Source: a virus. Taken from it: DNA of 37,368 bases. Positions 1 through 37,368 of this stretch are shown one piece after another; the first letter of the stretch is position 1; the number at the start of each line of letters is the position of its first letter. The notes below the pieces were generated by a model. It saw only the letters and a program-made list of their open reading frames with translations, did not search any database and had not been told where the DNA came from. Where the stretch lies: positions 1 through 37,368 of the IMG/VR virus record IMGVR_UViG_3300025131_000160. One strand, 5' to 3'. Position numbers and translations under genes: made by a program.

Positions 1-385
1 ATGTAAGTTGATTACCTGTATTGTTTGGAAATAATCCTCTAGTTACTATTTCTTGCTGATTTGGGATAACATCAGTATCAAGATCAAATTCCGTAAAGAT
101 TCGTCCGTTTCGTGCAGCTAATCTCGCTCTTTCTCTTTGAGCAATTAATTGATTTGCAATTTGTCTTGCTCTTCTTTCTATTTCGATATTTCTTATCTTA
201 GCCGCATTAGCTATATCTCTTACACTATCAGATTGTAAGACTGGTGAAGTTCTACTTGGTCGAGACCTCATTGGACTAGCTACCCTAGATCTTGGACTTC
301 TGGCTTTAAATCGGCCACCCCAACCTCCTCTCGCGATCATGGAAGAACCGTTATAACTTGATTTGTTTCTTTTTAATGATGTCAT
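1..385 (-). CDS. Basic Arg/Ser-rich protein, cut off by the window edge
   Basis: The reading frame starts at ATG 385 and stays open for 128 codons to the window edge, so the C-terminus is missing. The N-terminus is rich in Arg, Ser and Gly (MTSLKRNKSSYNGSS, then RSPRSR and MRSRPSRTS). Residues about 55-95 form a charged, helix-prone stretch (IEIERRARQIANQLIAQRER). The start is supported by an AGGGATAA Shine-Dalgarno-like sequence, as in neighbouring virion genes. It is last in the leftward tail operon, 19 nt after the gene at 405-1079. I do not recognise the family. A virion component is likely from context only. Confidence 0.6.
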   Translation of the reverse strand, partial: MTSLKRNKSSYNGSSMIARGGWGGRFKARSPRSRVASPMRSRPSRTSPVLQSDSVRDIANAAKIRNIEIERRARQIANQLIAQRERARLAARNGRIFTEFDLDTDVIPNQQEIVTRGLFPNNTGNQLT

Positions 386-404
386 AATTTATTATCCCTA
401 TTTA

Positions 405-1079
405 TTACATAGCCTCTAAAGCTACTCCTGGTGTTGTTTCTAATTCTTGTTTTTCTATTGTCAAGTTAATAGTAACACTACCACCTGTTTCATTACCAAC
501 AACTGTTATAGTTGCTGTTTTATCTTCGACTGGTTGAGCTTTTGCTATAATTTCAAATGACAATCCTTGTACCGTTACTGTTTGAGCTGCTTCGTTATCA
601 CCAATAAATGCTGGTACTGTTGCTCCTGCTCCTGACCTACCTGTTCCTCTAGTTACTCTTATGTAGGCTGCATCTGAATCAGATAAAATTGCTGTATAGC
701 CAAATGTTTGGTTTCCTCTATTAAAGTTTCTAGTATACGGTCTAATTGAAGCTGTACCACCACTTGATAATGTAATATTTTTATTCTGTACAGAAATTAC
801 AGGGATTCTAGTTGATCTAGATGGTAATGTAACTAACTTATATTTCATCATCTGTGTTTCGTCTGGTAATGCTTCTATTACCGGCATGTTCTCAATTACA
901 ACACCATAATATGCTGTTCCAAGCGGATGATCTGGGTTCCATAAATCGTAATCTATTTCATCATCTGCAAGCGAAAATTGTGTTATTTTAAATTCGTCAC
1001 GGCCCCTTGCTAATAATTGACGTCCTTTTTTTGTCAATATTGCGTCCACCGTAATTGAACTGTTATCTAAATATCCCAT
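405..1079 (-). CDS. Probable virion structural protein (224 aa)
   Basis: The N-terminus MGYLDNSSITVDAILTKKGR, followed by a LARGRDEFKITQFSLADDEI-type segment and an NPDHPLGTAYYG motif, resembles a structural protein I know from marine T4-like phages. I cannot name its position in the virion. The C-terminal half (about 95-215) alternates short beta strands with Gly/Thr-rich turns, as in an Ig-like or beta-sandwich fold. GAGGAATT lies 7-14 nt before the ATG. It has its own candidate late promoter (1098-1111), which separates it from the giant gene upstream. Confidence 0.7.
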   Translation of the reverse strand: MGYLDNSSITVDAILTKKGRQLLARGRDEFKITQFSLADDEIDYDLWNPDHPLGTAYYGVVIENMPVIEALPDETQMMKYKLVTLPSRSTRIPVISVQNKNITLSSGGTASIRPYTRNFNRGNQTFGYTAILSDSDAAYIRVTRGTGRSGAGATVPAFIGDNEAAQTVTVQGLSFEIIAKAQPVEDKTATITVVGNETGGSVTINLTIEKQELETTPGVALEAM

Positions 1080-1097
1080 AGTTAATTCCTCTTTATT

Positions 1098-1111
1098 TTT
1101 AAATAAATATG
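1098..1111 (-). promoter_or_regulatory. Candidate late promoter element A
   Basis: The minus strand reads CATATTTATTTAAA, 18 nt before the ATG at 1079. It matches the recurring element CATATTTATWTTAAA, with one base fewer in the A/T run, that precedes other virion-type genes in this window. The activity and orientation are inferred. Confidence 0.5.
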
Positions 1112-1134
1112 TTTATAGGTAAAAAGTATACCAT

Positions 1135-4100
1135 TTATACAACATCTAAATTAGCGCCATCTGGTAAATCTTTCTTATATACTAAACTATATCTGTTTCT
1201 TATTGTTACTTTTACTACTTCTTCGCCATTTATATCGTCTGTTGATGGTACATTAATTGCTGGGGCTGTTAATTTTGAACCTTCATAATAAGATGAGTCG
1301 GCTGGATCATCTCTATAATCTGCTGGTTGTAATGAATGGCTTGTTGCCCATTGTCCTAAATCTGTTAATGGTGCAAACCCATTGCTCCTTATTCTTCTTG
1401 TCATAGTTTCACGACCTCTTCTTTGTTGTGTATCTATATCTCTTTCTGCTCTTAAATGTGGATACTTATTTAAGTATCGAATATCTTGAGTAGTTAATTT
1501 TTTATTCCATGCCCTTACTTGTCCAATACTTCCAGAGAATCCTAAAGTTCTTGTACCGGATACATATCCTGAGCCTATTGCTTCAAAACCAAAAGATCCT
1601 GAATTTACTGGATCACTTCCAATTGCCTTACTTGAAGTTCCTAAACTTATTCCGTTTTGCCAAAATTCCATAACTGCATTAGATGGTTCTCTTCCATCAT
1701 ATGTAATTACAAAATGATTTAGATCTGTTCTATCATTTAGGCTTGATGTTATTATTTTTTTTGGTGATGACCAATAATCGGCTGATAAGGCTCTTACTTG
1801 TAATGGACCTGCAGATGAAAGTGCAAAATATGGTTGAGAAGTAGCAGTAAACATTGATGGATTATTATCTTCTGCAGAAGTAGCGGTATCATTATCTGCT
1901 CCCATAAATATACTACCTGTGCCATGGAACCCTGCCGCCTCTTTCATAAGCCATGATAATGTCCAACGTTCTTTATATCCATAATCACCACCTAATCTTA
2001 AGTTAGGTATTTGTACATATTCTTTTCCTCTTTTATCTACTGATTGCGATAAAGAACAACTAATTACTAATAAGTTTCCTGTAAATCTATTATGAGTTAC
2101 TGATTCATATTGTGGTGATGCAATTGGAAGAGGATTACCTGTACTACTATTAGCGGTATCTCCTGCTAATACTTTTGAATGCGAAATACTATGTGCATAA
2201 TTGGTAGTTAAATCTAAAAATTTACCATTTGCCTTTCTTACATTTAATGGATAATGTCTAGCAGCTGCATCGGCTGGTCCGTAATGAAAAACTTTCTTTT
2301 GGAATGTCGCTGATTTTCTTTGTTCATATATATGAGAACCAGTAGGTGAATATTCTAATGAATGTTTTGATGACGTTATCCAAGTTGAACCTGAAAGTAC
2401 AACTCCTACATGTTTATAAACAGCTCCTGGATAACCATTTTGAATTCTAAATAAATCTATTCCTGGATCTGGTGCATCATTAGATCCTGAATGTGGCATT
2501 CGTAATACAAGTATATGGTCGGCTGACATAGAACCTGTTGTTATATTTATTGAGGAAGTTAAACTTCCAGACATGTCAGATGTAAGATTTATAATATTTC
2601 CAGGTATAGAACTTGTATAGGTCAGATGTTCAGCATCAGCTGTCCATTTATTATCAATTGAAGCTGTATAATGCATTGGTTCTCCATGCACAGGTTCCGT
2701 TACACCAATTGAAGCTGTATAATGTAATGGTTCCATTAATGGATCTGGAAATGGATCTGGTATAGTATCTTCCCAATGTAATTCTTCTCTTGATGGTTGA
2801 GCTTCGACCATTACTTTTGATCTTTCTAATACACTTGGTTCAATAATTAATCCTACATCAGCATTTGTTCTTACCGGGATTAATTGTTTCACTTGTGTAA
2901 AGAATGAGAAATCAAATAATGCAAAAATTCTTATATATGCATTTAAATCATTATCATTATCATACTTTTTCCAGTATTGGTATGCAAAGTTTTTATATCT
3001 AGGATATTCATCTTTATATTGATCTTCTGCAGAGCCAAAATAATCATCTAATGCAGTTCCACCTATTTGATTATATATATCTTTATTAATCATGTCTTGA
3101 GGTGAAAAGAATATTCCTAATTTATTTGAATCAGTAGATGCTATATCATATTCACTAACTTCACCACGCGTTTCATGATCTAATGGATGAACTAATTTAT
3201 TATCTTCTATTCTTATTTTTGCAGATTTAAGATTTTTTCCTCCAATACTTGGTCCATGTATATAATATGTCTCATCTACACGTTCATAATGATCATTATT
3301 TACTGTATCAGCTGGAGTTAAAAATCCTGATGCTGTTGCATATGTATCTCCTGAATCAGAACCACTTGGATCTGAAAAATCTAATATTGCTTGGTTAGGA
3401 TGACTTGATGATATAAATAATGTTTTAGTATGATCATATCCAATCTGATTAGTTCCGAGTGGATAATGTCTTACTAATGTATCAAATGATGATGATGGTG
3501 ATAAACTTGATACATATGATTTTGGATTCAATGTATGTTTATCAAATGCACTTTGTCCGAGATCTTCTAACCATTCTCTATATTCTTGCATTGAACCAGA
3601 GAATGTTCCACAACCTGGTTGTGTATTTGGTGATGGTATTGAAACGTCATTACCATGTAATGCTCGGTTTAAATATTCATTACATTTATGTTGATTTCCA
3701 TTTGAATATGATCCTGTATTTCCTCCTAGGTGTGATCCTCTTGATTCATTAGAAGTAGCCCATGCATTAAAATGTTCTGGAAATATTGGTGTTAAACTTA
3801 AACTGGCTGAATGTACTATTTGTCCAGTTACATAATCTGATGCTTGTTGTACTTGTACATGGTATGTTGTATTTAAGTTTGCTGCATTATTATATATTCC
3901 AGAATCTGAACCGGTTGCTTGCCAATACCATCTTAAATTCCAAAAATTTCCATCATATATTGGAACCCAATCCGATGACGCACTCATTGGAGTTGTATTA
4001 GCCATCGATCGACCGTGTATTAAATGTACTCTACCGTAATTACCACTTCCAGAATATGAACCTGTATGTTCAATTGCAAGGTGTGACATTATTCTATGAT

Positions 4101-6984
4101 CTCCACTTGTATGGTATGCTGTTGAGAATAATAACATACTTGACGTTATTGCAGGTTTGAATCTAAATTCTCTTGTTTGTTCAGGTATATCTGCACCTTC
4201 AGTTAGATATGGTTTTATATATCCCCAATTACCAATTGTGGTATTATAATAATCTGCTGGCCAGACTAATGATGAATGTCCTCCTGACCCACTAGCGAAT
4301 TCTAATGCATATGTAAATTGATCATATATTCCTGCGGGTTCTGTTTTGGCCATTTTTGGTCCACCATATTCTCTTATACTTAATAAAGATTCTGGAATAC
4401 CATAACATGATAATAAAGCTTTAACTGATCTAGATGTTCCTTTTGTTTTAAGTAAGTAAGGTAAATTATTAACTACCCTTCTCCATACTTGATGAGTCAA
4501 TCCTTCTTTTGGTTCTGCATATACTGTCGCTGATGATTGAGTAACGTAATTAGTTACATTTGTATATAACTCAGATATTTCATCTGCAGATAGTAATCTG
4601 TTATAAACTCTAAACTCATCTAATGAGCCTACAAAATTACTCGTTGGAGTTCCAGAATTATCTTCATCTCTTGCTCCAATAATAGGTTTTGGATAATCAC
4701 CTGTTTGTTCTGGTCCTATATCATGTGATGAACTAACACTAATATCTGTAGTGTCTACTAGTACTCCATCAAAGTATGATGTCATGTTTGCAGATCTATC
4801 TACATTAAATAAAATATGATGCCAACCATTTGAGTTACCATTAGTCGATGCTCCTTCTACTGTATCAATATCTAGATATGACGATGATACTGCTCGGTTA
4901 TATGATGAAGTTGCATGACCTAGTGTTATACCATGGTACCCTCCCGAACCTGAGTAGTATTGGTTCAAATGGATTCCAGCATTTTTATGTGATTTAACTA
5001 CAAAACCACTTCCTGCAGCGGTAGTTCCATACGAACCACTTGATGCGTCAAAGATAATTCCTTCTGTTACTCCATTTCCTCCTTGAGTAACATCTTTAAC
5101 CCAAAAGGAAACTGCATAATCTTTATTACTGTAATCGATTACCGTATTATATTTTAAATAATTCGAACCATCAAAATATGCTCCATGGCCATGTTTACCT
5201 TTTACAAATGTTGGTTGACTATAATCTTCTAATAAATTAAGATTACCACTATAATCTATAAAATTCTTTCTTGCAAAATCAGGACGTCCTTCATCGAATG
5301 GAACATATAAATGTAAATCTTTTATTGATCTTTCATTTATCTTTCCATATTCTCCCTCTTCATTTGTACCTAATAAATATTCAAATAATCTTTCAGATTG
5401 ATTTCCATTTACTAAATGCCATCCTAATCCTTTTGCTGCATCATATAATAAGTCTTTTGATAATCCGTGAGCGTAATGTTCATCTCTATTCCATACATCT
5501 GTTTGATGTTTAATATATGACCACATGATATCATAATGGTGACCTATCATATTAACAAAGATTTCAAACTCTGAGTTTTGTGCATCATCTCTAATATGTT
5601 CTGGAACTGTTTTTATTAAAGCATTTGAATTATGTACATCCCATAATGATGCTGATGCATGTATTCCTTCATACCATGCTATAGCTTGAGAAGATGTTGT
5701 ATGACATAATGTATATTGATTTTTAATAACTGGTTTACCTGTGGTAGATACTCCATATCCTTCTTTTGGCCAAGTATCAATATGGAATGTATCATGAAAA
5801 ATATTTGAACCAGATACACCATGTGTATAATGTGATCCAGAAATTAAATTTTCATAATACAAATATTTTTCAAATCCATCAAATCCACCAATTACATTAT
5901 CTTTATATTTTCTATATAATACTTTATTAGCATTTACTTCTGATGACTCTGATATATTATTTAATGTTCCGACTTGAGCATCATAATATTCAATCAATCC
6001 AACCTTATATTTAAAGTTTGCAATTCTTTCTGCTCCAGAACTATAATTAACAAAATTTTGAAATCCTGAATAATCAATACCTAAATGAGATCCTGCTAAT
6101 GATCCACTGAATACTTTATCTATTATTTGTTGTGATGTAGATAAAGAACTTCCTAATAATTCGTTCCAATTTTGAAAATTAGTTTCAACAATTTTTCCAT
6201 ATTTTACATCCGTTTCAAAGTTTGGTCCTTTTAACGTCCTACTTGGAGCTACAACTGGTCTTTTGTATAAAACAACATTATCTGTATATGGTTGTCTAAC
6301 TTGTTGAACTATCCAGAATCTTCTTTTTTCTCTTACATCTAAAGGTAATGGTTGATATAACTTAACATATAATTCTTCCATTCCTTGAAGGTATACATAA
6401 TTAACGAATTGGTACAGTTCGTTACGACCAAAATTCATGAATAATAAGTTTCTAAATCCACTTTCTCCGCATAATTCTTGACGTCTGGTGTGGAACATCA
6501 TTAACTGTTCTTTGGTAGTTACCTCAGGTACATCTAAGGTTGTTGTAGATTTTAATTTTTGATTTATAACATCATTACCAATTTTAATTAATAGTTCTGT
6601 CCTATCTGGTGAGATCTGTTTAATATATAAGTTTGGGTTATTATCATTTCCAATGAGTGTCCTATGAAAGTTTAGAACTAATTTATATGAACCTTGATTA
6701 ATTCCTAGATCTTCAAAATTCTTAGCAACATCAAATTGTATGAAACTATCTTCTGTTGCAAAATGTTTCCAATGATCTGCTTCATGATCACTAGTAGTAT
6801 AACTTCCTAATATATTATATACATGTAATTCTATAACTTCGTCTAAGGCTGGGTCATCAAATTTCGTTATTTCAACGAGTTCGTGATTAATGATATCCGC
6901 GTCTACAGCTCGAAGTTGCATTGCATCAAGTGGTTTACTTGATTTTATTATGTTATCGCTATTTAAATATTGATCTAATGACAT
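1135..6984 (-). CDS. Giant tail/baseplate protein with two LamG-like domains (1949 aa)
   Basis: This is the largest gene in the window. By eye it has two concanavalin/LamG-type jelly rolls. The first, about residues 555-805, has LYVPFDEG, AYFDGSNYLKYN, WHHILFNVDRS, YFDGVLVD and FVGSLDEFRVYNRLLSADEI. The second, about 1665-1845, has FVITYDG, FWQNGISLG and GSIGQVRAWNKKLTTQDI. Between them lie two segments I associate with large tail proteins of marine T4-like phages: LPYLLKTKGTSRSVKALLSC with CYGIPESLL (about 838-870), and FFTQVKQLIPVRTN with GLIIEPSVLER (about 1353-1390). The N-terminus probably attaches it to the baseplate and the LamG domains probably bind surface glycans. It ends 10 bp from the 598-aa gene upstream in the operon. 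A gp7-like wedge role is possible but unproven. Confidence 0.8.
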   Translation of the reverse strand: MSLDQYLNSDNIIKSSKPLDAMQLRAVDADIINHELVEITKFDDPALDEVIELHVYNILGSYTTSDHEADHWKHFATEDSFIQFDVAKNFEDLGINQGSYKLVLNFHRTLIGNDNNPNLYIKQISPDRTELLIKIGNDVINQKLKSTTTLDVPEVTTKEQLMMFHTRRQELCGESGFRNLLFMNFGRNELYQFVNYVYLQGMEELYVKLYQPLPLDVREKRRFWIVQQVRQPYTDNVVLYKRPVVAPSRTLKGPNFETDVKYGKIVETNFQNWNELLGSSLSTSQQIIDKVFSGSLAGSHLGIDYSGFQNFVNYSSGAERIANFKYKVGLIEYYDAQVGTLNNISESSEVNANKVLYRKYKDNVIGGFDGFEKYLYYENLISGSHYTHGVSGSNIFHDTFHIDTWPKEGYGVSTTGKPVIKNQYTLCHTTSSQAIAWYEGIHASASLWDVHNSNALIKTVPEHIRDDAQNSEFEIFVNMIGHHYDIMWSYIKHQTDVWNRDEHYAHGLSKDLLYDAAKGLGWHLVNGNQSERLFEYLLGTNEEGEYGKINERSIKDLHLYVPFDEGRPDFARKNFIDYSGNLNLLEDYSQPTFVKGKHGHGAYFDGSNYLKYNTVIDYSNKDYAVSFWVKDVTQGGNGVTEGIIFDASSGSYGTTAAGSGFVVKSHKNAGIHLNQYYSGSGGYHGITLGHATSSYNRAVSSSYLDIDTVEGASTNGNSNGWHHILFNVDRSANMTSYFDGVLVDTTDISVSSSHDIGPEQTGDYPKPIIGARDEDNSGTPTSNFVGSLDEFRVYNRLLSADEISELYTNVTNYVTQSSATVYAEPKEGLTHQVWRRVVNNLPYLLKTKGTSRSVKALLSCYGIPESLLSIREYGGPKMAKTEPAGIYDQFTYALEFASGSGGHSSLVWPADYYNTTIGNWGYIKPYLTEGADIPEQTREFRFKPAITSSMLLFSTAYHTSGDHRIMSHLAIEHTGSYSGSGNYGRVHLIHGRSMANTTPMSASSDWVPIYDGNFWNLRWYWQATGSDSGIYNNAANLNTTYHVQVQQASDYVTGQIVHSASLSLTPIFPEHFNAWATSNESRGSHLGGNTGSYSNGNQHKCNEYLNRALHGNDVSIPSPNTQPGCGTFSGSMQEYREWLEDLGQSAFDKHTLNPKSYVSSLSPSSSFDTLVRHYPLGTNQIGYDHTKTLFISSSHPNQAILDFSDPSGSDSGDTYATASGFLTPADTVNNDHYERVDETYYIHGPSIGGKNLKSAKIRIEDNKLVHPLDHETRGEVSEYDIASTDSNKLGIFFSPQDMINKDIYNQIGGTALDDYFGSAEDQYKDEYPRYKNFAYQYWKKYDNDNDLNAYIRIFALFDFSFFTQVKQLIPVRTNADVGLIIEPSVLERSKVMVEAQPSREELHWEDTIPDPFPDPLMEPLHYTASIGVTEPVHGEPMHYTASIDNKWTADAEHLTYTSSIPGNIINLTSDMSGSLTSSINITTGSMSADHILVLRMPHSGSNDAPDPGIDLFRIQNGYPGAVYKHVGVVLSGSTWITSSKHSLEYSPTGSHIYEQRKSATFQKKVFHYGPADAAARHYPLNVRKANGKFLDLTTNYAHSISHSKVLAGDTANSSTGNPLPIASPQYESVTHNRFTGNLLVISCSLSQSVDKRGKEYVQIPNLRLGGDYGYKERWTLSWLMKEAAGFHGTGSIFMGADNDTATSAEDNNPSMFTATSQPYFALSSAGPLQVRALSADYWSSPKKIITSSLNDRTDLNHFVITYDGREPSNAVMEFWQNGISLGTSSKAIGSDPVNSGSFGFEAIGSGYVSGTRTLGFSGSIGQVRAWNKKLTTQDIRYLNKYPHLRAERDIDTQQRRGRETMTRRIRSNGFAPLTDLGQWATSHSLQPADYRDDPADSSYYEGSKLTAPAINVPSTDDINGEEVVKVTIRNRYSLVYKKDLPDGANLDVV

Positions 6985-6994
6985 TTAATCCTTT

Positions 6995-8791
6995 CTATCC
7001 ACCGAAGCCTCTATCAAATAATTTATTATACGGTGCTAAATGTGGTTTATTATAATAATCACCTTCACCTATATACTCTTTATACATTGGAGTTCCCATC
7101 CAACCACCACCAGTACTTATTCCTAACTCACCGTTATTATGAAGGCTTACTACAATTCTGGAAATATCGTCGTTTTTCTTTCCAGAAAAGTTTTTTGTTT
7201 TAGGTCCTATATATGTTTTTGCGTCAAAATCAGAATCATCTTTATTAACAAGATCATATACTGTAGCTTTCATTCCTTCTGGAACTTTTATATATGATGC
7301 ATCATTGTTTGGCCACTGTCTTACTTCTGTATATCCAGGAGGAACTATAATAGTTCCTTTTGCAACATATTTTCCTGGTCTTAGCTTGACGTTCCATCCT
7401 TTTCCGTTATGATGTTGTGCAAGTGTTATGATTTGGTCATCATGATCAATTCTATCTTTAAAAGCTTTCATTGTTGATGGATATCCTAATTGTGAAAGAT
7501 TATTCCAATCCATAACTGTATAAGAATTATCATGATATCCTGACCAGTTATTACCATCTTCTGTTTCAAGAAATGGTAAATTATGTTTTAATGTATAATT
7601 TCTGAAACTATCATTACCACATTTCATCATTTCTCCTCTTACAACCATAAAGAAACCAATATGGTCTCCATTAAGATATCCACGTATTAATTTACCTTCC
7701 CATTCTTTTGTTAATACTTCTGTTCCTGTAGGAGTATATATTTGTGGTTTTAAAGCTGGTTTGTTTGTATCAGATGGGTGATATTCTGTCCATCTATGTC
7801 TGATATCTGGTAAGAATTCAATATCTATCTCCACATTATTTAGATATGCAGGTTGTATAATATCTCCTGGTTCGTATTCTGTACCATTGTATTCGATCGA
7901 GTTTGTATTATAAATAAACCCGTCTTTTTGTTGACTACCCCATTCAATTTCTTCACCCACATCGGAGTTCACTAATGAACTAATTGTTTTAATTTCGTTA
8001 ATTTCTGCAGATGGTACAATGTCTACATTATTGTAATTCATATCTCTATCTACCATGAATACTTCAAGATTTCTTCCATCTTTTGTATTTGTTAATCCTA
8101 TTATTGCTTTGTCCTGATTTACTACTGAATGACCACTTGTAGTCATTACTGCATTGTCAGTAATTGTATTGGTTGAAATTCCGTTATAAAATCTATATCT
8201 TACTCCTTTCCAAACCATCCATATTATTCCACCTACTCCAGATAAATCACCTGCGGCGTTTATTTCTGTTAATAATTTTGGCTCTTCTCCATGCTCCTCA
8301 GAAGCTGTTTTTACTTCTTCTTCGTCAGAATCATCATCTACAGTTTCATTAAGGTCAATTACTTCTATTTGCGGATTAGCTATTACAGGTCCTGATGACA
8401 CTGTTATGTTTGGTGTCGGTAATATTGTATTATGATCGTATCCTTGAAGAAAATGACCAAAATCTACATCGACTGCATCCATAAATGAATCTGTTTCATA
8501 TTTAATTGTTTCTAATCGAACTTTTACTGGAAAATTTTCTTTAGGAGTTTCTTCATGATATTCAAGTAGTCCTGTAGGAGTACGTCTTGGGATTCCTTCT
8601 ATTAATCTAATATCATCATTTGTTTTTGCAATTGTTCCATCAGGCTTTATTAAATCTCCTTGATTTTGAATTGTAGGAGTTGATTCTATAGATCGATTTA
8701 ATCCATTGATTTTTTTATTCAAACGTTTGAATATATGTTCATCGGTTGCAATCCGTACATCAACTGCTGATTTTACAGGTAAATTTGCCAT
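6995..8791 (-). CDS. Tail or baseplate structural protein (598 aa)
   Basis: The protein starts MANLPVKSAVDVRIATDEHI, with a short helical stretch (FKRLNKKINGLNRSIES). An acidic linker follows at about 150-170 (ETVDDDSDEEEV). The rest is mostly beta-rich, Gly/Asn/Tyr-rich sequence ending in DRGFGG, which is typical of phage tail proteins. No catalytic motif was seen. It lies 1 nt downstream of the DNRLRE-like gene and 10 nt upstream of the giant LamG gene, so it probably belongs to the baseplate periphery or fibre attachment. I do not recognise a named family. Confidence 0.65.
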   Translation of the reverse strand: MANLPVKSAVDVRIATDEHIFKRLNKKINGLNRSIESTPTIQNQGDLIKPDGTIAKTNDDIRLIEGIPRRTPTGLLEYHEETPKENFPVKVRLETIKYETDSFMDAVDVDFGHFLQGYDHNTILPTPNITVSSGPVIANPQIEVIDLNETVDDDSDEEEVKTASEEHGEEPKLLTEINAAGDLSGVGGIIWMVWKGVRYRFYNGISTNTITDNAVMTTSGHSVVNQDKAIIGLTNTKDGRNLEVFMVDRDMNYNNVDIVPSAEINEIKTISSLVNSDVGEEIEWGSQQKDGFIYNTNSIEYNGTEYEPGDIIQPAYLNNVEIDIEFLPDIRHRWTEYHPSDTNKPALKPQIYTPTGTEVLTKEWEGKLIRGYLNGDHIGFFMVVRGEMMKCGNDSFRNYTLKHNLPFLETEDGNNWSGYHDNSYTVMDWNNLSQLGYPSTMKAFKDRIDHDDQIITLAQHHNGKGWNVKLRPGKYVAKGTIIVPPGYTEVRQWPNNDASYIKVPEGMKATVYDLVNKDDSDFDAKTYIGPKTKNFSGKKNDDISRIVVSLHNNGELGISTGGGWMGTPMYKEYIGEGDYYNKPHLAPYNKLFDRGFGG

Positions 8792-8792
8792 A

Positions 8793-9923
8793 TTATCTTA
8801 CCACTTTAAAGTAATAACCATTATCGAAATATTTTATTTCGCTATCACTATATTTTGATCTAATCTTAAATTTATAATATCGTTCTGGGCTTAATGCATT
8901 CATCCAGTAATTAAAATAACTTCCATTTGCATCATCACTAATCTTTGTATATACATCATCATAATCTAATAATGTTTCTCCTGTTACTGCATCACATACC
9001 GCATAAGAACTGGTTTTTGTCAATCTTGAATCTGTAGTATAAAACGATGCAGTTGTATATGTTTTAGTTGGATATTTTGATCTTGCACCCAATCGAAATT
9101 TCACTCTTGAACCTTCTGGATATTTCTCTTCTATATTTTTAAAGTATACAATTGGTCCTCCGTTATTTGTTTGATGTACAATATCTGTTGTACCGGTTAA
9201 GGTATAATCATTCCAAACTACTTCTAATTTAGGAGCATATACTGTATGAGTATCTTTTGAAAAGAATTTTAAATTTAAACTATTACTATCTCCAACCTCT
9301 GTGGAATACTGTTGTTTTAATATAAATCCGTAATTTGGTATCGTTCCAGCTAACCATTTATTAACTATATCTGTTACATCCATTCTTACATCTGGTGATT
9401 GGTAGTCAAATGATTGTGATGCCTCATACCCAGAACCTGTTATCCATGTTCCTCCTCCTAATGGTTGCTGTACTCCTATTTGTCCTATACTATGAGCTGA
9501 TCCAGTATTCCAAGCAGTTTGATCATCATAATTATCACTAAAACGCCATGATGCTCCATTACGCGTTTCTGGAATATCTGCGTAATTCCCAGTTCCATTA
9601 CTCCATGATTCAGATACTGGGTATGCATATAATGTATACGTTATTGGTAAATCGGTTGAATAAATATGTTTTAAATTTAAATAAAATTTACGATCTGTAG
9701 ATCCAATATTTCCATTATGAATAGATTGAGATAAATCTGTAAATTGTGTTCCTGCAAAATCTAATAATATACGAGTATTATATGTTCCAACCTGCCATTG
9801 GTCATCTAACTTTGAACCAGATGTAGTTTTTACTAATTCTAATATCTGGTCTATACCTGTATTACGATATTCCTTTCTTTCATATATCGTTGCATCTCTT
9901 TCTATGTATATTTGATGTTGCAT
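8793..9923 (-). CDS. DNRLRE/CBM96-like tail protein (376 aa)
   Basis: Residues about 1-235 resemble the DNRLRE (carbohydrate-binding) beta-sandwich found in secreted and adhesive proteins. The N-terminal IYIERDATIYERKEYRNTG fits the DATI start of that fold. An internal VSESWSNGTGNYADIPETR with GASWRF is the W..GTG..A...G..W pattern, and DVTDIVNKWLAGTIPNYGFI is the characteristic V..W..G..N.G strand near the end. A second beta-rich region covers about 240-376. AAGGGATTAGAAT lies before the ATG. It follows gp6 by 11 nt. The family match is by eye; a role in receptor or glycan contact at the baseplate is inferred. Confidence 0.65.
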   Translation of the reverse strand: MQHQIYIERDATIYERKEYRNTGIDQILELVKTTSGSKLDDQWQVGTYNTRILLDFAGTQFTDLSQSIHNGNIGSTDRKFYLNLKHIYSTDLPITYTLYAYPVSESWSNGTGNYADIPETRNGASWRFSDNYDDQTAWNTGSAHSIGQIGVQQPLGGGTWITGSGYEASQSFDYQSPDVRMDVTDIVNKWLAGTIPNYGFILKQQYSTEVGDSNSLNLKFFSKDTHTVYAPKLEVVWNDYTLTGTTDIVHQTNNGGPIVYFKNIEEKYPEGSRVKFRLGARSKYPTKTYTTASFYTTDSRLTKTSSYAVCDAVTGETLLDYDDVYTKISDDANGSYFNYWMNALSPERYYKFKIRSKYSDSEIKYFDNGYYFKVVR

Positions 9924-9934
9924 ATTCTAATCCC

Positions 9935-11815
9935 TTATAATCCTACAACTCGACCTTTAATATCTGAATTAGGATATCTAACTTCAAATATACAAGGATC
10001 TAATGATGGATAAATTATATTATTTAATGTTGCTGCTTTCATATCATAAACGTTTCCAGAATATCCCGAATTTGTATCATAATTATTAATGATGTCTACG
10101 TCTGCTACTGTTTGTACTCCTTCTACATTATCTAAACTACTATATACATCTGAAATTATTATTGGTCCATTAATTTGCATATTATCGATATGTAGTAATT
10201 CCTTTAATCTACTTACACATTTTAAAACTACTTCAGATGCATTATAATTTGGTTTTGGTATTACTTCAAATTCAATTCCAATGTTTATGATAAACGCATC
10301 TTTAATATTAATTGCATCTGTCATTAATCTAAATTGTCCCAGATATGTTTGTACATTTTGTTTAAGTGCATCATTTAATGGGACTACTTGTTTTCTAGCA
10401 TTATATCCCATACAATATATATTCATTGCTAAAGGATTTGGAATTTTAGCTTCAGGATTTGTTGAATCAACTTGTTCATCTTGTATAATATATGCCTTTG
10501 CTATAGACCCAAATTTTGCTGGCATTGTATAACATCTTAGAATATAATCTTCTCTTGTAACTGCTCTATTTTGTGCTGCAAATGTTCCTAACGTTTTCTG
10601 ACGGACAACTTCTATTGGTTCAATTGATGCTCCACCTTTCGATGGAAATGGATTATTAATAGCAACAGATGCCTTTGCTTGTTTTAATAATGATGCATCT
10701 AAATTAACAGTTTGGTTTGCATAACTCACTATTCCAAGTTCGTTTATTGAATTTGCAGGCACATTATCTAATAACCCCTTTCCTCTTGAGTACCGAACAG
10801 TTAAAGTAGTTTGTGATGGTGCTTGTCCATATGTACTTGAATATAAAAAGTTTGCAGGATCTACAGATAAATCAACTTCACGCTTAAATCCTCTCAATCC
10901 TAGGCCTACATTTTCTGGGTTTGGTATTAAATCTCTATCATGTTCTTCTGATATTCCAGCTCCGAATTGTAATTCTAATTTATTATCGGCTCTAAATCTA
11001 GTTATAAATCGTTTAGCCGTTCTTTTTAATTTTAAGATATAAGGTACACTACTATTATAACTCGATAGTTCAGGGTCATTGTATTCTATATTTCGTACTG
11101 AGTCTTGAATTGTATCTTGTGCTAGATATGGTACTTCATACCAGCTATTTCCTGCTTCGTCTACAACATCAATTATTTCTATAATATCTGTATCTGGTAA
11201 TACTAGTTTATCGTAAATTTTTGGCTCATTAAATTCGTAATCATGTTGAACTATTTGTCCTGAAACTGCTTGTACTTGTTTTTTAAGTAAATAGTATGTT
11301 GGAGTTCCAGTTGCTTCATCGACTTGATATACAGTTGTTGTCCTTGTATTTATTCCTGAACCTGTATGATTAAAATCTACTGGCATTAATGATCTAAACT
11401 CAATACCTGTAGTTGATTTTGCAACCATTCCTGCTTCTAATGATAATGCATATTTCATATCTGGTTTTGCATTTATTCCTGTACCAATTGCTGGAACTGT
11501 TTGATATACATCTAATTGTACGAGTGATGATATTAAATTTTTAGGTTTATATCCCATGGAGTTTGCAATTGCATTTATATTAGGTCTTTCCTCTGCATAT
11601 GCTAATAACGATTCTTTAAGATTACTATCAGTATAATATGATAAAACATCTCCTACGTAAGATGACATTTCCATAAACATCATACCAGGTGAAGTTTCAT
11701 TGAAATCGTTATATGTTCCAGGAAAATAATTTTTAGTAAAGTTAATTAGATTTTGCCTAAACTCACCAAAATCCTTACTTAAATATTTTACGTCCTTTTT
11801 TATTATATCTGCCAT
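9935..11815 (-). CDS. 6: Baseplate wedge protein, T4 gp6-like (626 aa)
   Basis: T4 gp6 forms the dimeric ring that joins baseplate wedges, and its core is related to baseplate protein J. The N-terminal region contains KDFGEFRQNLINFTKNYFPG, FNETSPGMMFMEMSSYVGD and LSYYTDSNLKESLL, a pattern typical of gp6 in T4-like phages of marine hosts. The length is close to that of T4 gp6. The central and C-terminal parts include a J-like RAVTREDYILRCY segment and a C-terminal IINIGIEFEVIPKPNYNASE segment. It lies 12 nt after the gp25 gene, the same 25-6 order as in T4. AAAGGAATTAGAAT precedes the ATG. Confidence 0.85.
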   Translation of the reverse strand: MADIIKKDVKYLSKDFGEFRQNLINFTKNYFPGTYNDFNETSPGMMFMEMSSYVGDVLSYYTDSNLKESLLAYAEERPNINAIANSMGYKPKNLISSLVQLDVYQTVPAIGTGINAKPDMKYALSLEAGMVAKSTTGIEFRSLMPVDFNHTGSGINTRTTTVYQVDEATGTPTYYLLKKQVQAVSGQIVQHDYEFNEPKIYDKLVLPDTDIIEIIDVVDEAGNSWYEVPYLAQDTIQDSVRNIEYNDPELSSYNSSVPYILKLKRTAKRFITRFRADNKLELQFGAGISEEHDRDLIPNPENVGLGLRGFKREVDLSVDPANFLYSSTYGQAPSQTTLTVRYSRGKGLLDNVPANSINELGIVSYANQTVNLDASLLKQAKASVAINNPFPSKGGASIEPIEVVRQKTLGTFAAQNRAVTREDYILRCYTMPAKFGSIAKAYIIQDEQVDSTNPEAKIPNPLAMNIYCMGYNARKQVVPLNDALKQNVQTYLGQFRLMTDAINIKDAFIINIGIEFEVIPKPNYNASEVVLKCVSRLKELLHIDNMQINGPIIISDVYSSLDNVEGVQTVADVDIINNYDTNSGYSGNVYDMKAATLNNIIYPSLDPCIFEVRYPNSDIKGRVVGL

Positions 11816-11827
11816 ATTCTAATTCCT

Positions 11828-12412
11828 TTAATATGATGTGGTAGTATTACCATCTGTCATTATTGTTATTATTTGATTAGCTCCTTGATCTGTTACTCGA
11901 AATGTTAATTTAATAAATAATGTATTTGTTAAATTCTTATTTTCGTCACGATTATCTATATTAATATTTTGTATTTTAATATATGGTAACCAATATTTAA
12001 TTGCATCTTGTATTTCTCTATTTAAATTTACTATTAACTCTGGTGAATTAGGTTCGAATACTCTATCCTTAATTCGTACTCCAAATGTTGGTTGTAACAT
12101 TCTTTCACCAGGATATGTTAATAATAAATTCTTTAAATTAGTTAAAGCTTGTTCTGTAGTAGTATATGATACTGGAAATTTACCTATTTGCCTTTCTGAT
12201 TTTTCATTTGACTCTATAGATCCTGAAACTGCTAGATATGTAGCTGAACCTAAATCTGTATCATCCTTTTCTATACTAGAGCCATTAAATGGCAACATAA
12301 CACCTATAGCCGTATCTTCTTCTTGATCTTTCGGAATGTACGGGTATATCGGTCTACCACCACCTTTTGAGTAAGCAGTTTGTCGAGTTTGGTTATAAAT
12401 TAAACTTGGCAT
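11828..12412 (-). CDS. 25: Baseplate wedge protein, GPW/gp25 family (194 aa)
   Basis: gp25/GPW proteins have a lysozyme-like fold without lysozyme activity and link the baseplate core to sheath assembly. The family core is visible at about residues 85-150: TTEQALTNLKNLLLTYPGER, MLQPTFGVRIKDRVFEP, then a helix NLNREIQDAIKYWLPYI. T4 gp25 is about 130 aa, so this protein has an extra 60-70 residue N-terminal part with Pro/Gly-rich sequence. Its ATG overlaps the stop codon of the preceding gene (TAATG), which suggests translational coupling. It directly precedes gp6. Confidence 0.88.
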   Translation of the reverse strand: MPSLIYNQTRQTAYSKGGGRPIYPYIPKDQEEDTAIGVMLPFNGSSIEKDDTDLGSATYLAVSGSIESNEKSERQIGKFPVSYTTTEQALTNLKNLLLTYPGERMLQPTFGVRIKDRVFEPNSPELIVNLNREIQDAIKYWLPYIKIQNINIDNRDENKNLTNTLFIKLTFRVTDQGANQIITIMTDGNTTTSY

Positions 12413-12885
12413 TATTTAGTTCCCATTTTCCCATTTTTCTTGTCTATAGCTTTTATTAAATGACTATAGTCCTTATTGAGTGCATTTTGAACAGCTTCTA
12501 ATTGAGGAGTTGCAGCCTTTACAGCCTCACCATTAATTCCTGTCATTGGTGTATTTGGTGCAACCATTCCAGCTGTCCTTGTAGGACCCATTTGTGGATA
12601 ATCTTCCATCATACTAGTTGGTGGTCCATCTATTATTGATGCAAAATCACCACTAATAGCCGTTTCATTTAATAAATCATTTAACATTTCATTCTTAGCA
12701 AATTTCTTTTTCTTCGCATATGGACGATTTGGCATTGGATTTTCTGCAATATCTGAAAGATTTATGCCATGATTAATAACCGTTCTATCCGAAATCTTGT
12801 TTTCATTTAAAGCTTGTTTTACAGCTTTACCGACTTCTTCTCGTATAACTTTTCGTAATATTTTTACAAAACTCTTTGTATCCAT
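12412..12885 (-). CDS. Small protein with capsid-targeting-like N-terminus (157 aa)
   Basis: The true start is probably ATG 12885, with GGAG 6 nt upstream, rather than a TTG at 12897. The N-terminus MDTKSFVKILRKVIREEVGK with KAVKQALNE28 is a basic amphipathic helix ending in LNE. Five other proteins in this window have similar N-termini. In T4, such peptides target internal proteins to the prohead and are cut by gp21 after (L/I)xE. The rest is Pro/Met/Gly-rich and looks flexible. It lies at the head of the gp25-gp6 operon behind a candidate late promoter. The function is unknown. Confidence 0.65.
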   Translation of the reverse strand: MDTKSFVKILRKVIREEVGKAVKQALNENKISDRTVINHGINLSDIAENPMPNRPYAKKKKFAKNEMLNDLLNETAISGDFASIIDGPPTSMMEDYPQMGPTRTAGMVAPNTPMTGINGEAVKAATPQLEAVQNALNKDYSHLIKAIDKKNGKMGTK

Positions 12886-12902
12886 AGTTTTCTCCAATTT
12901 AT

Positions 12903-12917
12903 TTTAATATAAATATG
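12903..12917 (-). promoter_or_regulatory. Candidate late promoter element B
   Basis: The minus strand reads CATATTTATATTAAA, an exact copy of the recurring element. It lies 17 nt before the ATG at 12885 and at the head of the gp25-gp6 operon. The plus strand reads TATAAATA within it, the T4 late consensus but in the opposite orientation. Confidence 0.55.
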
Positions 12918-12941
12918 AAGGTATTAGAATTATGGGAGTTC

Positions 12942-14201
12942 TTATAGGGTATAATTCTGAGGGCTTTTAAATTGAGGAATAGCTGCTTTTACTGGGTCCA
13001 ATGATGCTGCATTAACAGCATATCCTGTAGGTCCACCTGCATTTGTATATGTTAGATGTTGTATGGTCCAAATTAAAGATTCACACCATGAACCTAATTC
13101 GTGTCCTAATACCAATGGTTCGGTCGATCCGAGACCTAAATATATATTAGGTGTGTTTACTGTAAAATGGTATCCTGCATCAACACCTACTGCTTGTAAC
13201 GATGATAGACCTATATGAGTTCCAGCTGATATTAAAACAGCATCTGATCGTGCATTAAATAATAATCTATCTGATGTTATAACTACTTGTGGTGCATCAT
13301 AATCTCCGGAACCTTGGACTGGTCCTATTTCGGGTGGTTTATCTTCTTCAACTTTTGCGGCTGGATCTGCAAAAGATCCTGTTGGTGCATCGCCTCCATA
13401 TATTAATGGATCATATCCGGCCGATCCAGTCCCTGCTGCCAAGTTAGTTGCTCCTTGTAATATCCCAAGTGCAAATGGAAATAATGATAATGCAGCTGCA
13501 ACCATTGCTGCGAAATTAGTTCCTTCAGTTAGATCTGTTTTTGCATTATCTCCAATTTGCTCGGCTATTTGTTGTTGTCCTTCAATTGCTGCATTTCCTT
13601 CCTCAGTACCATCATTCCAATTATTAGGACTGTTTACCATAAATATATTTCCTACCATATCAGGTGGAATATTAACTGGTGGATATATTAATGGATCTGC
13701 TAATATAATATTTGTAAGTGTTGGGTCATTAAAATCTACTGCATTTGCTCCATCTCCCATAGCTATTACACAATTGACATAGTCTCTATCTTTTGCATCT
13801 GTACAACAACCACATAAGTCAATATGTTTTCTGTGATTAAAACCATTTTCTTTAAATGTATCCGTAGCATTTGCAGTCATCATCTCTACAGACTGTCTTG
13901 AACTTGGTCCTATTACTATAATCCAATCATATTGATTAATATCTCCACGAGTAATTGCGTATTTAATTTGATCCATTGCAAAATGCTGGCCGTGCCATAT
14001 TTCATCATCTTTATATTGCATGTTTGTAATTGATGGTGGAGGAATTACCCATAATACACCACGTGGCTCTCTGTTAATTTTTGGAAACAGATAAACATTT
14101 TCCTGATCCCATTCTCCTGCTGGAATTAAAGTTATTGTTTCGTCACGGACATTATTTTCTTCTCTATATCCTGTTCCTGTATCGTATAATCTGTTTGTCA
14201 T
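12942..14201 (-). CDS. Baseplate spike-like protein with hydrolase-like N-terminal half (419 aa)
   Basis: Residues about 45-210 look like an alternating alpha/beta fold: GVLWVIPPPS, YDWIIVIGPSSRQS, HRKHIDLCGCC, YVNCVIAMGDGANAV, TNIILADPL and NIFMVNSPNNW. A Ser or Cys elbow (GPSSRQS or CGCC) could hint at a hydrolase, but no complete triad can be assigned. A hydrophobic Ala/Gly-rich stretch covers about 230-270 (MVAAALSLFPFALGIL). The C-terminal part (about 300-380: QVVITSDRLLFNARSDAVLI, VNTPNIYLGLGSTEPLVLG) is the repetitive beta structure I associate with baseplate needle or spike proteins. It follows the gp5-like hub by 15 nt. The function is not established. Confidence 0.65.
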   Translation of the reverse strand: MTNRLYDTGTGYREENNVRDETITLIPAGEWDQENVYLFPKINREPRGVLWVIPPPSITNMQYKDDEIWHGQHFAMDQIKYAITRGDINQYDWIIVIGPSSRQSVEMMTANATDTFKENGFNHRKHIDLCGCCTDAKDRDYVNCVIAMGDGANAVDFNDPTLTNIILADPLIYPPVNIPPDMVGNIFMVNSPNNWNDGTEEGNAAIEGQQQIAEQIGDNAKTDLTEGTNFAAMVAAALSLFPFALGILQGATNLAAGTGSAGYDPLIYGGDAPTGSFADPAAKVEEDKPPEIGPVQGSGDYDAPQVVITSDRLLFNARSDAVLISAGTHIGLSSLQAVGVDAGYHFTVNTPNIYLGLGSTEPLVLGHELGSWCESLIWTIQHLTYTNAGGPTGYAVNAASLDPVKAAIPQFKSPQNYTL

Positions 14202-14216
14202 TCTGCTGTCTCCATT

Positions 14217-16544
14217 TTAGGATGATTTCCAAGGACCTAATTTTCCTGCTAAATATGCTCTGTCTAATCCATGCCAAGTAGAATGTCCTTGTTTTATTTT
14301 TGAAAATGGTCCTCTTTTAGCATATTTTAAATTATATTCAAAATGCCATTCTTCTGATGAAACGGCTCTTACAAATCCGTATTTGCAAGAATTAGCTATC
14401 AACCATGCATATACGCCAGTTTTAGATGATCTAGATGTAGTTATTCGTTTCCCATTTACTATTTTATGCCTGGTATAACTAAGATCGAGTGCAGTTCCAT
14501 TTTGATGTCTACTTTGTCCTGGTATTGCAACCCATGGGTCAAATTTATCAAACCTTGCTGTCCATAATGCATTTGTTCTATCTTTCATATCTAATTTCCT
14601 CCATGCTTTAGGAATTGCACAATTCTTACGTATAGGTACTTGTCCTCCAGCTATCTTTTTTCCTGTCTCGTGATGGTTGAGTTGCCAAAGACCGCGATAT
14701 GCACTATTAATTTTTAAACTAATGTCATCTTTCCTTGCAGCTGCTATTAGTTGTAATGTAGGTCCACAGAGATATTCTCTGACAGCTTGGCCTTGTATTA
14801 ATCTAATTCTATCATGACCCATTACTTTCCCATAATTTTTCTGACCCTTTTCAGTTTGAAAATATGGAAATGTACCTGGTATTAATTCTAATTCTTCAAC
14901 ATTATCTGGTAGTGGGTCTAGTGGTGGAGCTTCTACGATTGGTCCTGAAGGAGAACACTCGTTTGATGGAAATATATTTCCATTGGAATCTGATCGCGCA
15001 CCTACCGGCCCGTCAGGGTTTCCAGCTGGTCCGTCCATTGGATAATTCAATGCATCAAATACTGTACTAGCTAATTGTAACTGTATTTTTTGTCCTGAAC
15101 AAACATATATTGAAGCTTTATCTCCATTAATATCTTCTACAATAAAATCATTGTCTGAATTGTTCATTGCTGGTGATTGTCCTGCACGTAATATATTAAT
15201 TGGTCCACCTGGACCTGCCATTCCTATTTCCCAACTAGGTTGTTTAAGATATTGAGTTTTATCTTTTGGATCTAAAGCTGAACCGAATCTTAAACTTTGG
15301 CCAAACCTGCCTTGTAGTAGTGTATCACCTTCATATGGTTGTAAATTACATAATTGATCAAACTCAGCAAAGTCTTGGCCTAATGCAAAATTAGGTGTAC
15401 CTAATCCTCCTTGTTTTCCAGTAGAATTACCACTTGTATTACTGTTGTTTCCTGTACCATCATTATCTGGTTTATCTCCGTATTCATTGTACTGTGATGG
15501 GTTTTTCTTCCATTTTTCGTATTCTTCTCCAAATCCTAATTCATGAGGTTTTAATGCATATAATCCTCCTCCTGTTTTCATAAAATCTTTATCTTCTACT
15601 TCACCTTCTGTACCCCCTGTATTATAATACTTAGACCAAGAATATTTTCCATCTTTTAAAGCAGTGAGTTCAAGGTATCCTGTATTTGTGTCATGATCAA
15701 ACATCTTATCAGATTCCATAAACTCTCCTGTGAATCCACCTTTTGTCAGTTCCTCCTTTTTTTCATCAATCTTATCTAGAATAGGTTGTATATCTTCAGA
15801 TTCATTAATAGCGGTTCTTGCACCTCCTGCTCGTCTTAGAGTTTCTCCTGCATCCATTAGGACATACAGGTCCAGAATTTGTTGTTCTTTTTCCATAAAC
15901 CAGTGTATCCACTGATTTGGTAATACTGATGGATCTTTATCTTTTAAAAATTCTTCAGTTCTAGAAGCATCATTTGGGTCATAGGTTTCAGTTCCTGTAG
16001 TTCCTGGATTACCTGAAGTTGCGTCTCTATATTCCTGGAACATTTGTTTGGTCGTACCATCTGACTTTATTTTATTATTTCCTAAAATGTCGCTTACATT
16101 TTGTCCTGGTGCTGCATTTAAATGAACACTTCCTTGTAATCCTAACGGGTTTAGATAATACCAGCTTAGATCATATGCCATTCCTGTATGTTTTTCTCCT
16201 GTATTGGTATTAGGAGCTGCTGGTCCCATTTCTGGACCCGTTCCTTGGAATACAACTACATGTTCTCCTTGTAATGGAGGTCGACTAAAATTATGATCTG
16301 CAGGATATGCTACAACAGTTTTTCCTCCACCTCCTGATACAGACGCTTGATTTGCACCAAGCATTATTTCTATTTCACCTCGGTATTGACTTTTTGCAGC
16401 ATGTGCTTCACCAGTTGCTTTCGCTTTATCAGTAGGAGGCATGCCAGACTCTTTACGATTTTTTTCTGAACGTGATTTTTGGTTGAATGCGTTAGCAATA
16501 CTTATTACTTCACCAAATCCCCATGTAACTCCTTGTGCGCTCAT
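14217..16544 (-). CDS. 5: gp5-like baseplate hub with C-terminal M15 peptidase (775 aa)
   Basis: T4 gp5 is the cell-puncturing hub with an OB fold, a lysozyme domain and a beta-helix. Here an N-terminal OB-like region (about 55-105: RGEIEIMLGANQ, YPADHNFSRPPLQGEHVVVF) is followed by a conserved hub block (about 395-490: LQPYEGDTLLQGRFGQSLRF, GGPINILRAGQ, VEDINGDKASIYVCSGQKIQ). The C-terminal domain is a D-Ala-D-Ala carboxypeptidase/endopeptidase of family M15 (VanY type): SRHQNGTALDLSY (near 680) carries the His and Asp zinc ligands, and SEEWHFEY (near 732) the catalytic Glu and third ligand. It probably cuts peptidoglycan peptides during injection. GGAGGTAATTA precedes the ATG, which overlaps the upstream stop codon (TAATG). 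Confidence 0.85.
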   Translation of the reverse strand: MSAQGVTWGFGEVISIANAFNQKSRSEKNRKESGMPPTDKAKATGEAHAAKSQYRGEIEIMLGANQASVSGGGGKTVVAYPADHNFSRPPLQGEHVVVFQGTGPEMGPAAPNTNTGEKHTGMAYDLSWYYLNPLGLQGSVHLNAAPGQNVSDILGNNKIKSDGTTKQMFQEYRDATSGNPGTTGTETYDPNDASRTEEFLKDKDPSVLPNQWIHWFMEKEQQILDLYVLMDAGETLRRAGGARTAINESEDIQPILDKIDEKKEELTKGGFTGEFMESDKMFDHDTNTGYLELTALKDGKYSWSKYYNTGGTEGEVEDKDFMKTGGGLYALKPHELGFGEEYEKWKKNPSQYNEYGDKPDNDGTGNNSNTSGNSTGKQGGLGTPNFALGQDFAEFDQLCNLQPYEGDTLLQGRFGQSLRFGSALDPKDKTQYLKQPSWEIGMAGPGGPINILRAGQSPAMNNSDNDFIVEDINGDKASIYVCSGQKIQLQLASTVFDALNYPMDGPAGNPDGPVGARSDSNGNIFPSNECSPSGPIVEAPPLDPLPDNVEELELIPGTFPYFQTEKGQKNYGKVMGHDRIRLIQGQAVREYLCGPTLQLIAAARKDDISLKINSAYRGLWQLNHHETGKKIAGGQVPIRKNCAIPKAWRKLDMKDRTNALWTARFDKFDPWVAIPGQSRHQNGTALDLSYTRHKIVNGKRITTSRSSKTGVYAWLIANSCKYGFVRAVSSEEWHFEYNLKYAKRGPFSKIKQGHSTWHGLDRAYLAGKLGPWKSS

Positions 16545-16915
16545 TAATTACCTCCTAATTTAATTTCATCCTGTTCTTTATGGATAGCATCTAATTCTTC
16601 TTGTGCTGTTTGTAATAATCTGTTTTTCTCTGCTTCTGACATTCCGAAGTCCTCGCCGGTGGAAGTTGCTGAACCTACTAATCGTTGAACCACTGCTGCT
16701 AGTTTAACTAAATGTTCATCATTTTTAACTGATACATCTAGGTATTCTTTTATTAATGGAACAATAACGGTTGCATCACCGAGATTTTTTATTAACGGCT
16801 GTAATTCTTGAATTAATGTATTTATTTGTCTATCTTTCTTTTTAGAATTATGATAGATATCTTTCATTAAATCAGAAAATGTAGTCCCTTTGAATAATTC
16901 AAATTCTTCATGCAT
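16544..16915 (-). CDS. Small helical protein at head of hub operon (123 aa)
   Basis: The sequence is almost wholly helix-forming and charged. It has a Lys-rich helix (MKDIYHNSKKKDRQINTLIQ), a hydrophobic middle (ATVIVPLIKEYLDV) and an acidic C-terminal helix (NRLLQTAQEELDAIHKEQDE). No catalytic residues or membrane segments are visible. It is translationally coupled to the hub gene (TAATG) and has AAAGGGATAAATT at its start and a candidate late promoter 10 nt upstream. A tail assembly or chaperone role would suit the context, but no family was recognised. Confidence 0.6.
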   Translation of the reverse strand: MHEEFELFKGTTFSDLMKDIYHNSKKKDRQINTLIQELQPLIKNLGDATVIVPLIKEYLDVSVKNDEHLVKLAAVVQRLVGSATSTGEDFGMSEAEKNRLLQTAQEELDAIHKEQDEIKLGGN

Positions 16916-16925
16916 AATTTATCCC

Positions 16926-16940
16926 TTTAAAATAAATATG
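16926..16940 (-). promoter_or_regulatory. Candidate late promoter element C
   Basis: The minus strand reads CATATTTATTTTAAA, 10 nt before the ATG of the gene at 16544-16915. It would drive the hub operon and separates it from the non-structural genes to the right. Confidence 0.55.
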
Positions 16941-16945
16941 TACAA

Positions 16946-17782
16946 CTATGATTTATGAGTGCCTATGTACCCCCTCTTTGAATAGTTTTCATACATTGTA
17001 GCATAATGTGTTTTCATTATATTAACAACTTTGGTAATATTCTGGGTTTTCAGGCCTGTTCTTTCTCTTATAAGTATATAAAGCGCTTTTTTATTAAAGT
17101 TTTCGATATTATCTCTAATACGAAATAATTCTAATAATGTATCTGCTACAATAATATCTCTTTTATTAGTAAAGATTTCATTCATATGATCTGTATAATA
17201 ATCAACGAATTGATTAGTGAAATCTGTAAGTCCTTCTTGGTAATCTGAATATGATGTTTCTACTCCTAAATCTCTTCGGTCGTCTATAACTGTTATATCT
17301 GCACGTGCTTTCATCTTAGCATAATTAGCATTGTTTGCTATGATTAGATAATTTTTAGCTACTATACTAAAGTATGAAAAGGCTTTACCTTTACCTAAAA
17401 CATATTTATGTATTTTTTCATTTAAGAATGCAACTGTTTCACATTTAACATCTATATATGGTACATCAAAATAATAAAATTTAAATGTATGAATAATATT
17501 TTCGGCTAACTTATCAAACGCATAATGTATATGTTCTCTATATATTTTATTACGCTTCATATGATCTGGTTCGGTATTATATGCTACAATTGCCAGATCT
17601 GTTCTATAAGTGAAATATTGTTTCTTGGTAGGCTTCCGGCCTCTTTTAGCTTTTTTTGGTAATAAAGATTCTGCTTCAATTCGTTCGTCGTCTTCTTTAA
17701 GCCATATATAAAATTTATCTACCGGTGATTGTCCTACTATGTATTCTTCTGATTTTTCTTCTTGATCTTCTTGGTCATGCAT
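16946..17782 (-). CDS. Putative late-transcription sigma factor (gp55-like, 278 aa)
   Basis: T4 gp55 is a small sigma-70 relative that directs host RNA polymerase to late promoters. Here residues about 85-150 resemble sigma region 2: FDKLAENIIHTFKF, VAFLNEKIHKYVLGKGKAFS, YFSIVAKNYLIIANNANYAK. The C-terminal YILIRERTGLKTQNITKVVN could be a helix-turn-helix. A basic RGRKPTKK (about 47-54) resembles an AT-hook. The similarity is remote and judged by eye; another nucleic-acid-binding protein is possible. It overlaps the membrane-protein gene upstream by 1 nt and lies next to the structural operon. It would be the natural reader of the CATATTTATWTTAAA elements. Confidence 0.55.
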   Translation of the reverse strand: MHDQEDQEEKSEEYIVGQSPVDKFYIWLKEDDERIEAESLLPKKAKRGRKPTKKQYFTYRTDLAIVAYNTEPDHMKRNKIYREHIHYAFDKLAENIIHTFKFYYFDVPYIDVKCETVAFLNEKIHKYVLGKGKAFSYFSIVAKNYLIIANNANYAKMKARADITVIDDRRDLGVETSYSDYQEGLTDFTNQFVDYYTDHMNEIFTNKRDIIVADTLLELFRIRDNIENFNKKALYILIRERTGLKTQNITKVVNIMKTHYATMYENYSKRGYIGTHKS

Positions 17783-18069
17783 TAATTAACTCCACGATTT
17801 AGGTCATCCATAACTTCTTTAATAAGTTTAAAAGATGTGCCTACTTCGTCTGATGCTTCGAATGCTCCTAATCTATCTGCATTTCTTATTTCAGAGTTGG
17901 CTGAATTTATTTTTGTTTTTAATCCGTCAAAGAAATTATAATGATTAAGATTAGAATTTTCTAACTCATCTATATAATCTGCTTGTTCTTCTTGTTTTCG
18001 TAACTGGTTTATATTAACATATAATGATATTGCTAATGCTATCCCTAATATAATAATTGTTGTTATCAT
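17782..18069 (-). CDS. Small single-pass membrane protein (95 aa)
   Basis: One N-terminal hydrophobic segment (about 2-19, ITTIIILGIALAISLYVNI) is followed by a soluble, charged, probably helical region with an acidic patch (QADYIDELENSN). It is probably anchored in the inner membrane with the C-terminus in the cytoplasm or periplasm; the topology is undetermined. Its start overlaps the end of the HD-hydrolase gene (ATGA) and its stop meets the sigma-like gene, so the three are probably cotranslated. A spanin-like role cannot be excluded but nothing specific supports it. Confidence 0.6.
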   Translation of the reverse strand: MITTIIILGIALAISLYVNINQLRKQEEQADYIDELENSNLNHYNFFDGLKTKINSANSEIRNADRLGAFEASDEVGTSFKLIKEVMDDLNRGVN

Positions 18070-18887
18070 TTGTTATCTCCTTTGTTATCTCCTTTGTTAT
18101 CTCCAAATAAGTCATCAAACATTTTCATTGCCGCTCCAGCTTCACCATTTGATGCTACTTTTCCTAATTTTTTAAAATTAGGTTTTGATGATTTAGATGG
18201 ACGGTTAAAAGACTTAATTGCATTTACTGTTGCTGTTTTTGTTTTTGCCCACATTTCATATTCAATTCTTGCGGCCATATGATCTGCTTGATGCATTACA
18301 TATCCTAAATTAGTTTTTAGTTTTGAATCAGCTGTTCTTGACATGTAATAAGGTTTATTAGCTTCATCATATAATCCATCAGTTAATTTAATACCTAACA
18401 TTTCATTCCAAGATATTTCAATTTTATAATGTTGTAATAACCAAATTGATAAATCATTTACTAATGTAAATTGGTTATTAGGATTAACTTTATATACCTT
18501 CCCCATATTCTTTCTATGCCATTCTGAATCATTTGGAATATATGTTTCATTGCCTTCTCCAGGAAATCCCATTTTACCTATATCATGATTTAATGCTACA
18601 AAGATTAATTCTTGTCTTGTATACCCTGACATATCTGCTCCCATTTCAGTCCAAAGATCGTATACCTTTTTTGCACATTCAATTACTCTTAAAACATGAT
18701 CTACATATCCGCCTTCAAATGCATTATGATAATGATCGATACTTGAAGCTGGTTGTAATGACATTCTTTCTTCTAGGTCTGTATACATTGCTAGAAGCTT
18801 TGATCTTCTTTCTCCTTGAAAGTTTTTGTTAATAACCTCTATTAGGTCTTCCCAATTTTGTACTATTTGTTCTGCTGTTAATTTCAT
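18066..18887 (-). CDS. HD-domain phosphohydrolase (273 aa)
   Basis: HD-domain enzymes are metal-dependent phosphohydrolases acting on nucleotides or related phosphoesters. Candidate metal ligands are visible: His54 or His64 (HYHNAFEGGYVDHVLRV), the doublet His101-Asp102 (ALNHDIGKMG), and Asp202 (MHQADHMAAR). The N-terminal 45 residues are helical. After about residue 215 a basic linker (NRPSKSSKPNFKKLGK) leads to a C-terminal GDNK repeat coded by three perfect 12-bp units. The start has an A-rich leader (AATAAATAAT) and no clear Shine-Dalgarno. The substrate is unknown; nucleotide metabolism during infection is the likeliest setting. Confidence 0.75.
   Translation of the reverse strand: MKLTAEQIVQNWEDLIEVINKNFQGERRSKLLAMYTDLEERMSLQPASSIDHYHNAFEGGYVDHVLRVIECAKKVYDLWTEMGADMSGYTRQELIFVALNHDIGKMGFPGEGNETYIPNDSEWHRKNMGKVYKVNPNNQFTLVNDLSIWLLQHYKIEISWNEMLGIKLTDGLYDEANKPYYMSRTADSKLKTNLGYVMHQADHMAARIEYEMWAKTKTATVNAIKSFNRPSKSSKPNFKKLGKVASNGEAGAAMKMFDDLFGDNKGDNKGDNK
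18069..18104 (-). repeat. 12-bp tandem repeat, three perfect copies
   Basis: The plus-strand unit TTTGTTATCTCC occurs three times in a row and codes on the minus strand for the C-terminal GDNK repeats of the HD protein. Its left end touches the start codon of the next gene, so changes in copy number by whole units would lengthen the tail without breaking the frame. Confidence 0.9.
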
Positions 18888-18897
18888 ATTATTTATT

Positions 18898-19533
18898 TTA
18901 TATTATTTGATCTACTACACCTAAATCTAATGCTTGTTCAGAAGATAAATACATATCTGTTCTCATTTGATCTTTCCACCAAATAGCATCCTTTTTTGTT
19001 TTTTCTGCTAATAAATTATATACATCTTGTTCTACTTGTTTAACAAAATCTACTGTTGCTGTAACATCTCCTAATTTACCTGATATCATTGATGAGGCTT
19101 GATGAAACATTATAGTTGAATTTTTACTTACCATTCTAGTTCCAGTACCACATGTTAATATTACGGATGCGGCTGAAAAGGCTTTGCCTCTACATATTGT
19201 ATTTACTCTTACATCTAATGATTTTATATAATCTATGATACCCATCATTTCATGAATGTCGCCACCTGGGCTATTTATCATTAAATTAATAGGTGCTGTT
19301 GGTTCTCCTGTATATTCTTTTGATTGTCTATATTTTAATATACGTCTAATTCTAATCATTAAATCAAATAGTGTATGACCTTCTATTTCATCATTGAGAT
19401 AAATAACAGAATCATCTAATTCGATTTGATTAGCTAATATCTCATTTAGTTCTGTATATGGAGAATTTTCTGGCAATGTTACTTGTTCGGTGGCTGGTTG
19501 TGGCCTTGGTCTTTCATCATAAATATTACTCAT
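18898..19533 (-). CDS. ClpP-family serine protease (211 aa)
   Basis: The crotonase-like ClpP fold is clear: INLMINSPGGDIHEMMGIID (oxyanion region about 82-101), nucleophile Ser120 in RGKAFSAASVIL, His144 in STIMFHQASS, and Asp193 before MYLSSEQALDLGVVD. All three triad residues are in place and the length matches bacterial ClpP. No Clp ATPase is seen in the window, so it may act alone, work with host ClpX, or replace the host peptidase. Processing of capsid or internal proteins is another possibility, since ClpP-like folds serve as prohead proteases in some phages. It is 10 nt upstream of the HD gene in the same operon. Confidence 0.88.
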   Translation of the reverse strand: MSNIYDERPRPQPATEQVTLPENSPYTELNEILANQIELDDSVIYLNDEIEGHTLFDLMIRIRRILKYRQSKEYTGEPTAPINLMINSPGGDIHEMMGIIDYIKSLDVRVNTICRGKAFSAASVILTCGTGTRMVSKNSTIMFHQASSMISGKLGDVTATVDFVKQVEQDVYNLLAEKTKKDAIWWKDQMRTDMYLSSEQALDLGVVDQII

Positions 19534-19574
19534 ATGTATAATATAATAAATTTTTTTCAGAATAACAAATTATG

Positions 19575-20096
19575 TTACAGCTTTTTTAATTGTCTTTCTA
19601 ATTTTCTCATTTTAACACCTCCTGCCCTAATATCTTTTTTAAACTTAGCAGTTTTTAGATTTCCTCTAACCATAACAATTTGGTTCATAATTGCAACTCG
19701 TAATTCATCCTTTTCACGTTTGGTTAATTTTTTCTTTTCAGGTTTAGGTTCGGTTGGTTTTAATGTACCTTTTAATTTAGGTTGTTCTTTACCTTTATGA
19801 AATACATTACCTTCTTTATCAACAAATTCTTTCATGAATTGCCATCCTCGTAACCTACCAGAAGATTTATATCCTCCTTTTATATCCGGAGGTCCTACTG
19901 TTTTGTTAACACATTTATAACATAGTACTGCTGTTGCATCTGGTCCTATTTCTGAATACTCATTACATCTTGGATGTTTTGATAAAATTTGCCAGCCCCA
20001 ATATGATTTATCTTCAATACTGTTTCTACATATCATATATGTGATACCATCACGCTTTCGTGTTTTAAAATTATTCGTAATTTTTTTCTTTGCCAT
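19575..20096 (-). CDS. Basic Cys-containing protein, possible zinc finger (173 aa)
   Basis: The N-terminal half has four cysteines (Cys23 in YMICRN, one in HPRCNEYSE, and two in AVLCYKCVNKT), which could form a zinc ribbon. A Trp-rich stretch (SYWGWQIL, RLRGWQFMKEFV) lies among them. The C-terminal half is strongly basic and Lys/Pro-rich (KPTEPKPEKKKLTKREKDE) and ends in helical RKLERQLKKL. Nucleic-acid binding is plausible but unproven. It starts 2 nt after the four-helix membrane protein gene, with an A-rich leader rather than a Shine-Dalgarno. Confidence 0.6.
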   Translation of the reverse strand: MAKKKITNNFKTRKRDGITYMICRNSIEDKSYWGWQILSKHPRCNEYSEIGPDATAVLCYKCVNKTVGPPDIKGGYKSSGRLRGWQFMKEFVDKEGNVFHKGKEQPKLKGTLKPTEPKPEKKKLTKREKDELRVAIMNQIVMVRGNLKTAKFKKDIRAGGVKMRKLERQLKKL

Positions 20097-20097
20097 T

Positions 20098-21210
20098 TTA
20101 TAAATTTTTAGTTTTTGCTGGACTAGGTATTCTTCCTTGTCCGGTTTTTTCTTTTGTATCTACTCCTGGGGTTGCTGAAAATTTCTTTTCTTTGTAAATA
20201 TCTTCTTTTGGAATTTCAAGAACTTTATGTCCTCCTGTTTGGTCTATCTGGATTACCTTTTCCTTTTCCTTTTCTTCTTCTTCCATTACTTCAATTACTG
20301 TATCAAGCCCTTTTGCAAATTGTTTACCTTCATTAACTTCTTCCATTTGTTTTTCTGTTGGTTCGACGGTCACTTCTATTTCTCCGCCATCAATTGTAAT
20401 CTCTTTTGGTTTTCTTATTTGTGCAAACGCCATATTGGCTGCTACTACAAGTGCAATTGCTAAAGGATCAAATACAAATATAATTAAAAGTAAAAAATAA
20501 TTAACAACCTTATCCATTGGCCATCCAGTTGTCTTTGCTAAATATTTAAGGGGTCCTAATTCTCTTTGGTCTTCATTTGATATTTCTTTATCTAATAAAG
20601 CTATATCAGTTTTGTTAATAGAATCTATTACAGCTTCTATTTTAATATTGATATTATCTCTTTCTGCAATTGTAGTTTTTAATTCTGCTTGTAATGCTCT
20701 TCTTGCAGAACTAGATGATGATGTAATTACTGTTTGAGAATTTTTGTCAAACCATGATACTGAATGTGGATTAGATAATGATATTCTTAAATCAGAAATA
20801 GATTGATTTACTTGAGTCTTTTCTATTGTTAAGTCTTCTTTTGTTTCTTCAAACCTAACTTGTTTCTGTTCAAGAATTAAAAGTGATTTGTCAAGTAGTT
20901 CTGATTGGGTTGCTGTTGATTGATATGCTCCAGATAAGAATCCATAAATACCTCCTGATGTAATTATCATTAGAACAAAACATGCTATTGCTAAATAAGC
21001 TCTTAATAATTTATTTATGGTATCCCAATATTGATATAATAAAGATGCTACTATAAGCTTTGCGAACTCTAATGCACCAGCCATAATTAAAACTTCTGTG
21101 CTGGCTCCTGCAAATAACTTACTTAAACCAAAAACAGAGTAAAATGCTGCAGATCCCGATACAGCTAACGCTGATAACGCTATTAGTAATGGAAAGAGTC
21201 TTTTTTTCAT
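20098..21210 (-). CDS. Four-helix membrane protein with coiled-coil loop (370 aa)
   Basis: Three hydrophobic segments near the N-terminus (about 5-28, 38-60, 68-93) are followed by a long coiled-coil region (about 100-210), a conserved RELGPLKYLAKTTGWPMDKV, a fourth segment (about 236-262: FLLLIIFVFDPLAIALVVAA) and a charged tail rich in Glu and Lys. I recall the RELGPLKYL plus FVFDPLAIAL arrangement from membrane proteins of marine T4-like phages. Its function there is unknown to me. It probably sits in the host inner membrane, with the coiled coil either sensing or tethering something. A role in lysis timing, exclusion or membrane takeover is speculation. Confidence 0.7.
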   Translation of the reverse strand: MKKRLFPLLIALSALAVSGSAAFYSVFGLSKLFAGASTEVLIMAGALEFAKLIVASLLYQYWDTINKLLRAYLAIACFVLMIITSGGIYGFLSGAYQSTATQSELLDKSLLILEQKQVRFEETKEDLTIEKTQVNQSISDLRISLSNPHSVSWFDKNSQTVITSSSSSARRALQAELKTTIAERDNINIKIEAVIDSINKTDIALLDKEISNEDQRELGPLKYLAKTTGWPMDKVVNYFLLLIIFVFDPLAIALVVAANMAFAQIRKPKEITIDGGEIEVTVEPTEKQMEEVNEGKQFAKGLDTVIEVMEEEEKEKEKVIQIDQTGGHKVLEIPKEDIYKEKKFSATPGVDTKEKTGQGRIPSPAKTKNL

Positions 21211-21211
21211 T

Positions 21212-21391
21212 TTAGTTCTGTATATTATCTTGGGCGAATTTAATTTTCTTTCTTATAACTTCAAATCTCCTGTTTGCTTCTTTCGGATCAATCTTCATTC
21301 CACGTCTAATAATATCTTGTAATATCTGTATCATATTATCTGCTTCATCTAATTGGATCTTCACTTGAGGTGCATTTTTTACTCCACTCAT
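21212..21391 (-). CDS. Small helical protein (59 aa)
   Basis: A short frame starts at ATG 21391, with TAGGAGAAAAGTT just upstream, and ends 1 nt before the ATG of the membrane-protein gene. It begins MSGVKNAPQVKIQLDEADNM and continues IQILQDIIRRGMKIDPKEAN and RRFEVIRKKIKFAQDNIQN. It is charged and almost fully helical. The good ribosome-binding site, coupled position and lack of a competing frame support a real gene. The function is unknown. Confidence 0.6.
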   Translation of the reverse strand: MSGVKNAPQVKIQLDEADNMIQILQDIIRRGMKIDPKEANRRFEVIRKKIKFAQDNIQN

Positions 21392-21510
21392 AACTTTTCT
21401 CCTATTTTTGGTTGGTTTGACTATGCTTATGCATAATTATTTTTAAATTAGTATTTATTATAAATATATAATATTATTATTATTAATATATTAATATATT
21501 ATATTTTGAC

Positions 21511-21531
21511 GGCCGAAGTAGGCCTTTTTTT
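21511..21531 (+). terminator. Weak hairpin followed by T-run
   Basis: GGCC-GAAGTA-GGCC is followed by seven T on the plus strand, in the 229-bp AT-rich gap 21392-21620. The stem is only 4 bp, and the U-run would serve plus-strand transcripts, where no gene is known. On the minus strand the hairpin lies between two gene groups but lacks a U-run. The remainder of the gap is nearly pure A/T and includes TATTTATAATAAA at about 21460, a weak match to the late element. Confidence 0.3.
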
Positions 21532-21620
21532 ATGTTCCATCTTTATTCTAATCATATACTATATAATATAAAAAAACTTTATCAATTATCCTAATGTTAT
21601 TCGAGAAAATCTAATTGTAA

Positions 21621-21830
21621 TTAAATATCATCTTCTGGGTTGAAAATGATTGCATTTTGAATGGTCTCACAACAATATAACCAACCATCCTTCTTTAATA
21701 ATGTATCAGCTCCAGTCCACTGCTTCATTATATTTGTATCGAAATTTGGTTTTAAATGTTCTAATCTAATAGACCGTTTTATGATAAGTTTACTATCGTT
21801 AAAATCTATATAATGTCCTACTTGTAACAT
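21621..21830 (-). CDS. Small protein of unknown function (69 aa)
   Basis: The N-terminus MLQVGHYIDFNDSKLIIKRS suggests a small beta barrel, and the middle (KQWTGADTLLKKDGWLYCCE) is mixed. The C-terminus is acidic (IIFNPEDDI). No family was recognised. It ends the short auxiliary block that includes the DUF2061 and Hsp20 genes, 54 nt after the former. Confidence 0.5.
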   Translation of the reverse strand: MLQVGHYIDFNDSKLIIKRSIRLEHLKPNFDTNIMKQWTGADTLLKKDGWLYCCETIQNAIIFNPEDDI

Positions 21831-21869
21831 ATGTTAATCGTTCTTTAAAGGTGGTTTACATCGGCCAAT

Positions 21870-21880
21870 TGCGGGTTGGC
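21870..21880 (+). repeat. Inverted repeat arm, left of DUF2061-Hsp20 pair
   Basis: TGCGGGTTGGC on the plus strand is the exact reverse complement of 22581-22591. It also forms a local hairpin with the preceding GGCCAATT (GCCAA-TTGCGGG-TTGGC), so it could be a terminator rather than a cassette boundary. Confidence 0.5.
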
Positions 21881-21884
21881 ATAA

Positions 21885-22094
21885 TTAATTGTTTTTAGTA
21901 CCGAATTTGCATCTTAACCAGATTCTTTCATGGAGATAATATAGAACAAATTTAGTAAAAAGTTCTAATGCCCCAATCTTTAGGCCTACTAATGGACTAC
22001 CAGTTATTAGCCATCCTAGGAGCATAGTATCTATGGTTCCTACAATTCTCCAACTGATTGTCTTAAATAAGCTTCTGGTTTTAGATACCATCAT
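21885..22094 (-). CDS. DUF2061 family membrane protein (69 aa)
   Basis: The sequence fits the small DUF2061 membrane family: KTRSLFKTISWRIVGTIDTM, LLGWLITGSPLVGLKIGALE, and LFTKFVLYYLHERIWLR. That family has two hydrophobic helices and the signatures SW+..GT.DT and K..LYY.HER.W, all present. In bacteria it is found near sulfate-assimilation and other genes, with no proven biochemical role; copies in phages suggest a use in host membrane physiology. It lies 6 nt downstream of the Hsp20 gene and is probably cotranscribed with it. Confidence 0.85.
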   Translation of the reverse strand: MMVSKTRSLFKTISWRIVGTIDTMLLGWLITGSPLVGLKIGALELFTKFVLYYLHERIWLRCKFGTKNN

Positions 22095-22100
22095 GATACC

Positions 22101-22523
22101 TTACTTGATTGTAACTGTTTTTGGTTTACTATCTTCTGTTAGTGGTGCAAACAGATGTAATAAACCATTTGATAATTTAGCTTCTAATTGACCTAGGTCA
22201 AATCTTCTGCTAATTCTCCAACCGAAATTAAATGCTCTCTTAGCAATATTACGTTGGATATATTCATTGTCGTTAGAGCCGGTTTCTTTCTTGTACTCTA
22301 CACGTAGAATATCACCTTCAATTGTAAGGTCAATATCTTTTTTTGATAAACCTACACAAGCAATATCAATATTAAGACCTTCTTTGGCCTCATATATATC
22401 TACTGGATGGTTAACTCTGATTTGATTGAATGGAGCGAAATCTCCGTTATCTTTATCGAAAAAATTCCTAAACAGAATATCGAATGGCGATGTGCCGAAT
22501 GGTGTTAATGTTGTTGTTCCCAT
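22101..22523 (-). CDS. Small heat-shock protein, Hsp20 family (140 aa)
   Basis: An alpha-crystallin domain occupies about residues 38-140: VDIYEAKEGLNIDIACVGLS, KKDIDLTIEGDILRVEYKKE, then RAFNFGWRISRRFDLGQLEA and KLSNGLLHLFAPL, where the usual A.L.NGVL.. motif appears as AKLSNGLLHL. The N-terminal arm has the common SPFDILFRNFF-type start. The C-terminal KPKTVTIK supplies an I/V-x-I-like oligomerisation motif. Small heat-shock proteins of this kind are frequent in marine T4-like phages and may protect or assist folding of virion proteins. TTAAGGAGATTTATT precedes the ATG. Confidence 0.92.
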   Translation of the reverse strand: MGTTTLTPFGTSPFDILFRNFFDKDNGDFAPFNQIRVNHPVDIYEAKEGLNIDIACVGLSKKDIDLTIEGDILRVEYKKETGSNDNEYIQRNIAKRAFNFGWRISRRFDLGQLEAKLSNGLLHLFAPLTEDSKPKTVTIK

Positions 22524-22580
22524 AATAAATCTCCTTAAATGATTTTAAATTAATAATTAAACTTAGTTTTAATATAACCA

Positions 22581-22591
22581 GCCAACCCGCA
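22581..22591 (-). repeat. Inverted repeat arm, right of DUF2061-Hsp20 pair
   Basis: GCCAACCCGCA on the plus strand is the exact reverse complement of 21870-21880. It lies in the 100-bp gap upstream of the Hsp20 start; the remainder of that gap is A/T-rich leader. Confidence 0.5.
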
Positions 22592-22623
22592 AAGTATTGT
22601 CCGATTAATCTTTTATATATATG

Positions 22624-23106
22624 CTAACTTAAACAAATTGGAGGGGTTGAACCAATAATATCATAACACCTGTAATATCGAAACTTATCGACACCAGGTA
22701 TTTTCTTTGAACTTTTATTCTTTACTAATATATGGCCATCCATCCAGAGTTTACGTACTATCTTGTTTATCCATTTTAGACTATTTGAATTAATATGAAT
22801 TGATTTATTTATCATTAATACATTTAATCTATCGTTACCCCAGATCATTTCTTCATATGAAGTATCCTGAAGTAAATCTCTAATAATTTTTTTAGATTCT
22901 TTGGTATGTAATTTTTGATCCTGTACGATCGGCTCTCGCGTTTCAAATACTTTGGCTAATGCTAAATCCATACCTAATGAACCAGCATCATGTAGAAATT
23001 CAATTTTATCTTTAGGTGTTAAATTTAAAAATAAATCAAATTCATTTTCTTCAATTTTTAATTTAGCTATTTCCATATATGAGTCCTCGATTTGTAGGTC
23101 CGTCAT
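22624..23106 (-). CDS. Protein of unknown function (up to 160 aa)
   Basis: The sequence is helical, acidic in the N-terminal half (MEIAKLKIEENEFDLFLNLT) and basic later (SLKWINKIVRKLWMDGHILV), which may be winged-helix-like. The given start overlaps the gene upstream by 44 nt; an alternative ATG at 23076 has GAGG about 8 nt before it and would reduce the overlap to 14 nt. No family was recognised. It belongs to a run of small non-structural genes. Confidence 0.5.
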   Translation of the reverse strand: MTDLQIEDSYMEIAKLKIEENEFDLFLNLTPKDKIEFLHDAGSLGMDLALAKVFETREPIVQDQKLHTKESKKIIRDLLQDTSYEEMIWGNDRLNVLMINKSIHINSNSLKWINKIVRKLWMDGHILVKNKSSKKIPGVDKFRYYRCYDIIGSTPPICLS

Positions 23107-23266
23107 TAATTTCTTTTACAATAAATAAATTTCTAAACTGTTCTAATGTTAATTGTTTAACACCTGCAAAATAAGCTTCCGCTTGAGACGCGGTTGGCAT
23201 ATTACATACATTAATATGCTGATTGGTTTCTAGATTTGTTTTACTATATAGTCCGAACTTATTCAT
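23063..23266 (-). CDS. Small protein of unknown function (67 aa)
   Basis: It starts MNKFGLYSKTNLETNQHINV and contains a helical middle (ASQAEAYFAGVKQLTLEQFR). There is no leader space: the ATG immediately follows AATATTTATAATAA, a close copy of the late element, exactly as at 36136. No family was recognised. It is 12 nt downstream of the 78-aa gene. Confidence 0.5.
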   Translation of the reverse strand: MNKFGLYSKTNLETNQHINVCNMPTASQAEAYFAGVKQLTLEQFRNLFIVKEINDGPTNRGLIYGNS

Positions 23267-23280
23267 TTATTATAAATATT
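23266..23280 (-). promoter_or_regulatory. Possible late element H, touching a start codon
   Basis: The minus strand reads AATATTTATAATAAATG and differs at two positions from the copy at 36136-36150. Both copies run into the ATG, which would give a leaderless message if the element is a promoter. Confidence 0.35.
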
Positions 23281-23515
23281 ACTTATGTCCTTTTTTAATT
23301 GATGCTTTAGATACCAATTCAGAAATTAAATTCCATTTATTTGTTTCAGGTAATAGTCCTATGTTTAGAATATCTAATATGTGTTCTGATAAATCTCCTG
23401 AGGTGATTACAACGTCTACGCCTTTTGTATATAAATCTATTATACTTTGGTTACCTTGCGTACGATATAATTCTATCACTTGTTCATCGTTAATATATCG
23501 TTTATGGAATCCCAT
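23279..23515 (-). CDS. Small protein of unknown function (78 aa)
   Basis: The sequence is MGFHKRYINDEQVIELYRTQ, then GNQSIIDLYTKGVDVVITSG and a helical end SELVSKASIKKGHK. The YINDEQVIELYRTQGNQSII part is reminiscent of a small helix-turn-helix, but it is not diagnostic. Its ATG overlaps the stop codon of the 92-aa gene, so the pair is probably coupled. Confidence 0.5.
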   Translation of the reverse strand: MGFHKRYINDEQVIELYRTQGNQSIIDLYTKGVDVVITSGDLSEHILDILNIGLLPETNKWNLISELVSKASIKKGHK

Positions 23516-23793
23516 TATCTATCTTGTGGTCTTCCCCATTTTCCCATTCTATAAGCTAGGTCTGCAACTTGCATAGCTGAAGAACATGTACGCATTAATT
23601 GATTTAATTCAGAGTAGGTAATATCAAATCGTTTACCTCCTATTTCTAATGTACCAATTACAGGTTTCATTTTTGCATACTTATAATCTGTTGGGTTAAC
23701 ATTTTCTTTAAGATCAAAATCAATAGTTGACCAAAGTTTTCCTAGATGACGCGTTCTTTTAGTGTCATGTGCTGCTGTTAAATTTATACTCAT
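23515..23793 (-). CDS. Small protein of unknown function (92 aa)
   Basis: The sequence begins MSINLTAAHDTKRTRHLGKL, has a beta-rich middle (MKPVIGTLEIGGKRFDITYS) and a helical end (ELNQLMRTCSSAMQVADLAY). No motif was recognised. It starts from an A-rich leader (AAATAAAAACAA) typical of Bacteroidetes genes and overlaps the 78-aa gene by 1 nt. Confidence 0.5.
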   Translation of the reverse strand: MSINLTAAHDTKRTRHLGKLWSTIDFDLKENVNPTDYKYAKMKPVIGTLEIGGKRFDITYSELNQLMRTCSSAMQVADLAYRMGKWGRPQDR

Positions 23794-23803
23794 TTGTTTT
23801 TAT

Positions 23804-24634
23804 TTATTTAAAGATTGTTAATGTAAACATTGAATCTGCAATACTATGATCTAGTCTTACATTTCCACCTAGTTGGCCAAATTCATTTAATGACCAATCT
23901 AATACTTCTATTGGATCATATGCTAAGTAAGTATCATCATATGCATCCGGTGTATTTAAACTTAATAATGAAACTACAATTCCTACATCAGCAAGTTCCA
24001 TCATTTTTATAACTGTATTCTTAAGTGCATCCATTTGATCAAAGTCTTCTCCAACTGGTTCATATACTACTGATAAACCTCCTATATTAATAACCCAATC
24101 TGCTGCATAATTTCCATCTAACTTAAATAGATTAGATGCTGTAAATTCACCATCTGGATCTAATTCTTTAGCTACACCAATTAAAACTTTATTCATATCA
24201 ACACCATGATACTTAATATCTGTTTGATATATTTCTCTAATATGTCTTAAGAAATCACCTCTACCACATCCAATATCTAATATTGATTCTTGAGTAGCAT
24301 CAAAATTAGATGCAACGAAATCATATACGATTTCTTGTTCTTGTTCATCACGGTATCCAACTACTTGAGGATCTGATTTAAGATAATTATCATCTAAATC
24401 TCCTAATGCTTCTTCTGTAATAGGCATATTATCTATATACCCATCTTGTGGAGCAGGCGGTTGTTCAGGAACTACATCTATATCATCTGCTGTAGCTGCT
24501 GCCTCTTCTCTAGTTTTAATATTTGATTCGTGAATATCCATACCCTCATCTTCGAGAGTTTCTTCTAGTGGATTATCTTCTTTATACTCCTCCATTGCTT
24601 GTAAGTCTTGTTTAATTTGATCTTTTGTTACCAT
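23804..24634 (-). CDS. SAM-dependent methyltransferase, class I (276 aa)
   Basis: Residues about 100-275 carry a Rossmann-type methyltransferase: motif I SILDIGCGRGDFLRHI (about 117-132) binds AdoMet, YHGVDMNK (acidic Asp146) is motif II, and ADWVINIGGLSVV is a motif IV region. The N-terminal 95 residues are acidic and low-complexity (EEYKEDNPLEETLEDEGMDI). The substrate cannot be read from the sequence; no target-recognition domain for DNA is visible, so a protein, small molecule or RNA target is as likely. The leader is A-rich (AGGTTAAAATAAA). Confidence 0.78.
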   Translation of the reverse strand: MVTKDQIKQDLQAMEEYKEDNPLEETLEDEGMDIHESNIKTREEAAATADDIDVVPEQPPAPQDGYIDNMPITEEALGDLDDNYLKSDPQVVGYRDEQEQEIVYDFVASNFDATQESILDIGCGRGDFLRHIREIYQTDIKYHGVDMNKVLIGVAKELDPDGEFTASNLFKLDGNYAADWVINIGGLSVVYEPVGEDFDQMDALKNTVIKMMELADVGIVVSLLSLNTPDAYDDTYLAYDPIEVLDWSLNEFGQLGGNVRLDHSIADSMFTLTIFK

Positions 24635-24649
24635 TTTATTTTAACCTTT

Positions 24650-24949
24650 TTATTTACGTTTATTTCTAGGACCTCTTCGTTTATTAATCCTATTTATTTT
24701 ACTTTCAATATCTGATAAGTCCATCCTCATTGGATGAGTTCTATTAAATTGTTGTCTCGTTTTACATGCTAATGCTGCATATTCCCAAGCCTTTTCTACA
24801 TCCGTTGTTGTAGGTAAATAGAACTCCTCTGCAATATAAATATCCCCGGACATGATTTGTACGCCGGTATTAGTATATTCAACTTTTGCATTTGGATAAT
24901 TATCCATAACTTTTTTCTTAAGTCTAGCCTTTTTAATTTCTTCTCTCAT
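24650..24949 (-). CDS. Basic protein of unknown function (99 aa; longer start possible)
   Basis: The likely start is ATG 24949 (MREEIKKARLKKKVMDNYPN), one base after the stop codon of the gene upstream. A start at 25003 would add 18 residues but overlap that gene by 53 nt. The middle is beta-rich (VEYTNTGVQIMSGDIYIAEE), then helical (VEKAWEYAALACKTRQQFNR), and the end is very basic (NRINKRRGPRNKRK), which suggests nucleic-acid binding. No family was recognised. Confidence 0.55.
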   Translation of the reverse strand: MREEIKKARLKKKVMDNYPNAKVEYTNTGVQIMSGDIYIAEEFYLPTTTDVEKAWEYAALACKTRQQFNRTHPMRMDLSDIESKINRINKRRGPRNKRK

Positions 24950-24950
24950 A

Positions 24951-25376
24951 TTAAAATGATCTAGGTCCTTGACATGGAAATTTAAAGTCATTATACTTTT
25001 CATATTGACCTACTAATAAAGCGCCAGCACCATCTTGGCCATCATATCTAAGTTTCATACCTTCAGAATAATTAGCTCTTGTATGTCCATGTTTTTTATG
25101 TATATACATATTATTTGATGTACCACTATTATTATATCCAGCGGTAAGTCCTGACATTATTGTCTGGGTTGATTTCTTTTCATCAATAGACGTCATGATC
25201 AATCCGGACCCATCTTCTGTTCTAATATCATAGGTACGATTATTCATCTTTCCGGCCGGCCTAACATTTGTTATTATTCCAACACGCATTTTAACTTCTC
25301 CAGACCAACTAGTAGTCTTAACAACTACATTATCACCTACTTGGTAAGTTACTTTTGTTTCTACTTTTTTTGTCAT
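24951..25376 (-). CDS. SH3-like beta-barrel protein of unknown function (141 aa)
   Basis: The N-terminal 60 residues look like an SH3/KOW-type small barrel: VTYQVGDNVVVKTTSWSGEV, KMRVGIITNVRPAGKMNNRT, YDIRTEDGSGLI. The remainder is Gly/Asn/Tyr-rich with HKKHGHTRANYSEG. The role is unknown. The leader is A-rich (ATTAAAAATTAAAA). Confidence 0.5.
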   Translation of the reverse strand: MTKKVETKVTYQVGDNVVVKTTSWSGEVKMRVGIITNVRPAGKMNNRTYDIRTEDGSGLIMTSIDEKKSTQTIMSGLTAGYNNSGTSNNMYIHKKHGHTRANYSEGMKLRYDGQDGAGALLVGQYEKYNDFKFPCQGPRSF

Positions 25377-25404
25377 TTTTTAATTTTTAATTATTATTCA
25401 ATTT

Positions 25405-25608
25405 TTATTTAGTTTCGATTACTTTTATAATCTTGGAATTAGATATTGCTTTAACTTCGAAGTCAACTCCTTCACCTTCAAAATCTTTTGTTACCATTGC
25501 TTCCGCATGGGTTACAGATTGTGCATCTACTAGATACATTTCTGTTACTCTTTTTACTCCTTTTGCCGAATCTATTACGATTCTAACTTTAGCTGTATAA
25601 TATGCCAT
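25405..25608 (-). CDS. DUF4494-like protein (67 aa)
   Basis: The sequence YTAKVRIVIDSAKGVKRVTE, MYLVDAQSVTHAEAMVTKDF, and VDFEVKAISNSKIIKVIETK follows the pattern of DUF4494, a small family of Bacteroidetes (KVTE.YLVDA.S.TEAE, then FEV..I). The function of that family is unknown. It is the first gene after a candidate early/middle promoter (25635-25675), with a leader of about 20 nt that is purine-rich. The match is by eye but specific. Confidence 0.7.
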   Translation of the reverse strand: MAYYTAKVRIVIDSAKGVKRVTEMYLVDAQSVTHAEAMVTKDFEGEGVDFEVKAISNSKIIKVIETK

Positions 25609-25634
25609 TTTTTTTATTTTTGATTATTAATATT

Positions 25635-25675
25635 TAAATATAAAAACTTTTTTTCATATATCCTAGACTTTTTCA
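25635..25675 (-). promoter_or_regulatory. Candidate early/middle promoter, copy 1
   Basis: The minus strand reads AAAAAGTCTAGGATATATGA, then a T/A-rich spacer and TATATTTA. The first part is identical to copies near 26580 and 33710. The TAnnTTTA box sits where a Bacteroidetes -7 element (TAnnTTTG) would be, and the shared AGTCTAGGATATATGA covers roughly the -30 region, like an activator site. The downstream gene is the DUF4494-like one. Confidence 0.55.
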
Positions 25676-25681
25676 TACTTT

Positions 25682-26170
25682 TTATAAAATATTTTTTGGT
25701 GGCCATTCTCCTGGATCTACTTGCATACAAGTTAATCCTTCTTCTCTCCACATATCAACTACTTTTTGTCTATCATCAAATACTGCTACTAACTTATCTC
25801 TATCTTCAAATAAATCATCTAACCAATATTTTTTTAATTTACGATCATCCATAAATTTCCAAGGATGTGATGTTGGTCTCATTTTTAATATATGGTATGG
25901 AACATTATGTTTATTTAGCCACATCTTTGTAGTTAATTGAGTTCCTTTACATCTACCAGATAATATTGCAATCATATAACCTGCTTCGGCTAACGCTTGT
26001 GCTGTTTTAATAACTGGATGATTAGGTTTATCTAGTTTGATGTTTTCTGGGTTAAAGAATTTATCCCAATCTAATTTACCATTTTCTTTTTCTGAAACTT
26101 TTCTTCTTTCATCTATTAAGGCTAATGTGCCGTCTAGATCAAATATAAACCATTTATTCTCTGTTACCAT
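25682..26170 (-). CDS. Polynucleotide 3'-phosphatase, HAD family, PseT-like (162 aa)
   Basis: The protein matches the C-terminal phosphatase half of T4 polynucleotide kinase and lacks the kinase half. HAD motif I is FIFDLDGTLAL with Asp11 and Asp13, motif II is ILSGRCKGT (Ser71), and the motif IV region is VAVFDDRQKVVDMWREEG with LTCMQVDPGEW; T4 PseT has a very similar DDR..VV.MWR..G..C.QV..G. It probably removes 3'-phosphates from nucleic acid ends, in nick, tRNA or RNA repair, possibly with a separate ligase or kinase elsewhere in the genome. It is 2 nt after the 103-aa gene. Confidence 0.85.
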   Translation of the reverse strand: MVTENKWFIFDLDGTLALIDERRKVSEKENGKLDWDKFFNPENIKLDKPNHPVIKTAQALAEAGYMIAILSGRCKGTQLTTKMWLNKHNVPYHILKMRPTSHPWKFMDDRKLKKYWLDDLFEDRDKLVAVFDDRQKVVDMWREEGLTCMQVDPGEWPPKNIL

Positions 26171-26172
26171 AA

Positions 26173-26484
26173 TTATATAGATTCGTTAAGCCATCCATTA
26201 TCTAATACTGTTGAACAAGGTATTTTTGTTTCGGTAGTTTTATTTGTTACATAATATACATATATATATCTACCACCTGGGTACATTTGTTGTTCTATTC
26301 TTTTGAAAAGACCTTTTTTAAGTCCTCTACGTAACATATCAGCATATTTTTTATTTGATTTACCCATTACGGTTCCATGATAATTTCTATCATAATCAAA
26401 TGCTGCTTTTGTAATTTCGTTTTCTGTCATAGGTCCATTTTTTTGGAGAACCTTAACCATTTGTTTTACTGAATTTCTAATCAT
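26173..26484 (-). CDS. Winged-helix-like protein (103 aa)
   Basis: The pattern MIRNSVKQMVKVLQKNGPMT, ENEITKAAFDYDR, ADMLRRGLKKGLFKRI, then YPGGRYIYVYYVT looks like a winged helix: helix, ENEI turn helix, recognition helix, and beta hairpin wing. DNA binding is inferred. It is the first gene behind candidate early/middle promoter copy 2 and may regulate the genes around it. The leader is AAAAAATAAAAA, without Shine-Dalgarno. Confidence 0.6.
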   Translation of the reverse strand: MIRNSVKQMVKVLQKNGPMTENEITKAAFDYDRNYHGTVMGKSNKKYADMLRRGLKKGLFKRIEQQMYPGGRYIYVYYVTNKTTETKIPCSTVLDNGWLNESI

Positions 26485-26545
26485 TTTTTATTTTTTATTT
26501 ATTATAATCTTTTATATCTAATTAACTAATACTAATTAATTATAT

Positions 26546-26614
26546 ATAAAGATAAGGTTTTTTTCTCATATATCCTAGACTTTTTCAAGCTTTTTTTAAA
26601 AAAGTTATTAAGAA
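26546..26614 (-). promoter_or_regulatory. Candidate early/middle promoter, copy 2
   Basis: The minus strand reads CTTAATAACTTTTTT, then a poorly paired A/T hairpin, GAAAAAGTCTAGGATATATG, AGAAAAAAACCT and TATCTTTATA. About 70 bp are shared, with gaps and substitutions, with 33681-33749. The predicted start point is near 26540, about 55 nt before the ATG at 26484. It lies immediately after a terminator for the upstream gene. Confidence 0.6.
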
Positions 26615-26618
26615 CATA

Positions 26619-26646
26619 AAATAGGGCACCCGAAGGCACCCTATTT
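26619..26646 (-). terminator. Hairpin with UUCG loop, probable terminator
   Basis: The minus strand forms AAATAGGGUGCC-UUCG-GGUGCCCTATTT, a 12-bp stem (two G-U pairs) closed by a UUCG tetraloop, 16 nt after the stop codon of the gene at 26662. The U-run after it is short (TATTTTATG). T4-type phages often use UUCG-capped hairpins as terminators or 3' stabilisers. It separates the membrane-protein gene from promoter copy 2. Confidence 0.75.
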
Positions 26647-26661
26647 AATATTCAAGCTAAA

Positions 26662-26886
26662 TTACTTCTTAACAAAGAATGATGTTAATAATACTAATAC
26701 AACTAATCCTACAAATCCACCTTCACCTAATGAAGTGATAAGTGCTGTTAGATTAGCTACAACATCCATTCCAAATACTGATCCGCCTGTTAAAACGTAC
26801 CATAAGATTGTCACTGGAAGAATGGCTAACAATACTGTTCCTAATCCTCCTACGAAATCTGTAATCATTTTAATTACGTTATTCAT
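26662..26886 (-). CDS. Small two-helix membrane protein (74 aa)
   Basis: There are two long hydrophobic segments (about 10-30: FVGGLGTVLLAILPVTILWY; about 54-72: GEGGFVGLVVLVLLTSFFVK) separated by a polar loop, with Lys at both ends. I recall closely similar small membrane proteins from marine T4-like phages, without a proven function. The size and topology would fit a holin, but no lysin gene is adjacent. GAGGAAAACAA precedes the ATG. It is an isolated unit ending in a strong hairpin, which suggests abundant or separately controlled expression. Confidence 0.7.
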   Translation of the reverse strand: MNNVIKMITDFVGGLGTVLLAILPVTILWYVLTGGSVFGMDVVANLTALITSLGEGGFVGLVVLVLLTSFFVKK

Positions 26887-27006
26887 TTGTTTTCCTCTTT
26901 TTTTGTAATACTTGTTTTACGGCATTATGGCCTAATTGATTTAGAGAGCTCATTTACTTTTTTGGAAAATAGACAGAATCTATCTTCGTGTATTATAAAC
27001 GATTGT

Positions 27007-27049
27007 GTCCTATAAATAGGACGGGTACTACATAGTAATTAAATACTAT
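27007..27049 (-). terminator. Two consecutive hairpins after the beta-barrel gene
   Basis: Directly after the TAA stop at 27050, the minus strand has ATAGTA-TTTAAT-TACTAT (27032-27049) and then GTCCTA-TTTA-TAGGAC (27007-27022). Neither is followed by a clear U-run, so they may be a terminator or 3' end protection. The rest of the gap to the next gene (26887-27006) shows nothing definite. Confidence 0.4.
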
Positions 27050-27481
27050 TTAGAATCGGTAAGCTAAGCCTAACTTAAACTCACCAGCTCTATCACCCTC
27101 TTCATCTTCTTTTAGGTTCATGCTGTAATTTGGTTCAACATACATACCTTTCCAAAGATTAAAAGAGTAACCTACACCTACAGAAAGATTGTCAAATGTT
27201 TCTGTTGTTGGTGCTGAAACTGAAATATATACATCTGTATTCCAGTTATAACGACCAAAAAGATCGTATTGAGATTCACCTAATGAATCTTCTCCTGCTG
27301 TAATGAACCCAACGGTCCATTTGTCATTTAACGTATATCCTAAACCTAGGTTATCAGTTAAACTTGACATTTCCCACTCAGCGCCTTCTTCAGCAGCTTG
27401 GTAAGTTGTTACTACCATAAACTGTGCAGATGCAAATAATGTGGAAAAAGCTAAAGCTAATGTTAAAATTAAATTTTTCAT
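27050..27481 (-). CDS. Outer-membrane beta-barrel protein with signal peptide (143 aa)
   Basis: A clear signal peptide, MKNLILTLALAFSTLFASAQ, is cut most likely between Ala19 and Gln20, as is common in Bacteroidetes secreted proteins. The mature part is made of alternating amphipathic strands with turns (LGLGYTLNDKWTVGFI, QYDLFGRYNWNTDVYISVS, NLSVGVGYSFNLW, GEFKLGLAYRF). It ends in an aromatic residue (Phe143), the usual outer-membrane barrel signal. About eight strands can be counted. It probably inserts in the host outer membrane, where it might block receptors against other phages. TTAAGGAGAATAAATTT precedes the ATG; it is a single-gene unit. Origin by transfer from a Bacteroidetes host is likely. 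Confidence 0.8.
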   Translation of the reverse strand: MKNLILTLALAFSTLFASAQFMVVTTYQAAEEGAEWEMSSLTDNLGLGYTLNDKWTVGFITAGEDSLGESQYDLFGRYNWNTDVYISVSAPTTETFDNLSVGVGYSFNLWKGMYVEPNYSMNLKEDEEGDRAGEFKLGLAYRF

Positions 27482-27629
27482 AAATTTATTCTCCTTAATT
27501 TGATTTTGGCCACTATTGGCTGTCTGTTCAAGGAGCCCTCTATTTAGTACGCCTCAATTGTAGCGTATTTTCTCCTTAATCATAATACTATTGTATAATA
27601 TATAAAATATTATTCAAAGTACCAAATGT

Positions 27630-27929
27630 TTAATCATCTTTTTTTACTTTAGTAGATGCATCACCTTTTGCATCTCTTTTGTAATCTAAATAAGCTCTTA
27701 AAACTTCGTTAGGTGTAATTTCCAATGAACTTGCCAATGCCATTATCACCTGTGAAACCACTTTCCTTTTTTGGAAAGATCCTTTTGCACGTTTCCCTAG
27801 ACTAGATAATAGCATTGCTAGTCGTGCATTGTCCGTAACTGTACCTTTCTTGACTACTCTTGTCGTAGCCTCGGCTTTTATATTTTTGATTTCTTCCTTT
27901 ACTAATTGTTTAATATATGATCGTTTCAT
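27630..27929 (-). CDS. Small basic protein with targeting-like N-terminus (99 aa)
   Basis: The N-terminus MKRSYIKQLVKEEIKNIKAE is similar to the basic amphipathic N-termini of five other proteins here, though its possible cut site KAE|A lacks the Leu/Ile of the T4 gp21 site. The body is basic and helical (LLSSLGKRAKGSFQKRKVVS, LEITPNEVLRAYLDYKRDAK) and ends in Lys/Asp. It could be a packaged DNA-associated protein. It lies 8 nt after the 131-aa gene, which has the same type of N-terminus. Confidence 0.55.
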   Translation of the reverse strand: MKRSYIKQLVKEEIKNIKAEATTRVVKKGTVTDNARLAMLLSSLGKRAKGSFQKRKVVSQVIMALASSLEITPNEVLRAYLDYKRDAKGDASTKVKKDD

Positions 27930-27937
27930 AATATTAC

Positions 27938-28333
27938 CTATTGTTTTGGAATAGGAATAGATCTTCTACCACCTTTCAATCTTTTGCCTTCTAATTGATT
28001 AGCAGTATCTAATTCTGCTCCAATTAACTTATATAATATTCCTGCATCGCTTATTAAATCTTGTAATTGTTTATATGCCTCATAGGAAGTAGGACCACCT
28101 TTAGCTGCATCCTTCGCAGTTGCTAATGCTCCTGATAATCTATCTACTATTTGATTTCTAATAGATGACCTATTTAAAGATGCAAACCCTGTTACCTTTA
28201 CCATTGGGTCATTTGGGTCCATATCCTTTGGATCGGCCAATGTTCCAAATTTATACGATTCTTCATTAAGTGCTGAATTTACTTCTTCTCGTATAATCTG
28301 TTTTAATCTATTTTTTAAATCTTTACCTTGCAT
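27938..28333 (-). CDS. Small protein with capsid-targeting-like N-terminus (131 aa)
   Basis: The N-terminus MQGKDLKNRLKQIIREEVNS with ALNE24 is the clearest instance of the shared KxIIREEV...LxE pattern, and cleavage would be after Glu24. The rest is helical (SIRNQIVDRLSGALATAKDA, SYEAYKQLQDLISDAGILYK) and ends in the basic KRLKGGRRSIPIPKQ. This suits an internal head protein, but no family was recognised. It lies between the 84-aa membrane protein and the 99-aa gene. Confidence 0.6.
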   Translation of the reverse strand: MQGKDLKNRLKQIIREEVNSALNEESYKFGTLADPKDMDPNDPMVKVTGFASLNRSSIRNQIVDRLSGALATAKDAAKGGPTSYEAYKQLQDLISDAGILYKLIGAELDTANQLEGKRLKGGRRSIPIPKQ

Positions 28334-28336
28334 ACT

Positions 28337-28591
28337 CTAATTCCAAAATATTAATTTACCAAGGATGCCTAGTACTGCAATCCATACAGACCAAATAGCA
28401 CCATTGGCTTTTTTCCTAAAATCAGTATTCCTATTAACTCTTGCTATTGCTCCTGTATCAGGGTCTAATAAGACTTTCTTAATCATTGTAATATCATCTT
28501 GCATTTTAGTCTGGCCAGACCTAAGATGTTCTACATCGTTTTTAACAAGTTTAATCTCACTATATAAATGTTCATTCGTCGGTCGTGCCAT
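28337..28591 (-). CDS. Coiled-coil protein with C-terminal membrane helix (84 aa)
   Basis: The first 45 residues form a heptad-like helix (EIKLVKNDVEHLRSGQTKMQ). A C-terminal hydrophobic segment follows at about 65-83 (AIWSVWIAVLGILGKLIFW). This tail-anchored layout resembles XhlA-type or accessory holin proteins, but the match is only architectural. It is 3 nt from the 131-aa gene, and its start overlaps nothing. The Hc1-like gene ends 4 nt upstream. Confidence 0.6.
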   Translation of the reverse strand: MARPTNEHLYSEIKLVKNDVEHLRSGQTKMQDDITMIKKVLLDPDTGAIARVNRNTDFRKKANGAIWSVWIAVLGILGKLIFWN

Positions 28592-28595
28592 TTTA

Positions 28596-28781
28596 TTATG
28601 ATCTTTTAGATTCTAATACTGATTGTTTTCTATAATCGGTTACTAATTTTTTTATTTCACCAATTGACTTTCTTGCTCTTGTTGCTGCTGCTTTATTACC
28701 TTTATCGGTAAATTTTCTATGATTTTCTTGAAACGTCTCCCAAAGGTCATTCAATGTATCATATAACTGAGTTGTACTCAT
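28596..28781 (-). CDS. Hc1-type histone H1-like protein (61 aa)
   Basis: Chlamydial Hc1 and its Bacteroidetes relatives compact DNA. This protein has the family core: an N-terminal helix (LYDTLNDLWETFQENHRKF), then DKGNKAAATRARKSIGEIKK (about 26-45) and a YRKQSVLESK end; Hc1 itself has EKGNKAAAQRVRTESIKLEK and YRKESIKAEK. The long Lys/Ala-rich tail of chlamydial Hc1 is absent, as in short Bacteroidetes versions. It may condense phage or host DNA. AATAGGAGAACAGTT precedes the ATG, and candidate late element D lies 23 nt upstream, so late expression and packaging are plausible. Confidence 0.8.
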   Translation of the reverse strand: MSTTQLYDTLNDLWETFQENHRKFTDKGNKAAATRARKSIGEIKKLVTDYRKQSVLESKRS

Positions 28782-28804
28782 AACTGTTCTCCTATTGTTA
28801 TTAA

Positions 28805-28819
28805 TTTAAAATAAATATG
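28805..28819 (-). promoter_or_regulatory. Candidate late promoter element D
   Basis: The minus strand reads CATATTTATTTTAAA, identical to element C, 23 nt before the ATG of the Hc1-like gene. It is in the gap between that gene and the acidic protein gene at 28835. Confidence 0.55.
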
Positions 28820-28834
28820 CGGTTACCGTTGAAA

Positions 28835-29368
28835 TTAATCGCCATACTCATCGTAATCTTCTCTTATATCGTAATCTAATCCAACTTTAATATCACGGCC
28901 CTTAGATCTTACGTGTACTACCTCTTCAAATGATAACGGAATTAATTTTCCCCATTTTCTATCAGTATGAAACTTACCTTCCATTGGACCATGTTTAGGA
29001 TGTATATGGTAATCACCTTTATATTCTATCATATCCTCTGTAGCATATTCTCCACCTGATGTCCAAAGTTCTTCTTGTAATCCTGGATCATCTGGGTCGG
29101 TATCATCATACTCTTCATCATCTAGATCTGGAATAATATCTTCTTCTATATGATCTGATGCATCAGATTCTGGTTCTGATGTTATAACTTCGAATTGATT
29201 TTTAAATTCAAATTTAAGTTGAGATTCATCAGTTATTCCATCTGATTGAAATATTAAATCACCATCTAAATATACTTCTCCTATATCTCGATCTTCATCT
29301 AATACTATTTCTAGATCTTTACCATTATATAATGTATCATTTTCTCTATCTTGAAATTCAAATGCCAT
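28835..29368 (-). CDS. Acidic probable virion protein (177 aa)
   Basis: The N-terminal part (about 10-60) contains NGKDLEIVLDEDRDIGEVYL, DGDLIFQS and ESQLKFEFKNQFEV, a module that also occurs in the neighbouring 251-aa protein. A very acidic linker follows (IIPDLDDEEYDDTDPDDPGL). The C-terminal part has a YKGDYHIHPKHGPMEGKFHT motif with three His, which I associate with tail or virion proteins of marine phages. The function is unknown. It is 3 nt after the 251-aa gene. Confidence 0.6.
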   Translation of the reverse strand: MAFEFQDRENDTLYNGKDLEIVLDEDRDIGEVYLDGDLIFQSDGITDESQLKFEFKNQFEVITSEPESDASDHIEEDIIPDLDDEEYDDTDPDDPGLQEELWTSGGEYATEDMIEYKGDYHIHPKHGPMEGKFHTDRKWGKLIPLSFEEVVHVRSKGRDIKVGLDYDIREDYDEYGD

Positions 29369-29371
29369 AAC

Positions 29372-30127
29372 TTACCTTTTATATCTAATATGTTTATCAG
29401 TTACTATATATTCAGTATATAGATCTTCATGATCATCTACTACATCATCTAATTCATCTTGAACCATATCAGTATAATGTTTCTTGAAGTCTTCACTGAA
29501 CATTCCTGGATATTCTTGTTTCAATCTTAATTGATAATCTGATTCGAATTTTTCAGCATATTCCGCTTCTAACTCAGCTCTTAATTCATTTAATTCTTCT
29601 TCCATCTCTTGTTCCATTGCATCATCCATTGCAGCCGTTTCACCAAACATTTGCGGATCATTTTCAGCTTCTGCCATAATATTAGCTACTTGAGATGCAG
29701 TTAATTGTTGTATATCGAATTGATCTATGAAGGCCTCTATAAGTTTCTTTTGAGATGCAAACCTTAATTGAGTTTCCCAAATAACATGTCCATCAAGTAA
29801 TACCTTTTCTGGTTCTCCTTGTCCTAGGATTCCTCTATTAATATCAAAATCTAAATTACGTCCTAAAAATGTTTCTTCAGGATCGGCCATATCAGTAATT
29901 AAAACATATCCTGTATTTTTAGGAGGCATTCTATGCCCGGTAGGTGTTAACGCTTCTTTAAGAGCTCTCAACTCTTCAGCTCTCTCTCCTGTCATTGGAG
30001 GAGTTTGTCCTAGAAATACACTAGGTCCATTTGGAGATTGTTTCATAGGATTCCTACGTCGACGTTTTTTACGTCTTCTCTTACCTAAAATCCCTAAAGC
30101 GACTGCTCCTGCTATTAATGGAAACAT
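29372..30127 (-). CDS. Virion-type protein with hydrophobic, polybasic N-terminus (251 aa)
   Basis: The first 15 residues are hydrophobic (MFPLIAGAVALGILG) and are followed by a polybasic run KRRRKKRRRRN (16-26). About 85-140 hold FLGRNLDFDI, KVLLDGHVIWETQLRFAS and KLIEAFIDQFDI, matching the module of the 177-aa neighbour. The C-terminal half is an acidic coiled coil (EQEMEEELNELRAELEAEYA). Membrane anchoring or DNA contact by the basic run is possible. AATAGGAGAAAATTT precedes the ATG, and candidate late element E is 20 nt upstream. Confidence 0.6.
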   Translation of the reverse strand: MFPLIAGAVALGILGKRRRKKRRRRNPMKQSPNGPSVFLGQTPPMTGERAEELRALKEALTPTGHRMPPKNTGYVLITDMADPEETFLGRNLDFDINRGILGQGEPEKVLLDGHVIWETQLRFASQKKLIEAFIDQFDIQQLTASQVANIMAEAENDPQMFGETAAMDDAMEQEMEEELNELRAELEAEYAEKFESDYQLRLKQEYPGMFSEDFKKHYTDMVQDELDDVVDDHEDLYTEYIVTDKHIRYKR

Positions 30128-30147
30128 AAATTTTCTCCTATTATTAT

Positions 30148-30162
30148 TTTAATATAAATATG
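30148..30162 (-). promoter_or_regulatory. Candidate late promoter element E
   Basis: The minus strand reads CATATTTATATTAAA, identical to elements B and F, 20 nt before the ATG at 30127. Confidence 0.55.
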
Positions 30163-30175
30163 GAGTTAATAAAGT

Positions 30176-30670
30176 TTAACTATTGGAATATGATGATAGT
30201 TTAGAAGATATCCACCCTGCAACTCGTTTAACGATACCACGTTTCTTAGGTGTATGTATTGTAGACTCAGGTTTTGTATGAATTACAGGTTCAATTATCT
30301 TTTCTACAACTTTTTTTGGTTGTTCTTTTGTAATAGTTGATTTTTTAGGTATTATAATAGGTCTTGGTTTCCTAGGAGACATTTTTCTAGGCGTAAAATT
30401 AGATTTATTAGGAACATCTTGTTCTGGCTGTGCTACTTTTTCTACTTTTACAGATAATATATTATATTTATCAGTATTTATATTTTCAATAACATAATCT
30501 GTACTATTATGGTTTAATAAATCGCCGATTTCAATGTTTTGTTTATCTTGATAGTTAACAGTATCAATATTTCCATCAGAATCCAAAACAATTTGTGCAA
30601 ATTGCATATCTTTTTTAAGATGAAATTCAGTTTCTGAAATTTTAGTGAAATTACCTAGTATTGCTTTCAT
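30176..30670 (-). CDS. Protein of unknown function with basic tail (164 aa)
   Basis: The N-terminal 80 residues are beta-rich (FHLKKDMQFAQIVLDSDGNI, DYVIENINTDKYNILSVKVE) and look like a small barrel. The second half is Pro/Lys-rich and disordered (RKMSPRKPRPIIIPKKSTIT), with a final amphipathic helix (IVKRVAGWISSKLSSYS). No family was recognised. The leader is A-rich (AAAGTTATAAAAAA). The basic tail suggests nucleic-acid or membrane contact. Confidence 0.55.
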   Translation of the reverse strand: MKAILGNFTKISETEFHLKKDMQFAQIVLDSDGNIDTVNYQDKQNIEIGDLLNHNSTDYVIENINTDKYNILSVKVEKVAQPEQDVPNKSNFTPRKMSPRKPRPIIIPKKSTITKEQPKKVVEKIIEPVIHTKPESTIHTPKKRGIVKRVAGWISSKLSSYSNS

Positions 30671-30708
30671 TTTTTTATAACTTTATTATTAATAACCTAT
30701 TATATAAC

Positions 30709-30843
30709 CTATTTGCCTTGTCCTCTGTATTTCTTTTTATAGAACTTTGATTGTTTACAGTTAGATGTCTTAGTTTTGGCATGTACACCTGGTCTTTTCT
30801 TATATCTTTTCTTTGTATGTGTAAATGTACTTCGTACAGCCAT
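30709..30843 (-). CDS. Small basic protein (44 aa)
   Basis: A short frame from ATG 30843 reads MAVRSTFTHTKKRYKKRPGV, HAKTKTSNCKQSKFYKKKYR, GQGK. About 40 percent of residues are Lys or Arg. I recall very similar tiny basic proteins (THTKKRY.KRPGVH.KTKTS) from many marine T4-like phages, which supports it as a gene in spite of its size. It is probably a DNA- or RNA-binding or internal virion protein; the function is unknown. Confidence 0.75.
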   Translation of the reverse strand: MAVRSTFTHTKKRYKKRPGVHAKTKTSNCKQSKFYKKKYRGQGK

Positions 30844-30866
30844 CTTAATAACCTTTAATATGTATG

Positions 30867-31421
30867 TTAATCAAACTTAGATGCCGCGCCAGCTGGTCTA
30901 TCCTCGCCACCTACATCTTGTCCTTTAATGATATTAACGCCAACTTCTTTAAGTTTCATTCCAACCTCTCTAGCTAACTGAGGACTTGATGCTGCTAGTA
31001 CTGCAGATACCCATTGTGTTAAATCATTTTCCATATCTTCAGTGGATGTCCACTTAATATCAATGTTTGATACTATATCCATTGTAGAATAATCTACTTT
31101 TGATCTTGTAATAGGTCTTTCTGAAAGGTTTGGTTCAGCTTTTGTAGCATGTTCATGAGTTCGTCCTTCTAAAACACGTAATTTTTTGGTTGGAATGTCT
31201 CTAAATACCTTTCCTGTTCCAAAATCTACGTCAACATAGTTAACTTCACCAGCTTCATTCAAAGAATGAGCAACAACTTTACCTTTTTTACCTGATTTTA
31301 CCTCTTGTACATGTTTTGGACAGTCATGAACCACATCACCTGTACCAAATTCTGGTTTGAAATGATCACTTTCTTTAAGTGCTGTCTTAATTTCGTTTTT
31401 TATCCAATTTTTTACACTCAT
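30867..31421 (-). CDS. Protein with capsid-targeting-like N-terminus and SH3-like middle (184 aa)
   Basis: The N-terminus MSVKNWIKNEIKTALKE17 is a short basic helix ending in LKE, like the other targeting-type peptides here. Residues about 22-85 look like a small beta barrel (EFGTGDVVHDCPKHVQEVKS, GKKGKVVAHSLNEAGEVNYV, DVDFGTGKVFRDIPTKKLRV). The C-terminal part is helical (DLTQWVSAVLAASSPQLARE). The function is unknown. It starts 14 nt after the 322-aa gene, with GAAGAAATC before the ATG. Confidence 0.55.
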   Translation of the reverse strand: MSVKNWIKNEIKTALKESDHFKPEFGTGDVVHDCPKHVQEVKSGKKGKVVAHSLNEAGEVNYVDVDFGTGKVFRDIPTKKLRVLEGRTHEHATKAEPNLSERPITRSKVDYSTMDIVSNIDIKWTSTEDMENDLTQWVSAVLAASSPQLAREVGMKLKEVGVNIIKGQDVGGEDRPAGAASKFD

Positions 31422-31435
31422 GATTTCTTCTTTTT

Positions 31436-32404
31436 TTAATATCTACCGATTTGATTTGCATTACCTCTTTCAAATGCTTGTAATATCTTTTTAATGTCTC
31501 CTGCCGTTTCTTTAGAAGACTTCTCATTATATGAACCTCCCCAATCATTTTCTCTATCTTTCTCAGCTTCATTTGCATATCTAATATATTCAGCATAATA
31601 TCTTAAAGCTCTCGTCATTGCTGACGTAACACTATTCATTGGAACATCATTACCATTAACGGTAGTTATTAAATCATCATACTTACCTGTTCTAACTAAT
31701 TCCATTCCTTCTGCCACAGCTGCATTAGCTATCTTAACTATTTTTGCAACCATTGCATCAACCTGGTCTCTTGAACCAACTCTTGCATTAATAATATCTC
31801 TATATCTATCCAAGTTAGCTCTTTTCCAAGCTCCTGCATCTTTGAAAGTATCCTTACCTAACTTAAGATCAGCTCTTTTTGCTTTCAATGCTTTAGTTCC
31901 TCCTCTGAATGATTCAAAATCCATTACATATATCTCATCAGCAATATCTTTAAGTTTTGAAACTTGTAATGTTCCACGCTTACCTAATCCTACTGCATCA
32001 GATGCAGATGAATATCTTACACTTCCTTTACTTCCTACTCCTTGACTACCAAAGTATTGAATCTTATTATCTAATGTTACAGCGGCTATTGAATCTTTGC
32101 CTTCAAACCCAATAGAGTTATTCCATCGATCGACTGAGAATGGATTATTTTTTCTTCCATTAATAACCCAGAATGCTAATCCTTTCTTTGCTAGGCTCGC
32201 ATTGTTAACTTTGTTTAATGTACCGGTTGGAAGTTTATCCCAAGCTATATTATGTGTATGTGCAAACTTCTTAAAAAAGCTGTTCCATCTGCCATGCATG
32301 CCACCCATCTTAGATATCTTTCTAATATTTGGATCTGCAAACGCTTCTGTCAGTACGTTAATATATTCTTCTCTAATAATTTGTCTTAATTTTAATATCT
32401 TCAT
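31436..32404 (-). CDS. Protein with capsid-targeting-like N-terminus (322 aa)
   Basis: The N-terminus MKILKLRQIIREEYINVLTE20 is followed by Ala21, which fits the T4 prohead protease site (L-x-E|A) closely. The body has a conserved-looking block (WNSFFKKFAHTHNIAWDKLP, LAKKGLAFWVINGRKNNPFS, AAVTLDNKIQYFGSQG) that I have seen in marine phage proteins without known function, and a long helical C-terminal part. It is a candidate internal head protein delivered with the DNA; an enzymatic activity such as ADP-ribosylation cannot be shown. AGGGATATAAAA precedes the ATG, behind candidate late element G. Confidence 0.6.
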   Translation of the reverse strand: MKILKLRQIIREEYINVLTEAFADPNIRKISKMGGMHGRWNSFFKKFAHTHNIAWDKLPTGTLNKVNNASLAKKGLAFWVINGRKNNPFSVDRWNNSIGFEGKDSIAAVTLDNKIQYFGSQGVGSKGSVRYSSASDAVGLGKRGTLQVSKLKDIADEIYVMDFESFRGGTKALKAKRADLKLGKDTFKDAGAWKRANLDRYRDIINARVGSRDQVDAMVAKIVKIANAAVAEGMELVRTGKYDDLITTVNGNDVPMNSVTSAMTRALRYYAEYIRYANEAEKDRENDWGGSYNEKSSKETAGDIKKILQAFERGNANQIGRY

Positions 32405-32431
32405 TTTTATATCCCTAATAGTCTATATTGA

Positions 32432-32447
32432 TTTATTAATAAATATG
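32432..32447 (-). promoter_or_regulatory. Candidate late promoter element G
   Basis: The minus strand reads CATATTTATTAATAAA, a variant of the recurring element with one extra base, 27 nt before the ATG at 32404. Confidence 0.4.
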
Positions 32448-32449
32448 CA

Positions 32450-32764
32450 CTACTTCTTAATTTCACCGCGTATGAAGTTCTTTTGTTTAGCTATAACTTT
32501 GTCTAAGTCTGATTTTTGAATCTTATCCTTCTCAATAACTTTGGGATCTTTATGTCCTATATATTTAACTATATGCCACGGCTTATTTTTCTTTTGTTTA
32601 GCATCTAAAAGTTTATACCATGTTACATCAGGAAGTATAGTACCTGATTTCATTCTTAATTTATATAATCGTTTCTTCTTGTCTGTAATTTCAATCACTT
32701 CACATTCCTCAGGAGTTCCAAGAAAGACTGTTATTACTATATCACCTACTTTTAAAAGTTTCAT
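32450..32764 (-). CDS. Small SH3-like basic protein (104 aa)
   Basis: The N-terminal part (MKLLKVGDIVITVFLGTPEE, CEVIEITDKKKRLYKLRMKS) has the alternating strands of an SH3/KOW-like barrel. The remainder is Lys-rich (AKQKKNKPWHIVKYIGHKD). No family was recognised. It is directly downstream of the tRNA-Arg gene. Confidence 0.5.
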   Translation of the reverse strand: MKLLKVGDIVITVFLGTPEECEVIEITDKKKRLYKLRMKSGTILPDVTWYKLLDAKQKKNKPWHIVKYIGHKDPKVIEKDKIQKSDLDKVIAKQKNFIRGEIKK

Positions 32765-32778
32765 TTATTTTCTCTTTG

Positions 32779-32852
32779 TGATCGCGATAGGATTCGAACC
32801 TATGACCGTCTGCTTAGAAGGCAGATGCTCTATCCAGCTGAGCTACGCGACC
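32779..32852 (-). tRNA. tRNA-Arg (anticodon UCU)
   Basis: All four arms can be drawn: acceptor GGTCGCG paired with CGCGATC, D arm with AGCTCAGCTGGATAGAGC, anticodon stem TCTGC-CTTCTAA-GCAGA with anticodon TCT, and T arm ATAGG-TTCGAAT-CCTAT. CCA is not encoded. It reads AGA codons, which are common in this AT-rich genome. Confidence 0.95.
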
Positions 32853-32863
32853 ATTTTTAGTAG

Positions 32864-32935
32864 TACCCCGACGGAGAATCGAACTCCGGTTACCAGGATG
32901 AAAACCTGGCGTCCTAACCACTAGACGACCGGGGC
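32864..32935 (-). tRNA. tRNA-Glu (anticodon UUC)
   Basis: Acceptor GCCCCGG pairs with TCGGGGT (with G-U pairs at both ends). The anticodon stem is CCAGG-TTTTCAT-CCTGG with anticodon TTC, and the T arm is CGGAG-TTCGATT-CTCCG. CCA is not encoded. It is 11 nt upstream of tRNA-Arg, presumably in one transcript. Confidence 0.95.
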
Positions 32936-32940
32936 ATAAA

Positions 32941-33031
32941 AGTAAAGGAGGTGCAATTGATCTTTATGCTATATAAATTTTCTCCCGAAGGCGCATTATT
33001 GAGATTTTGCTATTATATGGTCTCCTTTACT
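32941..33031 (-). other. 91-nt inverted-repeat element next to the tRNAs
   Basis: Perfect 10-bp arms AGTAAAGGAG (32941-32950) and CTCCTTTACT (33022-33031) enclose 71 nt, starting 5 nt from the 5' end of tRNA-Glu and ending 3 nt after the stop codon of the 41-aa gene. The minus-strand interior includes GCGCCUUCGGGAG, a small UUCG-capped helix. It is neither a recognisable tRNA (no T arm) nor a plain terminator. A structured RNA or a processing signal for the tRNA transcript is possible. Confidence 0.5.
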
Positions 33032-33034
33032 ATT

Positions 33035-33160
33035 TTACTTAATTGAATAAGTTGCCCTTACTCTATCTGATATTCTAGTATCTAATTCTTTTAATCTTTG
33101 TATCTCTTTCTGATACCATAACCATCTTTCTTTTGACATATCTATTATTTTTATTAACAT
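33035..33160 (-). CDS. Very small protein (41 aa)
   Basis: A short frame from ATG 33160 reads MLIKIIDMSKERWLWYQKEI, QRLKELDTRISDRVRATYSI, K. It is helical and amphipathic with two Trp. It overlaps the end of the 162-aa gene by 7 nt and stops just before the inverted-repeat element. The coupled position and sensible composition support it, but it is too short to be certain. Confidence 0.45.
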   Translation of the reverse strand: MLIKIIDMSKERWLWYQKEIQRLKELDTRISDRVRATYSIK

Positions 33161-33642
33161 TGCATTCCATTACCGTCTGGATCTTCTTGACTTTGAAATG
33201 TATATTTATCACCATCTTCCCAATAACAATCCCAACAACCATCTTCGGCTTTATCAAAACCTAACATCTTCATTCTAAGTTTAGGTACAATTTCTTCACT
33301 ACATAAGTAACCATATTCTTGATGTAATGACCAATTAGCCATATTAGCTAAAGTGTTAATACCATTATCTTTAATATCATCTAACTCATATCCATCACTA
33401 TATGAATAACCTTCAATAGTTTGAACTATCTTTCTTAATCGTTTCTCTCCAGCATCACTTCCACCAACAGCAGCTATATCTCCTATAGCTTGACTATATG
33501 CAAGGAATATCTCTGACATCATATTTCTTTTCATCTCTAATGCGATTGCATCATTATGATCATACATCTCTTTACTAAATGGTTTTGTAATTTCAATTCC
33601 GTAACGGAAGGTTGGGGTTTTTTTGGTTCTTTTAATTTTCAT
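33154..33642 (-). CDS. Protein of unknown function, non-structural (162 aa)
   Basis: It starts MKIKRTKKTPTFRYGIEITK, has a helical middle (NDAIALEMKRNMMSEIFLAY, KRLRKIVQTIEGYSYSDGYE) and an acidic, aromatic C-terminus with three Cys (DGCWDCYWEDGDKYTF, ending MQC). No family was recognised. It lies behind candidate early/middle promoter copy 3 with a leader of about 33 nt and an A-rich start region without Shine-Dalgarno, so early expression is likely. Confidence 0.6.
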   Translation of the reverse strand: MKIKRTKKTPTFRYGIEITKPFSKEMYDHNDAIALEMKRNMMSEIFLAYSQAIGDIAAVGGSDAGEKRLRKIVQTIEGYSYSDGYELDDIKDNGINTLANMANWSLHQEYGYLCSEEIVPKLRMKMLGFDKAEDGCWDCYWEDGDKYTFQSQEDPDGNGMQC

Positions 33643-33680
33643 CTTTTATATTTTAATTAATAATCCTTTTTAATTATAAT

Positions 33681-33749
33681 ATAAAGATAAGGAAAAAATC
33701 TCATATATCCTAGACTTTTCGAAGAAAAGTTTCAGAAAGTTATTAAGAG
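33681..33749 (-). promoter_or_regulatory. Candidate early/middle promoter, copy 3
   Basis: The minus strand reads CTTAATAACTTTC, then a hairpin (ACTTTTC-TTC-GAAAAGT), then CTAGGATATATGAGA, TTTTTTCCT and TATCTTTATATTATAATT. The 70-bp arrangement repeats that at 26546-26614, although the interior of the hairpin differs in sequence and keeps its pairing. The predicted start point is near 33675. Confidence 0.6.
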
Positions 33750-33781
33750 CTAATATTCAAGTTTACATTATAAGTATTTAA

Positions 33782-34015
33782 TTACTCATACTCTTCAGTA
33801 TAATACCATTCACCATTTTTATCATGTAATATAGATATTATTTCAGAATGACTATATTGAGGTTTACCTGATAAGAAACTTGGAGTATCTCCTTCAAATT
33901 TAACTATAGCCTTAGTACCATTAGAATTATATCTCATCGTTTCTGCAGAGGTTTGTTTAACTTGAGAAAAATTAACAGAACTAACATCACTACTATTTAT
34001 TATTACATATATCAT
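33782..34015 (-). CDS. Small protein of unknown function (77 aa)
   Basis: The sequence MIYVIINSSDVSSVNFSQVK, TSAETMRYNSNGTKAIVKFE, HSEIISILHDKNGEWYYTEE is beta-rich and acidic at the end. No motif was recognised. It follows the LamG adhesin gene by 3 nt and may be an accessory or chaperone of that fibre-like protein, but this rests on position only. Confidence 0.5.
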   Translation of the reverse strand: MIYVIINSSDVSSVNFSQVKQTSAETMRYNSNGTKAIVKFEGDTPSFLSGKPQYSHSEIISILHDKNGEWYYTEEYE

Positions 34016-34018
34016 TTT

Positions 34019-35536
34019 CTAATCTCCTGATTGTTTCCTATAATCATCTAATGGACTTACGTGATTCCAGGCAGGTTCATTAACTAATTCACCTTCTATA
34101 TCATTAATTAATTCCATTGTTGTTACAGCTTCACCTTCTTGTAATTCCCAATAGGCTACTAATTCGTTACTTCCGGTTTCAATATAATTACCTGAACCAG
34201 ATAATAGGAATGGTGGTGTACCATCATTATATAATCCTAGGATTGATTCTTGTGATAGTCCAGTTTTCCATACACCTATGTTATTTATAAGTCCATTAAA
34301 ATATGAATCAGCACCAGTATTTGTTTTACCTAATTTACCAATATTGGTTGCACTTCCATTATATGTTAAAGTCAGATTTGCATCTGTTGCACCACTTTTT
34401 ACAGTAGTTAATTCTTTACCATTCATCCAAATTGACCAATCATCTTTTTCAGAAGACCCAAATACGAATGTAGCCATTATCCATTTTTTCTCATACATCT
34501 TGATAGGATCTACATTAGGAGATTGTACTGCTGTTTTTCTATTATTTGAACTTTGGCCAAATCCTCCTCTACTATCTGCTCCATAATGATGCATTTGTAA
34601 TCTAAAATCAGCTGATATATTACATAGATATCCATAGTATTTATTACTAGTTCTTCCTACAGCTAATATAGGTTGTATTGTTGAGCCTGATGCTTCTATG
34701 TATATCCATGCATTAACAGTTACTCCATGTTCATCAAAAGCATCTTCATCAAAGTATAAGTACTCTTGAAAATCACCACATGAAATATGATCATCATTTC
34801 CATCTAATAATATACTATAATCATTAGAATAATAACTAGCAGTAGAATCTAAATCAAAGGATTCTTTGAACATATAATTTTGTATTTTAGTATCTACTTT
34901 AGATTTTGATGCTGTTAAATTTACTAACTTAGCATCTGCTGTTAAGTCTCTATACCATTGTCTTTTATGAGCACCATACCATTTGTCTTGTTTAACATTT
35001 AACTCATCGTAATATGATTCTGATATTAATCGAATAGGTTTACCATGCCTATCCATACCTAGTTTAGCACCAACTAATGTTTCAGATTCTGATGGATCAT
35101 AAGTATCTTCAAACTTTTCTTTAAAGAAATTATACCGCGGTGATTTTTTACGTGATGCTGTAGCTGCTCCATCAACCATCCTATAACAATATTCTATGTT
35201 CTGGCTACCAAGATAACTAACAGATGAACTACACATTTTTTCAGACCTTAGTTCATACTTTAAGCTTTCAGTAACTCCTGCATCGCTTTGAGATAACATA
35301 CCTCTAGCTATACTAGCAGATGCTACTTCTATACGTTTTTCTGATTTGGTTTTTAAAACATGAGTGGTATCATGTGATGGAGATATAAAAGATACAGTTC
35401 GATTATCATTAGCAGGCTTAAATGTAACTTCGCCTATATCAACATTAGGTTCTACTATCTCACCACAGCATTCACAGAATTCCTCCAATGATTGAGTTTG
35501 TATTCCCGCGGTCGATTTCCTTTGGTATCGTAACAT
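34019..35536 (-). CDS. LamG-domain adhesin-like protein (505 aa)
   Basis: A concanavalin/LamG jelly roll covers about residues 240-440: SILLDGNDDHISCGDF, VNAWIYIEASGS, KWIMATFVFGSSEKDDWSIW, MNGKELTTVKSG, and YFNGLINNIGVWKTGLSQES, the last being the typical G.I.N..VW...LS motif. The N-terminus has a Cys cluster (FCECCGEIVEP, Cys21, 23, 24) and a region rich in RKSPRYNFFK. It is probably a tail fibre or head-decoration protein that binds surface glycans. It is transcribed with the membrane protein upstream (6 nt gap), away from the main tail module. Confidence 0.75.
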   Translation of the reverse strand: MLRYQRKSTAGIQTQSLEEFCECCGEIVEPNVDIGEVTFKPANDNRTVSFISPSHDTTHVLKTKSEKRIEVASASIARGMLSQSDAGVTESLKYELRSEKMCSSSVSYLGSQNIEYCYRMVDGAATASRKKSPRYNFFKEKFEDTYDPSESETLVGAKLGMDRHGKPIRLISESYYDELNVKQDKWYGAHKRQWYRDLTADAKLVNLTASKSKVDTKIQNYMFKESFDLDSTASYYSNDYSILLDGNDDHISCGDFQEYLYFDEDAFDEHGVTVNAWIYIEASGSTIQPILAVGRTSNKYYGYLCNISADFRLQMHHYGADSRGGFGQSSNNRKTAVQSPNVDPIKMYEKKWIMATFVFGSSEKDDWSIWMNGKELTTVKSGATDANLTLTYNGSATNIGKLGKTNTGADSYFNGLINNIGVWKTGLSQESILGLYNDGTPPFLLSGSGNYIETGSNELVAYWELQEGEAVTTMELINDIEGELVNEPAWNHVSPLDDYRKQSGD

Positions 35537-35542
35537 ATTAAA

Positions 35543-36136
35543 CTATCCTATTGCTTCAGCTGAGGCTAATATAAATGATCTTATCTCTCCAGCCTTAACA
35601 GCATTTAATGCAGACTTAAGAGTAGCTCCAATTAAATTACCTTTAGTTGCAAATTTATAAGCAGCTGCACCTCCTGTAAATAATAACATTGCTATTATTA
35701 TATGAAATAGAACATTTGCAAATTTCTTAGCTTTAGCCGAATCTTTAACACCTGCTAGTTTTAATACCTTTGCAAGACCTGCTACTACTTTATGATGATA
35801 TTTATCTCCTGCCGCTATTAATCTATCTCCTGATAAAGATTTTAATCCAGGTATCTTTTTTAATAGGTTTATAAATTTTCCTAATACTCCGATAATAGCT
35901 GGCATAGATAATGCAACACCTGCTAATGTTAATCCTAAAGCTTCATCTACCTTTTTAGGTTCTAGGTCTGCAGATTTTATATCCTTCTCTAAATCCTTAA
36001 AAGCATCTTCTATTTCTTTATTTGGTTCGTCCGTAAGTTCGTTCCTATCTTTACCTTTCATAAATACTTTATCCATATCTATGTTAGGGTCTTGGAATAC
36101 ATCAGCTTCGATTAGTATGTTCTTGAGTTTTATCAT
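35543..36136 (-). CDS. Membrane protein with T4-like capsid-targeting peptide (197 aa)
   Basis: The N-terminus MIKLKNILIE10|ADVFQDP closely resembles T4 internal-protein targeting peptides such as MKTYQEFIAE|A. Residues 11-65 are acidic and helical. Two hydrophobic segments follow (about 66-85: LGLTLAGVALSMPAIIGVLG; about 143-165: VLFHIIIAMLLFTGGAAAYK). It could be packaged in the head and enter the host membrane on infection, for example in DNA entry or exclusion; this is inference. There is no leader: the ATG directly follows candidate late element F. Confidence 0.65.
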   Translation of the reverse strand: MIKLKNILIEADVFQDPNIDMDKVFMKGKDRNELTDEPNKEIEDAFKDLEKDIKSADLEPKKVDEALGLTLAGVALSMPAIIGVLGKFINLLKKIPGLKSLSGDRLIAAGDKYHHKVVAGLAKVLKLAGVKDSAKAKKFANVLFHIIIAMLLFTGGAAAYKFATKGNLIGATLKSALNAVKAGEIRSFILASAEAIG

Positions 36137-36150
36137 TTAATATAAATATG
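36136..36150 (-). promoter_or_regulatory. Candidate late promoter element F
   Basis: The minus strand reads CATATTTATATTAAA, whose last A is the A of the start codon ATG. If it is a T4-type late promoter with the start point about 6 nt after the box, the message would begin at or next to the ATG, that is, leaderless. Confidence 0.5.
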
Positions 36151-36227
36151 GAGGTAGCAGGTTAAAGTGTGGTTTTTGAGTTTAGTATTGTGTGGTTAAA
36201 AAAAGTTGAGAAAAAGCTGCCAAAAGA

Positions 36228-36259
36228 TTTGGTAGATTGAGATTTTTTTCTTATCTTTA
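36228..36259 (+). promoter_or_regulatory. Bacteroidetes-type promoter for the plus-strand genes
   Basis: TTTG (36228-36231), a 20-bp spacer and TATCTTTA (36252-36259) match the Bacteroidetes sigma consensus TTTG-N17-23-TAnnTTTG except for the last base. The start point would be near 36266, 17 nt before the ATG at 36283. The TGAGATTTTTTTCTTATCTTTATA part also matches promoter copy 3 on the other strand. Confidence 0.65.
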
Positions 36260-36282
36260 TAGTATATAAAAAGGTAGAAATT

Positions 36283-36480
36283 ATGAGTAGATTATTAGAT
36301 GAAATTATTAAAGAACAAGCAAGGTTAAAAGCATCAGGTTGGAAACCTAAATTCACAGGCGACACCGGTATCAATGTTTGTCAGGTTATGATAGATAATG
36401 ATATCAAACCACGGAATGAATGGGATGAAGCTTTAGTAGAAACTTTCAAAGAAATCAAAAATGGCAAAAGTACTAATTAA
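36283..36480 (+). CDS. Small plus-strand protein, probably early (65 aa)
   Basis: The sequence MSRLLDEIIKEQARLKASGW, KPKFTGDTGINVCQVMIDND, IKPRNEWDEALVETFKEIKN is mixed helical, with no known motif. The A-rich start (AAAAAGGTAGAAATT), 17 nt after the predicted start point of a host-type promoter, suggests immediate-early expression. It overlaps the SWIM gene by 20 nt. Confidence 0.6.
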   Translation: MSRLLDEIIKEQARLKASGWKPKFTGDTGINVCQVMIDNDIKPRNEWDEALVETFKEIKNGKSTN

Positions 36481-36841
36481 CGAATATTGGGATCACGGTA
36501 AAAAGAAGCCTATTAGATCATATACAGTAGTTGGTGGTTTAATTCCACCATATACAATGTCCATCGGAAGCGATAAGTATATAATGCCAGGTTGGTATAA
36601 GCTAGATAATCATACAGAGACATTACCAAATATAGAAGATATTAAATTCATACCTTATAAGCCTAAAGAAGACAATAAACCTAATATAGAAAGCAATAAG
36701 ATATATAAGGTAACGTCTAGTAAAGGAGATAAGGTATATGAGGTTAAAATGAATAACTCTGGAAGTTTAGAATGTGAATGCGTAGGTTACGGTTATAGAC
36801 GTAAATGCCGACATATAGACTCCATCACCAGTTCCCTATAG
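36461..36841 (+). CDS. SWIM-type zinc-finger protein (126 aa)
   Basis: The C-terminal LECECVGYGYRRKCRHIDSI has Cys105, Cys107, Cys116 and His118, the CxCx(n)CxH arrangement of SWIM fingers, which bind DNA or proteins. Before it, about residues 80-100 (KIYKVTSSKGDKVYEVKMNN) form strands like those that lead into SWIM fingers. The N-terminal part (MAKVLINEYWDHGKKKPIRS, GWYKLDNHTETLPNIEDI) is unrecognised. As the second gene of a probable early unit, it may modify host replication or transcription. Its start overlaps the 65-aa gene, suggesting translational coupling. Confidence 0.75.
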   Translation: MAKVLINEYWDHGKKKPIRSYTVVGGLIPPYTMSIGSDKYIMPGWYKLDNHTETLPNIEDIKFIPYKPKEDNKPNIESNKIYKVTSSKGDKVYEVKMNNSGSLECECVGYGYRRKCRHIDSITSSL

Positions 36842-37368
36842 TAAAAATTTTATTTTGCACTTTTCGCTTGCGCTCAGATAACCACATTGGTTGCGAGTAC
36901 TAGGTATTGAGCGAGAACATTGCTATGCTCAGCATGGTATACGCAGTATATACTATATAATATGTTCCTATATAAAAAAATTAAGTTCACGATGTAAATA
37001 TGTAATACGCCCCCTCAGAGCTGGTATATCCATGGTATGTTACCGAAAACCCCTATATCCACCTATTATGGGGGGTTCTTTAAGGGTATTACGGGGTAGT
37101 TGAAGGTATGTGCCCTATATATGGTAATCTATAGGTTATATGGTCGGTATTAGCTGGTATGTGGATATATGGTGGATTATTCCTTTCTAATCGGTTTCGT
37201 CCTGTATATATTGTATTTACTCTGTATACTGTGTAATGTTCTATTTATATTTATTTTTAGTATATTGTATTGTATTCGTTATATTAGTTATCTGCTGCTT
37301 CTTCTACTTGCTTCCGGACACTTCGTATCCAGGCCGGCCACTAGTTACCTACGGTTATCTAAACCTTT
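36842..37368. other. 527-bp non-coding right end with hairpins and repeats
   Basis: No convincing gene is present on either strand. Three paired segments follow the SWIM gene: CGCTCA with TGAGCG (36871-36876 and 36908-36913), AACCA-CAT-TGGTT inside them (36880-36892), and ATGC-TCA-GCAT (36925-36935). Then come CCCC...GGGG (37051 region), a 9-bp inverted pair TATATCCAC/GTGGATATA (37054-37062 and 37161-37169), and several GGTATGT/TATATGG words. Near the end are a GGATAC-GAA-GTGTCC hairpin and a GGCCGGCC palindrome. It could be a structured RNA, an origin or the end of the sequenced molecule. Confidence 0.5.

Follow-up and report, generated by a model that had tools for sequence, protein, structure and literature searches.

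A predicted outer-membrane β-barrel with a host-style signal peptide, encoded beside a small membrane protein in an uncultured virus

Phage-borne and chromosomal barrels related to the locus

Phage-encoded outer-membrane proteins are already known. Lom of phage lambda is a phage-borne surface protein with the eight-stranded fold of the Ail/Lom/OmpX group, the Phage_OMP family (PF24653) contains marine barrels encoded by cyanophages, and many others are present in BFVD; the initial annotation of the locus studied here had correctly noted that some phages carry such proteins. A pair of adjacent phage genes whose products would enter the two membranes of the host is not described in the literature that we searched, an open-licence library outside which most subscription journals lie.

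The locus belongs to a 37,368-nucleotide stretch of viral DNA (IMG/VR record IMGVR_UViG_3300025131_000160, positions 1 to 37,368), referred to below as the window. Its barrel has the predicted eight-stranded fold in common with the Ail/Lom/OmpX proteins, but none of the Pfam sequence models of that group matched it at E ≤ 1, and it differs from them in its short loops, in the presence of a partner gene for a predicted inner-membrane protein, and in being carried by a virus whose host is probably a member of the Bacteroidetes. Like PF24653, it is a predicted marine phage-encoded barrel; no match to this family was obtained at E ≤ 1, and two of the 26 relatives matched it weakly (best E 0.0022). 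The nearest Pfam family is PF13505 (OMP_b-brl), which resembles the window barrel in fold class and size. The score of the window protein against it, 25.6 bits, is below the cut-off of 28.7, while 11 of the 26 relatives matched at E ≤ 0.01 (best 1.2e-8).

Full-length homologues of the window barrel are encoded in Flavobacteriales chromosomes beside a Porin_4 protein (L028–L036 and L120–L151). Those from nine Flavobacteriales/Bacteroidetes MAG/SAG contigs (L028–L036) are 41–56% identical to the window protein, and a survey of 246 genomes from the order found homologues in 44. The chromosomal barrels have the same FASAQ leader and C-terminal signal as the viral one. They differ in their surroundings, being typically located directly downstream of a large Porin_4-type barrel gene and not beside a gene for a 74-aa protein. 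They also differ in translation signals: no Shine-Dalgarno sequence precedes the chromosomal copies inspected, whereas the window gene is preceded by AAGGAG (27491..27496, minus strand), the strong ribosome-binding site reported initially.

All viral members that we found come from uncultured viruses, as does the best BFVD match. Among 50,697 cultured-phage records, there was no relative of the window barrel, of the 74-aa protein, or of the barrels referred to below as the KGDWY and L021 types. The cultured relative of the virus, Flavobacterium phage immuto, has no recognisable copy of the barrel or of the 74-aa gene; positions 50001–60000 of its genome (with ~400 bases unread) contain annotated glycosylation-type and hypothetical genes only.

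The barrel protein and its descent

The barrel gene occupies positions 27050..27481 (minus strand) and, based on its reading frame, Pfam comparisons, AlphaFold2 modeling, and relatives, codes for a precursor of 143 aa (mature protein, ~124 aa). The precursor begins with MKN, a short basic end, which is followed by a hydrophobic stretch and by FASA|Q; residues 1–19 (27425..27481, minus strand) constitute the predicted signal peptide, with cleavage at ASA|Q20. The FASAQ sequence is unvarying in an alignment of 26 members, and a corresponding site, with Gln after the cleavage point, was recognised by pattern in all 67 distinct phage barrels. Judged by the same kind of pattern, this is a Sec signal peptide with a signal peptidase I site and without a lipobox Cys. 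At the opposite end, the protein terminates in EFKLGLAYRF. The alternating residues F135, L137, L139, Y141, and F143 (27053..27079, minus strand) correspond to the C-terminal β-signal for outer-membrane insertion by BAM, complete with a terminal aromatic residue. The pattern recurs in 67/67 distinct phage relatives, although in a few of them (the L021–L024 type) the last residue is Leu rather than Phe.

An AlphaFold2 model built from the 26-member alignment (mean pLDDT 77.4, pTM 0.67) consists of a signal helix and eight amphipathic strands, an even number, which are predicted to close into an up-and-down barrel. When strand positions were taken from this model, hydrophobic alternation within strands was 2.99, compared to 1.47 in shuffled sequences (p = 0.0002). 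Thus, the ASA|Q leader, the approximately eight amphipathic strands, and the C-terminal Phe that had been noticed in the initial annotation all held up, the last as a part of the β-signal. Foldseek comparisons of the model with the PDB were led by Ail, Opa60, and OmpA at E ~1e-3 (1.2e-3 for Ail, the top match). VIA-align Z scores were 11.4 for Opa60 and 10.7 for OmpA, and soluble avidin barrels scored 11.2. Since avidin barrels are equally close, the fold by itself is no proof of an outer-membrane protein. Unlike the fold, the C-terminal signal discriminates: of the 47 minus-strand open reading frames in the window, the barrel alone ends in the F-L-L-Y-F pattern, which is also found in none of the 414 open reading frames of immuto. 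A soluble avidin-like barrel, despite its near-equal match to the model, is ruled out by the signal peptide and the C-terminal insertion signal. Searches with the barrel against PHROGs and against PDB sequences produced no match. Sequence and model together support the prediction that the window gene codes for an outer-membrane β-barrel with a host-style signal peptide.

According to the Bacteroidetes Q-rule, a Gln residue directly follows the signal peptidase I site and is later cyclised (PMC5837995). The signal peptide had been taken initially as a pointer to a Bacteroidetes host, and this inference is supported because relatives of the barrel reside in Flavobacteriales chromosomes and the window type branches inside them. 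In a tree of 78 barrels and 124 columns, whose fine branching is beyond its reach, barrels of the window type form a clade with host sequences (support 100/98) that is nested among further host sequences, and the proposed comparison with flavobacterial barrels thereby came out in favour of the pointer. The baseplate wedge protein encoded in the window is 41% identical to that of Flavobacterium phage immuto and 49% identical to that of a phage recorded from Microcystis. A Bacteroidetes host is thus supported for the window virus, short of proof for this contig.

Phage barrels fall into two types. A first search returned 25 full-length phage relatives of the window barrel. The window type is marked by FMVVTT; the other, marked by KGDWY, matches the profile of the FMVVTT type at ~1e-11 to 1e-20 and is set far apart in the tree, as a clade with a very long branch. 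The position of the window type points clearly to host descent; no host copy of the KGDWY type was traced.

The partner gene and organization of the pair

The barrel gene is followed by a gene (26662..26886, minus strand) for a protein of 74 aa that contains two hydrophobic segments, assigned as the partner of the barrel from its pairing, AlphaFold2 modeling, and host homologues. The initial annotation had overlooked this partner. The model (pLDDT 71) has helices at residues 2–32, 42–52, and 57–72, and the protein is predicted to reside in the inner membrane. The window copy matched only DUF3866 in Pfam (E 0.18), two host copies had no Pfam match, and there was no significant match to holins in PHROGs. 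A holin was considered and rejected as the identity of the partner, no known holin family having matched.

The 74-aa gene is located directly after the barrel gene in all 15 of the closest phage relatives. Pairing was examined in the best 80 of the 119 viral-contig relatives of the 74-aa protein. A barrel gene lies immediately beside the 74-aa gene, on the same strand, at 79 of these best 80 loci, upstream in 70 cases, downstream in nine, and elsewhere in none; the sole locus in the sample without an adjoining barrel is L083 (5001–5225). The sample contains 69 intact upstream pairs (the L099 locus is cut off), 54 of them distinct, and the pairing holds with both the FMVVTT and the KGDWY barrel types. 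The surroundings of the pair vary. At about 34 loci it is flanked by a conserved 270-aa gene and a baseplate-region gene, at about 12 it is near genes for the prohead protease gp21 (PF03420) and Gp23 (PF07068), and further loci are near Hsp20, while the pair in the window is near an Hc1 histone-like gene. It is difficult to see how the pair could stay intact, while surroundings and gene order change, unless the two genes share a function. Conversely, no 74-aa homologue was detectable for 10 of the 25 full-length barrel relatives from the first search, which indicates that the barrel can work without this partner. L019 contains a diverged look-alike of the 74-aa protein, equal in length.

Several other features of these loci can be mentioned. 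In L017 (5426–5566) and L018 (5426–5569), the position of the 74-aa partner after the barrel is taken by a membrane protein of 46–47 aa with a single helix. The appearance of the conserved 270-aa neighbour suggested a late sigma factor; as it had no match to any family, the name was dropped. In the window, the Hc1 histone H1-like protein of 61 aa (PF07432, 67.9 bits) is encoded at 28596–28781 (minus strand), and small Hc1-like proteins adjoin the barrel in L016, L018, and L020. The minus strand of the window also carries genes for a ClpP-type protease (18898–19533), an Hsp20 chaperone (22101–22523), and a PNKP-type phosphatase (25682–26170), and adjacent genes for tRNA-Arg (tct) and tRNA-Glu (ttc) (32778–32935).

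A profile of the 74-aa protein matched 62 of the 246 genomes of the order, where the genes usually occur as tandem pairs with no visible prophage around them. Tandem 74-aa genes in Flavobacteriales chromosomes are represented by L152–L161; the pair that was tested had no Pfam match. At the loci inspected, we take the gene on one side of the tandem to be SDR-like or of the trans-sulphuration type; in most cases, that on the other side is presumably polA. Barrel and 74-aa genes were both present in 38 genomes (Fisher p 5e-22, a statistic that ignores phylogeny). They occupy separate sites in host chromosomes, ~128 kb apart on one contig in genome G002, and from these comparisons the phage appears to join two genes that hosts keep apart.

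Transcription signals around the pair were also inspected. According to the initial annotation, the barrel gene has a transcript to itself, with two hairpins at the end. There are indeed hairpins behind its stop codon, three in number (27032–27049, 27007–27022, and 26965–26987; span 26965..27049, minus strand; z = −4.4), but they lack T-runs and are ruled out as terminators. They are kept in relative L001 and absent from other relatives. A T-tailed hairpin resembling a Rho-independent terminator (26619..26646, minus strand; z = −5.5) instead follows the partner gene, and its stem differs from that of L001 by paired changes on both sides. The barrel and partner genes are therefore probably bicistronic, forming what appears from the sequence to be one two-gene unit with a structured spacer. 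A 148-nt non-coding stretch precedes the barrel gene (27482..27629, minus strand) and is the same in L001. The identity covers ~285 bases of leader and barrel start (L001:4820–5100), while proteins neighbouring this stretch are 38–91% identical between the two viruses; it may reflect either recent exchange or constraint at the RNA level. A CTCCTT sequence in the leader, ~40–50 nt upstream of AAGGAG, can pair with it. A T4-type late promoter (TATAAATA) was sought before the barrel gene and not found, and occurrences of this motif show no excess on the coding strand.

Both genes of the pair are under purifying selection, with dN/dS values of 0.07–0.28 for the barrel and 0.08–0.23 for the 74-aa partner. 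Among close phages, conservation of the predicted barrel loops equals that of the strands, and the barrel surface does not look subject to diversifying selection. Phage loops also retain recognisable host sequence.

Possible roles of the pair in infection

The reading that we favour, while holding it tentatively, is that barrel and partner form a host-derived envelope cassette of two genes, with the barrel as its outer-membrane half, and that this cassette replaces or boosts host envelope proteins. The barrel would leave the cytoplasm by the host Sec pathway and be cut by signal peptidase I, the Gln thus exposed at its N-terminus would be cyclised like that of other Bacteroidetes exports, and BAM would insert it as a small eight-stranded barrel in the outer membrane, while the 74-aa partner would insert in the inner membrane. 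Both products are copies of proteins of marine Flavobacteriales, in which the two genes occupy separate places in the chromosome. By making them together, the phage would most likely replace or boost these envelope components at a time when the host's own expression is shut off, and envelope permeability or stability may be adjusted in this way until lysis. Since both host proteins are functionally uncharacterised, "replacement" names no biochemical activity. It also counts against this reading that neither the mature barrel (124 aa) nor the 74-aa protein has a domain long enough for contact across the periplasm. A broader proposal, to which we give somewhat less credence, is that the pair is a portable two-membrane module repeatedly kept by marine Bacteroidetes phages, that it reshapes the envelope, and that the host proteins share a pathway.

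The main alternative, superinfection exclusion, which the initial annotation had put forward beside altered permeability, is possible but rather unlikely. The barrel would displace or mask a receptor, perhaps the neighbouring porin, and the partner would block DNA entry. A pair placed in two membranes suits such a double block, a porin gene adjoins the host barrel gene, and annotated phage outer-membrane barrels are numerous. However, exclusion factors often diversify, while the loops of this barrel have no hypervariability and both genes are under purifying selection; the two proteins look like those of the host instead of changing them; and the location of many copies among virion genes suggests late expression. 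The host-like sequence of both proteins, the undiversified loops, and the pairing of two host genes indirectly favour a host-derived envelope cassette over exclusion.

We consider a role in lysis or release improbable. Here, the 74-aa protein would be holin-like or pore-forming, as the layout of its two hydrophobic segments might suggest, and the barrel would loosen the outer membrane late in infection; in L019 and L021–L025 the barrel indeed belongs to a region of lysis genes (Amidase_2 or Peptidase_M15 with GTA_holin_3TM). Against this proposal, no holin family matched the 74-aa protein, its gene is conserved in chromosomes, with tandem copies kept in hosts at sites without visible prophage, and L019 has a separate holin candidate beside its 74-aa look-alike. 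The frequent location of the pair among capsid and baseplate genes might suggest decoration of virions or vesicles, or a host gene carried as a passive passenger without benefit, but we regard both as very improbable, the former because a Sec signal peptide and an outer-membrane insertion signal are unsuited to a cytoplasmically assembled virion protein, and the latter in view of purifying selection and of linkage at 79 of the best 80 of 119 relatives.

For uncultured viruses, the Q-rule in a leader peptide offers a pointer to a Bacteroidetes host that can be read from sequence alone. From the near-perfect pairing in phages, one would expect two uncharacterised envelope proteins of flavobacteria to be functionally linked. 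If the proposed host-derived envelope cassette is real, host protein types added to both membranes would be little-studied auxiliary genes in ocean viruses.
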